A stretch of 64,000 nt of DNA from Methylolobus aquaticus (GTDB lineage Bacteria; Pseudomonadota; Gammaproteobacteria; Methylococcales; Methylococcaceae). The position numbers and the translations under genes were made by a program. Below the pieces are notes generated by a model. The model was not told where the DNA came from and made no database searches. It saw only the letters and a program-made list of their open reading frames with translations. Of the stretch, positions 1-64,000 are shown piece by piece (within the stretch, counting starts at the first letter, position 1; every line of letters starts with the position of its first letter). The DNA is taken from NCBI GenBank assembly GCA_004168015.1, contig SEYW01000002.1:109013-173012 (forward strand), in the 5' to 3' direction.

Positions 1-67
1 GTGGCAGGGTGCGTGGGCCCCGCCTATGCTTTTGGTTCCAATTCCCTGTGAGTGAGTCGAGGCGGTC

Positions 68-742
68 ATGCGCATCACTGAATGGCCTTCCGAGGAGCGG
101 CCTCGTGAAAAATTGCTGGCCAAGGGGCCGGGCGCCTTGTCCGATGCCGAACTGCTGGCAATTTTCCTGCGCACCGGCGTGAAAGGAAAGACCGCCGTCG
201 ATCTGGCGCGCGATCTCCTCAGCGAGTACGGCTCGCTACGTGCCCTGATGGCGGCCGACTTGCCACGCTTCGCTTGCAGCCCGGGACTCGGGGCGGCGAA
301 GTACGCGCAATTGCAGGCCGTGCTGGAAATGGGGCGCCGCCACCTGGAAGAGGTTCTGCGTCGCGAGGATGTCATGACCAGTCCGCAGGCGACCCGGAAG
401 TATCTCGCGTCCCGATTGCGGGAATACGGCCATGAGGTGTTCGCGTGCCTGTTCCTGGACAATCAGCACCGCGTTCTGCTCTACGAAGAACTGTTTACCG
501 GGACCATCGACGGCGCGAGTGTCTATCCGCGGGAAGTCGTCAAGCGAGCCCTGAACGTGAATTGCGCGGCGGTGATCTTCGCTCACAATCATCCGTCCGG
601 TGTCGCCGAACCCAGCGAGGCCGACCGGCACATCACGCAGCGATTGAAACAGGCGCTTGGCCTTATCGACGTCCGGGTATTGGACCACTTCATCATCGGC
701 GAGGGACAGGCCTATTCGTTTGCCGAAAATGGGCTGATCTGA
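68..742 (+). CDS. radC: RadC family JAB-domain protein
   Basis: 224-residue protein of full family length. The N-terminal third (about residues 1-90) is the helical helix-hairpin-helix-like part of RadC. The C-terminal half is the JAB/MPN metalloprotease-like domain, with the metal motif HNHPSG (His173, His175) and Asp186 downstream, and the upstream Glu140/Glu141. Known of the family: the fold is that of zinc isopeptidases, but the cellular role is unsettled; the old link to DNA repair is doubtful. A GAGGCGG stretch precedes the ATG. It stands alone at the left edge of the window, and the 67 bases before it show no gene. Confidence 0.95.
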
Positions 743-1023
743 GCGGCGAAACCGGGTTGTCGCTGCCTGCGGAAAGGCGCAACAGGTCGCGGCCGAGCCA
801 AGCGCCGAAACCCAAGTCCGATGCGGTGAGGACAGGGCTTCGGCCGAGGGAGTGTGCCACCGCGTTCCCATGAATGTGCGGCGAACGCTTCTGCTGAAGC
901 GCACTTTCCTGGATCTGAGAGAACCCGAGGGCGACGCGATCGGCTCGACCTAAGGTCGCGGATCGGGGCCGCATCACCCGCGACCCCGACCGACCGAAAC
1001 CTGAGGTGCGCTGGCGCCTCGTT

Positions 1024-2217
1024 TCAGGGCGCGGAGGGACAGGTCACTGCCGAGCCCAGGGTGTTCAACCCGATAGAGATATTGGCATTCCAGTAGTTTG
1101 CCGCCAGCAGATCGGGTGCGTCGTCGCAGTTCAGGTCTGCCGCGATGACCGACCAGGGAGATTGGCCCACGGGATAATCGACCTTTGGCTTCAGCGTACC
1201 GTTTCCCACACCGTGGAAGACGCTGACGGTGTTGCCGGCGCCGACGTTGATCAACTCCGGATAGTTGTCGTTACCGTTCCCAACCAGGACATCCACGTTG
1301 CCGTCCAAGTCGACATCGGACAGGAAAATCGACACGGGCAAGACGCCTGCCGGGTAAAGTACCGCCCTTGCGAAACCGCCTGCAGACCTCGCGAGCAGCA
1401 CGCTGATGGTGTCTTTGGCGTGGTTGGCGGTGACGAGGTCGAGAAGGCCGTCGTGATTGAGGTCCGCGGCCCGTACGGAATGAACGGCGCCGCGGGCAGC
1501 GTATTGGACCTGCGGTCGAAAACCGCCCGCACGGTTGTTGAGCAGCACACTGACGCTGGAACTCGCTTTGTTGCCGGTGATAATGTCGTTATACCCGTCG
1601 TTATCCAGATCGGCGATGGTCACCGAGCGCAAGGTATTGCCGGTCGCATAGGTTCTTTCCGTGGCTGCGAAGGTCCCGTTTCCCTGCCCCAGTCGAACAC
1701 CGACATAGGAAGAGTTGCCGACGATCACTAGGTCGAGCTTGCCGTCCCGGTTCACATCGCCGACAGCGCCCTCATGAGGTTTCAGCACGGCGGTCGCGTA
1801 GCTGGTGGTCGCTCGGAAGGTGCCATCCCCGTTGCCGAGCCGTATGCTGAAATTTTGCGAGTTCTGGTTGGCGGTAATGAGATCCAGGGTGCCGTCGCCG
1901 TTCACGTCTCCCAGTTCCGCGGTCTTGGGACATTGGCCGACGCTGAAATCCCGCTTCGGTCGGACGCTACCATTACCGTTTCCCAGCAATACGCTGACGT
2001 TGTTGCCGCGGCAGTTCGCGACGACGATGTCGAGGCTCCCGTCGCCATTGACATCACCGGCGCGAACGGAGTGTGGGCGAGTGCCGGTGCCGGCGGTCGA
2101 CATCGTGCCGAAGACGTCGGCCGCGGCGGCATCATCCGCGATGGCTGTCAGGGTCATGCTGAGAAACATCAGCGCCAGCGGCTTGGAAACCAAAGAGTTG
2201 GCAGATTTTGAATTCAC
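1024..2217 (-). CDS. Secreted FG-GAP/VCBS repeat protein
   Basis: I place the start at a GTG at 2217, because AAGGAGG lies five bases upstream and the protein then begins with a signal peptide (hydrophobic LALMFLSMTLTAI, then an Ala-rich cleavage region). The open frame upstream of this GTG lacks coding character. The 397-residue product consists of seven FG-GAP/VCBS repeats. Each has a calcium-loop-like core such as DVNGDGSLDIV, followed by SVLLGNGNG. Such repeats build an extracellular beta-propeller, seen in adhesins and secreted binding proteins. No enzyme domain or cell-wall anchor is visible. Ligand unknown. It has no evident operon partners. Confidence 0.85.
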   Translation of the reverse strand: MNSKSANSLVSKPLALMFLSMTLTAIADDAAAADVFGTMSTAGTGTRPHSVRAGDVNGDGSLDIVVANCRGNNVSVLLGNGNGSVRPKRDFSVGQCPKTAELGDVNGDGTLDLITANQNSQNFSIRLGNGDGTFRATTSYATAVLKPHEGAVGDVNRDGKLDLVIVGNSSYVGVRLGQGNGTFAATERTYATGNTLRSVTIADLDNDGYNDIITGNKASSSVSVLLNNRAGGFRPQVQYAARGAVHSVRAADLNHDGLLDLVTANHAKDTISVLLARSAGGFARAVLYPAGVLPVSIFLSDVDLDGNVDVLVGNGNDNYPELINVGAGNTVSVFHGVGNGTLKPKVDYPVGQSPWSVIAADLNCDDAPDLLAANYWNANISIGLNTLGSAVTCPSAP

Positions 2218-3824
2218 ACGGTCCTCCTTATCTCTTGCGAGGTAAACACCTACCCGGCGCCGACACATCGGCAGAGCGTCAAGGGTCATGAGCCGGAACG
2301 AACACCACCCCGCTGCGGGGCGGCCTTGGCGGGCCCACCCTTGCACACGAGACTCGAACGTCTCCCATTCTAACGGGTTAAGTCGAACTGCCAATCAGCC
2401 GTAGCCGATGCACGGCGTCACGCCCGACCTGCCTGTTAGCTTTAGCAAAACATATACCAGTTTTGACGGCGGAAGGCGGAGCCCATAGCTCACCCCGGTT
2501 TTTGTTCTCTCCCGGATGGCCTAGGTCAAAGAGTTGACGTTCTTGCGTCACGCGCTTGTTACTACGCGCCGAAAGTTAGTGTGGTTCCGTCGTGTCGATT
2601 GCAGGACTCGGGAAGGATAGGGCGGCGGTGTGTCGCGCTGCCGCGCGCTTTGCGGTGGTCGGGAGGGCCGTGTCCGGAGTGCGCCGTCGCTCCAGTGCGT
2701 CGTCGCGGTGCCAGAGTATGGAGAGCCGATTGGGATGCACTGGCCGATCCGGCGCTCCGGGCCTTGGCCGCCGGAGTTTCGGCGGGATCCGTACCGAGCG
2801 GTTCGGTCGTCTCGCCGCTGCGATACGGGGGCTACCATGCTTTACGATGGTGCGTCGGATGACCTCCATGGGCAGCAGGCCGCGGTTTGCGGGACTGCTG
2901 TCCGGTTGGCACTCGCAGGCTCGATTTTCGCGTGCCGAGACGGGCAGAAACCGGCCCCTTTTTGCATCGGGCTGTGACTCGTCGCGGAAGCAACACCAGC
3001 GGAGAGCGTCGCTTGTGCTAGCATTTCCGTCCGCACCCGATTCAGCGCTGAGAGCCGCGCCTGGTGGGGGCTTACTGCATTCGGGGCCAGCCTCTGCCGC
3101 GTCGCACCGAGGCTGTTCGCGGCGGGTGGCGTCGCTGGCTGCTCGTGTCGGCTCGCCTATCGCACCCCCTGGCCTGGCCGTCGATCCCAAGGGATTCCGA
3201 CCCGCCTATGAGTCTGCGCGCCTTGGCGCCCCGAGCTCGTTCTTGGGCTCTCGGAGCTACGCTCTTCCACCGAGCGCCGGGAGACTGGCGCGGCGACGAG
3301 ACTTTGGCGGACCGGCAGCGGGCCCCGTGATTGAAGGCGCGGGACGAGCAAGACGGGATGCGGGTCGCCGCTCCCCCTTAACTGCGCTGAACCCGAACCT
3401 AGGCTCAGCTGGTCTGGAACGGGTGTTGCTTGGTGGTATCGCCATTCGTTGCGCGCGAGCAGCGCGACGCTCGATGGCGGTTTTCGTGCAGCGACGGATT
3501 CCAGAACTGCCATCGCCGCCCCCCGGCATTCGTGGCTGGCTGTTAATGGGATGCCTGCGGGCGATAGAAATAGTGTGCGTCGCTTCGTTGGCCGCGCGGT
3601 GGAAAGTCCGCATGGGCCTGCTCTGCGTCTGGAAAGCGTTGCACGAGATGTGATACTGTCGATGTGGTTTTCGCTCGCATACTTGAGATGCGTTCCGAAC
3701 GCATAGTTCGCGAATATTAAAATCTTCTGAATCACCCCCTGATGCCGGCTTTCTTCCAGAGTGAGCGGCAAAACAAGACGATACCTGACCCCACCACGTA
3801 TCAAAGACAAACCAAGAGGCTTGT
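2218..3824. other. Long non-coding stretch
   Basis: About 1.6 kb with no gene I can support. It has several open frames, the longest at 2592-3653 on the plus strand, but they are Arg/Ala/Ser-rich, overlap on both strands and match no family I know. The part near 3660-3740 is AT-richer and probably carries the promoter of the sulfotransferase gene. A short tRNA-like T-arm near 2345-2365 does not fold into a tRNA. Confidence 0.5.
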
Positions 3825-4655
3825 ATGGCTCATGATGTAATCAAACTCCCATCTGCTGACCGCATAACTAGCTGGAAAAGCTTCAACAGACATGTCCGAC
3901 CGCTTGGCTGCTCGTTCCTGAAGAGGCTTCCAGAGTTTCCTGACTCGGTTCTCATCTCGGGATGCCAGCGCTCGGGTACGACGGCTTTGGCGAACGTGCT
4001 GACGCAGAGCGATGGGATGGTTAACTACTATGTCAGCAAGCATGGGGAGTTGGACGCAGCATTGATACTGGCGGGTATTGTGCCTCATGATCCCCATGGT
4101 CGTTATTGTTTCCAGACGACCTACGTCAATGAATGCTACCGTGAGTACTTCGATCCGGACCTACGCTTCAAGATGATTTGGGTCATTCGTAATCCTCTTT
4201 CCGTCATCTATTCGATGACCCACAATTGGAAAGATTTTGCATTAAATGACCTATTTTTAGCGAGTGGTCGGAAGTGCATGGAGGATGGGGTAAAAAAGAC
4301 GCTATCGGCTTGGGTTCCTGGGGTCGTTTCCCGGATCGATAGGGCATGCTATGCCTATATCGGAAAGACTATGCATGTATTTGAGTTGATCGAAAAGCTG
4401 GGGCCGGAGACTCTCGCAGTCGTCGATTACGATCACCTCGTGTTGGACAAGTCCCGGATACTTCCGCGTCTCTATCAGTTCATCAATCTCCCCTACAACG
4501 AGAAATATGCTGACTCACTGAACCCCGGCAGTGTCAGCAAGGCCCAACAGTTCTCGACGGACGAGAAGAGCCGGATCGAAGCGCTTTGCCAGCCTATCTA
4601 CCAGAGGGCGCTGGAGCTTGTGCCGGGCCACCTTAGAGCAACCGGCGCCGTGTGA
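3825..4655 (+). CDS. Sulfotransferase family protein
   Basis: 276 residues, PAPS-dependent sulfotransferase fold. The 5'-phosphosulfate loop SGCQRSGTT is at residues 45-53. The 3'-phosphate-binding motif VIRNPLSVIYS is at about 120-130. The family moves sulfate from PAPS to a hydroxyl or amine on a glycan, lipid or peptide; the acceptor cannot be told from sequence. An AAGAGG box precedes the ATG. The gene is clearly AT-richer than its neighbours and sits isolated between long gene-free stretches, which suggests transfer. It might modify surface polysaccharide made by the dispersed glycan genes in this window. Confidence 0.85.
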   Translation: MAHDVIKLPSADRITSWKSFNRHVRPLGCSFLKRLPEFPDSVLISGCQRSGTTALANVLTQSDGMVNYYVSKHGELDAALILAGIVPHDPHGRYCFQTTYVNECYREYFDPDLRFKMIWVIRNPLSVIYSMTHNWKDFALNDLFLASGRKCMEDGVKKTLSAWVPGVVSRIDRACYAYIGKTMHVFELIEKLGPETLAVVDYDHLVLDKSRILPRLYQFINLPYNEKYADSLNPGSVSKAQQFSTDEKSRIEALCQPIYQRALELVPGHLRATGAV

Positions 4656-4790
4656 TCAGGGCGTCGCAACAAAACGCACTACGTCGGCTCTGATACCCCG
4701 TGTCGCTGGGCGGCCGCCGATGCGATACGCCCGGTGGCTCACCCTTCCCCCGGCGGTTTCTCGCAAAGCAGCCCACGTAACACAGTCTTG

Positions 4791-5027
4791 TCAGGCTGTT
4801 TCGATGGCGGCCTGGGGTGCGCTTCGGGGCTCATACCGCGCAATGGTCGCAAGATCCCAGAGCGGCAGGACCGCCCCGGCGATCGGCAGCACAACCGTCC
4901 GGTCGAGCACGGCAACGTGCAGCAGATCGTGTGCCCATTTCCAGCCAATACCGGGCCGATGTGCGCCCATCCAGGCATGACCTCGCCATTTCTGGAACGC
5001 GATGTGGAAGAACGCGGTTTTTGTCAT
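4791..5027 (-). CDS. Hypothetical small membrane protein
   Basis: 78 residues if the start is the ATG at 5027. The middle carries one hydrophobic stretch, LDRTVVLPIAGAVLPLW, so a single-pass membrane protein is possible. No family recognised. The Shine-Dalgarno signal is weak and the N-terminal extension of the frame is Pro/Ser-rich noise. It lies next to a sequence that may be a decayed nitric oxide reductase gene, so it could itself be remnant coding sequence. Confidence 0.3.
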   Translation of the reverse strand: MTKTAFFHIAFQKWRGHAWMGAHRPGIGWKWAHDLLHVAVLDRTVVLPIAGAVLPLWDLATIARYEPRSAPQAAIETA

Positions 5028-5425
5028 CGTATAGCCGTCCGTAGACGGCGAGGCAGTTGTAGGAGGCGGGCTATTGCGTCCCGTGGGTGTAGGGCTTGAT
5101 CTGTGGCGGGGTGGGGATGAAGCCCCAGGCGCCCGCGACGACGATGTTGCCACAAGCTGTCGACGGCCGCCTCGCCGTCCGGCTGTTCGTGCAGGGACCG
5201 ATGTGACTCGTTCCGCCAGTCGCTCGGCGTATTCGCTGTCATGTTGGCCGGCGCACAGTTAAAATCGATCCGGCATACAAGTTCCGACACCCCTGTGCAC
5301 TTGTCTGCTCCGGCGGTTTCATATCAAACAGTTATGTGAGATGTAAATTAAAAGCCGCGCTGCGACTTTTCAATGGTTGTCTGTCCGATCGTTTGACTCA
5401 CGGGGAGATTTAAGGAGGACGCAGG
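5028..5425. other. nsrR upstream region, possible norB remnant
   Basis: No intact gene. On the minus strand between about 5035 and 5160, two frames joined give a stretch with SLWQ, then GAWGFI-PTPP, then HGTQ, then AVYG. This resembles a membrane-helix region of the quinol nitric oxide reductase NorB, but it is interrupted by a frame change and a TAG. Near 5339-5354 the AT-rich sequence AGATGTAAATTAAAA resembles one half of an NsrR operator and would suit nsrR autoregulation. Both readings are tentative. Confidence 0.3.
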
Positions 5426-5896
5426 ATGCAGCTTACGCAATTCACGGATTATTCGCTGCGAGTACTGATCTACCTGACCCGCCTGCCGGGGCCCGGAATG
5501 GCGACTGTTCCGGAGATTGCCGATCACCACGGCATCTCCCGCCATCATCTCGTCAAGGTTGTGCACAATCTCGCCCAGCAGGGTCTGATCATCACGACCC
5601 GCGGCAAGGGAGGCGGCATCCAACTGGCCCGGCCACCCCATACCATTGGTCTCGGTGACGTGGTGCGACTCACCGAGCCGCACATGGATCTGGTTGAATG
5701 TTTCGATCTGAAGACCAATCAATGCCGCATAGTCCGGGGCTGTTTCCTGAAGGCGGCTTTGCATGAGGCGCGCCGGTCATTCATGGCTGTGCTGGACAAG
5801 TACACGCTGGCTGATGCTACCCGGGCGGGATTTGGTAAGCCGGGCGAACTTTCGGTCACAGAGCCTAATTCCTGCGGTGTCGACCGCGAACCTTAG
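5426..5896 (+). CDS. nsrR: NsrR, nitric-oxide-sensing Rrf2 repressor
   Basis: 156-residue Rrf2-family regulator. The winged-helix recognition helix is around residues 33-50. Three cysteines at 92, 100 and 106 (spacing C-x7-C-x5-C) match the iron-sulfur ligands of NsrR proteins of the Bacillus type. Known role: the cluster reacts with nitric oxide, which releases repression of detoxification genes such as hmp and norB. A strong AAGGAGG site lies upstream of the ATG. A likely rho-independent terminator follows at 5954-5975. No intact NO-detoxification gene is visible nearby, though a possible norB remnant lies just upstream. The alternatives IscR and RirA fit less well because of the cysteine spacing. 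Confidence 0.9.
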   Translation: MQLTQFTDYSLRVLIYLTRLPGPGMATVPEIADHHGISRHHLVKVVHNLAQQGLIITTRGKGGGIQLARPPHTIGLGDVVRLTEPHMDLVECFDLKTNQCRIVRGCFLKAALHEARRSFMAVLDKYTLADATRAGFGKPGELSVTEPNSCGVDREP

Positions 5897-5953
5897 CGTG
5901 GCTCTGATCTATTCACGATTTCCTGCGAAGGGGGGATGGAATCGGGTTTGATC

Positions 5954-5976
5954 AAGGCCAGGACGGCCTTTTGTTG
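5954..5976 (+). terminator. Rho-independent terminator after nsrR
   Basis: Six-base-pair stem AAGGCC/GGCCTT with a five-base loop, followed by the T-rich TTGTTG. It lies about 58 bases after the nsrR stop codon. Confidence 0.6.
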
Positions 5977-6031
5977 AGCGTTCGATTGGGCGAGGATTGC
6001 CGGAGCGCAAGCGGTGCCGGCTGCGAGCGGC

Positions 6032-6427
6032 TCAGGGCGAGGGTCCTGCGGCGGAACGGCTGTCTGCTGCGATCCGGGTCGCTACGCCGAAGTTGGCCAT
6101 CGGAGGGGGTGTATCGAGCGCGACCTTGGCTCTGGGAGCCGAATGGTCCGATTCCGGGCAGGCAAACACGGTTCCCAGTCCATCAAGGTTCACTTGGCAC
6201 GAGGCCAAGGTCTGCCGCGTGTCGTTCAATCCCGCTGCATGAAAAGCCAAAACGGACATCCCCAATAATATCGTCGCCCATGAAAGGAAGGAGTAACGGT
6301 CAATTTCTCCGACCTTGCAACTCGCATTTGCGGGGCGCGGTCCATCACGCAACCAAGTCTGGATGGGAGGAGACTGTTTCACGTTGATTCCTGAGTCCTT
6401 GCCGGTATCGATGGTGTATGTACCCAT
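6032..6427 (-). CDS. Hypothetical single-pass membrane protein
   Basis: 131 residues from the ATG at 6427, which has GGAGG only two bases before it, an unusually short spacing. One hydrophobic segment, YSFLSWATILLGMSVLAFHA, lies near residue 50; two cysteines lie in the part after it. No family recognised. The C-terminal third is low-complexity Ala/Pro/Ser. It converges on nsrR. It could be a chance frame; only the membrane segment argues for a gene. Confidence 0.3.
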   Translation of the reverse strand: MGTYTIDTGKDSGINVKQSPPIQTWLRDGPRPANASCKVGEIDRYSFLSWATILLGMSVLAFHAAGLNDTRQTLASCQVNLDGLGTVFACPESDHSAPRAKVALDTPPPMANFGVATRIAADSRSAAGPSP

Positions 6428-6847
6428 GCCCTCCGGCGGATGTTGTTCGTGGCGACGGTCCAGCCTGGAGTAAGCCAGTGGTCCGGCTCGCCGCGATGAG
6501 TCCGCCGTATCGACGGGCCACCGTTTTTTTTGGGAAGGTGCCGGATCACCGCAAACTGCCTTCAGCGCCCTCGCCCCAAGTGTAGGATTCAAGCCGCGGA
6601 GACTTCTGGCGTCAATTCGTAGCTTTTCCTATTGACAAATTGCTTGTTCTGCGGAACGGGCATCTTTAGGCGAATGGCGCCGCCATCCCGTCTTCTGTGG
6701 CGGCTTTCGTGCGCCGGGAGCGGATACGCATCAGGTAAAGCGGAAGCAAGTATGACGCGAGGCCAAGCCGGCGGGGTGGTGTCTACCGCGAGCGCGGATG
6801 GCGAACACCGCCAAGCGTTTCGTGCCGTTGCTTGGGACTCGGCGCGA
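6428..6847. other. Gene-free stretch before the kinase 3' end
   Basis: About 420 bases with only short overlapping frames on both strands. No gene, repeat or RNA recognised. Confidence 0.4.
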
Positions 6848-8110
6848 TCAGGTCGCGTCGTCTGCATGCAGCGGCAAGGAGATCAGAAACCGGCATCCAA
6901 CGCCGCCAGGGCCGTCCTCGACCCAGATGCGGCCGTTGTGGGCCTCGACTGCCAGCCGGCAGAATGTCAAGCCGAGTCCGAAGCCGCCCACCCGGGGCGT
7001 GCCGGGATTCGACCCACGGGCGAACCGCTCGAACATCTGCTCGCGTTGCGCCGGCGGGATGCCAATACCGTTATCTTCTATCGTCAGCGTGGCCGAATCG
7101 GCGTCGAACGTTCCTGAAACCAGGATGAGTCCCCGGCGCGGGCTGAATTTGACGGCATTGTCGAGCAAGTTCGTGATGACCCGGTCGAGGAGGCTGACAT
7201 CCACGAACAGGGCGGGGCCCGCGGCGGGCAATTGCACTTCACACGTCATTTCGTTGGCCTCGAATGACGGGCGAGCGCGCTCGGTGGCATTGGTCAAGAG
7301 TTGGGCCAGATCTGTGTGTTCCGGCATCAGTTGAAGCTGTCCGCTCTCCATGCGGGAAATATCGATCAGGGAGTCGACCAGGTGTTGCAGGCGGGTGCAA
7401 TGCGCATTGATGTAAGTGAAGAGCTTGATGCTCCGGGCAACTTCCGCTTCGGGCAATGTGGCGCGCAGCAGGTCGGCGGCCGCCGTGATACCTTGCAGGG
7501 GATTGCGGAGATCATGGATGACCAGATCCATCGTCTGCTGCCGCAAGCGCTGGAGTTCGAGCAGTTCCTGGTTCTCGGTCGCCAACTCGGAAACGCGGCC
7601 TGACAACTGCGTTTCCGATGAACTGAGGTGGGTCAGGACCGTGTCCGCGCTGCGCAGACGATGGCTGAACTTCCGCAGCATGTCGACGTCGGCCGCCGGG
7701 CTCTGCAACATCAGTTGTTGAAAGTCGTCGCGGGGCAGCCGTAAAAGAGTGAGCGCGTCCATGGCGACCACGGAGGCGGAACGGGGCAGATCGTCGAGCA
7801 AGGCCATCTCGCCGATGATCTCGCCGGCGCCACGCCGCGCCAGAAGCAGTGGAGCTTCGGCCTGCCCCTTGAAGACGGCTGCCGTACCCGACTGAATCAG
7901 ATAGAGCGCATCCCCAGGCTCGCCCTCCCTGCAGATGATCTGTCCTGGAGTGCAGTGCAGGGTGTAGTTGTCGGCCGACGCATGCTTGCTGATCAACTCC
8001 GCCAATCGTGCGAGGTCGCTATCGGGGCCCCCGGCAGCTTCGTCGGTCTTCAGCGCGCGGGAAGTCCGCAGTAGACCCAACTGCTCTGCGGTGACATGGG
8101 TGGCCGTCAT
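6848..8110 (-). CDS. Cyclic-nucleotide-binding sensor histidine kinase
   Basis: 420 residues, soluble, with no membrane helix. Residues about 35-150 form a cNMP-binding domain, with the phosphate-binding cassette GEIIGEMALLDDLPRSASV at about 97-115. A coiled linker leads to a HisKA domain with the phospho-acceptor His199 in VIHDLRNPL. The HATPase_c domain follows, with LLDNAVKFSP (N box), DNGIGIPP (G1) and GFGLGL (G2). The protein should autophosphorylate in response to a cyclic nucleotide or another small ligand. No receiver domain is fused and no response regulator gene is adjacent, so it is an orphan kinase. The start is the ATG at 8110; the AT-rich stretch 8130-8180 is the probable promoter region. 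Confidence 0.88.
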   Translation of the reverse strand: MTATHVTAEQLGLLRTSRALKTDEAAGGPDSDLARLAELISKHASADNYTLHCTPGQIICREGEPGDALYLIQSGTAAVFKGQAEAPLLLARRGAGEIIGEMALLDDLPRSASVVAMDALTLLRLPRDDFQQLMLQSPAADVDMLRKFSHRLRSADTVLTHLSSSETQLSGRVSELATENQELLELQRLRQQTMDLVIHDLRNPLQGITAAADLLRATLPEAEVARSIKLFTYINAHCTRLQHLVDSLIDISRMESGQLQLMPEHTDLAQLLTNATERARPSFEANEMTCEVQLPAAGPALFVDVSLLDRVITNLLDNAVKFSPRRGLILVSGTFDADSATLTIEDNGIGIPPAQREQMFERFARGSNPGTPRVGGFGLGLTFCRLAVEAHNGRIWVEDGPGGVGCRFLISLPLHADDAT

Positions 8111-8204
8111 TGTCAGAGGAACGCGTCGATCAGCGGCTGCGCAACAAAAAATGCAGGAAAAACGCTAAATTATCGCTGCGAAATCTCGCTGACGGTATCG
8201 TCCT

Positions 8205-8396
8205 TTAATGCGAGGAGTCCCGCCGTTCGCTGCTGTTGAGACGGTCGGTGAGGTCCTCGTCCTCGCAGCCGATTCCACGGCCCAAACGGTCGTATACTTG
8301 GCAATCGTCGGCGGAAACGGTTTGCCGCTTTTCGCTGACATAGGTTGCCAGACACAGGACGACGGCAAGCCATGCTGCCGCATTGATATATTTCAT
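8205..8396 (-). CDS. Small exported or membrane-anchored protein
   Basis: 63 residues from the ATG at 8396. It has a hydrophobic N-terminus (AAAWLAVVLCLATYV) and a short acidic tail with two cysteines (DDCQVYDRLGRGIGCEDED) that could form a disulfide outside the membrane. No family recognised. The ribosome-binding site is weak. The gene lies between the orphan kinase and the divergent MCE lipoprotein gene. Confidence 0.4.
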   Translation of the reverse strand: MKYINAAAWLAVVLCLATYVSEKRQTVSADDCQVYDRLGRGIGCEDEDLTDRLNSSERRDSSH

Positions 8397-8458
8397 GGGG
8401 TTGGATCTGCTGTTTGATGCGGGTTCAACGTTGACACAAATGGCGTGGGGTCGCAATC

Positions 8459-9124
8459 ATGTCGGGAATACGTACGGTCGTGGTACTCGGGCTGCTGTTT
8501 CTGGGAGGCTGCGGCGACCAGAATCTGCACCTGAAAGTGCATTATCGGGACGCTGCCGGCTTGGTGCCCGGCTCGCCTGTCATCAAGACCGCTGCGGTGA
8601 TCGGTACGGTTGAGTCGATCGAAGCCGACCCTCGAGGCGGCGATCTGGTTGGAATCGAGATCAAGCGCTCGTTCGCGCCGGCCGCCACGGCGGCTTCACG
8701 GTTCTACCTGGTTGAGCAGCCCGGAAATCCCGGAAAAAAGCAGATCGAAGTCGAGCAGGGCGAACCCGGCGGGCCGGTTCTGGCCGAGGGGAGTACGGTC
8801 GAAGGTTCAGAGCGTTTCTCGGGTCTACCGCCTTTTGGCGAATTGTTTCGGCGTTTCGGTGACGGACTCAAGGGTTTGCGCGGGCAACTGGAGCAGTTCC
8901 AGGACGAATTACGCAAGGCGCCCGATTCAGAGGAAGCCAAACGGCTGCAGGAGGAGTGGCGGCGGCTGACCGATGAACTGCAAAAGGCGCAGTCTCAGGC
9001 GGAGGAGTCCTTCAAAAAGGATCTGCTGCCAAAGCTGGAGCAGGAAATGAACCGGCTCCGGGAGCGGTTGAAGGAATACGAGAAAAATCCAGCGCCCGAA
9101 AAGAAGGAGCCGCGCACGATTTAG
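8459..9124 (+). CDS. MCE-domain lipoprotein
   Basis: 221 residues. The signal peptide ends in the lipobox LFLGGC, so Cys18 would be lipidated. Residues about 22-90 form one MCE/MlaD domain (LKVHYRDAAGLVPGSPV, then IGTVESIEAD). The rest, from about residue 115, is a charged alpha-helical coiled coil rich in Glu, Lys and Gln. MCE domains bind lipids and form hexameric rings or tubes between the two membranes. A free-standing MCE lipoprotein without adjacent ABC-transporter or PqiA genes is less usual. It may span the periplasm alone or serve the Pqi system encoded about 22 kb away, which is inference. Confidence 0.8.
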   Translation: MSGIRTVVVLGLLFLGGCGDQNLHLKVHYRDAAGLVPGSPVIKTAAVIGTVESIEADPRGGDLVGIEIKRSFAPAATAASRFYLVEQPGNPGKKQIEVEQGEPGGPVLAEGSTVEGSERFSGLPPFGELFRRFGDGLKGLRGQLEQFQDELRKAPDSEEAKRLQEEWRRLTDELQKAQSQAEESFKKDLLPKLEQEMNRLRERLKEYEKNPAPEKKEPRTI

Positions 9125-9160
9125 GTTGCCTTGGAACGCGCCGCCGCACTGGCAGGCATC

Positions 9161-9189
9161 GGTGGCGGGGAGTTAGCTTGCCCGCCACC
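9161..9189. terminator. Hairpin between convergent genes
   Basis: Perfect nine-base-pair stem GGTGGCGGG/CCCGCCACC with an 11-base loop, midway between the stop codons of the MCE lipoprotein gene and the RRM gene. It could end transcription from both sides. No T tract follows, so the termination role is inferred. Confidence 0.5.
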
Positions 9190-9209
9190 ACGGCACCAAT
9201 GGGCGGAAC

Positions 9210-9503
9210 TCAGTAATCGCGACGTCCGCCACCGCCGAAATTGCGTCGGCCAGCCGACTCCTCGCGCGGGCGCGCCTCATTGACGGTGATCGAGCGTCCG
9301 CCGATCTCGCTCTGGTGCAGTTGGTCGATAGCGGCTTGTCCGCCTTTCGCATCCATCATGACGAAGCCGAAACCCTTCGACTGTCCGGAAAAGCGATCGG
9401 CAATCACGCTGACCGACTGGACTTCACCGAATTGCGCGAACAATGTGCGCAGGTCTTCGTCGGTGGTGCTGTACGGCAAGTTTCCAACATACAGGTTCTT
9501 CAT
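9210..9503 (-). CDS. RNA-binding RRM protein
   Basis: 97 residues: a single RNA recognition motif followed by a short Gly/Arg-rich tail (FGGGGRRDY). RNP-2 is LYVGNL at residues 4-9 and RNP-1 is KGFGFVMM in the middle, with the aromatic residues that stack on RNA present. Bacterial proteins of this size and layout are widespread in proteobacteria and cyanobacteria, and some are cold-induced. The start ATG at 9503 gives the family's usual N-terminus. Targets unknown. Confidence 0.92.
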   Translation of the reverse strand: MKNLYVGNLPYSTTDEDLRTLFAQFGEVQSVSVIADRFSGQSKGFGFVMMDAKGGQAAIDQLHQSEIGGRSITVNEARPREESAGRRNFGGGGRRDY

Positions 9504-9898
9504 TCAGATAACTCCGATTCCGAGCGATCCCGGAAAATGCAACTGCAAAATTCGGCTGATAGTCCAAGCCGCATCCTAGCCTAGGGAAGTAGTTCACGGG
9601 GAATGAAACCGGTCTCCCGAGGACACATCGAGGACGCTTGATTCGGAAAGGGATTGCCCAGATTCCGTGGAATTAACATCCGCAGGCGCCGGCACGGTAG
9701 CATGCGGTGTGTGGTTTGTCGAATCGCGTGCGGCTAACGGTTATGGCCTTCGTGCCACCCCGGATGATGACGGCACGCGCGCGATGACCGCTTGCCTTCC
9801 ACCCATACTCTCCCCGAGGGAGAGGCGCGCCGGTGTCGCAGAGCGACTCTTTCACGTGAATGCGGATTGGCTAGCGACCACCGGGGTTTAGCTCCGGA
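9504..9898. other. Gene-free stretch before the YihY gene
   Basis: 395 bases. The right part (about 9780-9890) has small imperfect GC-rich palindromes. No gene or known element seen. The part next to 9503 must contain the promoter and leader of the RRM gene. Confidence 0.4.
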
Positions 9899-11230
9899 TC
9901 ATGCCGCCGGCACACGGCTGTTCTCATCGCCGGTTTCCGTCGAGGTGTCGATGAGAACCGCGCGCAGGGTCAGACCGGCATCCGCCTGACCGGCCAGCCA
10001 GCCCGGTGCATCCCGCAGTCCGTCGAGCGCGGTCGTCGAATCCGGCCCGGTGATAACGGGGAGGGTATCGACATCGCCCGACGACCGAATCGCCGACAGG
10101 ATATCCTGCAGCCGGATGGCGTCCGTGTCGCGCGCCAGTTGGTAGCTGCCGTTCTCGCCGTCCGTGACGACCAGCAAGTTTCTTCGCTGCAGTATCGACA
10201 GGACGCCACCAACCGACTCCCAGGGCAGGTTGACCATGTCGGCCAGGGTATGCAGCGGTATAGCGGACTCGCCACGGTAGTAGCGGAGGCCGATCAGGTA
10301 CATCAACTCCAGGGCCAGTTGCTCGATGCAGCGGATGCTGAGCTTCGGGTGCCGGCTGCCATAGTGGAGATAGCGCGGGTATTGGATATGGAAAGCGATC
10401 GCGCCACCGAGCAACAGGATCAACCAGCTGATATACAACCACAGCATGAATAGGATGATCGCCGCGAAGCTGGAGTAGATCGCACTGTAACTCGCCGAGT
10501 TCGATACGAACGCTGCGAACAGCGATCCCACGAGCTTCCAGGTGACGCCGGCGACCAGACCGCCCCCGACCGCCGCCGACCATTGCACGCGGGTGTTGGG
10601 AATGAACACATAGACGAAGCTGAATGCCACCGAGATGAATACATAGGGCAACAGTATCTTCGTCAACAGATAGTAGAGGGTGCCGAAAGGCTCGATTGCG
10701 AGGATGTGTTGCACCCACTCGTGCTGTGCCGTCGAGGCCATCAAGCCGATGGCCGAGAACACCAGGACCGGGCCGACCAGGATTACGCTCAGATAGTCAC
10801 TGAAGCGGCGCGCGAAACTGCGCGCAGTCGCAACTCGCCAGATGTGGTTGAACGTCGATTCGATTTTCTCTAGTAGCGAGATCACGGTGTAGAACAAGGT
10901 GGCGACGCCGAGCATGCCGAGTACGCCGACGCCGATACTCTCGACGAAACCGATGATGGTTCGGGTGATTTCGGCGGACTTGTCGCCCAGCGGCTCGAGC
11001 AGTTCGAGCAACAGGGGCTCGAGCTGGTTGTGCACGCCGAAGGCCTTCAACACCGAAAAGCTGACGGCCAACAACGGCGCCAGCGAGAGCAGGCTGGTGT
11101 AGACCAGACTGGTCGCGCGTAGCGCCAGACCACCCTCGTCGTATTCGCGGCGCAGCGCCGCGATCCAGCGCTTCGCCCAATTCAGCCAGTCATGTGTCGG
11201 GTGGGATGGAGTCGGGGGCATGGCAAGCAA
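9899..11230 (-). CDS. YihY/BrkB family inner membrane protein
   Basis: 443 residues. The N-terminal two-thirds contains about six membrane helices and family-typical sequences such as TSLVYTSLLSLAPLLAVSFS and FYTVISLLEKIESTFNHIWR. About 130 residues at the C-terminus form a soluble part with a winged-helix look (LHTLADMVNLPWESVGGVLS), as in longer YihY proteins. The biochemical role of the family is not settled; the old ribonuclease BN name is wrong. The start ATG at 11230 is the first in a frame with coding character. It is transcribed alone. Confidence 0.85.
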   Translation of the reverse strand: MLAMPPTPSHPTHDWLNWAKRWIAALRREYDEGGLALRATSLVYTSLLSLAPLLAVSFSVLKAFGVHNQLEPLLLELLEPLGDKSAEITRTIIGFVESIGVGVLGMLGVATLFYTVISLLEKIESTFNHIWRVATARSFARRFSDYLSVILVGPVLVFSAIGLMASTAQHEWVQHILAIEPFGTLYYLLTKILLPYVFISVAFSFVYVFIPNTRVQWSAAVGGGLVAGVTWKLVGSLFAAFVSNSASYSAIYSSFAAIILFMLWLYISWLILLLGGAIAFHIQYPRYLHYGSRHPKLSIRCIEQLALELMYLIGLRYYRGESAIPLHTLADMVNLPWESVGGVLSILQRRNLLVVTDGENGSYQLARDTDAIRLQDILSAIRSSGDVDTLPVITGPDSTTALDGLRDAPGWLAGQADAGLTLRAVLIDTSTETGDENSRVPAA

Positions 11231-11469
11231 GACTTCGCGGTGCGGGCGGTTGGGGCGTGCGGCGATTCCATGAGCCAGTCCCGAAGTCTATCCCATTGGG
11301 GCGGCCAGGCGATATGGCGAGAGGAAAGGCTGCGAATTTCGCCGGCGACGGTGCGCCCGTTCAACTCGGCGGGGACGCGGTCTGCAAGGCTTTGGTGATC
11401 GGCAGGGCCGACCTTGCGACCAGGCCTGATTTCGTGGGATGTGCCCGTTTCTGCGCCGCCGGGCAGAGA

Positions 11470-11493
11470 GGCGCGGCCCCGGGAGGCCGCGCC
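11470..11493. terminator. Strong hairpin after the RCC1-repeat gene
   Basis: Perfect nine-base-pair GC-rich stem, GGCGCGGCC/GGCCGCGCC, with a six-base loop. It lies ten bases after the stop codon of the minus-strand RCC1-repeat gene. There is no U tract, so it is a likely but not certain terminator. Confidence 0.5.
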
Positions 11494-11502
11494 GCAGGGA
11501 TG

Positions 11503-13194
11503 TCAGCCGCCGGTGCCGGTCAACGGGAAGTACAGGGTCGGGTTGCTGGGGTCATCCGTGACGAGGATGGCGCGATTGCGGTTCAGCGCGCGGCGTAGCG
11601 GCGCGTAATCTAACGTGATCGCGCAGTCGGCCCCGGGCTCCAGTGTGGCGCCGCAGGTGTTGCCGACGATACCGAAGGGGCCCGGCCGCATCAGGTTGAA
11701 GCTGGTGAGGTTCAGGGCCTGGGTACCGGCGTTGCGCAAGGTCAGGGTCTGTGGGTCGCTGGTGGTGCCTTTGGGCACGGTGCCGAAAGCAAAGCGCGCT
11801 TGCGAGCGAACGAGCCGGGGGGCATCGCCTACGCCGGAGAGTGGCACACGGACCAAGGGAGCCACGGCGTCGGTAGTGAGCACGAGGCGCCCATTGAATG
11901 CCCCGCCGCGGGTCGCGGCATAGCGGACACTCACGGTGCAGGATGCGCCGGGCTCCAACACACCGCTGGTGTCGGTGCAGTTTTCCTCGGTGACGCTGAA
12001 GCCGGTGCCGGTCGTTTGCACATTGCTGACGGACACGTCGGCAGTGCCGCGGTTTGTGAAAATCACGGTCTCGTCGACTGGCGTGTTGAGCGCCCGCTTG
12101 CCGAAATCCACGACTGAGCGATCGGCCTTGAGCCAGCTGCCGGTGATGTTGGCGGTGGCGGTCAGCACGACGGCCTTGGCGAGGGTGCCGTCGGCGGGAA
12201 TGGCGATGCGCCCGACCCGTGGTCCGGTGCCGCCGTTGATCTTGCCGGTGAGGTCGAACTGGCAGGAGCCGCTGGCATCGTACATCAGTCCGGAGGTGCA
12301 GGTGCCGGGTGTGTAGCCGGAAAATAGGCCGGGCGCGCCCGCATCAACCCCGAGGGCGTCCTTCGCGAAGTCGAGGTTCATGCTCCCGGTGGTAACCTGG
12401 AAGGCCACGCTCTGCGGCGTCATGTCGGCCCCGCGCTCGACGGTGCCGAAATCGACGCGGGCTGGCGTCAGCGTCGAGGCCACGTGCTCGGCTGCGGCGA
12501 TCTGCGTCGGCGTCCAGCGGTCGGTGGTGTTGCCGAGGCCGAGTTGGCCTTCGGCGTTCCAGCCGAAGGACCAAACCGAGCCATCCGCCTTGATCGCGTA
12601 TGCTGCTGCTTGCCCGGCGCTGATAGCGATCACGTCGCTGAGACTGCCTATCAGCTGCGGCCGGGTCTGGTTGGTCGTGTGTCCCAGCCCCAACTGCCCG
12701 AAGAAGTTGTAGCCCCACGCGTAGATATTGCCCTGACGGGTCAGCGCATACGACGAATAGCTCGACGCCGCAACGGCGACAACGTCAGTTAGGCCATCCA
12801 CGAGGACAGGGACCAGACGATCCGCAAAGCTTCCGTTGCCCAGCTGTCCAAACATGTTGGATCCCCAGGCGTACACAGTGCCGTCGCGCTTCACTGCGAG
12901 CGTATGGCTGCTGCCTCCGGCAATGGCCGCCAGATCTTCAATTCCGTCGACCTTGGTCGGGACCTCTCGCTGAGTCTTATCGCCGAGACCGAGTTGACCG
13001 TTCGAATTGTAGCCCCATGCCCAGACGCTTCCGTCATCTTTGATGGCGAAACTATGCGAACCACCCGTTGCAATCGTGGCAACGTCGGAGACGCCGCTCA
13101 GCTTGGTGAAAGCAGATCGCTTTTCCGTATCACCAAGACCGAGTTGCCCGTCCCAGTTTCCGCCGGTGGCCCACACCGACCCGTCCGGAAGCAA
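11503..13194 (-). pseudogene. RCC1-repeat/choice-of-anchor D protein, main part
   Basis: 563 codons downstream of an in-frame TGA that splits the gene (see the entry at 13225-13608). The N-terminal half has RCC1-type repeats of about 50 residues with the core VWAWGYNSNGQLGLGD, giving a seven-bladed propeller when joined with the upstream part. From about residue 245 there are three immunoglobulin-like ASPM/SPD-2/Hydin-type modules (DFGTVERG, VDFGKRAL, FAFGTVPKG; each with ...EPGASC or similar), common in secreted bacterial proteins. On its own this frame has only a TTG start and no signal peptide. It could be made only by readthrough or internal initiation, neither of which is supported. Confidence 0.8.
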
Positions 13195-13224
13195 TGCCAG
13201 GGTGAAGCTGGAACCGACTGCAAC

Positions 13225-13608
13225 TCAGGTTACGGCACTGACACCGGGTACCTGGACCGGCGTCAAGCGGTCATCCTCGTCGCCGAGACCGAGTTGTCCA
13301 GAAAAGTTATCTCCCCAGGCCCAGAGTGTGCCGTCGTGCTTGGTCGCCACGCTGTGCTGGGATCCCATCGCGATGCGGCTTATGTCGCTGAAACCCTCAA
13401 TCAGCGTGGGAGAGGTTCTGCGGTTGTAGATGTCTCCCTGCCCTAGATCTCCTGAATAGTTGCCGCCTTGCCCCATGACGGTGCCGTCCGCCCGCAATAT
13501 CAGGGATGACCAGCCGCCGCCCGCCACGGCGGGCATCGTGGTTTCGGCGAACGCTGATGCGCTCAGCAGTGCTGCGCACCACAAGACGATGAATCCTCTT
13601 TTATTCAT
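13225..13608 (-). pseudogene. RCC1-repeat protein, 5' part with signal peptide
   Basis: 127 codons from an ATG at 13608 that is preceded by GGAGAG. The protein starts with a clear signal peptide (RGFIVLWCAALLSASAFA) and then has two RCC1 repeats (GTLWAWGDNFSGQLGLGD). It ends at a TGA at 13225-13227. The same frame continues without any shift into the 563-codon part, and the next residues (VAVGSSFTLALLPDG) complete the interrupted repeat. So a single nonsense change, or a base-calling error, splits an otherwise intact gene of about 701 codons for a secreted propeller protein. Confidence 0.8.
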
Positions 13609-13866
13609 GACGCACTCTCCAAAAGTTTCGTGGAGTCCGAAGCGAGGGACGCCTCGGTTGCTGCCACGAAACATAGGAAAGCTAATGGCCAGCGGCTCAG
13701 CTGGAATTGGCGTCAAAATGACGCACGGCGTCCGGTCCTATCCCTGGATATATGTCCGATCACGCACCGTTTGGGGGCGACATGCGAGACCCTGCTAGAA
13801 TCAGGCGGCGCAGTCGCATCCCGTGTTTCGTGGCTCTGCGTATCGATTAATCACGCTAACCGGGAG

Positions 13867-14712
13867 ATGGTGGTGACCTTACAAAATGAGACAAAGCCAA
13901 CGGCTAGTCTTCTATTCCGCATCCGCCGTAATTTTGGCTGGCGGTGGCGGAAGCTGCGCAAGGCCGTGTTGCGGCGTCTCGCGTTCCGGCGCCTGCGTCG
14001 GGAGGCGGAACCGGTCGCGGTGACGGATCGCTCGGCCGTGGTCTTCGCACCGCACCAGGACGACGAGACATTGGGTTGCGGTGGGCTGATCGCCGCGAAA
14101 TGCCGCCTGGGTGCGCCGATCACGGTGGTGTTTCTGACCGATGGCGGGGCCTGTTCGCTCGATGAGACCACGCCGGAACAGCGTGCCGAGATCAGCGCGA
14201 TGCGCCGTCAGGAGGCGCTGCGGGCGCTGCATGCACTCGGCATGCAAGCGGACGATGTGGTATTTCTCGATTTGCCGGACGGCGAACTCACTGGCTTTGG
14301 CGACGCTGAGCGCCAGGCTGCGGTCGGAAAGATCGAGGCGGTGTTGCAGCGCGTCGCGCCCCAGGAGGTCTTCCTGCCTTTCCGCAACGATTTCCACCCC
14401 GACCATCAGGCGACGCACCGGCTAGTCAAGGCGGCCGCGGCCGGTTCGGGCCGGCCCGTCGAGCTGTGGAACTACTTTGTCTGGTCGCTGTGGGAGTCCA
14501 GTTGTCTGGATGTCCTGTCGGCACGGGAACGGTCACGGCTGGTGCGGATCGAACTGCCACCCGCCGAGCGCGCCAGGAAGCAGGCGGCCCTGGCCGCATA
14601 CCGCTCGCAATATGAATCCGATCCTACGCGGCGCCTGATCCTGCTGCCGGACGGGTTCCTGCGTTTTTTTTCGTCGCCGCTGGAGTACTTTCTTCGGGAG
14701 TCTGAGGCGTAA
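13867..14712 (+). CDS. PIG-L (LmbE-like) family deacetylase
   Basis: 281 residues from the ATG at 13867 (or the GTG at 13873, which has better spacing to GGGAG). The zinc motif PHQDDE is at residues 62-67 and the second motif HPDH at about 177-180, as in N-acetylglucosaminyl deacetylases such as GlcNAc-PI, MshB and BshB enzymes. The N-terminal 50 residues are Arg-rich and outside the catalytic domain. The likely reaction is removal of an acetyl group from a GlcNAc-containing substrate; context in other genomes often links such genes to surface glycan synthesis. A family 2 glycosyltransferase lies 1 kb downstream on the other strand. Confidence 0.88.
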   Translation: MVVTLQNETKPTASLLFRIRRNFGWRWRKLRKAVLRRLAFRRLRREAEPVAVTDRSAVVFAPHQDDETLGCGGLIAAKCRLGAPITVVFLTDGGACSLDETTPEQRAEISAMRRQEALRALHALGMQADDVVFLDLPDGELTGFGDAERQAAVGKIEAVLQRVAPQEVFLPFRNDFHPDHQATHRLVKAAAAGSGRPVELWNYFVWSLWESSCLDVLSARERSRLVRIELPPAERARKQAALAAYRSQYESDPTRRLILLPDGFLRFFSSPLEYFLRESEA

Positions 14713-14799
14713 AGCGCCCCATTGGTAGCGGATGCCGGAGCCCATGCGCCAGCGCGGCGCTGAGCTCGCGGCGCCGGAGGAACTCTGCCCCTTCCTTCG

Positions 14800-14826
14800 G
14801 CGCGGGCCCCGCGATGGCGCCCGCGC
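14800..14826. terminator. GC-rich hairpin between convergent genes
   Basis: Eight-base-pair stem GCGCGGGC/GCCCGCGC with an 11-base loop between the ends of the deacetylase gene and the amphipathic-helix gene. It has no T tract. The terminator role is inferred from position. Confidence 0.35.
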
Positions 14827-14843
14827 TCGACCAGACCTTCGTG

Positions 14844-15449
14844 TCAGGCCTGACCCTGATCGTCCGAGCCGACGAGCTTTTCGCTCACCTCGGCCAGCTT
14901 CGCCTTGGCCGATTCCTTCAATTCGGAGGCCTTATCGGCCAGTCGCTCGGCGGTATCCTCGGCCGCATCCTCGGCCCTGTCGGCGAGGTCCTCGACTTTT
15001 TCGGCTACGTCGGCCGCGCGCTCCTTGGTTGCCGCGATCAACTGTTCAGCTGAATCCTCGATGTCCTCAACCGTTTCGGCGATCTTTTCCTTGGCGCCCT
15101 GCAGGAAGTCGCCCGCTGCTTCGGTCACCTGTTCATAGCGCTCACTGACCGCTTCCCCAGCCTCCGCGACCCGCTCCTTCACTTCGTGGACGACGATATC
15201 GGCCCTTTCCTTGAGGTCTTCCACCGCGTCACCGATCCGCCCCTTGGCTGCCTGCGCCAGCTCTGCCGCGTTTTCCGTCAGCCGTTCCGCCGTGCCTGTC
15301 ACGTTGTCGGCCACCTTTCCGGCCACTTCGGTCGTGTCCTTCTTGATTTCCTCGACGACCGGGGCCGCCTTGCCCATTGCCTTGTCGAGCAATCCCTTGA
15401 CGGTGGCGATCAACGATCCGATCAAACCTTCACCCTCGTTTGCTGCCAT
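14844..15449 (-). CDS. LEA/apolipoprotein-like amphipathic helical protein
   Basis: 201 residues from the ATG at 15449, which has GGGAGAT just before it; an in-frame ATG six codons upstream is less well placed. The protein is nearly all Ala, Glu, Lys, Asp and Val. It contains 11-residue-like amphipathic repeats (AEKVEDLADRAEDAAEDTA, LKERADIVVHEVKERVAEA) with no Pro and few aromatics, and no signal peptide. This resembles late-embryogenesis-abundant-like and apolipoprotein-like proteins, which coat membranes or protect proteins in drying or osmotic stress. Function here is inference; composition makes homology calls unreliable. Confidence 0.75.
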   Translation of the reverse strand: MAANEGEGLIGSLIATVKGLLDKAMGKAAPVVEEIKKDTTEVAGKVADNVTGTAERLTENAAELAQAAKGRIGDAVEDLKERADIVVHEVKERVAEAGEAVSERYEQVTEAAGDFLQGAKEKIAETVEDIEDSAEQLIAATKERAADVAEKVEDLADRAEDAAEDTAERLADKASELKESAKAKLAEVSEKLVGSDDQGQA

Positions 15450-15788
15450 GGTATCTCCCGCCCTCATGAATGTGATTATGGTTGTAAGTATTTGGAGCAG
15501 TTGCTTCCACGCCTAACGGGGCCAGCCCGTCGGCGTATCCCTCAGCCGGAGTCAACCGCCGCGGTAGGGTACCACACGGGCACTGCAGAGGCGGTGTGGC
15601 CGAGGGGCGTCTGGGTGCTTGCTGTCCTGTGCCGCGAGACGTCTGGTTCAGGTCGGACGGAGACAAGGCGGCCAGCAGGATGGCCATGGGGCGGTGCCGG
15701 GAAGGGGCTTCCGTCCTCGTGAACACCGGGCGCCTGGCGCGGTTGCGAGTAAAGCCGTGAGGGCCTTGGTTTCGCGGTTTCCTGCTTC
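15450..15788. other. Gene-free stretch
   Basis: 339 bases between two minus-strand genes. Only short frames opposite each other. Its left end must hold the promoter of the amphipathic-helix gene. Confidence 0.4.
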
Positions 15789-16724
15789 CTAACTCCCTGA
15801 AATCCGGCGCAGCGCGCGTTCCATCAGGCGGCGGGTGAGGTACCACGGCACCGGCCAGGGCTGGGCGAAGCTTGCCAGAGCGGCGCTCAGCCTGCGTTGC
15901 TTGAGGGCGTCGATCAGCAGACGCCATTGCAGGCGGCAGTCGACATTGATCGCGTGTTGTCGCAGCGCCGCGCGATTGCTGTCGGTCAGCCCCGCCAGTT
16001 GCTCGAGTTCCCGGTCGCAATTGCGGAGATGCAGCAGGTCTTCGACGCGATGACGTTCGCTCAGCGAATCGCTGCGGACCACGGCAACGTAGCCCAACCC
16101 GGGTACCAGCAGGAAACGTGCGCCACAGCCGATGGCGCGCGTGTACAACTCGTAGTCTTCGCCCAGGCGCATGTGCTCCTGATAGCGGAGCGCGTGACGT
16201 TCCAGAAAGCTGCGCCGCATGATGGGCTGGACATAACCCAGTTCCTTGCGGCCACGGCTGGGCACGTTCGAGAGGACGAATTCATCGAATCCGACCAGTC
16301 GTGGTTCGCTCAACGCCTCGCCGATCAGGCTGCGGGGGGGCTGGTCCAGCGAAGCCTCATCGGCCTGCCAGATGTCGTCCGCGATGAAGTCTGCGCGATC
16401 TGCGTAGGCCAGCAGCGCGGCGGTTCGTCCCGGCAGAAAGAAATCGTCGGAATCGAGCACGGCGACCCATTCGGCCCGGCTTTCGTCCATGCCCCGGTTA
16501 CGCGCGGCCGATTGTCCGCGATTCTCGGCTTGGACGATCACCTTGAGACGGCCTGTGCCGTCGTCGGCAGCGCGTGCGTTCTCGACCGTCGCGTCGCGGG
16601 AGCGGTCATCCACGACGACGACCTCGACGACCTCCGGCTCGGCCAGGGCCGAACGGATGGCGCGAGCGATCGTACCGGCGGCATTGTAGGCGGCGATGAT
16701 GACCGCAACGTTTTGTGCATCCAA
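15789..16724 (-). CDS. Family 2 glycosyltransferase
   Basis: 311 residues, GT-A fold. The N-terminus VAVIIAAYNAAGTIARAI and VVVDDRSRDAT give the nucleotide-binding region (Asp39, Asp40). ENRGQSAARNRGM and the DxD-type motif LDSDDFF at 91-94 bind the sugar nucleotide and metal. The rest is a helical C-terminal part with a long Arg/Leu-rich tail and no membrane helix. Donor and acceptor sugars cannot be predicted. It stands alone, so it may act in a surface glycan pathway encoded elsewhere, together with the deacetylase and flippase of this window. Confidence 0.9.
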   Translation of the reverse strand: MDAQNVAVIIAAYNAAGTIARAIRSALAEPEVVEVVVVDDRSRDATVENARAADDGTGRLKVIVQAENRGQSAARNRGMDESRAEWVAVLDSDDFFLPGRTAALLAYADRADFIADDIWQADEASLDQPPRSLIGEALSEPRLVGFDEFVLSNVPSRGRKELGYVQPIMRRSFLERHALRYQEHMRLGEDYELYTRAIGCGARFLLVPGLGYVAVVRSDSLSERHRVEDLLHLRNCDRELEQLAGLTDSNRAALRQHAINVDCRLQWRLLIDALKQRRLSAALASFAQPWPVPWYLTRRLMERALRRISGS

Positions 16725-17118
16725 GAGCGATCTCCTGATCCGGTATTCGCGCAGAGCTCGAGGTTGGCCTTCCCGCCCCCTTCCGAGAGCCGCCCAGCGG
16801 GCCTGCGCAGGCGAGGCGGAGGATGCGGAGGCCGCGAGAGCTTGTCAACTCTTGAGTCCCGCGATCACCGCTCACGACCTTGGTGTCCGATTGCGAACGT
16901 CGGGAGGAATTGCGACACTCGCCGTGGGCGCTCGGTCCCGGCGCGAGCCGCTGCAGGCCCCGTCGTCCCGGCATGCGCTCACTCTGTCAGAGAGACGCTG
17001 ACTCGATTACTACGCATAGCTTAGTCAACGAGCCTGACTGTTAGCGCCCATCCTGCCGACATGGCTGCCCTGTGGATGTTCCTCCCGTCCGGATAACGCG
17101 TGTCCATCGTCCTCACTT
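16725..17118. other. Divergent intergenic region before lhr
   Basis: 394 bases between two divergent genes, the glycosyltransferase and lhr. It should contain both promoters; I cannot pick convincing -35/-10 pairs in this GC-rich sequence. No other element seen. Confidence 0.4.
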
Positions 17119-20100
17119 ATGTTCAGTGCCGCGGCCAAGGCCTGGTTCGACAGTAACTTTCCGGCACCGACCGAAGTGCAACGCCGCGGCTGGCCGATTC
17201 TTGAGGCCGGTCGTCACGCCTTGTTGCTCGCCCCGACCGGCAGTGGAAAAACGCTGGCGGCCTTCCTGGCGGCAATCGACAGCCTGTTCTCGGCGCCGGC
17301 GTACGAGCCCGGCATCAAGGTGCTGTACATCTCTCCATTGAAGGCGCTCGTCCACGATATCGAGCGCAACCTGCGCGCGCCGCTGGTCGGTATCTGCCGC
17401 ACGGCCGAGCGGCTCGGTTTGCCGGCGCGGTCCATCACGGTCGACGTCCGGACCGGCGATACGCCGCAGCGCGAGCGGTTGCGACAGGCCAGGGAGCCCG
17501 CCGATATCCTCGTCACGACGCCCGAATCGTTGTACCTGCTGCTCGGCGCAAAGGCCCGCAACAATCTTCGGGGCGTCCGGACGGTGATCGTCGACGAAGT
17601 GCATGCGCTGGCGCCGGTCAAGCGCGGCGTGCATCTGGCGTTGTCGCTGGAGCGTCTCTCGGCGCTGTGCGAAGACGATCCGCAGCGCGTCGGCCTGTCG
17701 GCGACGGTCCATCCGGCGGCCGAGGTTGCGGCCTTCCTCGGTGGCGATCGGCCGGTCGAGATCGTCGATGCCTCGGCGCCGCCGCAGCTCGACCTGCGCA
17801 TCGTCATGGCGACGCCCGAAAGTGATCAGGTCGCGTCGGCGATGCCGGAGGAGCGGCTGCGCGGTGGCTCCATTCTGGGTGAGCTCTACAGCCGCGAACT
17901 GGGCCGGCCCAAAACGGAACGCGGGATCTGGCCCGCCATTTATCCGCGCCTGCTGGACGACATCCGCGCGAACCGCTCCACACTGATTTTCGTGAACAGC
18001 CGAGGCCTGTGCGAGCGGCTGGCGCAGCGCCTCAACGATGAAGCCGGCGAGGACCTGGTACGGGCGCACCATGGCAGCGTGTCGCCGGCCCAGCGTGCCG
18101 AGATCGAAGACCAGCTGAAGCGGGGCGGGATTCGGGGCATCGTCGCGACCTCGTCACTGGAACTGGGCATCGACATGGGGGCCATCGACCTGGTCGTGCT
18201 GGTCGAGTCGCCCGGCTCGGTCGCGCGCGGGCTGCAGCGGGTCGGGCGCGCCGGGCATCAGGTCGGTCAGACCAGCGTCGGGCGCATCTACCCCAAGTTT
18301 CGCGGCGATCTGCTCGAATGCGCGGTGATCGGTCAGCGCATGCTGCATGGCGAAATCGAGCCCATTCAGGTACCGCAAAACGTGCTCGACGTGCTGGCGC
18401 AGCAGGTCGTCGCCCAATGCGTGGTGCATCCCTCAACCGTCGATGAGTTGCTGCAGTGCTGCCGCCGCGCCCATCCGTATCGGACCTTGTCCCGGCCGTT
18501 GCTGGAGGCCGTACTCGACATGCTGGCGGGGCGCTACACGGAGAATGAATTCGCGGATCTGCGTCCGTTGCTGGCCTGGGATCGCGCGGCCGACCGCTTG
18601 TCGCCCCGGCGCGGCGCGGCAATGCGATCACGCCTGAACGCCGGAACGATACCCGATCGTGGCAACTACGGCGTCTACCTCGTGCCAAACGGACCGCGGG
18701 TCGGGGAACTCGACGAAGAGATGGTGTTCGAGACACGAACCGGGGACTGCGTGCTGCTCGGTGCGACGACCTGGCGGGTCGAGGAAATCACTCGCGACCG
18801 TGTCCTGGTTTCGCCGGCACCCGGCGAGCCGGGGCGGTTGCCGTTCTGGCGGGGCGAAGGTCCGGGTCGTCCTTTGGTCGTGGGTCGCGCGCTGGGTGAG
18901 CTGCTCCGTGAACTGTCGGGGAAGGGTCCGGCTCAGCGCCGGCGATGGCTGCAGGAAGAGACGCCGCTGGACGAACTCGCGGCGCAGAATCTCGCCGCAT
19001 ACCTCGACGAACAGCAGCAGGCCACCGGCACGCTACCCAGCGACCGTTGCATCGTCGTCGAGCGATTCCGGGACGAACTGGGCGATTGGCGGGTTTGCAT
19101 CCTGTCGCCGTTTGGGGCCCGCATCCACGGACCCTGGGCCATGGCGATACAGCACCAGCTGAGCCTGCGCAGCGGCTTCGAGGTGCAGGTCATGTATACC
19201 GACGACGGCATCGTGCTTCGCCTGGCGGACGTCGACGAGTTGCCTGCGCTGGACGGGTTGCTGCCCGATCCCGACGAGGCTAGGGACGCGGTCACGGCCG
19301 AGCTGGCCAACACGGCGCTGTTCGCCGGCCTGTTCCGGGAGAATGCGGTCCGCTCGATGGTGCTGCCCCGGCGGCGGCCCGGTTCCCGCAATCCCTTGTG
19401 GGTCCAAAGGCTGAAGGCCCAGGGCTTGCTGGCCGCGGTCAAGCGCTACCCGGCTTTTCCGCTGGTCCTCGAGACTTATCGCCAGGCGCTGTGCGATCAG
19501 TTCGACCTGGGCGGGTTCGAAGATCTGATGTCGGCGATCCGCAGCCGGACGGTGCAGGTGATCGAGACCGAAACGCGCACGGCATCGCCGTTCGCGCGGT
19601 CGTTGGTCTTTGCCTACATTGCGGCGTATCTCTATGAACAGGATGCACCGCTGGCCGAGCGCAAGGCTCAGGCGCTGACGGTCGACAGCCGGCTGTTGGC
19701 CGAATTGCTGGGGCAGGCGCAGCTGCGCGAACTGCTCGACGAGCACGTGATCGATGAGATCGAGCAGGATCTCCAGCATCTGGCTGACGGACGGCGGGCC
19801 CGGGATGGTGACGAACTCCACGATGTGCTCAGGCGCCTTGGTGATCTCGGTCTCGACGAGATTCGCGCCCGGTGCGATGAGGATCCCGGGGAATGGCTGC
19901 TGTCGCTCGCTGCCGAGCGTCGGGCCTGCAAGCTCAATGTGGCTGGCGAACAGCGCTGGATCGCCGCCGAGGACGCGGGCCTGTTTCGGGATGCGCTGGG
20001 AACCGTGCCCCCCTCGGGCTTGCCGGAATCCTTCCTCGCTTCCGTAGAGCGTCCCTTGCCGCGGCTGTGCACGCGCTTTGCCCGCACGCACGGGCCTTTC

Positions 20101-21594
20101 GTGACCGCCCGCCTGGCCGCACGCTACGGCCTTCGCCCCGCACAGGTCGACCCTGTCCTGAGCCTGCTCGTGGCCGAGGGCATGTTGGTGCGCGGCGAGA
20201 TCCGCCCGGCCGGGTCCGAAGCGGAATGGTGCGATGCGGAGGTGCTGCGACGGATCAAGCGCGGTACGGTCGCCCGGCTCAGGAACGAGGCCGCGGCGCT
20301 GGATGCGTCGGTGCTGGGCATCTTCCTGCCGCAATGGCATGGTATCGGTGCCGAGCGCGGGGGACCGCAGCGCCTGCTGGAGGTCATCGGCCAACTGGAG
20401 GGCCTGGCTTTGCCATGGAGTCTGCTCGATCGCGTTGTGTTGCCGCGGCGTGTGCCGGGTTACTCGCCGGACCTGCTCGACCAACTCGCGGCGACGGGGG
20501 CGATCGTGTGGGTCGGACGCAGCGCGCTCGGCCCTTCGGACGGACGGATCGCGCTGTACCGCCGCGATCACGCGCGGGCTCTGATCGACCCGAAACTCGG
20601 CGACCCGCCCGATACGGCATTGCACCGCGCGATCATCGACTATCTCCGCCAACGGGGCGCCTCGTTCCTGTTTGAGCTGGAATCGGCGGCGCGGGATCTC
20701 GAGGGCAAGCCCACGCTGCGCGAGTTCACCGCGGCGCTATGGGATCTGGTCTGGGCGGGCTGGCTGACCAACGACACCTTCGCGCCCCTGCGCGCTCTCG
20801 GCCGACGGGCGGGTTCGGCGGGCAATTCCGGTCGACGGGGCGCTCAGGCATTGGCCGGGGGGCGCTGGTCGCTGGTGTCGCAGTTGTCCGACCCGAACAC
20901 GACCGTGACGGCGCAGGCGCTCGCCCGGGCGCAGGTCTTGTTGGAACGCTACGGGCTCGTCAGTCGCGAGATCGTTCAGACCGAGGATTTCCCCGGCGGG
21001 TATGCGCCCATCCATACGGTTCTCAGGTCAATGGAAGAGGGCGGGAAGCTGCGGCGCGGTTACTTCGTCGAGGGATTGGCGGGCAGCCAGTTCGCCTACC
21101 GGGGAGCCATCGACCGCCTGCGCGCCTGTAATCCGGCCGACGAACCGGATGAAGAGTCCGTGATGCCGCACCAACTGACCGTGCTTGCGGCTCTCGATCC
21201 TGCCAATCCCTATGGGGGATTCCTCCCCTGGCCGGAATGCGAGGAGTGCAGCGATGCGGTGCTGCGCCGTGTCCCCGGTGCCTGGGTGGTGCTGTATCGC
21301 GGCCGGCTGGCGGCGTATGCGGCACAGAATGGGCGTCAGATCACGCTGTTCGATCACGCTTCCTTTCCCGACCTGATCTGGGAAGCGGTGTTCGCGGCGC
21401 TGAACACCATCGCGATGCCGGCGCGCCGGGGCTTTCTGGTCATCGAGAAGCTGAACGGCCGTCCTGTTCACGAATCGCCGCTGTATGCACGGTTGCGCCG
21501 CGCCGGATTCGAAAGCGACCATCGCGGCCTGGTCGCAAGCCCGGCGATGGGCGCGCCGCCGGGCGGATCGAAGCGCCCCTCTCTTGGCCGCTGA
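17119..21594 (+). CDS. lhr: Lhr, large ATP-dependent helicase
   Basis: 1491 residues, the full length of proteobacterial Lhr. The superfamily 2 helicase core includes Walker A APTGSGKT (39-46), Walker B DEVH (159-162), and the C-terminal motor with SSLELGIDMG and QRVGRAGH. The winged-helix and beta-barrel Lhr-core domains follow, and then the long Lhr C-terminal region typical of the bacterial form. Known role: 3'-to-5' single-stranded-DNA translocase that unwinds DNA and RNA-DNA hybrids in repair. No ligase or nuclease partner gene is adjacent. No clear Shine-Dalgarno box precedes the ATG. Confidence 0.95.
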   Translation: MFSAAAKAWFDSNFPAPTEVQRRGWPILEAGRHALLLAPTGSGKTLAAFLAAIDSLFSAPAYEPGIKVLYISPLKALVHDIERNLRAPLVGICRTAERLGLPARSITVDVRTGDTPQRERLRQAREPADILVTTPESLYLLLGAKARNNLRGVRTVIVDEVHALAPVKRGVHLALSLERLSALCEDDPQRVGLSATVHPAAEVAAFLGGDRPVEIVDASAPPQLDLRIVMATPESDQVASAMPEERLRGGSILGELYSRELGRPKTERGIWPAIYPRLLDDIRANRSTLIFVNSRGLCERLAQRLNDEAGEDLVRAHHGSVSPAQRAEIEDQLKRGGIRGIVATSSLELGIDMGAIDLVVLVESPGSVARGLQRVGRAGHQVGQTSVGRIYPKFRGDLLECAVIGQRMLHGEIEPIQVPQNVLDVLAQQVVAQCVVHPSTVDELLQCCRRAHPYRTLSRPLLEAVLDMLAGRYTENEFADLRPLLAWDRAADRLSPRRGAAMRSRLNAGTIPDRGNYGVYLVPNGPRVGELDEEMVFETRTGDCVLLGATTWRVEEITRDRVLVSPAPGEPGRLPFWRGEGPGRPLVVGRALGELLRELSGKGPAQRRRWLQEETPLDELAAQNLAAYLDEQQQATGTLPSDRCIVVERFRDELGDWRVCILSPFGARIHGPWAMAIQHQLSLRSGFEVQVMYTDDGIVLRLADVDELPALDGLLPDPDEARDAVTAELANTALFAGLFRENAVRSMVLPRRRPGSRNPLWVQRLKAQGLLAAVKRYPAFPLVLETYRQALCDQFDLGGFEDLMSAIRSRTVQVIETETRTASPFARSLVFAYIAAYLYEQDAPLAERKAQALTVDSRLLAELLGQAQLRELLDEHVIDEIEQDLQHLADGRRARDGDELHDVLRRLGDLGLDEIRARCDEDPGEWLLSLAAERRACKLNVAGEQRWIAAEDAGLFRDALGTVPPSGLPESFLASVERPLPRLCTRFARTHGPFVTARLAARYGLRPAQVDPVLSLLVAEGMLVRGEIRPAGSEAEWCDAEVLRRIKRGTVARLRNEAAALDASVLGIFLPQWHGIGAERGGPQRLLEVIGQLEGLALPWSLLDRVVLPRRVPGYSPDLLDQLAATGAIVWVGRSALGPSDGRIALYRRDHARALIDPKLGDPPDTALHRAIIDYLRQRGASFLFELESAARDLEGKPTLREFTAALWDLVWAGWLTNDTFAPLRALGRRAGSAGNSGRRGAQALAGGRWSLVSQLSDPNTTVTAQALARAQVLLERYGLVSREIVQTEDFPGGYAPIHTVLRSMEEGGKLRRGYFVEGLAGSQFAYRGAIDRLRACNPADEPDEESVMPHQLTVLAALDPANPYGGFLPWPECEECSDAVLRRVPGAWVVLYRGRLAAYAAQNGRQITLFDHASFPDLIWEAVFAALNTIAMPARRGFLVIEKLNGRPVHESPLYARLRRAGFESDHRGLVASPAMGAPPGGSKRPSLGR

Positions 21595-21621
21595 CTGTGC
21601 CCGGAGGTGGCGCCCGCGGTA

Positions 21622-21775
21622 ACCGTTCACACCCCTTGGAGCGGCAATGGGAGTGGGACCGGGGAGACGGGACCGTCTGCGGGAAGGACCCCGCAGCCGA
21701 GCCGACACGGATGTCTTTACGGCGTGGCTCGTCTCCCCGGTCCCACTCCCGTTACTGGAAGGGGGTGTGAACGGT
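21622..21775 (-). repeat. Dispersed palindromic repeat, copy 1
   Basis: 154-bp near-perfect inverted repeat. The arms begin ACCGTTCACACCCC on the left and, read on the other strand, the same on the right, followed by GGGAGTGGGACCGGGGAGAC in both arms. The centre holds a second hairpin around TGCGGGAAGGACCCCGCA. Read on the minus strand, its core matches copies at about 42410 and 62330. It has no coding capacity and looks like a REP/BIME-type element. Confidence 0.75.
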
Positions 21776-21845
21776 ATGCACGCGCGCGAGGCTTTCGTCG
21801 CGTCAAACGGCTTGAGTCGGGTGCGGCTCGGGGCGATCATGCGCC

Positions 21846-22184
21846 ATGCCGTACCGAATGATCGCTACCAAAGAAATACGCGTCCCTTGCCTCTTCGAAG
21901 CGCCGGGAGCCATCCCGCTGAACGGAAACACCCGGGACCTGTCGGGTCAGCGGGCGACGATGCAGAGCCCGCAGTTGGCCATCGCCGCAACGCGCAAACC
22001 CCGGCTGGGTGATACCGGGGTGCTGACGCTGACCTTTCGTGCGCCCGGCGCGCCGCGCGAAACCCTGAAGGTTCAGGCCCGCGTGGCGCACCTGTCGGGC
22101 ATTTTTCTCGGCTTGCAACTCAATTTGAATCTGCTCACCGAGCCTCAGAAAGAGGCTTTCCTGAGGCTGTTGAACACCCGTTGA
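21846..22184 (+). CDS. PilZ-like domain protein
   Basis: 112 residues, one small beta-barrel. The N-terminus has the basic residues of the PilZ loop (YRMIATKEIRVPC) and a degenerate second motif (TRDLSGQRATM in place of D/NxSxxG). Beta strands and a C-terminal helix (TEPQKEAFLRLLNTR) follow as in PilZ. Canonical PilZ domains bind cyclic di-GMP through RxxxR and D/NxSxxG; here both motifs are only partly kept, so binding is uncertain. The gene follows the palindromic repeat by 70 bases and may be in the lhr transcription unit. Confidence 0.6.
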   Translation: MPYRMIATKEIRVPCLFEAPGAIPLNGNTRDLSGQRATMQSPQLAIAATRKPRLGDTGVLTLTFRAPGAPRETLKVQARVAHLSGIFLGLQLNLNLLTEPQKEAFLRLLNTR

Positions 22185-22264
22185 GACCCTGTCGCGTTGC
22201 CGGGGATTCGCGGCAACGCCATCCTTGCGGGGGCTCGCGACCGGCCGCGAGGCTCGCCGATCGG

Positions 22265-22729
22265 TCAGTCGTCCTCGGTCTCGGACACGGTCGAAAGGAT
22301 CGTGCCGTCGCCGGCGATCTCGACCGTGGTTTCGACCTTTCCCTCCTTCAGTTCGATTTCGTAGCCGAACACGCTGCCGTCGGGTTTCATCAGCATCTCG
22401 GCTTCCTTGAGTTTCGCCGTGGGGTGTGCCGTTGCCAGCGCTTTCTGGACCGGCTCCGGCAGCGTGTCGACCGCCACTTCCATTTCGCTGCGGATCAGCG
22501 TCCCGTCCGCGGTGTAAAGCGCCTCCATGTCCTTTCCCTGATGTTTGAACTCGACTTCGTAGACGGTTTTACCGTCCTTCGTTTCGGTCTCGTAATCCAC
22601 ATCGACGGCTTGCGGGTAGGCTTTCGCGAAGGCGTCCTTGACGGCGGCGGGTGTCGTACCCTCTTCGGCCTGTGCGGCCAGCGCAGAAACCAGAACGGCC
22701 AACGCGAGCGTTGCGGGAGCAGATTTCAT
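22265..22729 (-). CDS. Periplasmic PepSY-like protein
   Basis: 154 residues from the ATG at 22729, which has CAGGAGT upstream. A signal peptide (TLALAVLVSALAAQAEE) is followed by two PepSY-like repeats: VKDAFAKAYPQAVDVDYE...YEVEFKHQGKDMEALYTADG and VQKALATAHPTAKLKEAE...YEIELKEGKVETTVEI. Such domains bind or inhibit proteases and sense envelope state. The gene starts 60 bases after the HtrA protease gene on the same strand, downstream of a kinase/regulator pair. A role as periplasmic modulator of that protease or kinase is plausible but inferred. Confidence 0.85.
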   Translation of the reverse strand: MKSAPATLALAVLVSALAAQAEEGTTPAAVKDAFAKAYPQAVDVDYETETKDGKTVYEVEFKHQGKDMEALYTADGTLIRSEMEVAVDTLPEPVQKALATAHPTAKLKEAEMLMKPDGSVFGYEIELKEGKVETTVEIAGDGTILSTVSETEDD

Positions 22730-22788
22730 GATGGCACTCCTGAGGTCATTGTGAGACGGCGATACGATACTACGGTGCCGCGGCGACC

Positions 22789-24249
22789 TCATCCCAGTTC
22801 CAGCGGCACGAACAGCCGCGCGTCGCCGCGCTGGACGAGCAGGGCGAGGTATTTGCCGGCCTGCTCGGCCAGTTCGCGGAGTTGCTCGGCATTCCTGATC
22901 GGCTGCCCGTTCGCGGCCAGGACGACGTCGCCGCGTCTAACGCCGGCCTTGGCGGCAGGTCCTGCCACCCGTTCGACGACGAGTCCGCCGGACACCTCGG
23001 CCTGCTGGCTTTCCTCGGGCGTCAGCGGCCGCACCGCGAGGCCAAGCCGACCCTTGGGCTCGGTCATGGGGGCCTCTTCGGCAACGGCGACGTCTTCAAG
23101 TGCTCCGACCTGTACCTTCAGCTCGCGGCTGGCGCCATTGCGCCAGACCGTCAAACGACCCTCCGTTCCCGGTTTGAGGTCGGCCACCCGCGGTGGCAGT
23201 TCGCCGGACGAGCCGATCGGGCGCCCATCGAGCTGCGTGATGACATCGCCCGGTTCGATGCCCGCCTTGGCGCCGGGACCGTCGGCTTGTACCGAGACCA
23301 CCAACGCGCCGGCGGGCTTTTCCATGCCGAACGAGTCGGCGAGCGCCTGGTTGACGTCCTGGATGGCAATGCCGAGCTTGCCGCGGTTCACCTTGCCGTG
23401 TTCGACGAGTTGTTGCTCGACTTTCAGTGCGACGTCGATCGGGATCGCGAACGAGAGCCCCTGGTAGCCGCCGGTCCGGCTGTAGATCTGTGAATTGATG
23501 CCGATCACTTCGCCCTTAAGGTTGAACAAGGGGCCGCCGGAGTTACCCGGATTCACCGCCACGTCCGTCTGCAGGAAAGGCACATAGCCCTCCTCGGGCA
23601 GCGACCGGGACTTTGCCGAGATGATTCCGGCGGTGACGCTGTTCTCGAAACCAAAGGGTGCGCCAATCGCGACCACCCAGTCGCCTACCCCGCTATCGTC
23701 CGGATTCCCGAGCTTGACGGCCGGCAGTCCCTGGGCTTCGATCTTCAACAAGGCGAGGTCGGTCGGTTTGTCGATGCCAATGATTTTCGCCGGAAACTCG
23801 CGTTTGTCGGTCAGCTTGACCGTAACCTCGGATGCCCCGTCGACGACGTGCGCATTGGTCATGATCAGACCGTCCTGACGGATCACGAAACCGGACCCCA
23901 TGCCCTTGGCCTGGGGGGCTTCTTCCTGCGGCATGGGGGGCTGGAAGTGCCGGAAGAACTCGGAAAGGGGCGGCTCCCCGCCGAACGGGCTCGGACCGCG
24001 CGCGCTGACTTTCGTGGTCCCGCTGACACTGATGTTGACGACGGCCGCGCCGCTCTCGGCCGCGATGGCCGCGAAATTGGGCAGTGCAGCCACGGTCGAC
24101 CGGGACGGAGCGGGTTGTTCGGACGGCGCGGCGATCTGCCTGATGGCGGTCTGCGGCGCATTATCGCGACTGAAGTAGACCAGGCCGCCCGAAACGGTTG
24201 CGGCGACGGCAGCCGCGATCAGGGTTTGCTGTAGAACAGGGTTTGCCAT
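22789..24249 (-). CDS. HtrA/Do-type periplasmic serine protease
   Basis: 486 residues. An N-terminal signal anchor (LIAAAVAATVSGGLVYFS) is followed by the trypsin-like domain with the full triad: His134 in TNAHVVDG, Asp164 in TDLALLKI and Ser237 in NPGNSGGP. Two PDZ domains follow (about 275-375 and 390-480). Known role: degradation or chaperoning of misfolded envelope proteins, as for DegQ, DegP and MucD; which of these it corresponds to is not clear. It lies between the kinase gene (131-base gap) and the PepSY-like gene, all on one strand, so co-expression is likely. Confidence 0.92.
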   Translation of the reverse strand: MANPVLQQTLIAAAVAATVSGGLVYFSRDNAPQTAIRQIAAPSEQPAPSRSTVAALPNFAAIAAESGAAVVNISVSGTTKVSARGPSPFGGEPPLSEFFRHFQPPMPQEEAPQAKGMGSGFVIRQDGLIMTNAHVVDGASEVTVKLTDKREFPAKIIGIDKPTDLALLKIEAQGLPAVKLGNPDDSGVGDWVVAIGAPFGFENSVTAGIISAKSRSLPEEGYVPFLQTDVAVNPGNSGGPLFNLKGEVIGINSQIYSRTGGYQGLSFAIPIDVALKVEQQLVEHGKVNRGKLGIAIQDVNQALADSFGMEKPAGALVVSVQADGPGAKAGIEPGDVITQLDGRPIGSSGELPPRVADLKPGTEGRLTVWRNGASRELKVQVGALEDVAVAEEAPMTEPKGRLGLAVRPLTPEESQQAEVSGGLVVERVAGPAAKAGVRRGDVVLAANGQPIRNAEQLRELAEQAGKYLALLVQRGDARLFVPLELG

Positions 24250-24380
24250 GGGTATCTCCCGAAGCAGGTTGTTGCGACGGGGTACACGATAGCGGTGCCT
24301 GGCTTAAAGCAAGCTTAAGGTCCTCGCGCCGCATCGATTCGCCCGATGCGCGCCGGCCACGGAGTTCAGCCTTCGCGACG

Positions 24381-25700
24381 TTAGCCTTTCATGCGCGGGA
24401 ACAGCGGAAAGCGTACGCACACCCTCAGCCCACCGGCGGACGAACTACCCAGTTCCACGCGCGCACCGTGCCGGTCGGCGATCGACTTGACGATGCTGAG
24501 ACCGAGACCGGTGCCCGTTTCGCCCGTACCGCTGCCCCGGTAGAAGCGGTCGAACACGCGCTGGCGGTCCTCGGGCGGGATACCGGGTCCATTGTCCGCG
24601 ACATCGAGCACCGCATCGGGCCCGGAGACCGACACCGCGACGTCGACGGCGCCGCCGGCCGGGGTGTAGCGCAAGGCATTGTCGACCAGATTCCGCAGCA
24701 GGATGTGCAGGCTGTCCGCGTTCCCCTCGATGACGGCCGCGTCGTCCACGTGCGTTAAGCCGAGATCGATCTGCCGCTCGTCCGCGGCGACCGCATGTTC
24801 GGCCACCGTCGAGCGGGCCAGTTCGCCAAGGTTCACCGGACTCTTGGTGCGGTCGGTGAGATCCGGATCCTGCCGTGCCAGCGTCAACAACTGATTCACC
24901 AGATGGGTTCCCCGGCGGACACCCGCCTGCAGGTCGTCGAGTGCGCCCCGGCGCTCGTCGTCGTTGGTCGCGCGTTCCAGCATCTGGACCTGCAGTTGGA
25001 GCGCGGCGATCGGCGTGCGCAGTTCGTGAGCGGCGTCGGCCACGAATGCCTTCTGCGCGGCCAAGGCTTCGTCGAGACGGTGCAGCAGGTCGTTCAGCGA
25101 CTGGACCAGAGGCATGACTTCCTCGGGGGTGTCCGTGACCGGGAGCGGTTCCAGACCGCTGGGGCTGCGCAATGCGACGGCCCGGGCGAGGCGCCGAAGG
25201 GGGGCGAGTCCTCGGCCGACGATGACCCAGATCAGCAGGCTGAGCACGGGCAGTAACAGCAACATGGGGGTCAGCACACGGGTCACGGCGGCGAGTGCCA
25301 TCGTATTCCGCACCGTCATCGGCTGGGCGACCTGAATCAGCTGCAATGGCGTCCGCGTCACGTAGACGCGCCAGGCCCCCTCACGCGTCTCGATGGTCGA
25401 GAACCCGGGTTCGGAGCCGACCGGCAGGATCTGATGCGGGCGCGAGAAGTAAAGGCTGACGCCATTGGGCCCCCAAACCTGGATCACGAAGTCTGTTTCC
25501 CCTCCAGCGTGGCCGTGAGGCACGAAACCCGGGCCCCAGACCTGGTCGCCGACCGAGAGCGCGAGCTGGCGGAGCTGGTAATCGAGGAGTTCATCCACTT
25601 CCTCGCGCGCTTCATGGTGGATCGCGGCGCCACCGAGCAAAACGGCCAGCGCGATCGTCCCAAGCAGGGCGACGGTCAGCCTGCGACGGATCGACGTCAC
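24381..25700 (-). CDS. Sensor histidine kinase (QseC/TctE-like)
   Basis: 439 residues. It has a membrane helix at about 10-28, a periplasmic sensor of about 110 residues, a second membrane helix at about 140-163, HAMP, and HisKA with His225 in ADAAHELRTP. HATPase_c follows with RNLVDNALRYTP, DNGPGIPPED and GTGLGLSI. The start codon overlaps the stop of the response regulator gene by four bases, which indicates translational coupling. The signal is unknown; the downstream protease and PepSY protein suggest envelope stress or metal sensing, which is inference. Confidence 0.92.
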   Translation of the reverse strand: MTSIRRRLTVALLGTIALAVLLGGAAIHHEAREEVDELLDYQLRQLALSVGDQVWGPGFVPHGHAGGETDFVIQVWGPNGVSLYFSRPHQILPVGSEPGFSTIETREGAWRVYVTRTPLQLIQVAQPMTVRNTMALAAVTRVLTPMLLLLPVLSLLIWVIVGRGLAPLRRLARAVALRSPSGLEPLPVTDTPEEVMPLVQSLNDLLHRLDEALAAQKAFVADAAHELRTPIAALQLQVQMLERATNDDERRGALDDLQAGVRRGTHLVNQLLTLARQDPDLTDRTKSPVNLGELARSTVAEHAVAADERQIDLGLTHVDDAAVIEGNADSLHILLRNLVDNALRYTPAGGAVDVAVSVSGPDAVLDVADNGPGIPPEDRQRVFDRFYRGSGTGETGTGLGLSIVKSIADRHGARVELGSSSAGGLRVCVRFPLFPRMKG

Positions 25701-26389
25701 GGCTGCTTCGGGATCAGGTAGCCGACACCGCGCACGTTCCTGATCCAGCCTGCGCCGAGTTTGCGGCGCAGCGAATGCACGTAGACCTCGACCGTATTGC
25801 TCTCGACTTCTTCGCCCCAGCCGTAGATGCGGTCCTCGAGTTGCGCTCGCGACAATGGGACACCGGGGTTCTCGAGTAGCGCCGTCAATAAAGAAAACTC
25901 CCGCGCAGACAGGGTGACCGGAACCCCATCGAGCTGGACTGCGTGGGATGCCGGGTCGACGTGGAGGCTCCCATGCTCAATGAACGGGGTGGGGCGTCCG
26001 CTGCGCCGGCGGGCCAGAGCCCGGATCCGGGCGTTCAGTTCGTTCAGGTCGAAGGGCTTGACCAGATAGTCGTCGGCGCCGGCGTCCAGCCCGGCGACGC
26101 GGTCGGGAATTGCGTCACGCGCGGTCAGGATCAACACCGGCGTCTGATCGTGCCGGGCGCGCAGGGCTTGGAGTATCGCGAGTCCGCTCTTGCGCGGCAG
26201 GCCCAGATCGAGCAGCAGCAGGTCGTAGACGCCGTTCCGCAATGCCAGTTCCGCCGCGAGACCGTCCTGCACCCAATCGACGGCATAGCCTTCCTGGCGG
26301 AGCGCGCCCTGAACGCTCTTCCCGATCATCGGGTCATCCTCGGCAATCAGTATGCGCACGGAGGCAATGCCCAATTTCGTGTTGTGCAT
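25697..26389 (-). CDS. OmpR-family response regulator
   Basis: 230 residues. The receiver domain has the acidic pocket EDD at 17-19 and phospho-acceptor Asp61 in LLLLDLGLPRKSG. The OmpR/PhoB winged helix at the C-terminus ends VRGVGYLIPKQP. The ATG at 26389 has GGGAGAC upstream, which favours it over the internal GTG that would give the more usual short N-terminus. It is the first gene of a four-gene run: regulator, kinase, HtrA, PepSY-like. Confidence 0.93.
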   Translation of the reverse strand: MHNTKLGIASVRILIAEDDPMIGKSVQGALRQEGYAVDWVQDGLAAELALRNGVYDLLLLDLGLPRKSGLAILQALRARHDQTPVLILTARDAIPDRVAGLDAGADDYLVKPFDLNELNARIRALARRRSGRPTPFIEHGSLHVDPASHAVQLDGVPVTLSAREFSLLTALLENPGVPLSRAQLEDRIYGWGEEVESNTVEVYVHSLRRKLGAGWIRNVRGVGYLIPKQP

Positions 26390-26886
26390 GCGTGTCTCCC
26401 GGCCGGGCCACGCGCCAGGCCCGGCCGCTGCGCGGGTTGTCGGAGATTATCCATTCGTTCTTTGAGCGGATTCCGGTATGGGACAGCGGAAAGGCATATC
26501 AGATATACTGCAGGAACGTTCATGACCGATTTTGCCATCGCTTACCGCTTGGGGGCGGGTACTGATCAGCGTCCATCGGCACCAGCCGCCGACCGCACGC
26601 CACCCAATACCGTTGCCGACATCCGTTGTGCGACGCTTCCGGCGCTCCTCTCCCAGTCACGGTGCCCGTCATGTTGTTGGGTTTGCCCCAATCCTGACGT
26701 TGGCATTTGCAGTCAATGCCCGCAGGTCTGTCGCGCCCCTTGGGGTTTCTCTTCGCCGTGGCCGTCCATTGGCTTCGCACGGGGTGGCGAACTGGGTTTT
26801 CGATCGACGCGGCCGGAAATAATCGACCGAGACACCGCGGCCAGTCTCATTATACAAGATGCTTTTCCGAATAGAGGAACGACATA
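26390..26886. other. Divergent intergenic region before the flippase
   Basis: 497 bases between two divergent genes. Frames here are short and mutually overlapping. The last 60 bases before the flippase gene are AT-rich and probably hold its promoter. Confidence 0.4.
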
Positions 26887-28464
26887 GTGCTTAACGTCAA
26901 GAGAGTGGCTCTGAACACCGGTGTAATGTATGTGTATTTGATCATAAATACGCTGGTGGTTCTCTATACCTCAAGAGTCACACTGCAGGCGCTAGGATTC
27001 GTCGATTTCGGTATCTTCAGCGTCGTCGGTGGCGTGGTGCTACTGCTCAAGTTTCTGCAGACCACCATGACGGGTTCGGTGCAACGGTACCTCAACGTCG
27101 AAATGGCTCAGAACAGGCCGGAAGGCGTCAGGAATGTATTTAATGTTGCCTTCTCGATCCATCTGGCTATTTCTTTTTTAGTCTTCGTTATAGGTGAAAC
27201 GGCGGGATTCTGGTTTCTTAGGACGTACCTCGTCATTCCTCCCGAGCGACTGGTGGCGGCGGAGTGGGTCTTGCATTTCACTATCTTGACGTTTATCTGC
27301 ACCGTGATGACCGTTCCGTGTTCCGGCATTTTCAGTGCCCGGGAAAACATGATCGGAACAGCGCTCATCAATCTCGTCGCGACCTTCGGCAAGCTTGCCG
27401 CAGCGATTGCGCTGCTGTCGACGCAGCACGACAAACTGCAACTCTATGCCGTCCTGGTCTTCGCAATCTCGGCAGCGACACTCCTGGTCAACTATATCGT
27501 CTGCTGGATTTTCTACAAAGAGAGCCGCTTTCGCATCGTCAGGCAGAAGAAGCTCTATCGCGAACTGGCCGGGTTTGCCAGCTGGAACGTGATAGAAAAC
27601 CTGGCCACCATCGCGAAGACTCAGGGTACGAGCATTCTGTTCAATACCTTCTTTGGACCCGCCGTGAATGCGGCGAACGGAATTGCGACCCAGATCAATG
27701 GCCAGGTTCGGACGTTTTCGAGCATGATCAATACGGCTTCGAACCCGCAGATCGTCAAGACCTACGCTAGCAACGACAGGGTCTCGATGTACAAGCTGGT
27801 ATTTCAGGCTACGAAGATCAGCTTCTTCCTGATGTTCACGATGTGTCTCCCCCTGTTGTTCGAGATGGATCTGATTCTGCGCCTATGGCTTACGCGGGTT
27901 CCTGAGTACACATCAGAGTTCTCCCGTCTGATACTTATCGATGCGCTGTTCGTCGTGCTGTCGTCGACCTTGTTGACCGTCGCGAGAGCGACCGGAAAGA
28001 TCGCGAAGATACAGGTGATTGTCGGGGGTATGCTGCTCCTTAATATTCCCATCGCGTATCTGCTGTTGAAGCAGGGAATGCCGCCTTACTCCGTCTTTTT
28101 TGTCAGTATTGGATTGTCCTTGATGGGCTTGATTGCTCGCATGGTGCTGCTCAGAAAACGCGCCGGATTCAGTGTCCGGGCATTCTCCGGACGCGTTCTG
28201 GTCAGGCTCGCGTTTCTCGTCATGATGACGGTGGTCCCGGTGATCGCTTTCAACCTTTACTTCCCGGATCGGCAGGCCCAGCTTATCGCCAACCTGGCCG
28301 GGGCGCCGCTGTGGTCGGTGCTGGTGATGTGGTTCCTCGTTTTTCAGCCGGGCGAGCGCCGCTATGTGATCGCCGGGATCGGGAAGGTGCTGGCCAAAGT
28401 GACCGGGAAAGGGCGTCGGCGCGCGAAGAAGACGCCGAACGACGAATCGGAACCGGAAGGCTGA
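26887..28464 (+). CDS. Polysaccharide/oligosaccharide flippase-like protein
   Basis: 525 residues with about 12-14 membrane helices, of the MOP (MATE/Wzx-like) exporter type. The N-terminus ALNTGVMYVYLIINTLVVLY and the conserved central region SWNVIENLATIAKTQGTSIL and AANGIATQINGQV match polysaccharide biosynthesis flippases. The start is a GTG with GAGGAACGAC before it. The last 25 residues are a very basic, then acidic, cytoplasmic tail. Likely substrate: an undecaprenyl-linked glycan. No glycan cluster surrounds it, and it is AT-richer than flanking genes, which hints at transfer. Confidence 0.85.
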   Translation: MLNVKRVALNTGVMYVYLIINTLVVLYTSRVTLQALGFVDFGIFSVVGGVVLLLKFLQTTMTGSVQRYLNVEMAQNRPEGVRNVFNVAFSIHLAISFLVFVIGETAGFWFLRTYLVIPPERLVAAEWVLHFTILTFICTVMTVPCSGIFSARENMIGTALINLVATFGKLAAAIALLSTQHDKLQLYAVLVFAISAATLLVNYIVCWIFYKESRFRIVRQKKLYRELAGFASWNVIENLATIAKTQGTSILFNTFFGPAVNAANGIATQINGQVRTFSSMINTASNPQIVKTYASNDRVSMYKLVFQATKISFFLMFTMCLPLLFEMDLILRLWLTRVPEYTSEFSRLILIDALFVVLSSTLLTVARATGKIAKIQVIVGGMLLLNIPIAYLLLKQGMPPYSVFFVSIGLSLMGLIARMVLLRKRAGFSVRAFSGRVLVRLAFLVMMTVVPVIAFNLYFPDRQAQLIANLAGAPLWSVLVMWFLVFQPGERRYVIAGIGKVLAKVTGKGRRRAKKTPNDESEPEG

Positions 28465-28533
28465 GGGTGTGCGTAGGGCTGGTCCGATCGCGCTGCTCCC
28501 CTGATCCGGGTCGGCTGGGCTGTCCGATCGGTG

Positions 28534-28797
28534 CTACTTGACGACCACCGGCGTCCATTTGCGGGGAGGATCCTGGAAATAGGCCTGGTAGGCGTCCTTG
28601 AACCGACTGAAATAGCGGGTGGTCGGCTTGCCTTGTTCGGTTTCGGCGTCGACCCGGTAAAGGGTCCGTCCTGCGATGGGGTTGACGACGATCGCCAGAG
28701 CTTTGCCGTCCCTGACGTCCAGCAGGTGGAAGAATTCCTGATCGAAGTCTTCGAGTCGGACCAGTGCCTTGCTCTTGATGTAGTCGTCGAGTTTCAT
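28534..28797 (-). CDS. Conserved-looking small hypothetical protein
   Basis: 87 residues from the ATG at 28797 (an upstream ATG at 28812 adds five residues). It is compact and mixed alpha/beta, with balanced composition: LEDFDQEFFHLLDVRDGKALAIV and TTRYFSRFKDAYQAYFQDPP. No signal peptide or membrane segment. No family recognised. Codon use looks like that of real genes in this genome. It stands alone, convergent with the flippase gene. Confidence 0.6.
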   Translation of the reverse strand: MKLDDYIKSKALVRLEDFDQEFFHLLDVRDGKALAIVVNPIAGRTLYRVDAETEQGKPTTRYFSRFKDAYQAYFQDPPRKWTPVVVK

Positions 28798-29241
28798 AGG
28801 TGCCTGCCCCATCAGTGGCTTATGGTCGGTTATGTCACGGCGGACGGTCGTCCGGACTTCAGCGTCTCCTACGGAAAATGTGACTTGGGCGGGCGCCTCG
28901 GGCGGCTCGCCGTTGCGACGTGCCGAAAGCCGCTCCCGGCAGGCGGTGAGGGACTCCCGTATGGCCGCGATTTACGCTGTGCCGACGCGCGGGCGTCGGG
29001 CGAGCATCGCGCAGACCTCGCAGCAAAGCAATTTTCAGCCAGGTGTTGGCAAAGCAGGTCATGGCGATCGAACGTGCTCCCGGCAGGCTGGTCCAGCGTT
29101 ACGGACGACGATCCCTCGGTCCTGGGCAAAGGCGTCAGTGCCTCGCGCCTCTAAGGTATCATCCCCGGCCGTGCAGGACCTAGCCCACGGGCGGGTGCGC
29201 ACGGTTAACGGATCAAACAATCGCGACGGACAAGGTATTCG
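28798..29241. other. Gene-free stretch before the PepSY membrane gene
   Basis: 444 bases. Short Arg/Ser-rich frames on both strands only. It contains the promoters of the two divergent flanking genes. Confidence 0.4.
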
Positions 29242-30444
29242 GTGACGAACCGGGAATATTGGGTACATCAGGCTCAGCACGCCGCCCGCTGGGCGCGTGA
29301 CCTCCTCGCGCGTGTGCCATCCTCCCGCTTGCGGCCGTTCTGGCTGGCGCTGCATCGGGGGCTGGCATTGAGTGTGGGCGTCCTGTTCGTCGTGATGGGC
29401 TTGACCGGGAGTCTGAACGTCTTCCACAACGAACTCGACCGCTGGCTGAACCCGCGACTGACGGTCAGCGAATCTGGCGCGCGGTATCGTTCGGCGGACG
29501 AACTGCTCGCGGCGGTCCAGGCGGCTCACCCGCGCCGCTTCGGCAGTTGGACCCTGGTCATGCCGGAGCGGCCGGACGGCGTGGTCACCGCCTGGTTCGA
29601 AAAGCCGGCCGAGACCTATGACGAGTTCTATGCGCCTCTGATGGTTTCGGTCAACCCGTATACGGCCGAGGTTGTCGCCAGCCGGTTCTGGGGAGACACG
29701 GTGATGACGTGGATCCTGAAACTGCATGAGGAACTGTTCATGGGGCGCTTCGGCCGCACCGTCGTCGGCTGTGTGGCCGCGCTGTTGCTGGTCTCCCTCG
29801 CCACCGGCCTGACACTGTGGTGGCCGGGCCGTGGGCGCGTGCGACAATCCCTCAGGATCACGTTGCCGCCCGCCCATTCCAGCCGCCTGCTGTTCGAGAT
29901 CCATCGCGCGGCCGGTGTCTACGGCGCGTTGATTCTCTTCATGGTGGCCCTGTCGGGGCTGCATCTGGTCTTCCCGGAATGGCTGGAGTCGGCTTTCAAA
30001 TCGTCCAGTGCGATGGGGGACATCCACGATCGACTCGACGTCAAGAGCGAGGCGATACCCAACAGCAACCCGGTTTCCCTCGGTGCGGCGTTGCTCATCG
30101 CTCGCGGGCTCTTCCCCAAAAGCCCGGTGCAGCGGTTGATCACGCCAGACACCTCCACCGGCTCGCACCAGATCTGGTTCGGAACGCCCGGCCAGGCTTC
30201 GGCAGCAGGCACGGCGGCCATCGTCTGCGTCGACCAGTTCAGCGGCCATATCCTGCACGTGGAGCGCGTCACCCCACGACCGGCAGGTGACGCTTTTCTG
30301 AACTTCATTCGCGCGCTACACACCGGGCAGGTGCTGGGCACGCCGGGACGCCTGCTGTGGAGTCTTGCCGGCTGGGTGCCCCTGGTGTTGTATGTCACCG
30401 GGATCCGGCGCCGGCGCCTGAGGCGAGCCTCGCAGCGACTCTAG
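29242..30444 (+). CDS. PepSY-associated membrane protein
   Basis: 400 residues of the PepSY_TM type: four membrane helices with two PepSY-like periplasmic parts. Family signatures are RPFWLALHRGLALSVGVLFVVMGLTGSLNVF near the N-terminus (helix one), LKLHEELFMGRFGRTVVGCV, FEIHRAAGVYGALILFMVALSG and the C-terminal WVPLVLYVTGIRRRR. Such proteins are often called iron-regulated membrane proteins and sit next to TonB receptors; some reduce ferric chelates in the periplasm. No receptor gene is adjacent. The 27-residue-long charged C-terminus is cytoplasmic. Confidence 0.88.
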   Translation: MTNREYWVHQAQHAARWARDLLARVPSSRLRPFWLALHRGLALSVGVLFVVMGLTGSLNVFHNELDRWLNPRLTVSESGARYRSADELLAAVQAAHPRRFGSWTLVMPERPDGVVTAWFEKPAETYDEFYAPLMVSVNPYTAEVVASRFWGDTVMTWILKLHEELFMGRFGRTVVGCVAALLLVSLATGLTLWWPGRGRVRQSLRITLPPAHSSRLLFEIHRAAGVYGALILFMVALSGLHLVFPEWLESAFKSSSAMGDIHDRLDVKSEAIPNSNPVSLGAALLIARGLFPKSPVQRLITPDTSTGSHQIWFGTPGQASAAGTAAIVCVDQFSGHILHVERVTPRPAGDAFLNFIRALHTGQVLGTPGRLLWSLAGWVPLVLYVTGIRRRRLRRASQRL

Positions 30445-30486
30445 CGTCGCGAAGGAGACTGGTCGGGGCACGAGGGCGGCCCGCGA

Positions 30487-31224
30487 TCAATCGTTGAGGC
30501 TATGCGCAATCTGCATGCCCACGAGCCGCGCGACGAGGATGGCCACGTACATCTGACCCACGATCGCCTCGACGTAAGACAGCGTGCCGGCTACATGACT
30601 GTTCGGCAGAATCTCGCCGTAACCGACGGTCGACAGTGTGATGAAGCTGAAATATACGTAGGCGGCGATCCGCGGGACGCCGTCGCATTGCGGGGAGCCG
30701 CAATGATAGGAGTCGGGTGCGACCTGTTCGATCAGGAAGTGGACCGCGGCAAACGCAGTGCCAATCAACATGTAAACGCTGACGGCACCGTACAACAGGT
30801 TTGCCGTAACGCGATTCCGCTTCGAAAAAACGTCGCGTGCCAGCAGCCAGGTCACCAGCGACAGGAACCCGGTGATCGATGACAGAAACGTGATCAGCAG
30901 CCATCCGGCTGCATCGTGGCGCATCTCCGTCGCAATGCCGGATGAAACCATGATGACCAGCATCGCGGCGGTCAACAGGATTTGCGACCGCCGTTTGTAG
31001 GTCGCCAGCGTGCCGGTGATCAACACGGCGGCCATAATCGCCTTTTCGATCATGCGACCGGCCGGCCATACGGTGATGATCGGATAGGCCAGCGTCAACA
31101 AGATCAGCGCCAGCAACAGATAGGGGTAATAGGCCTCCCCGCTGGGAATCGGCGGCAGGCGGCGTCGCGGCCTCACCGGACCCGGTGCGGTGTTTTCCGT
31201 TCGTTCGGACGGCGCGGTGCTCAT
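30487..31224 (-). CDS. Potassium-channel-like protein (two-pore-helix type)
   Basis: 245 residues from the ATG at 31224, whose ATGA overlaps the pqiC stop codon. About six membrane helices, the last two flanking a pore loop with the selectivity filter TLSTVGYGEI. The last helix region is VEAIVGQMYVAILVARLVGM. It has no RCK or cyclic-nucleotide domain. It is the last gene of the amidohydrolase-pqi operon and is translationally coupled to pqiC, an unusual partner for a lipid-transport system. Confidence 0.88.
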   Translation of the reverse strand: MSTAPSERTENTAPGPVRPRRRLPPIPSGEAYYPYLLLALILLTLAYPIITVWPAGRMIEKAIMAAVLITGTLATYKRRSQILLTAAMLVIMVSSGIATEMRHDAAGWLLITFLSSITGFLSLVTWLLARDVFSKRNRVTANLLYGAVSVYMLIGTAFAAVHFLIEQVAPDSYHCGSPQCDGVPRIAAYVYFSFITLSTVGYGEILPNSHVAGTLSYVEAIVGQMYVAILVARLVGMQIAHSLND

Positions 31225-31859
31225 CGCCCCGTTCCGGATGGTGGCGCCGCGGGGCGTTCGCGGCTGTCCTGCTCGCGGATCGCCGTCGCCACGTCGCGGC
31301 TGAATTTCAGCAGGGTGCGGTTCATGGCGGCGACGGTCGTCGGATAGGCGTCGTCGACCGGCCACTCCGCATAGCTAACATCGCGGCTGAGCAGTTCTGT
31401 CTGCCCGTCCGCCGTCAGCAGGCTCCAGCGCACGACGAATTCGGTCTCGCCGCCGAGCGTCCGGTCGAAGCGCTTGATGTCGGCAACGATCTGATAGGCG
31501 ATCGGCGTGGCCCGCTTCCAGGGAAAAATCACGACCTTACGACCCCCCAGGTTTTGGGAGACGGTATCCGCGATCACCTGTACCGCGTTGTCCTTCAGCG
31601 GCTCGGCCCAGCGCTCGAACTCTGCCAGATCGAGTTCGTTCTGCCCGGAGCGCGTGACGATCTGCGGCCGGTCGAGATAGCCAGGGAACTGCACCGGCCC
31701 GAGCCCGATGGCAGCAGCCCCCGCGGGCGCAGCCTGCGCTGGCTTGCCCGATCGCACCGGCCCCGCCAGGACGTAGAAGCGCGGTTCGGGACTGGTGCAC
31801 CCGCCCGTGACGAGCGCCACGGCGACGAGCGCGAGTGCCAAGCGATGCCGTGGTTTCAT
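31221..31859 (-). CDS. pqiC: PqiC-type outer membrane lipoprotein
   Basis: 212 residues from the ATG at 31859, coupled to the pqiB stop by ATGA. Lipobox LVTGGC makes Cys21 the lipidation site. PEPRFYVLAG and DRPQIVTRSGQNELDLAEFERWAEPL are hallmarks of the ABC-type auxiliary lipoprotein (PqiC/YmbA) family. The known partner is the periplasmic PqiB tube, which PqiC docks to the outer membrane. The longer open frame upstream of 31859 overlaps pqiB and is not used. A Pro/Arg tail ends the protein. Confidence 0.9.
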   Translation of the reverse strand: MKPRHRLALALVAVALVTGGCTSPEPRFYVLAGPVRSGKPAQAAPAGAAAIGLGPVQFPGYLDRPQIVTRSGQNELDLAEFERWAEPLKDNAVQVIADTVSQNLGGRKVVIFPWKRATPIAYQIVADIKRFDRTLGGETEFVVRWSLLTADGQTELLSRDVSYAEWPVDDAYPTTVAAMNRTLLKFSRDVATAIREQDSRERPAAPPSGTGR

Positions 31860-33586
31860 TTCTTTGCTCCCTGTCCGCCCTTGCCGTACACCAGTGACTC
31901 CGGATGCCGTTCTAGGTAATCGGTCAACGTCCGAATCGATCGTGCCGCCACCGCCAGTTCCTCGAGCGCGTTGCCGATATCGACGGCCATGGGGGCATTC
32001 GGTTCGATCTGCTCCAGCACTTTCACCGCGCTGCCCAGGCTCTTCTCGACACTGCCGGTCAGACTGACGATTTTCGCATCGGCCGTTTTCATCAGCTGCC
32101 GCGAATCCTTGAGCGCCGCGTCGAGTGAGCGGATGGTTTCGCGCCACTCCGGGGCATTCGTCAGGCGATTCGTTCCTTGCACCGTTCCGAGCAATTCCTG
32201 CCCGATCTTGTCCAGCGGCAGCTTCTTGAGGTTCGCGACGATCTCGGTGACGCTCTTTTCAAGCTCCGCCGCGACCGACGGCAAGGTCGGAATCTCGGGA
32301 TACTTCCCGCCGTACTTCAACTGGGCGGGCGCCTGATCGGGATAGAAGTCTACGTCGACGTAGAGCTGCCCGGTCAGCAGATTGCCGGTCTTCAGCCGGG
32401 CCCGGAGGCCGTGGTCTATCAGCGCTTCCATCGCGGGCCGCCGGCCGTGGGCGATATCGGCGGCATGGTCGGCGATGAACTTCTTGACCTCGGCTTCCGC
32501 ACCGTAGGGCACGAGCCGCTCCGGATCGAACTCGACGATGACCGGGATGCGGACCCGGTGTGCGTCGAGGTCGAGATCGAACTTGATGTCCGTGACAGTG
32601 CCGATGCGAATGCCGCGTATTTCCACGGGTGCTCCCACGCTCAGGCCGCGTACCGAGTCGTCGAAATAGAGCAGGTAAGGGTGGCGCATCGTATAAGAAC
32701 CTTCGGCGATGCTCGAAAAGTCCTTGTGCAGCCAGAAGTGAGCGCCGGCCGCGCTGGGTAGACTGGCCGGATCGTTCAGGTTCCCGGTTTCGAAGGTGAT
32801 CCCGCCGCCGAGCAGGGTGGTGAGCGACCCCACCTTCAGGCTGACACCCTGCGCGCCCAGCGACAGGTCGATCGCATTGAGTCGCCAGAAATGCGTATGT
32901 TCGCGGACCAGTTGATCATAGGGCGCATCGATGAAGATTTCGGCTTGCACGCGTTGGTGGTCTTCCGACAGGCGGACATCGACGACCTGTCCGACCTGGA
33001 TGTCCCGGAAGTAGATCGGCGTGCCGTACTTGAGGGCACCTGCGGTATCGCTGTCCAGGGTGAAGCTCTTGCCGGGGGTTTCGGCGCTGATGCGCGGCGG
33101 CTGTTCGAGCCCGGTGAAGCTGCGTCGCGATTTGCCCTCGGCGAACTCGACGGCGATATAGTTGCCGGCCATTAAGGTGTCGAGTCCCGACACGCCGCTC
33201 AGCCCCAACTGCGGCTTCACGATCCAGAAGGCCGTGCGCTCGCCGAGATGGTTGGCGACATGCTTCTCCATCTTGGCGGTGACAATCACCTGGCTCAGAT
33301 CCTGGCTGAGTACGATGGTCTCGATCAATCCGACCTGGATGTCCTTGTACTTGATCTTGCTCTTTCCCGCTTCCAGCCCCGGCGCCTCCTTGAAGGCAAT
33401 GCGGATCGTCGGCCCCTGTTCGCTCAGCGTCCGATAGGCCAGCCATCCGCCGAGCACCAGGGCCACGAGCGGGATCAGCCAGACCAGAGAAAGACCCCGG
33501 GTCGTCTCTACCGAGGCTTCCGGAAAGTCGTCTTCCGGCAGATCGCCCTCCGCCGTGCTCCGGATCCGGTGTGATTCGTCAGTCAT
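31856..33586 (-). CDS. pqiB: PqiB, MCE intermembrane transport protein
   Basis: 576 residues. One N-terminal membrane helix (VWLIPLVALVLGGWLAY, about 35-52), then three MCE domains starting near residues 58, 170 and 290 (IRIAFKEAPGLEAGKSKIKY; FTLDSDTAGALKYGTPIYF; PYLLYFDDSVRGLSVGAPV). The C-terminal 170 residues are helical and would form the long needle. Known role: a syringe-like lipid conduit across the periplasm, linked to membrane-stress tolerance. The gene overlaps pqiA upstream by eight bases and pqiC downstream by four, so the proteins should be made together. Confidence 0.95.
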   Translation of the reverse strand: MTDESHRIRSTAEGDLPEDDFPEASVETTRGLSLVWLIPLVALVLGGWLAYRTLSEQGPTIRIAFKEAPGLEAGKSKIKYKDIQVGLIETIVLSQDLSQVIVTAKMEKHVANHLGERTAFWIVKPQLGLSGVSGLDTLMAGNYIAVEFAEGKSRRSFTGLEQPPRISAETPGKSFTLDSDTAGALKYGTPIYFRDIQVGQVVDVRLSEDHQRVQAEIFIDAPYDQLVREHTHFWRLNAIDLSLGAQGVSLKVGSLTTLLGGGITFETGNLNDPASLPSAAGAHFWLHKDFSSIAEGSYTMRHPYLLYFDDSVRGLSVGAPVEIRGIRIGTVTDIKFDLDLDAHRVRIPVIVEFDPERLVPYGAEAEVKKFIADHAADIAHGRRPAMEALIDHGLRARLKTGNLLTGQLYVDVDFYPDQAPAQLKYGGKYPEIPTLPSVAAELEKSVTEIVANLKKLPLDKIGQELLGTVQGTNRLTNAPEWRETIRSLDAALKDSRQLMKTADAKIVSLTGSVEKSLGSAVKVLEQIEPNAPMAVDIGNALEELAVAARSIRTLTDYLERHPESLVYGKGGQGAKK

Positions 33587-34217
33587 TCGATTCTTCCTGG
33601 CAGTCCCAGATCAAGCGGGGATCGAAGCTCATCGCCGCGAGCATGGTCGTCACGACCACGCCGCCGAAGGCGACCGCACCCGGGCCGGCTTCTATCGTCG
33701 CCAACGCGCCGAGCTGGACCAGCGTGACGAGGATGGCGATCACGAAAATGTCGATCATCGACCAACGGCCCACGGCTTCGGTCAGGCGATACAGAACGGT
33801 GCGCTCGCGGGGCCGCCACTTCGAGCGCCGCTGCACGGAGATCAACAGATACACCAGCACCAACAGCTTGAGTACCGGAACCGTGATGCTGGCAAAGAAC
33901 ACCAGCAGGGCGAGCGGCCACATGCCGCCGATCAGGAGTTCCTTCACGCCGCTGAGGATCGTGTCGGGCTCGCCGCGGCCGGACATCACGACCGTCATGA
34001 TCGGGAGCAGGTTAGCGGGAATGTAGAGAATGGCGGCCGTCAGCGTCAGCGCCCAGGTGCGCGCCAGACTGTCGGGTTTGCGGGCATGCAGCGGCGTCCC
34101 GCAACGCGGGCAGCGCTCCGCGTGGCCGAGGGGACCCGGAGCCGGCCGGGAGACCTTGCGGCAGCTGTGGCAAACGAGCAGGCCCTGGCTGCGGGCGGTG
34201 AGAAGGCCCGGTGTCAC
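33579..34217 (-). CDS. pqiA: PqiA-type inner membrane protein, second copy
   Basis: 212 residues from a GTG at 34217 that overlaps the preceding pqiA stop (GTGA). It has an N-terminal zinc-ribbon-like CHSC...CPRC cluster and four membrane helices with family motifs YIPANLLPIMTVVM, GMWPLALLVFFASITVPVLK and RWSMIDIFVIAILVTLVQLG. In E. coli, PqiA is one about 420-residue protein made of two such halves; here the halves are separate genes. It should form the inner membrane part of the PqiABC lipid-transport complex. Confidence 0.92.
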   Translation of the reverse strand: MTPGLLTARSQGLLVCHSCRKVSRPAPGPLGHAERCPRCGTPLHARKPDSLARTWALTLTAAILYIPANLLPIMTVVMSGRGEPDTILSGVKELLIGGMWPLALLVFFASITVPVLKLLVLVYLLISVQRRSKWRPRERTVLYRLTEAVGRWSMIDIFVIAILVTLVQLGALATIEAGPGAVAFGGVVVTTMLAAMSFDPRLIWDCQEESND

Positions 34218-34879
34218 GAGTGGTGTTCCAGCTTTTCCCAGACGGCCTGGTCATCGAGGGAGGCATCGGTCGCGGCCATCGTCACGATCATCGCCGCGAA
34301 CGCAAACAGTGCCGGACCGGCTTGTATGGTGGCCAGATCGGCGAGTTTCACGATGGCCACCAGAATACCGAGCATGAATACCTCGGCCATGGCCCAGGGG
34401 TGCGTGATCTCGACCAGGCGAAAGACGAAGACGGCACCCGGCACCCTGCGGCTCATCCGGAGAGGACCGAGTACGTACAGGACCGAGAGGATTCTGAACA
34501 AGGGCGCCGCGATGGTCACGACGAATACCAGCGCGGCCACTTCCCAGTAGCCCTGTTCGTACAATTGATGCACGCTCGACAGGATTTCGCCGGACTGCGC
34601 GCGCCCCGCGATGTTGAGGCGGAGCAGCGGGTAGACGTTGGCCAGCACGAACAACACCGTGCTGGTCAGGGCGAGGGCCAGCGGGTACTCGAGTCCGTGT
34701 CGCTTGCGCTCGGCCAGCAGCGCCCCGCAGCGTGCGCAGCTGGCCCGTTCGCCTGGGGCGAGGCGCGGCGCCCGGTAGACCGCGTCGCAGTCCAGACACG
34801 CCACGACGGACAGCTCGGCCAGCGTCGTGGCGGGGGTTCGGTGCCGCGCGTGGGAAGGGGCTGGAACAGGGTTTGGCAC
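34214..34879 (-). CDS. pqiA: PqiA-type inner membrane protein, first copy
   Basis: 221 residues. The N-terminal cluster CLDCDAVY...CARCGALL is the metal-binding ribbon. Four membrane helices follow, with FVLANVYPLLRLNIAG, GYWEVAALVFVVTIAAPLFR and HPWAMAEVFMLGILVAIVKL. It corresponds to the N-terminal half of E. coli PqiA. It begins six bases after the amidohydrolase gene ends and is coupled to the second pqiA gene. The two copies are clearly different in sequence, so they probably form a heterodimer rather than being a recent duplication. Confidence 0.9.
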   Translation of the reverse strand: MPNPVPAPSHARHRTPATTLAELSVVACLDCDAVYRAPRLAPGERASCARCGALLAERKRHGLEYPLALALTSTVLFVLANVYPLLRLNIAGRAQSGEILSSVHQLYEQGYWEVAALVFVVTIAAPLFRILSVLYVLGPLRMSRRVPGAVFVFRLVEITHPWAMAEVFMLGILVAIVKLADLATIQAGPALFAFAAMIVTMAATDASLDDQAVWEKLEHHS

Positions 34880-34885
34880 GGCGCC

Positions 34886-36124
34886 TCAGTGCAACCGGTT
34901 CTTGACGAGGCGTCCGCCCTGGATGATCGCGGAGAGATGCCGGCCCTGATGCCGCAGCAGATCGATGTCGAGCAGGGGATTGCCGTCGACGACCAGCAGG
35001 TCGGCAAGTGCTCCGGCGCGGATCACGCCCAGTTCGCCGTCCATCTGCAGGACTGCAGCCCCGTTCGCCGTTGCCTGGCAGATGACCTCGAAGTTCGAGA
35101 GGACCCGCGAGCGCAGCGCGAACTCGTCGCTCTGCCGCACATGCAGCGGCCCCAGCAGGTCTGAGCCATAGGCCATCGTGACGCCGGCCGCCTTGAACAG
35201 TTCCAGCGAGGCGAGTCCGGCGCTGCGGACGGTTTCGATCTTCGCGACGCTGTCGGGCGGGAAGCCGAGTGCCGCGCCCTCTTCGGCGAGTGCGTCGTAG
35301 GTCACCAGCGTCGGCACCACGAAGCTTCCGTGCTCCGCCATCAGTGCGGCCGTCCCGGCATCGACCAGATTGCCGTGCTCGATGGTGCGGATGCCGGCTT
35401 CGACGGCGCGGCGAATCGACGCGGCGGTGTAGGCATGTGCGCAGACGTAGGTGCCGGCGGCCGCAGCCTCCTCGACGATGGCGCGCAGTTCCGGCATCGA
35501 GAAGCCAAGAAAATGGATCGGGTCGGTCGGCGAGGCGATGCCGCCGGAAGCCATGATCTTGATCTGGCGCGCACCGGCCTTGATCTCCTGACGAACGGCG
35601 CGGCGGCAGTCGTCGACCCCGTCGACGACCCGTCCCAGCACGCCGAGTCGCCGGCAGCAGGCACAGCCTTCGGCGTCCCTCTCGTCCCACCGTCCACGGA
35701 AATCGGCGTGCCCGCCGGTCTGCGACAGGGCCCGCCCGGCGATGAACAGCCGCGGTCCGGGGATCAGTCCCGTTTCGATCGCAACGGCCAGTCCGTGGTC
35801 GGCGCCGCCGACGTCGCGGACGGTCGTGAAGCCGCGTTCCAGCATGCCGGACAGAATCGGCATGGCCTGATAGGCGAGCAAGGTGTGCGACAGGCGCGCG
35901 TTGGCCCCGAGATCGAGCAGGGTTGCCGTGACATGGACATGGCAATCGATCAGGCCCGGCATCAGCGTCCTGCCGCCCAGGTCGAGGACGGTGGCGCCGG
36001 CGGCCTTGAGCGGGCCCGGTGCGACCTCGCGGATGCGATCGCCTTCAACCACCACATCGCAGCCTTCGCGCCGTTCCGGGAAGGTGGCATCCAGTACCGC
36101 GGCGTTGCGCAGGATCAGGTACAT
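34886..36124 (-). CDS. Amidohydrolase family protein
   Basis: 412 residues from the ATG at 36124 (GGGGAG upstream); the longer frame is not supported. TIM-barrel amidohydrolase with the metal motif CHVHV (His62, His64) after LMPGLID, KIMASGGIASPTDP in the middle, HAYTAASIRRAVEAGIRTIEHG, and the late metal Asp in MAYGSDLLG. The C-terminal ALADLLVVDGNPL strand is typical of the imidazolonepropionase/prolidase-like branch. Substrate unknown; members cleave amide or peptide-like bonds. It is the first gene of the tight pqi operon, so a substrate linked to membrane stress is possible but inferred. Confidence 0.88.
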   Translation of the reverse strand: MYLILRNAAVLDATFPERREGCDVVVEGDRIREVAPGPLKAAGATVLDLGGRTLMPGLIDCHVHVTATLLDLGANARLSHTLLAYQAMPILSGMLERGFTTVRDVGGADHGLAVAIETGLIPGPRLFIAGRALSQTGGHADFRGRWDERDAEGCACCRRLGVLGRVVDGVDDCRRAVRQEIKAGARQIKIMASGGIASPTDPIHFLGFSMPELRAIVEEAAAAGTYVCAHAYTAASIRRAVEAGIRTIEHGNLVDAGTAALMAEHGSFVVPTLVTYDALAEEGAALGFPPDSVAKIETVRSAGLASLELFKAAGVTMAYGSDLLGPLHVRQSDEFALRSRVLSNFEVICQATANGAAVLQMDGELGVIRAGALADLLVVDGNPLLDIDLLRHQGRHLSAIIQGGRLVKNRLH

Positions 36125-36201
36125 CGGCACGCTCCCCGATGGTGCCCGGTCACGAATCCGGGCCGCCTGTACGGTTGCTGCGTCCCCCCGATTCGCATGC
36201 G

Positions 36202-36990
36202 TCAATCCGGATGCAGCAGGCTGATTACGGCGAAGGCCGCGCCCTGGCGGTCCTGCAGCACACAGAAGCGTCCGACACCGGGAATGTCGCGCGGCTCGAC
36301 GCAGACGGACCCGCCGAGTTCCGCGGCCAGGCCGGCGGTCTCGTCGCAATCGGCCACCGCGAAATAGGCCAGCCAGTGCGGCGGGATCAGTCCCCATTCG
36401 GGCTGCAACTGCAACATCCCGCCAGCGGCGTGGTCGCCGTTCACGAACTCGGTGTAGGGCACGTCACCTGCGTCGCTGTGGCTTGCCTGCCAGCCGAACA
36501 GGCGCGTGTAGAAGGCTTCGGCGCCTGCGGCGTCGTGGGTCTGCAATTCGTGCCAGCACGGCGCGCCGGGCTCGTTGACGAGCGTGGCCCCGACGTGTTT
36601 GCCGGGTTGCCACAGGCCGACGATGCCGCCCGTCGGATCACGGATCACCGCCAGACGTCCGGCATCCCCCACGTCGTGAGGGGGACTCAGCAAGGTCGCG
36701 CCGAGCCCGACCGCTGCCGCTGCCGTCCGATCCGCATCGGACACCGAGATGTGCGAGGCCCAATGCGGCGGTATGTGCTTGCCCAGTGCGTCCGGTCCCA
36801 ACTCGTGCAGTGCGCAGAGATCGAAATCTCCGTGCCGGCATACCGTATAAGTCATGCCGGGCATCACGGGGCGCTCGTCGAATTCCCAGCCGAACAACTC
36901 GGCATAGAACGCCCTGGCGTCGATGAGATCCGAAGTGGCCAGGTCGACCCAGCAGAAGGTGCCTGGCGGGTAGGATGTCATGACAGTCAT
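36202..36990 (-). CDS. VOC (glyoxalase-like) family protein
   Basis: 262 residues from the ATG at 36990 (CGGAGAT upstream). Two vicinal-oxygen-chelate modules, each starting with a CWVDLATSDLIDARAFYAEL or CWHELQTHDAAGAEAFYTRL motif and ending with a conserved IRDPTGG or LQDRQGA strand. This two-module arrangement is seen in many uncharacterised VOC proteins annotated as glyoxalase or hydroxylase. Metal ligands are not complete enough to assign a reaction. It lies 77 bases upstream of the amidohydrolase gene on the same strand and may be co-transcribed. Confidence 0.85.
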   Translation of the reverse strand: MTVMTSYPPGTFCWVDLATSDLIDARAFYAELFGWEFDERPVMPGMTYTVCRHGDFDLCALHELGPDALGKHIPPHWASHISVSDADRTAAAAVGLGATLLSPPHDVGDAGRLAVIRDPTGGIVGLWQPGKHVGATLVNEPGAPCWHELQTHDAAGAEAFYTRLFGWQASHSDAGDVPYTEFVNGDHAAGGMLQLQPEWGLIPPHWLAYFAVADCDETAGLAAELGGSVCVEPRDIPGVGRFCVLQDRQGAAFAVISLLHPD

Positions 36991-37215
36991 CGGGATCTCC
37001 GGAACGCGGTTCGTTGGCTTGGCGCAGCGCTTGGGTGTTTGCCGCTTCACCTGATTCTATCAGGCCCGCCGCGACATCCGCCCACGCCGCATCGAAAAGC
37101 GTCGTTCGCGAACAGGCGACCCTCGCGGGCCGGGGGTGCCGCCAGGCTGATCGCGCGGCCCGGAGCCGCTGCCGGGAGAAGAAAAAGCCTGCCGTGCCGA
37201 ACGGCGATGTCGCCG

Positions 37216-38022
37216 TCAGGGCACCCGTGCGATCAAGCGCAAAGGCGCGCCGCTGCCGCCGGCGATCTTCATCGGCAGCCCGACGACCCAGGCTCCGGTG
37301 GCCGGCATACCGTCCAGTCCGGCGACGTTTTCGAAGATGGGGATGCCGGCCCGGGCGAGAACCTGATGGCTTTCGAACAAGGTCGACTGTCCGTAGTCGA
37401 TGCTCGCCGTGTCCAGTCCCACCGCCTTGATGTGGCGCTGCTCGCTGAGCCAGCGCGCGCTGTCGGGACCGAGGCCGGGGAAGTGCAGCTTGGCGACCGC
37501 CGACGGGCCCTTTTCGGCAGTGCCGAGGTATTGCACGGCGTTCGGCCAAAACCGTCCGAAACCGGTGCGCAGCAGCACGATCGTATCCGGCGGGATCGGT
37601 CCGTGTTGCCTTTCGAAAGCGATGAAGTCGTCGATTCCCACCTGGTAGTCGCGATTGCCGGCGGCTTTGGCCGTCACGTCGACAACGACGGCTGGGCCGA
37701 TGAAATGGTCGAGTGAAACGCGGTCGATGGTCGGGGCCCCGTCCGCGAAATGAATCGGCGCGTCGACGTGCGTTCCGCCGTGCTCGGCGGCACAGAACTG
37801 GTTGGCGCTGTAGTGGTAGCCCTTCTCGGTCGTGCCGTCGAACACCGTTTCGAGCTTGAAGCCCTCGGCCGTGGGCCAGTAAATCGTGTCCTTGCCGAAG
37901 GCGTGCGTCAGGTCGATCCAGTGCCCGCCTGACCCGGCCGGCCAGGGCGGTTGTGGTTGCGAGGCACACCCTCCCAGTACCAATGCCAGCCATAAGGGTC
38001 GGGCAAGATGGGTAATACGCAT
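37216..38022 (-). CDS. Cyclase family lipoprotein
   Basis: 268 residues from the ATG at 38022, preceded by GGAGGAG. The signal ends in lipobox LVLGGC. The cyclase/kynurenine-formamidase motif HGGTHVDAPIHF is intact, with the downstream FENVAGLDGMPATGAWVVGL. Family members hydrolyse formamides, isatin or lactone-like rings with a metal bound by the His/Asp of the motif. Export as a lipoprotein is a notable variation, since most relatives are cytoplasmic. It may share a transcript with the VOC gene 225 bases downstream. Confidence 0.85.
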   Translation of the reverse strand: MRITHLARPLWLALVLGGCASQPQPPWPAGSGGHWIDLTHAFGKDTIYWPTAEGFKLETVFDGTTEKGYHYSANQFCAAEHGGTHVDAPIHFADGAPTIDRVSLDHFIGPAVVVDVTAKAAGNRDYQVGIDDFIAFERQHGPIPPDTIVLLRTGFGRFWPNAVQYLGTAEKGPSAVAKLHFPGLGPDSARWLSEQRHIKAVGLDTASIDYGQSTLFESHQVLARAGIPIFENVAGLDGMPATGAWVVGLPMKIAGGSGAPLRLIARVP

Positions 38023-38197
38023 GGCGGCTCCTCCTGATTTTCGCGCATGGTAATGCATTGCCCGGCGCTGCGACATGGTGCGGCCGGCCGGTTCACAAGC
38101 GCCGCGGACTTCGGCAAGATGGCGGGGTAAGTTCCCATATCACCCGCTTCGGCCCGACGGGTGACACCAGTGCCCGACGGACAAGAAGAACAGATCG

Positions 38198-39418
38198 ATG
38201 CCGGAACAGACCCTTGCGATTATCCTGGCCGGCGGCATGGGGCGGCGCTTGCACCCCCTGACCGCGGAACGCGCGAAGCCGGCGGTGCCTTTCGGCGGCA
38301 AGTACCGCATCATCGACTTCACCCTGTCGAACTGCCTGCACTCCGGGTTGCGCAAGTTGCTGGTCCTGACCCAGTACAAGTCGCATTCGCTGCAGAAGCA
38401 CCTGCGCGACGGCTGGAGCATCTTCAATGCCGAGATCGGCGAGTTCATTACGCTGGTGCCGCCGCAGATGCGCACCGGGCAGTCCTGGTATTCCGGCACG
38501 GCGGATGCGATACGCCAGAACCTCTACCTGCTGGAGCGTTCCAACGCGGCCTGCGTCCTGATACTGGCCGGCGATCACATTTACCGGATGGATTATGCCG
38601 CGATGGTGCGTTTTCATCGGGAGCAGGGCGCCGACCTGACGATCGCGTGCATGCAGGTTCCGCTCGCAGAAGCCAGCGCGTTCGGGATCATGTCCGTCGA
38701 CGACCGGCACCGGGTGTGTTCGTTCGACGAAAAGCCCCAACACCCCGCGCCGTTGCCGGATGATCCGTCGCAGGCGCTTGCGTCCATGGGGATCTATGTG
38801 TTCTCGACCGAGGTGCTGTGCCGCGAATTGCGCGCCGACGATGGCCCGTCCGATGCGCGCCATGACTTCGGCAGCGATCTGATTCCGGACCTGATCCGGA
38901 CGCATCGGGTCTGCGCCTACCGATTCGGTGGCGCATTGGGCCGCGTGATCCCCGACCGTTACTGGCGCGACGTCGGAACCATCGAGTCGTACTATGCCGC
39001 CAACATGGACCTGCTCGCGCCGCTCCCGCCCATGAACCTGTACCAGCCGGACTGGCCGATCCGGACTTACCACGGCCAGCATCCGCCGGCCCGCATCAGT
39101 CAGGGCGCGTCGGGTCGCGAGGGGCGATTGGTGAACTCGATGCTGAGCAGCGGCACCGTGATCTGTGGCGGTTCCGTGGTGCGGTCGATCCTGTTTTCGC
39201 GCATTCAGGTCGACGAGGATGCCGTGATCGAGGACTCGATCCTGTTCGACGGCGTGCAGGTTGGCGCCGGCGCGCGACTGCGCCGCTGCATCGTGGACAA
39301 ATACGTGCGGATTCCGCCGGGTGAGCGCATCGGTCACGATCCGGCCGCCGATGCGGCACGCTTCACCGTCTCGGAATCGGGCATCGTCGTGGTGCCCAGG
39401 GACTACCGGTTCGATTGA
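38198..39418 (+). CDS. glgC: Glucose-1-phosphate adenylyltransferase
   Basis: 406 residues. The N-terminal nucleotidyltransferase domain starts ILAGGMGRRLHPLT and continues with KPAVPFGGKYRIIDF and the catalytic AGDHIYRMDY. The C-terminal left-handed beta-helix shows hexapeptide-like turns and the typical ending GIVVVPRDYRFD. The reaction is ATP plus glucose 1-phosphate to ADP-glucose plus pyrophosphate, the committed step of bacterial glycogen synthesis. The next gene encodes a pyrophosphatase, which would pull the reaction forward. No glgA or glgB is adjacent. Confidence 0.95.
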   Translation: MPEQTLAIILAGGMGRRLHPLTAERAKPAVPFGGKYRIIDFTLSNCLHSGLRKLLVLTQYKSHSLQKHLRDGWSIFNAEIGEFITLVPPQMRTGQSWYSGTADAIRQNLYLLERSNAACVLILAGDHIYRMDYAAMVRFHREQGADLTIACMQVPLAEASAFGIMSVDDRHRVCSFDEKPQHPAPLPDDPSQALASMGIYVFSTEVLCRELRADDGPSDARHDFGSDLIPDLIRTHRVCAYRFGGALGRVIPDRYWRDVGTIESYYAANMDLLAPLPPMNLYQPDWPIRTYHGQHPPARISQGASGREGRLVNSMLSSGTVICGGSVVRSILFSRIQVDEDAVIEDSILFDGVQVGAGARLRRCIVDKYVRIPPGERIGHDPAADAARFTVSESGIVVVPRDYRFD

Positions 39419-39491
39419 GCAAGCGGTGCGGATGGTCGACCGACCCGCTAGTCTTTGGGGCGAAGCGGATCACTGAGTGGATGAGGACGCC

Positions 39492-40172
39492 ATGACGAAG
39501 AAGCGCGAACCCCTGTGGCAACTGATGGGCCTGCTGTTTCGTGCCCATCCCTGGCACGGCGTGCCGATCGGCGAGGACGCACCCCGCGTGGTGACGGCTT
39601 ATATCGAGATCGTGCCCAGCGACACCGTGAAGTACGAACTCGACAAGGCCAGCGGTCTGCTGAAGATCGACCGCCCGCAGCAGTTCTCCAACGTTTGCCC
39701 CTCGCATTACGGGCTGGTGCCCCAGACCTACTGCGGTGAGCACGTCGCCGAGCGCCTGCGCCTGCGCACCGGCAGGACCGGGTTCGTCGGCGATGGCGAC
39801 CCCCTCGACATTTGCGTGCTGACCGAGAAGGTGATCCCGCACGGCGATATCCTGCTGCGCGCGATTCCGATCGGCGGGCTCAGCATGATCGACGGCGACG
39901 AAGCGGACGACAAGATTCTCGCGGTGATGGAAGGTGACGCGTCGTACGGCGCCTGGCGGGATGTCGAGGATTGTCCGGCGGCCTTGATCGAGCGGTTGCG
40001 GCATTACTTCCTGACCTACAAGAACGTGCCGCATGAGCAGCCGGCCAAGGTCGAGATCACCGAGGTCTATGGTCGCAAAGAGGCCCTCGCCGTCATCGAG
40101 GCGAGCCATCAGGATTACCTGGCCCGGTTCTCCGACATCGAAGGCCTGCTGACCGCCGCGCTGCGCGGCTGA
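39492..40172 (+). CDS. ppa: Family I inorganic pyrophosphatase
   Basis: 226 residues from the ATG at 39492 (GATGAGGA upstream), chosen over a GTG five codons earlier. The signature DGDPLDICVL carries the metal-binding Asp residues. YGLVPQTYC, KYELDKASGLLKIDR and MEGDASYGAWRD complete the active site. The protein is longer than the 175-residue E. coli enzyme, with extra N- and C-terminal segments. It hydrolyses pyrophosphate to phosphate and sits 73 bases after glgC, whose product releases pyrophosphate. Confidence 0.92.
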   Translation: MTKKREPLWQLMGLLFRAHPWHGVPIGEDAPRVVTAYIEIVPSDTVKYELDKASGLLKIDRPQQFSNVCPSHYGLVPQTYCGEHVAERLRLRTGRTGFVGDGDPLDICVLTEKVIPHGDILLRAIPIGGLSMIDGDEADDKILAVMEGDASYGAWRDVEDCPAALIERLRHYFLTYKNVPHEQPAKVEITEVYGRKEALAVIEASHQDYLARFSDIEGLLTAALRG

Positions 40173-40280
40173 GACCTGCCGTTTTCCTCAGGGGGAGGGG
40201 AGCGGGCGTCCGGCGCGATCATGACCGAACTCCGAATCCCGATCCTCCCGCCAACGACACACCTTGCCGAGCCGACACCG

Positions 40281-41321
40281 ATGCCGAATCGTTCTTTTGA
40301 AATTTTGTTGCTGACGCTCGCCTTGGCGATCGGCTCGACGAGCCACGCCGAGACCGCCTTCTATCGGGGCATGATAGGCGAAGGCATCGGCCTCACGGTC
40401 ACTGCGGGCACTGCCGCTGAAGATTCGGGCGCCGTTCGCTACGACGCCAGCGGCTCGCACGACTTGTCCTTGCAGATCACCTCCAAGCCGCAAGGCGGCT
40501 TCGAATGGAAGGAAACGCTGTACGCGCGTGACGGCGACGCCAAACACACCGGGACGTTTACCGGCAGCCTGTCCGCAGACGGCAAGCAGGCCCGGGGCAA
40601 CTGGCGGACGCCGGATGGGAAGAAGAGCCTGCCGTTCGTGCTGGAACGCGTCGCCACGCTGCCGGAAATCCGTAGTCCCGACGTCGATGTCTCGGTGCGC
40701 TACCCGCAGTTCGACGATCCGCATTTCGGCAAGCTGAACGCGCGCCTGGCCGGGGAGGCTCGCCAGCATCTGCGCGCCGATACCGAGTGGGTGCTGGGTG
40801 TGCGCAAGGAAGTGCAGGCGGTGCGGACACCGCCGGCCACCGCCGAGGATCTGGCGCGGATCAGCCGCGGCCGGTCTTGCGACATCGAGTTCGCGCGTCC
40901 GGAACTCGTCAGCCTGCTGTGCAGTGAATACGAATACGCGGGCGGCGCGCATCCCAATACCGAGTTTTCGACGCAGAACTATGCTATTGCTCCGGATGGC
41001 GCTGCCCGGCCCATCGCGCTTTGGGATATCCTGCAGCAGAAACCGGGCGCGGTCGATCAGGTGTCGAAGGGTCTGATCGACGATCTGAGGCGTCAGCGGG
41101 CCTCGTTCGTCCGGGACGGCAGCATCAAGGATTTCCGCAAGGAACTGACGCAGGGGCAATTCCCGTTCGTCGTCGTGCCGGCCGGGCTGGCTTTCGAGTT
41201 TGCACCCTATGCGGTGGGGCCGTATTCCGACGGCGGCTTCCGGGTCGTGCTTCCGAACCGGCAGCTCGCCCCGTTGTTTCGCCGCGACGGTCCGCTGGCC
41301 GAGCGTGCCGCGAGTCGCTGA
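40281..41321 (+). CDS. Secreted DUF3298-type protein
   Basis: 346 residues if the start is the ATG at 40281, which gives a signal peptide (FEILLLTLALAIGSTSHA). The upstream ATG at 40221 would put 20 unlikely residues before it. Neither has a clear ribosome-binding site. The C-terminal half matches the DUF3298/PdaC-like fold: YEYAGGAHPNTEF, then FAPYAVGPYSDGGFRVVLP. Such domains occur in periplasmic and RsiV-like proteins. The N-terminal half is a beta-rich region with GDAKHTGTFTGSLSADG. Function unknown. Confidence 0.8.
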   Translation: MPNRSFEILLLTLALAIGSTSHAETAFYRGMIGEGIGLTVTAGTAAEDSGAVRYDASGSHDLSLQITSKPQGGFEWKETLYARDGDAKHTGTFTGSLSADGKQARGNWRTPDGKKSLPFVLERVATLPEIRSPDVDVSVRYPQFDDPHFGKLNARLAGEARQHLRADTEWVLGVRKEVQAVRTPPATAEDLARISRGRSCDIEFARPELVSLLCSEYEYAGGAHPNTEFSTQNYAIAPDGAARPIALWDILQQKPGAVDQVSKGLIDDLRRQRASFVRDGSIKDFRKELTQGQFPFVVVPAGLAFEFAPYAVGPYSDGGFRVVLPNRQLAPLFRRDGPLAERAASR

Positions 41322-41388
41322 GCTCACACGGTCCGGTCGTCGCGGCGCCGGCCGATAGCCCCGAATTGATCCGAACCGATACCCACTG

Positions 41389-42318
41389 ATGTTCTTCCGA
41401 CAACTCGAATACCTAGTCACGCTGGCGCGGGAAAAGCACTTTGCGCGCGCGGCGGCGGCTTGCCATGTTTCCCAGCCAGCCTTGTCCACGGCGATCCGCC
41501 ATCTGGAGGAAGAACTCGGCGTCACCATCGTCAAGCGTGGCCGCCGCTTCCTGGGCTTCACGCCGGAAGGCGAGCGCCTGCTGGCGTGGGCGCGCCATAG
41601 CCTGGCGGCGTTATCCGGGCTGCGCCAGGAGGCCTCGGCGGCGCTGCACCACCTGACCGGCCTGCTGCGGGCGGGCACGGTGCCGACGGCGGCGGCCGTG
41701 ATGTCCCTGCTGACCCGCGCCTGCCGCGAGGCCCATCCGGACCTCACGCACAGCATCCAGTCGCTGTCGAGTCTGGAGATCCTGCGCCGGCTGGAGGAAT
41801 ACGAACTCGACGTCGGCCTGATGTACCTGGACGACATCGACACCGAGGGTTTTCGCGTGTTGCCGCTGTATCACGAGCGCTACATGCTGCTGGCGCCCGA
41901 GGATGCCCGCAAGGCCTACTGTGCAGAGGTCAACTGGAAGGACATCGCGGGCTTGCCGCTGTGCCTGCTGACCCCGAACATGCAGAATCGGCAGATCGTC
42001 AACAGCGCCTTCCGGCGGGCAGCGGTCCAGCCCTACGTCGTCGTCGAAACCGACTCGATGACGGCGCTGCTGGCTCAGGTGCGCCATGCGGGCTTGCACA
42101 GCATCGTGCCGCATAGCCTGCTGGGCCTGGCCGTACCGCCGCAGGGACTGGCCATGGTGCCGCTGGCCCCCGAGTTCACACGGCGCATCGGGCTGATCAC
42201 GACCCAGCAGGAGCCGCCGGCCCCGCTGCCGGCCGCGATCTGGGCCATTGCCGAGGGCCTGGACCTGCAAAGCCGCTTCGAGCCGGCTGCCCCCGAGGAG
42301 GTTTGGGCGACGCCTTGA
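41389..42318 (+). CDS. LysR-family transcription regulator
   Basis: 309 residues. N-terminal winged helix with the recognition region HVSQPALSTAIRHLEEELG; the rest is the periplasmic-binding-protein-like effector domain. Conserved DLTHSIQSLSSLEILRRLEEYELDVGLMY is typical of the branch found next to YdeP/FdhF-type oxidoreductases. Here the likely partner gene lies about 10 kb away on the far side of an accessory island, which suggests the two were once neighbours. An inverted repeat TCCAA/TTGGA occurs on both island ends and could be its operator (inference). Confidence 0.9.
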   Translation: MFFRQLEYLVTLAREKHFARAAAACHVSQPALSTAIRHLEEELGVTIVKRGRRFLGFTPEGERLLAWARHSLAALSGLRQEASAALHHLTGLLRAGTVPTAAAVMSLLTRACREAHPDLTHSIQSLSSLEILRRLEEYELDVGLMYLDDIDTEGFRVLPLYHERYMLLAPEDARKAYCAEVNWKDIAGLPLCLLTPNMQNRQIVNSAFRRAAVQPYVVVETDSMTALLAQVRHAGLHSIVPHSLLGLAVPPQGLAMVPLAPEFTRRIGLITTQQEPPAPLPAAIWAIAEGLDLQSRFEPAAPEEVWATP

Positions 42319-42327
42319 TCGCCGCAG

Positions 42328-42366
42328 ATCAGCGCATCCGTCCAAGCAATTGGACACGCTGGCACG
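42328..42366 (+). repeat. Island-flanking 39-bp repeat, left copy
   Basis: Begins ATCAGCGCATCC and contains the inverted repeat TCCAA-N4-TTGGA. It matches the copy at 52210-52248 in the same orientation with five differences. It lies ten bases after the LysR gene, at the left edge of the accessory island. Confidence 0.65.
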
Positions 42367-42407
42367 TTTTCTCGCTGCCCGTCGGCAATCGTTCCGACCT
42401 CGCTGTT

Positions 42408-42526
42408 GCAGGAGCGAACCGGGGAACCGAGACACGCCGTGAATACGTCCCTGTAGGCTCGGCTGCGAGGTCCCTCCCGCAGACGGTCTCGTTCCCCGAT
42501 TCCGCTCCCGTAGCTCAGAACAGTCA
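42408..42526 (+). repeat. Dispersed palindromic repeat, copy 2
   Basis: About 120 bp with arms AGGAGCGAACCGGGGAACCG and, inverted, GGGAGCGGAATCGGGGAACG. The core GAGACACGCCGTGAATACGT is followed by a hairpin around the sequence TCCCTCCCGCAGACGGTCTC. Same family as the copies at 21622 (opposite strand) and 62317. Confidence 0.7.
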
Positions 42527-42743
42527 TGCCTGTAGTACTCGGAGCAGGCTTGCACGCGACGCGTTTCATGACCCCGCATTGTCATGAGCGCGTATCTCGG
42601 TGCCGTGGCGCCTGTCGGTGAGCTTCGGTTGACGAGGAAAGCCTAGGATTCCGGTAGCTTGCGGGCTTTCTGCAGGGTGGCAGGATGCAGGGGACATGCG
42701 TCTTTCGCGGTATGCCGCGAGGGCGCTCCAACACGCAGAAGGA

Positions 42744-42920
42744 ATGCGGTCGGTGGAACACATCGAAGCGATAGAGAAGCGGCTCTGGCGAGCGGCCGAC
42801 ACCCTGCGAGCCAACTCCAACCACGCGAGCAACGACTACTTCCTGCCGGTCATGGGGCTCGTCTTCCTCCGGCATGTCTACAGCCGCTACCTCACCATCA
42901 AGAGCCGTAGGCTAGGTTAG
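42744..42920 (+). pseudogene. hsdM: HsdM N-terminal fragment (type I restriction-modification)
   Basis: 58 codons. The stretch IEKRLWRAADTLRANSNHAS and YFLPVMGLVFLRHVYSRYL is the start of a type I methyltransferase subunit, which is normally about 500-800 residues. The frame then runs into a short repeat (GGTTAGCGTAGCGTAACC) and stops. No methyltransferase catalytic motif, HsdS or HsdR remains. It is a remnant of a lost restriction system at the left end of the island. Confidence 0.75.
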
Positions 42921-43129
42921 CGTAGCGTAACCCAGCAAAAGCAGTAGGTTAAATGAATCTGCCGAGGCTTGGAATGCCCTCTTTTCGACCCCCTTCTCTT
43001 GAAGGAAAGGGACCTGCATGTGGCATGACGACAGGCTTGGCCGCTGTCATGCGGGGCGATGTGGCGCAACTGTACATGCCCAACCTGCTGGACTAACATC
43101 GGGCCAACGACTTCTTTCCAGTTCGCGGC

Positions 43130-43723
43130 ATGGAAACTTTGAGACAACGACCGGCATGCGGATTCACTTACGGCGACTACCGGCTCTGGCCGGAAGATAG
43201 GCGGTGGGAATTGATCGACGGTGAGGCTTACGACATGAGCCCCGCCCCGACGCGAACGCATCAAACACTGGTGGGTGAGGTTTTCCGGCAGATCGCCAAC
43301 TATCTGGACGCCAAGCCCTGCGAAGTCTATGTGGCGCCGTTCGACGTGCGCCTGCCGGTAGGCGACGAAGCGGACGATCGGATCAATACCGTGGTGCAGC
43401 CGGATATCGCCGTGATCTGCGATCCATCGAAGCTGGACGAGGCGGGTTGTCGGGGAGCGCCGGACTGGATCATCGAAGTGCTGTCTCCGGCGACAGCCGC
43501 CAAAGACCAGGTTCTGAAGCGCGATCTCTACCAACGGCACGGAGTGCGCGAGTATTGGCTGGTTCATCCCACCGATCACATCCTGACCCGGTATCGCCTC
43601 GAAAATGGAGGCTTCGGTCCCGCCCTGATCGAGGAGATGCGCGGTGCAACGGTCGTGGACAGCATGCCCGGACTGGAAATTTGCTGGGATTTCTTGACCG
43701 CGAAAGGGGCAATCGGGGGCTGA
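43130..43723 (+). CDS. Uma2-family putative endonuclease
   Basis: 197 residues, DUF820/Uma2 family with a PD-(D/E)XK nuclease fold. The motifs are WELIDGEAYDMSPAPTRTHQ near the N-terminus, VVQPDIAVIC (metal Asp) and WIIEVLSPATAAKD (Glu and following Lys region) in the middle, then REYWLVHP. The family is abundant in cyanobacteria and in accessory regions, with unknown function. The start ATG has no strong ribosome-binding site. Its last codons run close to the decayed integrase gene on the other strand. Confidence 0.85.
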   Translation: METLRQRPACGFTYGDYRLWPEDRRWELIDGEAYDMSPAPTRTHQTLVGEVFRQIANYLDAKPCEVYVAPFDVRLPVGDEADDRINTVVQPDIAVICDPSKLDEAGCRGAPDWIIEVLSPATAAKDQVLKRDLYQRHGVREYWLVHPTDHILTRYRLENGGFGPALIEEMRGATVVDSMPGLEICWDFLTAKGAIGG

Positions 43724-43768
43724 CTCCGCTGCTACGGCTTCACGCGGCACTGCGGTTCCGAAGGAACG

Positions 43769-45105
43769 CTACGCGATCCGGTCCAGCGGACTCTGCACGC
43801 CTTTGCCGCCCTTGTTCAGCACGTGGGTGTAGACCTGTCCTGAGCGAAGTCGAAGGGTCATCGAAGTGCTGCCGTCCTTGTGGCCCAACAGTTCCCGCAC
43901 CGTCCGTATGTCATAGCCGGATTGCAGCAAATGCGTCGCGAACGAGTGCCCAGCGTGTGGGTGCCGACACGCTTCGTAATGCCGGCCCGTTCGGCGGCCG
44001 CCTTCACCGCCTTCTGCAGGCCGTTCTCGTGCAGATGATGACGCCGCACCGCGCCCGAACGCGGGTCGGCTGAAAGTCGCCCGCTGGGAAACGCGTATTG
44101 CCAACGCCAGTCCTTGGCTGCTTGCGGGTACTTTCGCGCCAGCGCGTCCGGCAGGTAGACCTCGCTGAAGCCCTCGGCCAGGTGGGCCTCATGCAGCGCC
44201 TTCACCCGTTCGAGGTGGCTGGTGAGCACCGGAATCACCTTCTCCGGCAAGGGCACGACGCGATCCTTGCCGCCCTTGGCGTTGCGTACGGTGATTTGCC
44301 CATACCCGAAGTCGATGTCCTGCACCCGCAATCGCGAGCATTCCATCAGCCGCATCCCGGTGCCGTACATCAGGGACGCCATCAGATGATGCGTGCCTGA
44401 GAGTTGCCGCAGCAACAACGCCACCTCGGCTTGCGTCAGGACCGTCGGTACGTGTCGGGGCCGCTTCGCGCGTGTGAACTCGCCGATATTCAGATCACCG
44501 CGTCCCAAAGCTTCCCGGTAAAGGAATATCAGCGCGTTCAGGGCCAGGTTTTGCGTGCTTCCTGAAACCCTGCGATGTACGGCCAGTTCATCCAGAAACC
44601 GGGCTATGTCCGAGGCTTGCCCGACTCGGGGATCTTTATCGCCAAGAAAGCCGAGGAAACGGAGCGTCCAGTGCAGATAGGTCTGCTCCGTCTTGATCGA
44701 GAACCCTCGCCGACGGATCGCCGCCCGGACCTGATCCAGCAAGGCCGAGTGTTTAACGCGTAAGGCGTCGAAGGGTGCCGGATTAGGGTCGGGCGTCGCA
44801 TAATTGTGCGTGACGCTCGGATGCGTTCCTTGATAGGTTCCGCGCCGAGTCCCGCCAGTGCCCCCAGTCGACTTCCCCGAGCCAGTCGACGCCGACGAGC
44901 TCGAAGAGTTTCTGTATAGCATCGACCACCTGTCGAAACTGCCAGTCCTTCAGCTCGCCCCGGCGGCCGATTTCGCCGAGATTAGGTTGTCACCTCCGCG
45001 GCCTGGTAATCCTTCAACTTGCTCGCAGGATAGGCCGCGACATATTTTTCGGCACGCAGGACGAACCAACGGTCGAAGGGTAGCTTGATGCTTGATTCAT
45101 GAACG
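43769..45105 (-). pseudogene. Integron-type tyrosine integrase with N-terminal extension, frameshifted
   Basis: Joined frames give an IntI-type recombinase. The core has the SAM-like region ([17 protein letters not shown]), the catalytic domain ([20 protein letters not shown]) and the IntI-specific insert near [20 protein letters not shown]. The end is [20 protein letters not shown] and [11 protein letters not shown] with the nucleophile Tyr. Upstream is an extension of about 100 residues ([36 protein letters not shown]), as in longer integron integrases of gammaproteobacteria. Frameshifts lie near 44985, near 44860 and at 43949-43951, the last removing the Arg of the HTLRH box. A 24-bp repeat is inserted just before the catalytic Tyr. 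The gene cannot encode an active enzyme. Confidence 0.85.
43834..43857 (+). repeat. 24-bp dispersed repeat inside the integrase gene
   Basis: CCTGTCCTGAGCGAAGTCGA and four more bases; on the plus strand it would read PVLSEVEG. It adds eight codons in frame between STSM and YTH of the integrase. I recognise it as one of the short sequences scattered through many bacterial genomes. Confidence 0.65.
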
Positions 45106-45338
45106 TTTAAAGATACCGATCCCACAAGGACCGCCCCCTTTCGGTGCGCTAAGTGTCGCGCGTTGACGTCGGCGCAGACATGAGATAGTTTTCGACTGAA
45201 GAGCAAACCGCCGACGGCTGCCGAGCGGCTGTTTCCGTGAGCGGGCAGTCTCAGTCGAGGTGCTTTACAGAATCTGCTTAGCACGTTCACCACACATTCT
45301 GTAGAGCATGCTTAGGGCAGATTCTGTGAAAGAACAAT

Positions 45339-45345
45339 GTTAGGC
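45339..45345 (+). other. Candidate attI recombination core
   Basis: GTTAGGC, matching the integron core GTTRRRY. It lies about 235 bases from the N-terminal coding part of the integrase, on its 5' side, and directly before the first cassette gene, where attI is expected. No complementary upstream core was found, so it is unlikely to be an attC end. Confidence 0.5.
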
Positions 45346-45355
45346 GATTGACACG

Positions 45356-45895
45356 ATGCGCCTTCCTGCACTTGAAAAGAACATCCTTGTCTACCGCGCC
45401 CTCCAAATGGCGCTGTTCCTGTTCTATTCAGAGGCTCTCAGGCGGCAGCTAGTATTTGCAGTTGGGCGTGAAATTAAGAAGGGTGGCCAGTCCATCAAAG
45501 ACGACAAGTTGCTCAAGCGCATTTTTCGCGAGCTTGAGTGCAACTCAATACTCACGGCAGATGAGAGCATCGAAGTTCAGTCGTTGCTACAGCATCGAAA
45601 CACGATTGCCCATCAGATACATCAGCTCACGGGTGATATTGAGCTTCCGGGCCGCAACTATCGGTTCGCAGCTTACCTCCCGCGCAAGTATGATTACGGC
45701 GCGCTCGCCAAGATCACACATTGGCACGATGCGCTTCCAGATAGACTGTCCAAACATTACATGCTCACGATTGGATTCGATTCCCTTGAGTTTGAGGCTG
45801 CGGCACACGCGTACGAACGCGAACTTGAAACGCTCCGCAGACGCATTGACAAGCAGTATGCGATACGCAAAAAAGCCACCAAACGAATCGCCTAA
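45356..45895 (+). CDS. Cassette 1: HEPN-like hypothetical protein
   Basis: 179 residues, mainly helical. The motif LLQHRNTIAHQIHQ contains Arg81 and His86 in the Rx4H pattern of HEPN ribonucleases. HEPN proteins are often toxins or antiviral effectors; no nucleotidyltransferase (MNT) partner is adjacent. The ATG lies 11 bases after the candidate attI core, and the stop codon TAA lies inside the GCCTAAC that opens the following attC, a layout usual for integron cassettes. The gene is AT-richer than the chromosome. The HEPN call rests on one motif and the helical content. Confidence 0.6.
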   Translation: MRLPALEKNILVYRALQMALFLFYSEALRRQLVFAVGREIKKGGQSIKDDKLLKRIFRELECNSILTADESIEVQSLLQHRNTIAHQIHQLTGDIELPGRNYRFAAYLPRKYDYGALAKITHWHDALPDRLSKHYMLTIGFDSLEFEAAAHAYERELETLRRRIDKQYAIRKKATKRIA

Positions 45896-46015
45896 CGACG
45901 GCGCTGCAGCGAACCGCCGCCCCGCTGGGCAGTTGGACGGTTCAGGTAATTTGTTCGCGACTGTTGCAGCCGACCGGGCGTTTCCGGCGGCGGTCGCTGA
46001 GCTTGGTCGTTGGGC
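45890..46015 (+). other. attC site of cassette 1
   Basis: 126 bp from GCCTAAC to GTTGGGC. The outer arms pair for about 30 bases with few mismatches: GACGGCGCTGCAGCGAACC and CGCCGCC on the left against GGCGGCGGTCGCTGAGCTTG and GTCG on the right. This is the imperfect palindrome expected of an integron attC. Confidence 0.8.
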
Positions 46016-46053
46016 AGACAGACGGACAACGCCGTCGCTGCGGAGAACGTAGA

Positions 46054-46893
46054 ATGGCTCGTAGATGCTATGCGTCGTGCCTCGGTGACTGCGATGGTCC
46101 TTTATCGCGAGAGCATCCCGTCTCCAATGCGATCCTCCGTCGCTCGGATGCTGGGCGGGGCATCGTGACCGAGAATCTCCCCTTCTCATCAAGGGGTCTA
46201 AAAGCCTTCTCGCCGCAGGCCCTCGCAAGCAAAGTCCTGTGCAGAAAGCACAACACTGAGCTCAGTCCCGTCGATGTGGCGGGGGATGCTCTCGAAGCAC
46301 GTCTTCAGCAAGCCATATCTCGGGCTCAGAGTGGAGCGGCGCAGGGGAGAATGGACCACCTCGACGGCCGCTTGATACAGCGGTGGATTCTAAAGTGCCT
46401 GTGCGGGCAGATCGCGGCAAGGTATGTGTGTCCCCTTGCCGATGGGCCCGTAGACAACCTTGAAATCCCCGACGCTTGGGTGTTCGCGGCATTCGCACGC
46501 ACGACGTGGCCAGGACACTGGACTCTTGCGCTAAGATGGGTCGAGAGCGACGAGTTCACGCTTTCAGGGCTCGACCTTGAGTTCCAGCCACTCAGCAAGA
46601 ACGGGAGCATCGCGGCCGTAGAGGTCAAGATCTGCGGGGTTCAGCTTGTCCTAAGGCTGGACGCGGACCCGAAGAGCGGGGGGACATTCGATGGTCGAAT
46701 CGTGGAACCAGTATCCCAGATTGAATTTCGCTCGATCAATCAGGGTGTTGGACACGGGGTAGTCTTTGACTGGCCGCAAGAAGTCTCCGCAGTACGACCG
46801 CCTCCCATGCTGGTTGGCAGTCAGATGGACGAGATCCGCTTTGACGGCAGCCAGCTACTTCGTTCGGCTGCCCAACAAACCGATGAAGACTGA
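46054..46893 (+). CDS. Cassette 2: HNH-like zinc-motif hypothetical protein
   Basis: 279 residues from the ATG at 46054 (GGAGA seven bases upstream); the longer frame would run into the attC. The N-terminus has CYASCLGDC, LSREHPVS and later LCRKHNTELS: cysteines at 5, 9, 13 and 63 with Glu20-His21 and His66-Asn67. This resembles the metal-binding core of HNH-type nucleases seen in defence and cassette genes. The C-terminal 170 residues are mixed alpha/beta with no recognised domain. Its end overlaps the start of the next attC-like site. Confidence 0.55.
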   Translation: MARRCYASCLGDCDGPLSREHPVSNAILRRSDAGRGIVTENLPFSSRGLKAFSPQALASKVLCRKHNTELSPVDVAGDALEARLQQAISRAQSGAAQGRMDHLDGRLIQRWILKCLCGQIAARYVCPLADGPVDNLEIPDAWVFAAFARTTWPGHWTLALRWVESDEFTLSGLDLEFQPLSKNGSIAAVEVKICGVQLVLRLDADPKSGGTFDGRIVEPVSQIEFRSINQGVGHGVVFDWPQEVSAVRPPPMLVGSQMDEIRFDGSQLLRSAAQQTDED

Positions 46894-46934
46894 CGCCCGG
46901 CTGCGCCGGCCGCAGCTTATCGCGGGTGTTAGCC
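46870..46934 (+). other. attC-like site of cassette 2
   Basis: 65 bp from GCCCAAC to GTTAGCC. The inner arms GATGAAG and CTTATC pair with one bulge, and GCGCCGGC forms the tip. The last core departs from GTTRRRY at one base, so the site is degenerate. Confidence 0.55.
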
Positions 46935-46955
46935 AAGAACACGGGAGGAGCTGCT

Positions 46956-47537
46956 ATGCGATCCGAGAGTGAGCTACGCATCGGTTTTAAGGTGCAAGGG
47001 CCTCAGGAGTTTTGGCGCGATGTTCGCCTAAATCGACGGTGGCTATCTTGGCTCGTCACGAGTGCGGTGCTGTACATACTCCTGAGCGCGCTCCTCTTTC
47101 ATATGGCTGAGCCACAGACCTACTGGAAGTCCCTCTACTTCACTGTACTGAACTTTTCATGTGGCTTTGCGAACGTGTATGCAACCACGCGCATGGGAGA
47201 AGCCACAGCGATGGTGAACGCCGTTGCCGGTGTGGTTTGGTTCGGATTCTTTCTTGCCATACTCGCGCACTCGCTGGCACCAACCGAGTTGTCGGGTACT
47301 GTGTCCGCTCCGGCGCTGAATCCCGCGGTCAATGGCGATGGCGAGGCGGACAGCCCCTCAAAATCGATTGAGCGTGCGGTCGCCGACATAACCAAGAGCG
47401 TGGCTTCGATTGCCCGGAACGCGGAGGGGGCAGAAGGTCCAAGGAGACTGGAGGCAAGAGGTATGGACATCCTTATTGAGTCAGGGGCTGAGGATGGTTC
47501 ACCTCGCCACATCTTCGTTCATGTTCGCGTTCGATGA
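46956..47537 (+). CDS. Cassette 3: two-helix ion-channel-like membrane protein
   Basis: 193 residues from the ATG at 46956, with GGGAGGAG upstream. The layout is first helix (about 30-50), pore-like segment YWKSLYFTVLNFSCGFANVY (57-76), second helix (about 85-107), then a soluble Ala/Glu-rich tail ending in a beta-like IFVHVRVR. This resembles the pore module of two-helix potassium channels, but the TVGYG filter is absent and NFSCG stands in its place, so ion selectivity or channel activity is doubtful. It lies between two attC-like sites, and so is a mobile cassette gene. Confidence 0.6.
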   Translation: MRSESELRIGFKVQGPQEFWRDVRLNRRWLSWLVTSAVLYILLSALLFHMAEPQTYWKSLYFTVLNFSCGFANVYATTRMGEATAMVNAVAGVVWFGFFLAILAHSLAPTELSGTVSAPALNPAVNGDGEADSPSKSIERAVADITKSVASIARNAEGAEGPRRLEARGMDILIESGAEDGSPRHIFVHVRVR

Positions 47538-47552
47538 GCTTGCGCTCGTCAT

Positions 47553-47678
47553 GGCTAACATTTCGGTGGACGCAGACGTCTGCGAGCGTGCCTTCGTTCG
47601 TGGTCATCACCAGCAACAACAGCACGCCGTGCAGTTGCACCTCGCCTCGCGCAGCCGCCGGTTACCTCGACGTTAGGC
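47553..47678 (+). other. attC-like site of cassette 3
   Basis: 126 bp from GGCTAAC to a perfect GTTAGGC. The opening core has one deviation from RYYYAAC. Arm pairing is weaker than in the first attC, with CGCAGACG/TGCG elements only partly matched. It lies 15 bases after the cassette 3 stop codon. Confidence 0.55.
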
Positions 47679-47712
47679 ATTCCAGCCCGCCCCCTCAAAC
47701 CACCCTACTAGC

Positions 47713-48225
47713 ATGAGCACCTCAGACTGGATCGCACTACTTAGCGCTGCGGCAACTCTCCTAAGCACGATCGTGGCTTTCGTGGCCCTCTGGAAGCAAC
47801 TGCAGAAGGTGAACCTCCAGCTTCAGTTGCAGAATCAACAGCTTCAGCTTCAACAGTTCGCGGACTACACGAAGCGTTATCAAGAGATAGTCTTCAGATT
47901 TCCGGAGGAGATCAATGAGTCGACGTTTCAACTCAAGGATCACCAAGAGTACAGGTCGATCATGCGATGCATGCGAAGCTACTTCGATTTGAGCTTTGAG
48001 GAATGGCAGCTTCACAAGCGCGGGTACCTTGATAGCGCAACGTGGGATGTTTGGCGCGGCGGAATGAAGACTGCTCTCTCAAAGACCGCCTTTCGACAAG
48101 CATGGGCGGTCATCAAGCAGGACACCAGGTTTGGACCTGACTTCGAGTCCTTTCTGGCAGACCTCGGGAATGCCTCTCAAGAAACACCCGCTGAGGCCGG
48201 GACGAGCGGAGACGTCGGAGGTTGA
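47713..48225 (+). CDS. Cassette 4: membrane-anchored coiled-coil protein
   Basis: 170 residues. An N-terminal membrane helix (WIALLSAAATLLSTIVAFVALW, 6-27) is followed by a Gln/Leu-rich coiled coil (LQLQLQNQQLQLQQFADYTK) and a helical domain with many aromatic residues (FEEWQLHKRGYLDSATWDVW). No family name recognised. Similar short proteins are frequent in accessory regions. It follows the GTTAGGC core of the third attC-like site by 34 bases; no attC follows it, so the array seems broken off by the transposase element downstream. Confidence 0.6.
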   Translation: MSTSDWIALLSAAATLLSTIVAFVALWKQLQKVNLQLQLQNQQLQLQQFADYTKRYQEIVFRFPEEINESTFQLKDHQEYRSIMRCMRSYFDLSFEEWQLHKRGYLDSATWDVWRGGMKTALSKTAFRQAWAVIKQDTRFGPDFESFLADLGNASQETPAEAGTSGDVGG

Positions 48226-48303
48226 TTAGCGTCAGTGGGGACGAGAGCCAAACCGAGTTGTTCGGCGCGCTTGGCGCGGATACTGGGGTCAAGTCTTGAG
48301 GAA

Positions 48304-48330
48304 AATAGGGGACAGACCACGGTTTCGTTG
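48304..48330 (+). repeat. Transposase-linked repeat, copy a
   Basis: AATAGGGGACAGACCACGGT then TTCGTTG. A near copy is at 50181-50210. Sequences of this kind commonly lie just upstream of REP-type transposase genes, as here (41 bases before the gene). Confidence 0.6.
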
Positions 48331-48371
48331 TGCTATGTTTGATGTCGAGTTGGCTCTGAGGGTCGGAGACT

Positions 48372-49096
48372 ATGCCACGTCGACCAAGAGTGGTACTGTC
48401 CAGTGTGCCGTTACACGTGATTCAACCGGGAAACAACCGGCAAGCCTGCTTCTTCGCGAATGACGACTATCGGTTGTATCTGGAATGGCTGCGAACCTAT
48501 GCTGGGGAGACGGGGTGCGCGGTGCATGCCTATGTGCTTATGCCAATCGTGTCCACCTTCTGCTGACGTCAGCAACCGCGGGTGGCGTTGGGGCGATGAT
48601 GAAGCGACTGGGGCAACGTTATGTCCAGTACATCAACTGGACGTATGGACGCAGCGGAACCTTTTGGGAGGGTCGCTTCCGGTCATGCCTCACCCAGAAG
48701 GAGTATTACGTACTGGGTTGCTATCGTTACATCGAGCTGAACCCGATGCGTGCGGGCATGGTGGAGCATCCCGGGGACTATCCGTGGTCCAGTTATCGGG
48801 CGAACCGTCACGGGGAGGGGTGCGACTGGCTGGAGCCGAACGGCTGCTATTGTGCGTTGGCGGCGGATAGCCGGCGACGACAAGCGCCCTATCGCGCGCT
48901 TTTTCGTTCTCACCTCGATCCGGCTCTGGCTGATCAGATCCGTGCAGCTACCAATAGCAACTACGCGTTAGGCAGCGGCCGCTTTGAGGAAGAAGTGGCC
49001 AAGGCATTAGGGCGTCGCGTGGTTCGCGGACGATCCGGGCGACCCAAGCGCCGGCGTGAGGCTGTTACGGGTGAGTTACAGTCGCCTGCACGTTGA
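48372..49096 (+). pseudogene. REP-associated (Y1/IS200-like) transposase, frameshifted
   Basis: Two frames joined near 48546 make one protein: PRVVLSSVPLHVIQPGNNRQ at the start and YINWTYGRSGTFWEGRFRSC and CYRYIELNPMRAGMVEHP downstream. This is the Y1-transposase family that mobilises REP-like sequences. One base is missing in the HUH region: the first frame reads HAYVLMPIVST and the second ANRVHLLL, where HAYVLMPNHVHLLL is expected. Besides the frameshift, the first His of the metal motif would be Arg. The enzyme is therefore inactive twice over. Confidence 0.8.
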
Positions 49097-49160
49097 CAGC
49101 CATGGCCTGACGTCGGTTCTCGGGTCCCCGGTTCTCCGCTTTTGTCACTCCGATTCTGCC

Positions 49161-49189
49161 GTCAAGTTACCCTTATCGTTAGTGCTAAC
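49161..49189 (+). repeat. 29-bp repeat left of the DUF2971-like gene
   Basis: Starts GTCAAGTTAC and ends GTTAGTGCTAAC (a perfect 12-bp palindrome). About 20 of 29 bases match the copy at 50075-50103 in the same orientation. Confidence 0.45.
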
Positions 49190-49194
49190 TATTC

Positions 49195-49848
49195 GTGCAT
49201 CTGTTTAAATATCTTGCGCGTGAACATCTGCGTGCCTTTCTCAGCAGAGGCACTGTAAGAATCGGTACGTTGTATGAGTATCGCCAAATTGAAAAATTTG
49301 GTGCTGTGGTAGGAGACGTCAATGAAGGGTCGCATCAGACGGAACTAAGCGTACCTGGAGGCGCCGAGATCGATTTGTCGACAAATTCATCAGAAGCTGA
49401 GTTTTTCCGAACCCATGTACTTAGTCCAGAATTGCAAGATGCAAAGGTTAAGTTTATTTTGCAAGATGGCGCGAAGCTGATAGTTAACAGCAATTCACAG
49501 AATCTATATATCTACTGCGTTACCCATGAATTTAGTGCAGAGGTTATGAAGGAATTTGGTTGTGATTCATGTCTGGAAATTGTCAATCCAGATGGCTTTT
49601 TTGCAGCTCTTAGTAAGCGAATACGACACAAGGCTACGTTCAATAGCTATGGTCCCATCACTTACGCAAACAAGTACACTCACTACACTAACCCTCACGA
49701 GCGGCACCCAGCGGCGGTGAAGTCCCCTGAGTACGGGTATCAAAAAGAATGGAGAGCTATATGGATCCCAGTCAAGCCGCCGCGCAAGTCGCTAATCATT
49801 GATGCACCGCGCGCAATTCATTATTGCCGGCCATATAAGCCATCCTGA
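49195..49848 (+). CDS. Hypothetical protein, weakly DUF2971-like
   Basis: 217 residues, starting at a GTG (HLFKYLAREHLRAFLSRG) with no clear ribosome-binding site. The N-terminal LFKYL...GTVRIGTLYEYR and the C-terminal YGYQKEWRAIWIP recall DUF2971-type proteins, which begin with a KY motif and end with an EWR motif and are frequent in defence-gene regions. The call is weak. The gene is strikingly AT-rich against its surroundings and lies between two direct repeats, so it was probably acquired. Confidence 0.55.
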   Translation: MHLFKYLAREHLRAFLSRGTVRIGTLYEYRQIEKFGAVVGDVNEGSHQTELSVPGGAEIDLSTNSSEAEFFRTHVLSPELQDAKVKFILQDGAKLIVNSNSQNLYIYCVTHEFSAEVMKEFGCDSCLEIVNPDGFFAALSKRIRHKATFNSYGPITYANKYTHYTNPHERHPAAVKSPEYGYQKEWRAIWIPVKPPRKSLIIDAPRAIHYCRPYKPS

Positions 49849-49939
49849 TTAGCGACAAAGCTCAGTAGCTGATCTGGCGTCTCATGATATGAGACGGTAG
49901 GCCTGTAGAGTGGGAGCATCCAAACCGAGGAGAGCTCCC

Positions 49940-50065
49940 ATGGCGATGAATCGAGTGCAATTCCAGGCGGGCTTGTCGCTGCGGGAATTCATGGCGCGGT
50001 ATGGTACCGAAGCTCAGTGCGTGGAAGCCATGGCCGCGCAGCGGTGGCCGGGGGGGTTCCGCAGC
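49940..50065 (+). pseudogene. IS1595-family transposase, N-terminal fragment
   Basis: About 42 codons: MAMNRVQFQAGLSLREFMAR and GTEAQCVEAMAAQRWPGGFR match the start of IS1595-type transposases. The zinc-ribbon cysteines and the DDE catalytic part are absent; the sequence is cut off by the 29-bp repeat at 50075. Confidence 0.65.
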
Positions 50066-50074
50066 AAAAAAGGG

Positions 50075-50103
50075 GTCAGGTTACATTTCGTGTTAGCACT
50101 AGC
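50075..50103 (+). repeat. 29-bp repeat right of the DUF2971-like gene
   Basis: Starts GTCAGGTTACATTTCG and contains GTTAGCACTAGC. Partner of the copy at 49161-49189. A shorter relative (GAGGTTACATTCTG) lies at about 50373-50387. Sequences of the GGGTCAGGTTACATTT type occur widely in gammaproteobacteria as ends of small mobile elements. Confidence 0.45.
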
Positions 50104-50180
50104 GCCTACTGCCTCATCCTCAGCGGCTATGGCTCGCCGGCCGCGCCTTGATTTGCCGAAGGTTCTGCAGCACATCGTGG

Positions 50181-50210
50181 AATAGTAGGGGGCAGACCAA
50201 GGTTTCGTTG
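50181..50210 (+). repeat. Transposase-linked repeat, copy b
   Basis: AATAGTAGGGGGCAGACCAA then GGTTTCGTTG. It matches the copy at 48304-48330 apart from an insertion and two changes. It truncates the integrase fragment next to it. Confidence 0.6.
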
Positions 50211-50326
50211 CGGCGGAGGGCGCGTGAGTAGGCCTCAATGGTTTTCGGTTGCAGGCCCTTGAGCTTGAGATGCTTGAGGTGGGACTGGTATAGGCGGTCG
50301 AAGTCCGCCGCAGAGGAGGAAGTCAT
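50208..50326 (-). pseudogene. IS91-associated tyrosine recombinase, N-terminal fragment
   Basis: About 40 codons from the ATG at 50326: FDRLYQSHLKHLKLKGLQPK and TIEAYSRALRR is the DNA-binding N-terminus of the phage-type integrase that accompanies IS91-like elements. The frame then runs into the transposase-linked repeat and ends. The catalytic domain is missing. Confidence 0.65.
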
Positions 50327-50468
50327 GTGTCGTAACCTCACGACTTTGCACTGGCATCCCCCTTCTGGGAACTGAGGTTACATTCTGTGGGGCAACGTTG
50401 CCGCTTTCTCCGCTTAGCGGCTCCGTCCAACACTGTGCCGCAGCGCCCCAGAGCTACTACGTTCAGCC

Positions 50469-50693
50469 ATGAATACGAATCTTAAGAGTCTTTCTGTCGA
50501 TGAACGAATCCAGCTCGTGGAGGATTTGTGCGACAGCATTGCAGTGGATCAAGGTTCCCTTCCTCTAACTGAAGAGCAGAAAGTGGAGCTTGATAGGCGC
50601 CTCCAGGCATTCGAAGTAGATCGAAATCCCGGCCGCTTGGCCAGCAACGTGATTAAGGACATTCGATCCAGGCTACCCCCGGCGTCAGAATAG
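50469..50693 (+). CDS. Addiction-module antitoxin, orphan
   Basis: 74 residues of the short addiction-module component family: MNTNLKSLSVDERIQLVEDL, CDSIAVDQGSLPLTEEQKVE and a C-terminal Arg-rich end. These proteins pair with a RelE/ParE-type toxin encoded immediately downstream. Here the toxin gene is missing: the next 40 bases lead into an IS3 transposase fragment. The gene itself looks intact. As an orphan it might still neutralise a toxin encoded elsewhere. Confidence 0.75.
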   Translation: MNTNLKSLSVDERIQLVEDLCDSIAVDQGSLPLTEEQKVELDRRLQAFEVDRNPGRLASNVIKDIRSRLPPASE

Positions 50694-50735
50694 TTGTCGC
50701 CTCTAATGTTCCGAGTGAAAGGAGATTAGAGGATC

Positions 50736-51053
50736 ATGAGCATGATGAAAGCAACGTATTCCGAGTCGCTGTTCAAGACTCTGAAATACCGTCCGGACTA
50801 CCCGGCCAAGCCCTTTGCCGAACTGGCCGACGCCCGGCGTTGGGTCGAGCACCTGGCGCACTGGTATAACCACGAGCACCGCCACAGCGCGCTCCGCTTC
50901 GTGACCCCTGCCCAACGGCATGCCGGACTCGATGCGCCACTCCTGGCACAGCGCAAGGCCGTTTACGAAGCCGCCCGCCGACGCCACCCGAAGATCGGGG
51001 TCAGTTCTTTATTTGCTAATGACGCCCCGATGGGCTATTCGTCATGGCAATGA
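50736..51053 (+). pseudogene. IS3-family transposase OrfB, C-terminal fragment
   Basis: 105 codons. SESLFKTLKYRPDYPAKPF, WYNHEHRHSALRFVTPAQRH and AVYEAARRRHPKI are the end of the DDE integrase domain of IS3-group OrfB, including the catalytic Glu in SESLFK. The first two Asp motifs and OrfA are absent. The final 20 residues are not IS-like and come from a join. It sits exactly where the toxin partner of the orphan antitoxin should be. Confidence 0.75.
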
Positions 51054-51361
51054 TCAGAGGCTATCCGGTAACCGGACTTCAATCCAGTAGGAGCGAGGAT
51101 GGAGCCCCGTTGGGCCGCGAGCTTTTCTCACTCCGGCGCGTTGAAAAAGCCGCGGTCTGTTCCCGCTCGCTCGAATAGAGCGCTCCTTCTGAACGCTGTT
51201 ACGCAGGACTTCACACTGGCAGCATCGTGCTCCCGCCCGAGTCTTGCGTACAGCGCTGCGCACGCCATCCGCGGCTTTCAGCCAATCTTACGTACGAATA
51301 GACAGGCACGGCGAAGATGCAGATCCTCCCCCCGCGGCGCCCAGATTTCGAGCGATGGAAC
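51054..51361. other. Gene-free stretch downstream of the ubiquitin gene
   Basis: 308 bases. It includes GTAGGAGCGAGGATGGAGCC, a REP-like sequence (51089-51108). No gene seen. Confidence 0.4.
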
Positions 51362-52207
<846 letters not shown>

Positions 52208-52209
52208 TT

Positions 52210-52248
52210 ATCAGCGCATCCATCCAAACGATTGGACGCGCTGGCCCG
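52210..52248 (+). repeat. Island-flanking 39-bp repeat, right copy
   Basis: ATCAGCGCATCCATCCAAAC followed by GATTGGACGCGCTGGCCCG. It matches 42328-42366 in the same orientation with five differences. It lies 67 bases before the oxidoreductase start, so it may also be an operator for the LysR-type regulator: the inner TCCAA/TTGGA palindrome fits such a site. Confidence 0.6.
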
Positions 52249-52314
52249 ATATCTCCGAGCATGGTGCCCGTACCAGGGCTGCGTTCCCAGCCTTCGCCAC
52301 CATCGGAGTGTCCC

Positions 52315-54601
<2,287 letters not shown>

Positions 54602-54615
<14 letters not shown>

Positions 54616-54856
54616 CTCGGCCCCCGAAGCCGCTGAGGATGCGCTTGACCCGGGTCTCGTAGCGATCCTGAACGTGCTCGCCGCACACGCGATGGAAGGC
54701 ACCGGCCGCGATCTGAGCCTGGCGCGTCTCGCCAAGCGCACCGGCCTGCGTCAAAGCACGCTGCGCCGCTATCTGACCTTGCTCGAAGAAGCCGGCATCG
54801 TGCGGGTCACGCTAGAGGAGGATGGGGGCGGGAGTGTGGGGTTGTTGAGGTTGTGA
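54602..54856 (+). CDS. Small winged-helix regulator
   Basis: 84 residues from a GTG at 54602, overlapping the oxidoreductase gene by 14 bases. The helix-turn-helix is LSLARLAKRTGLRQSTLRRY, followed by LTLLEEAGIVRVT and a wing of Gly-rich residues. It resembles the DNA-binding half of IclR/MarR-like regulators without an effector domain. Overlap indicates co-translation with the oxidoreductase, so a role in its regulation or maturation is inferred. Confidence 0.75.
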
Positions 54857-55345
54857 GTAGGCCACGATACGGAGTGGACGTGTGATTCCGCCCGCGACGT
54901 GGTGGAGGCCTACACAAAGGAAGCTAACAGTGTGTTTTCAGTCCAGCCCGACGAATACAGCGTACAGTCCAAGCCACGCCGGCTCCGGTATTTACCCGAT
55001 CGGCCGTCTAAGCAAGTTGGGCCGTAGTTCTAAATGTGTCTGAGGAGGAAGCACCACGCCCCACCCTGACCCCGTCGTTCAGTTCGGTGTGGTCGGACCC
55101 GTGGCCCGGTTGCTGGCTGCGCGGCGTTGCAAACGTATTCTCGGGCGACGTAGGGTCTCACCCTCATGCCCTCAGAGTGTGCCGTTTGGCCAAGTCCCGA
55201 TTTGTAGTGCCTCGTGGCCCAGGGTGTTGTGGCAGTATGGGTTAAGCTGGTAGAAGTCATGAGCAGGGCAGGCTAAAACTGTGGTGAGTTGCCGTTGCAA
55301 TAGATTGGGGCGATACTCATACACGCCGACGACCAACGAGACAAT
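54857..55345. other. Gene-free stretch
   Basis: 489 bases, base composition drifting to AT-richer towards the right. Only short frames that overlap on opposite strands. It probably marks the edge of the acquired nuclease-like gene. Confidence 0.4.
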
Positions 55346-56578
55346 ATGGATATTACCCCCAATGCGAAGCCCTTAACCGATACGTCAGTGATCGTTCAGG
55401 CTAGTCACGCGCCAGTATTCAGGGGTTCGTCAAGCAAGCTGTTCCGTTGCAATAGTTGTGGCCATGTTCTGATAGAGGGATATGATTCTAGAAGGCTAAT
55501 TGCGATCAGGATCGAGTGCTTCCGGTGCAAGACAATTACGATGACCGATCCATGGCCGGTAGGCGAACCGCTACCGAACTCGCTTCTCAATTTGGGGCGT
55601 GCGGGACGAATTGCCCTCAGTGATCCGGTTGATGTGCGTGAAGGGGTTGCCTTATCCAGTAGTTCTGAAATCGAGAGAGTAAAAGGACTCACTGGGCCTC
55701 GGGCGCCGAGCCGGTCGCGGTGGGAGCTGTCACGGAGTTGGCTGAATGCTTTGGAGACAGAACTTGATATCTTGACGGATGGCGCCGTGCAGAAGATGGC
55801 CGCTCGAGTTCGCCGCGCCGACCGTGCCGGGAATGCGAAATACGGCCATATTGAGGCGCCTCCTGTCTGGGCTATGGCTCGGCTTCGTAGCGCCCTTGAA
55901 GCGGGATACGTAGATTTTGGTGGGTCAGATGGACTGGCCTTTGCCTACGTTCAAACTCTCAGAGATTGCTTGGATCGTTGGCACGATCGTCCACGTTTTT
56001 CGGAGATCGCGCGTTCGCTTTGCTACGACTTTCATCATGCAGTGACTACCCTTTCGATAGCTAGTTATCTCTCGGATCACGGAAACCACATTGGTATCAC
56101 TCACACATCTGCTCAGCAAGGAAGGTCGCCTGACTTATTTATTAATGTTGATGGGTATGATAAGCTTTCGATGGAGGTGAAATGTCCAAGAGCGCTATTC
56201 TTGCCATCGGAGCGTCTAACAGCGGCTGATTTAGCTCGAAAACTCGAGAAGGAGATAAAGAGTGCGGCTGGACAAATTACTGGTAGTGGTGGCATCGTAG
56301 TGATCGGTTCGGGGCGACCGAGCGACGAACCGGATCTCGAGCTAACTCAGGCTATCGATCATATCATTGCTCGCGGGAAGATATCACGGCAGGTTGCTGC
56401 CGTATCCAGCATCCAACTCTATAGTCGCGTTCCGAGGAACCAGCATGCGAACGAGCGAGGCTGGACAATAGGTGGATGGGTGCATGTGGCACTCAACCCA
56501 CGATTCATTGGCCCGAATCCCGTCGAAACTCAACATAAGCCAGATTGGTGGGCTGGCAGAGAGGTGAATTGGCTCTGA
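55346..56578 (+). CDS. Zinc-ribbon/PD-(D/E)XK nuclease-like protein
   Basis: 410 residues. The N-terminus has two CxxC pairs, Cys35/Cys38 (FRCNSCGHV) and Cys58/Cys61 (ECFRCKTI), forming a zinc ribbon. A helical middle part (about 120-245) follows. Residues 262-279 show SPDLFINVDG then SMEVK: Asp263, Glu277 and Lys279 in the order and spacing of a PD-(D/E)XK nuclease core. Nuclease function is inferred from that motif; I know no named family. The gene is AT-rich, isolated between empty stretches, and unlike its neighbours in codon use, so it is probably acquired. A stand-alone defence or restriction-type nuclease is possible. Confidence 0.6.
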   Translation: MDITPNAKPLTDTSVIVQASHAPVFRGSSSKLFRCNSCGHVLIEGYDSRRLIAIRIECFRCKTITMTDPWPVGEPLPNSLLNLGRAGRIALSDPVDVREGVALSSSSEIERVKGLTGPRAPSRSRWELSRSWLNALETELDILTDGAVQKMAARVRRADRAGNAKYGHIEAPPVWAMARLRSALEAGYVDFGGSDGLAFAYVQTLRDCLDRWHDRPRFSEIARSLCYDFHHAVTTLSIASYLSDHGNHIGITHTSAQQGRSPDLFINVDGYDKLSMEVKCPRALFLPSERLTAADLARKLEKEIKSAAGQITGSGGIVVIGSGRPSDEPDLELTQAIDHIIARGKISRQVAAVSSIQLYSRVPRNQHANERGWTIGGWVHVALNPRFIGPNPVETQHKPDWWAGREVNWL

Positions 56579-57134
56579 CACGATTTAGCTGATTCACAAG
56601 AATGGCCCACGCACGATTTGTAGCGAATATCAGATCTCCCTGCTGGCGCGCTAGGCGTCCGGATGCTGTATGGAGAAAGGGGTTAACGGTGGAACGGGTC
56701 CCCTGTCGACTTCGTTAAGCATGCGAGCACCTGTTCGGCGATGCCTTTCCATGAACCTGTGGACCTCGTTGGTGAGTGCGCCGCCTGGCGCTACGACCGA
56801 CTAGCATCGGGCGAGCAGTGTGATTCGGTGTATTCCTGTACCGAGGAAGGCTCGGGGCGAAAGGAGCCTCCCTACTAGAAAGAAATCCGCCGTCGTGAGT
56901 TCGACGAGACCGATGCGCTGGACGTGCATGTCGATGTCCGTATCGGCATCATCATCGATGAGTAGGAGGCGCGATCTAGGGCGTCATTACGGAGCGATGG
57001 TTGGGCGGCAGTCCGATCGTACACGTCGCCCGGGGTCGAGACGCTTGACAAGGATTGACCGCGATGGGGAAAGTCTCATTGTGTGCAGCCAGAGGCCGAT
57101 CTACCATTTTCCTATCACCTTCAAGGACATTCTG
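56579..57134. other. Gene-free stretch before the lectin-like gene
   Basis: 556 bases. The frame of the next gene stays open back to 56820, but that extension is Arg/Ser-rich and would bury the signal peptide, so I treat it as non-coding. No repeat seen. Confidence 0.4.
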
Positions 57135-58214
57135 ATGCCCCGTCGCCTTGCTCCTACCGCCGGTTGGTCTTTGCTTGCGTTGTCTGTCTCGGCTTTCAGC
57201 TCCCTCACCGGTGCAACCGCCCCGCCGTCGGTCGAATTGCATGACATCGATAACTGTGATGTCGGCGGCGGCAGCGCCGATATCCAGTCGGTGCAAACCC
57301 GGTATCTGCGCGATACGGACGAAATTCGCGTGGAGCTGAGTCTGTGCGACTATGTCTTGCCGCAGACGGTCTATACCGTGCACCTGGATCATGCGCCGCC
57401 CTATCTCGGAGAAGCGGGCCTGAGCCGAGCCACGGCCGGCTGTCGCGATCCGTCCGATACGATTGTCCAACGGCGGAAGGGTCGGCACTTCGGGCCTGGG
57501 CGTAGCCACTCTGCGGGGAACCGCGTGCGTTTTCGTATCCCGGTGAGCACCCTCGGCGTCGATCCGAAAGCGCTCGGCGCCCATGTGTCGGTTTGGGTCA
57601 GCAGCGACCTGGATGGTGTCCGCGACCATGCACCGAACACCGAGCACGGCGATGGCTGCAAGCATCCGCAAAGCAAACACGAGGCGCTGGCGACCCCGCT
57701 GACGGTCTTCGGTTACATCGCGTTCGCCACGCTACCGACCTCGGAAGGTTTCGGCGATGGTTATTCCGGAGTCAACGACGCCTGCAACTTCGTGGCCCGC
57801 GAGGCCGGCTTAAAGGGCGATTTCGTTCCCTGGGTCGCCGCCAACGGCTTGTCGCCGAGCCTGATGGTCGACCCAACGAAAGGGCCATGGCAGACCCTGA
57901 ACGGAACGGTGGTTGCGAACAACCTGCTGGACTTGATGACCTGCAACAAGGGGCCGAGCGGAACGGACTGTCTGCGGGCGCCGCTGAACCGGGATGTGAA
58001 GGGCAATCCCCTGCCGGCCGGTACCCTGGCCTGGACCAATGTCACGACCGCCGGTGTCGCAGCCGGGCCCTCCTGCAATGACTGGACGACCATCTCGGCA
58101 GGCGTCACCGGGACGGTCGGCAAGATCGATTCGGTCGGCGCGGACTGGACCAACAGCGGCGCCGTGCCCTGCAACACGCTGGCCAGTTATTACTGTTTGC
58201 AGGTCTTGCGCTGA
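57135..58214 (+). CDS. Secreted protein with DUF1554-like C-terminus
   Basis: 359 residues from the ATG at 57135 (AAGGACA upstream). Signal peptide WSLLALSVSAFSSLTGATA. The first half is a beta-rich domain with DNCDVGGGSADI and RVELSLCDYVLP. The second half, from GYSGVNDACNFVAREAGLKG through VPWVAANGLSPS to DWTNSGAVPCNTLASYYCLQ, resembles the C-type-lectin-like DUF1554 domain of secreted proteins, with paired cysteines likely in disulfides. A surface or extracellular binding role is inferred. It stands alone. Confidence 0.7.
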   Translation: MPRRLAPTAGWSLLALSVSAFSSLTGATAPPSVELHDIDNCDVGGGSADIQSVQTRYLRDTDEIRVELSLCDYVLPQTVYTVHLDHAPPYLGEAGLSRATAGCRDPSDTIVQRRKGRHFGPGRSHSAGNRVRFRIPVSTLGVDPKALGAHVSVWVSSDLDGVRDHAPNTEHGDGCKHPQSKHEALATPLTVFGYIAFATLPTSEGFGDGYSGVNDACNFVAREAGLKGDFVPWVAANGLSPSLMVDPTKGPWQTLNGTVVANNLLDLMTCNKGPSGTDCLRAPLNRDVKGNPLPAGTLAWTNVTTAGVAAGPSCNDWTTISAGVTGTVGKIDSVGADWTNSGAVPCNTLASYYCLQVLR

Positions 58215-58379
58215 TGCAGGGCGGCGGGAGCATCAACGCGGTGTCGCCCCGCGTCTGGCTCTCGGTGCCACTGCACCTTGCCTTATGGCGATGACATTTG
58301 TGCCGGGGCAACCTCGGCGGCCTTCGTTGCGCATTGCTGACTAGACTTCGGCCAAAGTGATTTGGCTGAGGTAGCGACC

Positions 58380-58706
58380 ATGATTACCACGAGGCGGCTG
58401 CGGACTGGCAGATGGGAGAGCGTCGTGCAGATCGGTGGACTGGTGCCCATGACGGAGACTTTTGTGTCGGAGAGTCTGGCCCGGGAGTGGGCCAACCAGA
58501 CCGATCGCGAGCTGCGCGGGTTACGGGCAAGACTCCTGACCATTGCCCTGGGTAACCGGTGTAAGCCGATGGCCCGTAAGGACCGACCGCCACAGGATGT
58601 GCTCGCCCTGATCACTCCGGCGATCGAGCGCTTCCTCGGCGTCTACGGATGCGCCGGCGAATTGCCGCTGGCGCCGCCCACGTCGCCCAGACGTTGGCGG
58701 CGCTGA
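58380..58706 (+). CDS. Orphan integrase-arm-like DNA-binding protein
   Basis: 108 residues from the ATG at 58380; an in-frame TTG six codons earlier is less likely. The start MITTRRLRTGRWESVVQIGG then TFVSESLAREWANQTDREL resembles the three-stranded arm-binding domain at the N-terminus of phage-type integrases (basic sheet followed by an AREWA helix). The rest, with PPQDVLALITPAIERFLGVY, is helical. No catalytic domain follows. It may be an integrase stub or a small DNA-binding protein. Confidence 0.5.
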   Translation: MITTRRLRTGRWESVVQIGGLVPMTETFVSESLAREWANQTDRELRGLRARLLTIALGNRCKPMARKDRPPQDVLALITPAIERFLGVYGCAGELPLAPPTSPRRWRR

Positions 58707-58790
58707 CGGTACCGCGCGGATTGCATTACGGTCGGATGACGCGGAGTTTGGCACGAACCGGCGGGGCCACTGATCACAGCGTCGTCGCGC

Positions 58791-59219
58791 TCAGACCTCC
58801 AGCATGTTCAGCCAGACGTCATGCAGATTGCACATGCTGAGCGCGTAGAGAGGCCCCGACGCATAGCCCTTGAGTTCGAAACTGGAAATGGGCGACTTGT
58901 CCTTCTGCGGGTCGAACAGGTGTTCCTGCAGGAACTTGAAGCGGCTGTCCAGCAGCACATGCTTGACGATGTAGTGTTCGCAGCCCTTCATCTCGTGCGG
59001 CGTGATGACGCGGATTCCCAGGCCGCCGTCGATCTTTTCCTTTTCGATCAGCGGCAGATGGGTTTGGACCTTGCCGCTCCAGCGTCCCGGTGCGTCTTTC
59101 GTGTAGTAGAGGTCCCCCGCTGCCGGCAGTTGTGGCAGTTCGGCGAGAACGCTGCTCGGCGCGATCAAGCCGGCACCTCCCCCGATGGCGGACAAACGAA
59201 TAAAACTGCGGCGATCCAT
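58791..59219 (-). CDS. Tat-exported superoxide-reductase-like protein
   Basis: 142 residues. A twin-arginine signal (MDRRSFIRLSAIGGGAGLIA) is followed by a desulfoferrodoxin/neelaredoxin-type fold. The ligand set is complete: His54 (THLPLIE), His75 and His82 (TPHEMKGCEHYIV), Cys130 and His133 (SMCNLHDVW). These would hold the Fe(His)4Cys centre that reduces superoxide to peroxide. The spacing between His75 and His82 is one residue longer than in the classical enzyme, so activity is not certain. Export to the periplasm by Tat is unusual for a family best known from anaerobe cytoplasm. It lies 203 bases downstream of a two-component pair on the same strand. Confidence 0.8.
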   Translation of the reverse strand: MDRRSFIRLSAIGGGAGLIAPSSVLAELPQLPAAGDLYYTKDAPGRWSGKVQTHLPLIEKEKIDGGLGIRVITPHEMKGCEHYIVKHVLLDSRFKFLQEHLFDPQKDKSPISSFELKGYASGPLYALSMCNLHDVWLNMLEV

Positions 59220-59422
59220 GGGCTATTCCTCGAAGAGTGGATAGTTTGAACGGTGGGCGTTCGGCTTGCCTTGAAGGGCTGATAACGCCCGACCCCTGAG
59301 CGTCGGCGCGATGCGGGGTTCACTGTACACCGGGGTTTCGACGGGCCGCAAGACCGACGGGAACGCTCGGGTATCGGTTCCCGTCGCCCGCCCGTCCCGC
59401 GGCGACGCGTCGCCGGACACGC

Positions 59423-60088
59423 TCAAGGCGTGGCCGCGAGCTGCAGCAAGTCCATGACGTTGAGCTTGATGGCCAGCCGCACCAGTTCGATGTCGCTGCC
59501 TACGCCGAGTTTGCGCTTGATCAGGTAGTGGCAATTGCAGACGGTCTTCGGACTGATATTGAGCGCCGAGGCAATGGTCCCGGTGCCTTTCCCGTCGAGC
59601 AGCATCGTCAGGATCTCGAATTCGCGCACGGTCAGCGCGTCCAGCGCCAGTTGTTCTCCGCGCAACTGCTCGATCGCCAGCGCCTGCGCGATGTCGCCGC
59701 TCAACGCATGCCGGCCCGCCTGGACATCGCTGATCGCGCGCAGTAGAACCTCGGGCGGGCTGCTCTTGGTGACATAACCCAATGCGCCCGCGCGGATGGC
59801 CGTGAGCGCGATGCCGGGATTCTGATGCATGCTGAACACCAAAATCCTGGCTTTCGGCGCGCGCTGTTTGATGCGCGAGATCAGTTCCAGCCCACTGCTT
59901 CCCGGCAGCGAGATGTCGGTAATGACCACATCGGGGTGTTGGTCCTTGAAGAGCTGGTAGGCAGTCGCGCCATCGCCGGCTTCGGCCAGCACCCGGAGAC
60001 CGGGCTGCCTGGCGAACAGCGCGCGATAGCCTTCGCGCACGATGGCATGGTCGTCGACCAGCAGGATGCCGATGGGTGCCGTGTTCAC
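59423..60088 (-). CDS. NarL-family response regulator
   Basis: 221 residues from a GTG at 60088 that overlaps the kinase stop codon (GTGA). The receiver has DDH at 12-14 and phospho-acceptor Asp58 in VVITDISLPGSSG. The C-terminal LuxR-type helix-turn-helix is LDGKGTGTIASALNISPKTV. Likely activates its own downstream genes; the superoxide-reductase-like gene is the nearest candidate. The long open frame upstream of 60088 overlaps the kinase gene in another frame and is not real. Confidence 0.92.
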   Translation of the reverse strand: MNTAPIGILLVDDHAIVREGYRALFARQPGLRVLAEAGDGATAYQLFKDQHPDVVITDISLPGSSGLELISRIKQRAPKARILVFSMHQNPGIALTAIRAGALGYVTKSSPPEVLLRAISDVQAGRHALSGDIAQALAIEQLRGEQLALDALTVREFEILTMLLDGKGTGTIASALNISPKTVCNCHYLIKRKLGVGSDIELVRLAIKLNVMDLLQLAATP

Positions 60089-61434
60089 GTTGCGGACCTG
60101 GAATCGGGCTCGAGCTGCAGCTGGATCGTCACGATCAGGCCGTGCGGCTCGGCGATCCCGAGCGCCATGCGACCATGGAGTGCGCTGACGCGCTCCCGCA
60201 TCCCGAGCAAGCCGATGCCGAAAGGCTGCGGAACGCACGTCGCCAGTCCATCGTCCGCGACGATCAGGGTGGCGGTTTCCGTGGCGACGGTCAGCGCGAT
60301 GTGGGCGAGGCGGGCCTCGGCATGTTTGGCAATATTCGTCAGACATTCCTGAACTACGCGAAACAACGCGACCGTCACCGCGTCCGGAAGGGTCGAGCAG
60401 TCTCCGTCGACGCTCAGGTCGTAGCGCGTCCGGCCCTGGCGATTCCAGTCGGCGACCAGACCTTCCAGCGAAGACCTCAATCCGACCTCGTCGAGTTCCG
60501 CGGGTCGCAGTCGGCGCAGCAGGCCGCGAATGCCCGCGAGCAGGCGTTGGGTGATATCGCCGATCCGCTGGGCTTCGTCGACCAGGTCCGGGCATCTGTC
60601 CCCGGCCCCCTGGGTGATCGATGCAGTCAACGCGTTGATGCCGGTCAGGCACTGCCCGAATTCGTCGTGGAGTTCGCGGGCCAGATCGCGCCGCTCTTCC
60701 TCCTGCAGGTTCATCAGTTTGACCGCGAGTTCCTGGCGCTCCGCGAGCAATTGCTGTTGCGTAGCGGCGAGTTGATTGACCGCTCCGGCAATACTGCGCC
60801 ATTCGTTGAGTTCGAATGCAGGGAGCCTGACGGCGAGATTGCCGTTCCGCATCGCTGCCAGCCCCGCGACGATGCCTGCCGACGGTGCCAGAGCGCGGCT
60901 GACGCTCCAATACACCAGTGCACAGACCGAAAAGACCATCAGCGCCGCGAGTGTCGTCAGGCTGCTGACGGCGGCCCATGCCGCCGCCAGCTCGCGCTGG
61001 GCGCTGGGGATGACGGTCACGGTCCCGTATCGCCGGTTCCGGTAGCTGACCGGCAGTGCGACGGGTTGACCCGCGCTGAACAAGGTACGGTAAAGCCAGG
61101 CGAAAGCGGGCGGCGTCGCCGTGGTCTCCGGTTCCAGCCCGTTGCAGAATCGGCGCGGTGCGGCAGCTTCCGTAGCTCCGAAGACGACGCAGTCACCGAT
61201 GCCCAAGGTGTTCGGCTGCCAGGATTGCAGGTCAGGAAAGGGGTCGCGCAAGCCCAGGGTCGCTCCCCATTTGATGAGCTGCAGCTCCAGCTGTTGGCGC
61301 ATGGCTTCCGCCGTGGCGCGCGCATCGTGCCGCGCCTGGTGGTCACTGCGGTAGAGCAGCAGGCCGGCGGTCGCGAGCCAACAGGCAAGCCCCGTCGCGG
61401 CGATGCGATTCAACAGGTGGACTTGCAGCCTCAT
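60085..61434 (-). CDS. Sensor histidine kinase (NarX/UhpB-like)
   Basis: 449 residues. N-terminal membrane helix (about 8-26), a periplasmic domain of about 130 residues with two cysteines, a second helix (about 185-205), HAMP, then HisKA_3 with the motif RRDLARELHDEFGQCLTGIN and a HATPase_c domain (VVQECLTNIAKHAEAR, IVADDGLAT, GIGLLGMRERV). Typical of kinases that pair with NarL-type regulators; the partner is the overlapping next gene. The signal may be redox or nitrogen-oxide-related, judged only from the superoxide-reductase-like neighbour. Confidence 0.92.
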   Translation of the reverse strand: MRLQVHLLNRIAATGLACWLATAGLLLYRSDHQARHDARATAEAMRQQLELQLIKWGATLGLRDPFPDLQSWQPNTLGIGDCVVFGATEAAAPRRFCNGLEPETTATPPAFAWLYRTLFSAGQPVALPVSYRNRRYGTVTVIPSAQRELAAAWAAVSSLTTLAALMVFSVCALVYWSVSRALAPSAGIVAGLAAMRNGNLAVRLPAFELNEWRSIAGAVNQLAATQQQLLAERQELAVKLMNLQEEERRDLARELHDEFGQCLTGINALTASITQGAGDRCPDLVDEAQRIGDITQRLLAGIRGLLRRLRPAELDEVGLRSSLEGLVADWNRQGRTRYDLSVDGDCSTLPDAVTVALFRVVQECLTNIAKHAEARLAHIALTVATETATLIVADDGLATCVPQPFGIGLLGMRERVSALHGRMALGIAEPHGLIVTIQLQLEPDSRSAT

Positions 61435-61672
61435 GACAGTGGGTGACAGCGTCTCGGTGCAGTGTTCGCGAATCGCTCCCGGCGGAGCAACGTTGCGGTG
61501 GGTTCGGCGTCCGTGGTGTGAGCCATTCTAGGAATCCCCGCACGGCCTGCCCAGCGCAGGCGGCGACGGCGGGCAATTTGCCCGTGCCTTGGCGGGCAGG
61601 GATCGGGTTACACGACCGCGACCGGGTCGTAGGCTGCTCTGGCCTTGTTCAGACTTGAGAGAGACTCCATCC

Positions 61673-62116
61673 ATGCCCACCTTCCATTTCGACGACAGCA
61701 ACATCCGCTGGAACACGCTCGAGGGATTCGAACACCTAAGTTACTCGATTCTGGATATCGACGAGCGGAACGGCATCATCGACGTCCTGTTCAAGTTCGC
61801 GGCGAACCGACAGATCGTCCTGCACCGGCACAAGGCGCTGAACCATCTGCTGGTCATACAGGGCGAACACCGGCTCTATCATGCCGATGGCCGTCTCAAG
61901 GAGATCAGGCCGGTCGGGCGGTACACCGTGAGCCCACCCTCGGACGAGCCCCATCGCGAAGGCGGCGGAGTCGAGCAGGATGCCGTCGTGTTCTTCAGCA
62001 TTCGCGGCGATGGGCTGCTGTACGAGATACTCGGCGATGATCTGCAGCCGATCGGGACCCTAGGGAAAGAGGACTTCGTCGCGCTGTACGCCGCGCAGCA
62101 GTCCGCGGCCAAATGA
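61673..62116 (+). CDS. Cupin-like protein
   Basis: 147 residues from the ATG at 61673 (GAGAGAC upstream). A single beta-barrel: VLFKFAANRQIVLHRHKALNH gives cupin motif 1 with the two His ligands, and GGVEQDAVVFFSIRGDGLLY the second motif region. No helix-turn-helix. Members bind a metal and small ligands and include anti-sigma-like and dioxygenase-like proteins; no reaction can be assigned. It is divergent from the two-component pair. Confidence 0.7.
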   Translation: MPTFHFDDSNIRWNTLEGFEHLSYSILDIDERNGIIDVLFKFAANRQIVLHRHKALNHLLVIQGEHRLYHADGRLKEIRPVGRYTVSPPSDEPHREGGGVEQDAVVFFSIRGDGLLYEILGDDLQPIGTLGKEDFVALYAAQQSAAK

Positions 62117-62601
62117 CTACCGCGGTGCGATCGGGGTCGGTTGGGGTTTGGCCGGTTCGTTCGCCCAGGATGGACGGCCACCGGCGGAGGCAGACACGCG
62201 CGCCGTATGAATTCAATCCGCTATCGTGCAAAGGGCAAACGAGGTGCTGCCCGCGGAGGCTGGACTCCGTTGAAATGAAGGCGGAGTGCTTGCCGTCATT
62301 CTACTGCCTGACGCGGTAACTGTTCACGCCCCCCCTCGCGGGAGCGATCCGGGAGGCCGAGACACGCCGTGAATCCGTCCCTGGAGGCTAGCCTGCGGGT
62401 TCCCTCCCGCAGACCGTCTCGCCCTCCCGGCCCGCTCCCACTACCCAACAAGGCGGCAGGGTGACTGGTTACCCTGATGCGTCGTCATCGGGTGATTCGT
62501 GTGCGTCCGGGTTACGGTTGAGTGACGAGGCCGGCGCATGACTTCCCGGCGGCACCCGCAGGTGTTGGAATACCCCGAAATCGATTGGGAGTGTCGCCGG
62601 C
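62117..62601. other. Intergenic region with palindromic repeat
   Basis: 485 bases without a gene. The centre (62317-62463) is copy 3 of the dispersed palindromic repeat. The last 140 bases before eutB should hold its promoter; no B12 riboswitch box could be recognised. Confidence 0.45.
62317..62463 (+). repeat. Dispersed palindromic repeat, copy 3
   Basis: About 147 bp. Arms GGGAGCGATCCGGGAGGCCG and, inverted, GGGAGCGGGCCGGGAGGGCG flank the core GAGACACGCCGTGAATCCGT and a hairpin with CTGCGGG/CCCGCAG. Same family and orientation as the copy at 42408. Confidence 0.75.
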
Positions 62602-63996
62602 ATGAGTTACCGCGTGAGTCTGCAGGGTCGCAGCCTGGTCTTTCGGGATCTGAAGACGCTGCTTGCCAGGGCTTCACCGCTGCGCGCGGCGGACGAGCTG
62701 GCCGGCATCGCCGCGGAGTCGGCGGAAGAGCGGGCGCTGGCGCAGTGGGCGCTGGCGGAGGTGCCGTTGCGGCGCTTCCTCGAAGAGCCGCTGATTCCGC
62801 CCGAGCAGGACGAGGTCACGCGGCTGATCCTGGACCGGCACGATGCGGCGGCATTCGCTCCCGTTTCCGGTCTGACGGTCGGTGAGTTTCGCGACTGGCT
62901 GCTGCGCGAGACCGACGGCGAGCGACTCGCCGGGCTCGCCCGCGGACTGACGCCGGAAATGGTGGCCGCGGTTTCCAAGCTGATGCGCAACCAGGACCTG
63001 ATTGCGGTCGCGCGGCGTATCCGGGTCGTGTCGCGGTTTCGGAATACGCTCGGCTTGCCGGGCCGGTTGTCGACCCGGTTGCAGCCCAATCACCCGACCG
63101 ACGACCCGCGCGGCATCGCCGCCGCGGTGCTGGATGGCTTGTTGCTCGGCAGCGGCGACGCCGTGATCGGCATCAATCCGGCCACCGATAATCTCGACAA
63201 TGTTCATGCGCTGTTGAGCCTGCTGGACGAGTTGATCCAGCGGCATGCGATACCGACCCAGTCCTGTGTGCTGTGCCACGTGACCACCAGCCTCGAACTG
63301 ATGCGGCGGGGGTCGCCGGTCGATCTGGTGTTCCAGTCGATCGCCGGCACCGAAGCGGCCAACCGCAGCTTCGGCGTCGACCTGGCGATGTTGCGGGAGG
63401 CGCACGACATGGCGCGAGAACTGCGCCGCGGGACCGTGGGCGAGCAGGTCATGTATTTCGAAACGGGGCAGGGCAGTGCACTGTCGGCCAATGCCCATCA
63501 CGGTGTCGACGCGCAGACCTGCGAGACGCGGGCCTATGCCGTCGCGCGCGAGTTCGCGCCGCTGCTGGTCAACACGGTCGTCGGCTTCATCGGCCCGGAA
63601 TATCTCTACGACGGCAAGCAGATCACCCGCGCCGGTCTCGAAGATCATTTCTGTGGCAAGCTGCTCGGCCTGCCGATGGGGGTCGATGTCTGCTATACCA
63701 ACCACGCCGAGGCCGACCAGAACGACATGGACGATTTGCTCACACTGCTCGGCGTGGCCGGCTGCAACTATGTCATGGGAATCCCGGGTGCGGACGACGT
63801 CATGCTGGCCTACCAGAGCACCTCGTTCCACGACGCGTTGTACCTGCGCGAGGTGCTCGGGTTGCGGCCGGCGCCGGAGTTCGAGGACTGGCTGAACCGG
63901 ATGGGCATCTTCAATGGCCGCAACGCGCTGGCGGGCGAAGGGCGAAACGTGCCGCTGCTGGCCGATCTGACGGGCTTGGCCGGGGGCTCGGCATGA
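62602..63996 (+). CDS. eutB: Ethanolamine ammonia-lyase large subunit
   Basis: 464 residues, the full length of EutB. TIM-barrel enzyme that, with EutC and adenosylcobalamin, splits ethanolamine into acetaldehyde and ammonia. Characteristic parts are NPATDNLDNVHALLSLLDEL, FQSIAGTEAANRSFGVDLAM, YFETGQGSALSANAHHGVDA and the C-terminal GIPGADDVMLAYQSTSFHD with active-site residues. The stop codon overlaps an ATG (ATGA), which marks coupling to the next gene, presumably eutC. No microcompartment genes are visible upstream, so this may be the short eutBC type. Confidence 0.95.
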   Translation: MSYRVSLQGRSLVFRDLKTLLARASPLRAADELAGIAAESAEERALAQWALAEVPLRRFLEEPLIPPEQDEVTRLILDRHDAAAFAPVSGLTVGEFRDWLLRETDGERLAGLARGLTPEMVAAVSKLMRNQDLIAVARRIRVVSRFRNTLGLPGRLSTRLQPNHPTDDPRGIAAAVLDGLLLGSGDAVIGINPATDNLDNVHALLSLLDELIQRHAIPTQSCVLCHVTTSLELMRRGSPVDLVFQSIAGTEAANRSFGVDLAMLREAHDMARELRRGTVGEQVMYFETGQGSALSANAHHGVDAQTCETRAYAVAREFAPLLVNTVVGFIGPEYLYDGKQITRAGLEDHFCGKLLGLPMGVDVCYTNHAEADQNDMDDLLTLLGVAGCNYVMGIPGADDVMLAYQSTSFHDALYLREVLGLRPAPEFEDWLNRMGIFNGRNALAGEGRNVPLLADLTGLAGGSA

Positions 63997-64000
63997 GCGC
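63993..64000 (+). CDS. Start of the gene after eutB, probably eutC (cut by window end)
   Basis: ATGAGCGC: an ATG overlapping the eutB stop codon. Only two full codons are inside the window. EutC is expected here from the usual eutBC order; the sequence itself cannot confirm it. Confidence 0.45.

Follow-up and report, generated by a model that had tools for sequence, protein, structure and literature searches.

The window analysed here is a 64,000-nucleotide stretch of a Methylolobus aquaticus contig, and the gene under study is an open reading frame of 410 aa on its forward strand, with its ATG at 55346 and a stop codon that ends at 56578; frame and coordinates were verified. The gene is present in one copy in its own genome. 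It had been called AT-rich by an earlier reading based on the sequence only, a description that holds in relative terms (53.0% GC versus 62.8% for the window). Its third-position GC, 0.505, is the lowest among the 45 listed ORFs of at least 250 aa, a list that takes in spurious overlapping frames. The same reading had the gene standing without neighbours, and flanking coding sequence indeed stops at 54856 and restarts at 57135, the latter position depending on the start codon chosen. In a genome of the same genus (G070), the flanks are 95% identical and 209 unrelated bases replace positions 54838-57129; in another (G109), only the left side is matched, the match ending at about 54800. The foreign look ascribed to the gene is thus borne out by a block that is missing from the sister genome (see the table). 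Besides the intact candidate gene, this block contains short ORFs only, with neither phage genes nor a cognate methyltransferase gene. Its non-coding flanks were not found in 40 relatives, bar one 20-base match, and an Rfam search of 54600-57300 gave no match.

Table. Features of the candidate nuclease gene and of the block that carries it (window coordinates).
Feature	Coordinates	Strand	Basis
Strain-specific block, 2,292 bp, nuclease gene the only convincing ORF	54838..57129	.	G070 comparison
Orphan zinc-ribbon PD-(D/E)XK nuclease candidate, 410 aa	55346..56578	+	Translation; relatives 28-41% identical, nearly full length
N-terminal zinc ribbon, residues 31-65, Com-like	55436..55540	+	C35, C38, C58, C61 invariant 4/4
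Helical middle region, residues 105-212	55658..55981	+	AlphaFold secondary structure
Predicted PD-(D/E)XK core, residues 218-383	55997..56494	+	Four-sequence AlphaFold model; PaqCI alignment
D228, candidate motif I acid	56027..56029	+	Alignment column (Glu in three relatives)
D263, motif II	56132..56134	+	Invariant 4/4; directly before strand 264-269
E277-V278-K279, motif III	56174..56182	+	E, K invariant 4/4; on strand 275-279
Q310, candidate motif IV	56273..56275	+	Invariant 4/4; just after helix 293-308

Profile searches of Pfam, NCBIfam and PADLOC found no family for the window protein. PADLOC-DB likewise gave no family for the three members of an earlier alignment (A2); sequence searches of the PDB gave no credible match, and no zinc-ribbon PD-(D/E)XK or Com-like nuclease family recognised as matching emerged from a search of the open-licence literature. 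Relatives were sought in genomes. The order-level (301 genomes) and class-level (369 genomes) searches found the gene, or a credible match, in the window genome only, and the phylum-level search (398 genomes) added one relative, from Caballeronia sp. dw_276 (G896, E 1.3e-41). A second, from Burkholderia sp. MS389 (G1196), was found among 249 genomes of the family of the first, and a third (G1710) among 65 genomes of the genus of the second. No further members were found in 250 genomes of the order of MS389, in 58 genomes of the genus of dw_276 or in 220 genomes from another class of the phylum, these samples overlapping one another. Seventeen weaker matches (seven at class level, ten at phylum level, E 7e-4 to 0.01) were discarded as chance because they score 14-20 bits, are short and in many cases contain internal stops. 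As established by these computations, the known members of the family are the window protein and three diverged relatives from Burkholderia and Caballeronia, 41, 34 and 28% identical to it. Scans with peptide patterns of the window protein alone had no match in either the genome or the viral collections, and a pattern scan of the genome collection gave two loci only, so that the family is at least as widespread as described here.

Two CxxC pairs near the N-terminus and a PD-(D/E)XK-like signature were the basis on which a nuclease had been proposed. Both are present at the positions claimed, the former as C35/C38 and C58/C61 and the latter as PD263...E277xK279. Two CxxC pairs with similar spacing did not arise in any of 5000 composition shuffles of the 410-aa protein. 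Conversely, a PD-x(8-25)-[DE]xK string occurred in 8.3% of 5000 such shuffles; taken alone the motif is therefore weak, and the nuclease idea cannot rest on a single sequence. What makes it strong is that the relatives keep the named residues. The four-member alignment has 46 invariant columns out of 410, among them those of C35, C38, C58, C61, D263, E277, K279, Q310, G315 and G316; the hypergeometric probability that the four cysteines, D263, E277 and K279 would all fall among these columns is about 1.5e-7. The hallmark of the PD-(D/E)XK superfamily, a motif II Asp together with a motif III (D/E)xK, is thus conserved across all four members. The proline preceding D263 is replaced by Ala in G1710, and position 228 is Asp in the window protein and Glu in the three relatives.

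The fold of the C-terminal part was then examined by structure prediction. No statement on the fold is based on the AlphaFold model of the single sequence (pLDDT 36), although the order of elements in its C-terminal part agrees with the model obtained from the four sequences (pLDDT 67.6, pTM 0.61). In the latter, helix 229-244 is followed by strands 248-253, 264-269 and 275-279, helix 293-308 and strand 316-322, and the predicted core as a whole runs helix, three strands, helix, strand, helix, strands, an order that is restriction-endonuclease-like. The common core of PD-(D/E)XK enzymes has, according to PMC1913061, this same order of helices and strands, with the motif II Asp on the second strand, the (D/E)XK of motif III, and additional polar residues carried by helices of the core. 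The pLDDT falls below 50 at residues 256-261 and 269-272, which lie next to the presumed active site. The sequence-only reading had made its proposal depend on a restriction-endonuclease core in the predicted fold; the comparison was run, and the model did not refute the proposal.

Structural matches to this model are of limited height, and all of them lie in the range (Z below 8) that, as the structure-comparison tool warns, may reflect only a common arrangement. The top ones are acetyl-CoA carboxylase domains (Foldseek E 4.7e-4; Z 7.3), so that one non-nuclease scores above the nucleases, which match at Z 4-6 only. The nearest solved nuclease is the endonuclease domain of PaqCI (8epx, Z 6.0), which aligns with residues 227-392 through 133 residues of the N-terminal part of PaqCI. 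That part is the endonuclease domain according to PMC10201449. Next come CdiA-CT (Z 5.9 and 5.3), MspJI (4.8) and McrBC (4.8), followed by BsmI, XisH, YaeQ, BspD6I, Cdn1 and FokI. By labels that are in part presumed, the 50 matches listed divide into 21 restriction-endonuclease-like entries (ten proteins), 17 acetyl-CoA carboxylase entries and 12 others. Predicted viral structures gave weak matches, some of them annotated as restriction or PD-(D/E)XK endonucleases. In profile alignment (hhalign), Mrr, HsdR, Uma2 and Tox-REase-5 scored no higher than seven controls did. Together, the conserved catalytic residues and the four-sequence model uphold the PD-(D/E)XK-type core: a PD-(D/E)XK fold with metal-dependent chemistry is a well-supported prediction for the C-terminal region, and the protein is very probably a nuclease of this type.

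The loci of the relatives bear on what such a nuclease might be for. Two relatives lie in prophage cargo and the third adjoins an integrase gene. The MS389 prophage, represented by two loci (L022 and L024) whose prophage DNA is 100% identical over two stretches, carries in order genes for an integrase, a 296-aa protein, the nuclease, SRAP, PAAR, Tox-REase-5, Imm52, a D12 methylase, lysis and baseplate. To judge by its baseplate-hub gene (Phage_GPD), this could be a P2-like phage. The 296-aa gene (1319-2209 in L024), between integrase and nuclease, is without Pfam or PADLOC match; in L022, the SRAP gene is interrupted by a transposase-bearing insert. In G1710, the nuclease gene lies beyond a methylase gene of the D12 kind, assigned by eye from sequence, a patatin gene and an endolysin-like gene. 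In Caballeronia, it lies between an integrase gene and a gene that I take to be miaA. About 3.4 kb beyond it is a 307-aa ORF (12598-13521 of that locus, L023) that PADLOC matches weakly to LmuA (E 2.2e-4).

A D12-type methylase gene thus occurs near two of the four loci. Phage KS9, devoid of the nuclease, encodes a methylase 90% identical to that of the MS389 prophage, and there too hypothetical genes come after the methylase gene. An obligate pairing of nuclease and D12 methylase, as in restriction-modification, was rejected because the methylase is absent from the window block, because inspection by eye of the ORFs up to 8 kb from the Caballeronia nuclease gene revealed none, and because it is found in nuclease-free phages.

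Since two of the four known members reside in bacterial viruses, the gene is a candidate single-gene weapon against rival viruses. The genes adjoining it in the window are not defence genes, and the case for an antiphage role is therefore made on the relatives. An alternative is that the protein serves the life cycle of the phage itself, in recombination, replication or the take-over of host DNA, and that what the window holds is a stranded copy with no function for the host. Two of the four loci are inside prophages, next to phage lysis and methylase genes, as this alternative would have it. However, tblastn with each of the four members found nothing in 50,697 phage records, which argues against a core gene of phages, and in the window the gene is intact and its block free of phage genes; a life-cycle role is accordingly unlikely. 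Searches with each of the four proteins among 72,556 plasmids gave no match, and in IMG/VR the G1710 protein was found on two contigs and the MS389 protein on another.

The PAAR, Tox-REase-5 and Imm52 genes of L024, some 2-4.5 kb from the nuclease gene, raise the possibility of a delivered antibacterial nuclease toxin. Yet the toxin and immunity genes of that locus already pair with each other, no other convincing ORF in the window block could serve as an immunity gene, and the protein begins with a zinc ribbon, Pfam searches recognising no delivery domain in it. This makes a toxin highly improbable.

A self-mobilising, homing-type endonuclease would account for its own insertion, and a lone nuclease gene in a block missing from G070 is in keeping with it. 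An imperfect direct repeat of 17/21 positions (55187-55207 and 56603-56623) lies on both sides of the gene, but a repeat this good was equalled in 11 of 1000 simulations and is suggestive at most. A GGTTAA string is found some way downstream of each copy. The four loci have no evident insertion site or context in common, and G070 holds 209 unrelated bases instead of a cleanly joined site; homing is very improbable.

The zinc ribbon itself is borne out by four cysteines invariant in all members and by its matches to Com-like ribbons. The best family match, in two of the three members scanned, is PHROG 6417 (translational regulator), a weak one (E 0.01 for the window protein, 0.0085 for the best member). 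BLASTP aligns the ribbon with Com of phage Mu at 14 of 32 identical positions (44%, E 4e-4 for that single comparison), and hhalign gives 91% probability, over a short match, between the ribbon profile of three members and a profile of six phage proteins of the Com type. One family member also matches the YABBY zinc finger (E 2.7e-4), so that a generic ribbon stays in play. Com, the activator of mom translation, resembles the window protein in its four-cysteine ribbon and differs from it in being a 62-aa protein encoded directly before a mom or methylase gene; here the ribbon heads a protein of 410 aa, and no mom or methylase gene follows in the block. The zinc finger of Com is the part with which it binds RNA (PMC6483171), and a Com-like RNA-binding regulator with a non-catalytic C-terminal fold may be considered, but is hard to credit given that the catalytic residues are kept in four of four members, although the relatives are only 28-41% identical to the window protein, and that no mom or methylase gene follows the nuclease gene in the window.

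I thus return to a mobile PD-(D/E)XK nuclease, encoded by a single gene, that serves phages in competing with one another, which is the reading I consider probable, if only modestly so; whether defence or inter-phage competition is the main use stands at about an even chance. Both the antiphage role and the trigger are proposed from context only. In such a scheme, binding to nucleic acid or to a partner would fall to the N-terminal four-cysteine ribbon and the helical middle region, and cutting, with the help of a divalent metal, to the C-terminal core (D228, D263, E277, K279, Q310). The gene would be carried as cargo by temperate phages and islands, and would have landed in this chromosome without a phage or island. 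Its product would attack the DNA (RNA being less likely) of competing phages, either restricting it directly or acting, once triggered, as a suicide nuclease. RNA recognition of the Com type by the ribbon is speculative. Were the ribbon to have kept the RNA reading of Com, the nuclease could be armed by the mRNA element with which phages turn on mom or dam, their modification genes against restriction, and so sense a phage counter-defence, an extension that I hold to be highly improbable.

Set against the PD-(D/E)XK superfamily, the protein matches in sequence no nuclease family of Pfam, NCBIfam or PADLOC, and carries an N-terminal zinc ribbon in place of a known recognition domain; its block holds no partner methylase. 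In the type IV restriction enzyme Mrr, a D...ExK core and a GIVVIG-like strand come after a binding part. The window protein has a similar general layout but, unlike Mrr, has no Pfam match, and hhalign to E. coli Mrr gives a probability of 0.2%. What is new is a family absent from the catalogues and unusual in its domain order, inside a known superfamily. If the protein cuts, a nuclease family made of a zinc ribbon, a helical region and a PD-(D/E)XK core has been missed by defence catalogues, with carriers as different as Burkholderia prophages and an isolated chromosomal insert in another order of the same class. The likeness of the ribbon to Com provides a concrete hypothesis on what such a nuclease would recognise.

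Other features of the window deserve mention. A tyrosine recombinase gene (43858-44922; 354 aa, Pfam phage integrase), presumably resembling an integron integrase, is followed by orphan ORFs of lower GC, and a GCCTAAC...GTTGGGC element at 45890-46015 has ends that pair (z -0.97); the region 43858-46015 is possibly a small chromosomal integron. An integron-cassette origin of the nuclease gene was rejected because an attC-like site is missing (the pattern matches include no paired core sites, and 56579-56725 folds no better than its shuffles do) and backbone genes common with G070 intervene. Positions 43130-43720 (+) encode a putative endonuclease of the Uma2 family (Pfam E 1.9e-33). A 217-aa orphan ORF at 49195-49848 (+), upstream of a transposase fragment (50736-51053, rve_3), is matched weakly to ZorE by PADLOC (E 0.0046). 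Finally, an ORF at 51362-52198 (-), whose DNA is common to G070 at 95%, encodes an apparent signal peptide, a ubiquitin domain of almost eukaryotic type (Pfam ubiquitin E 1.2e-29) and then about 100 residues instead of a Gly-Gly end; Bacteroides fragilis is known to secrete a ubiquitin (PMC3352274, PMC5705921).
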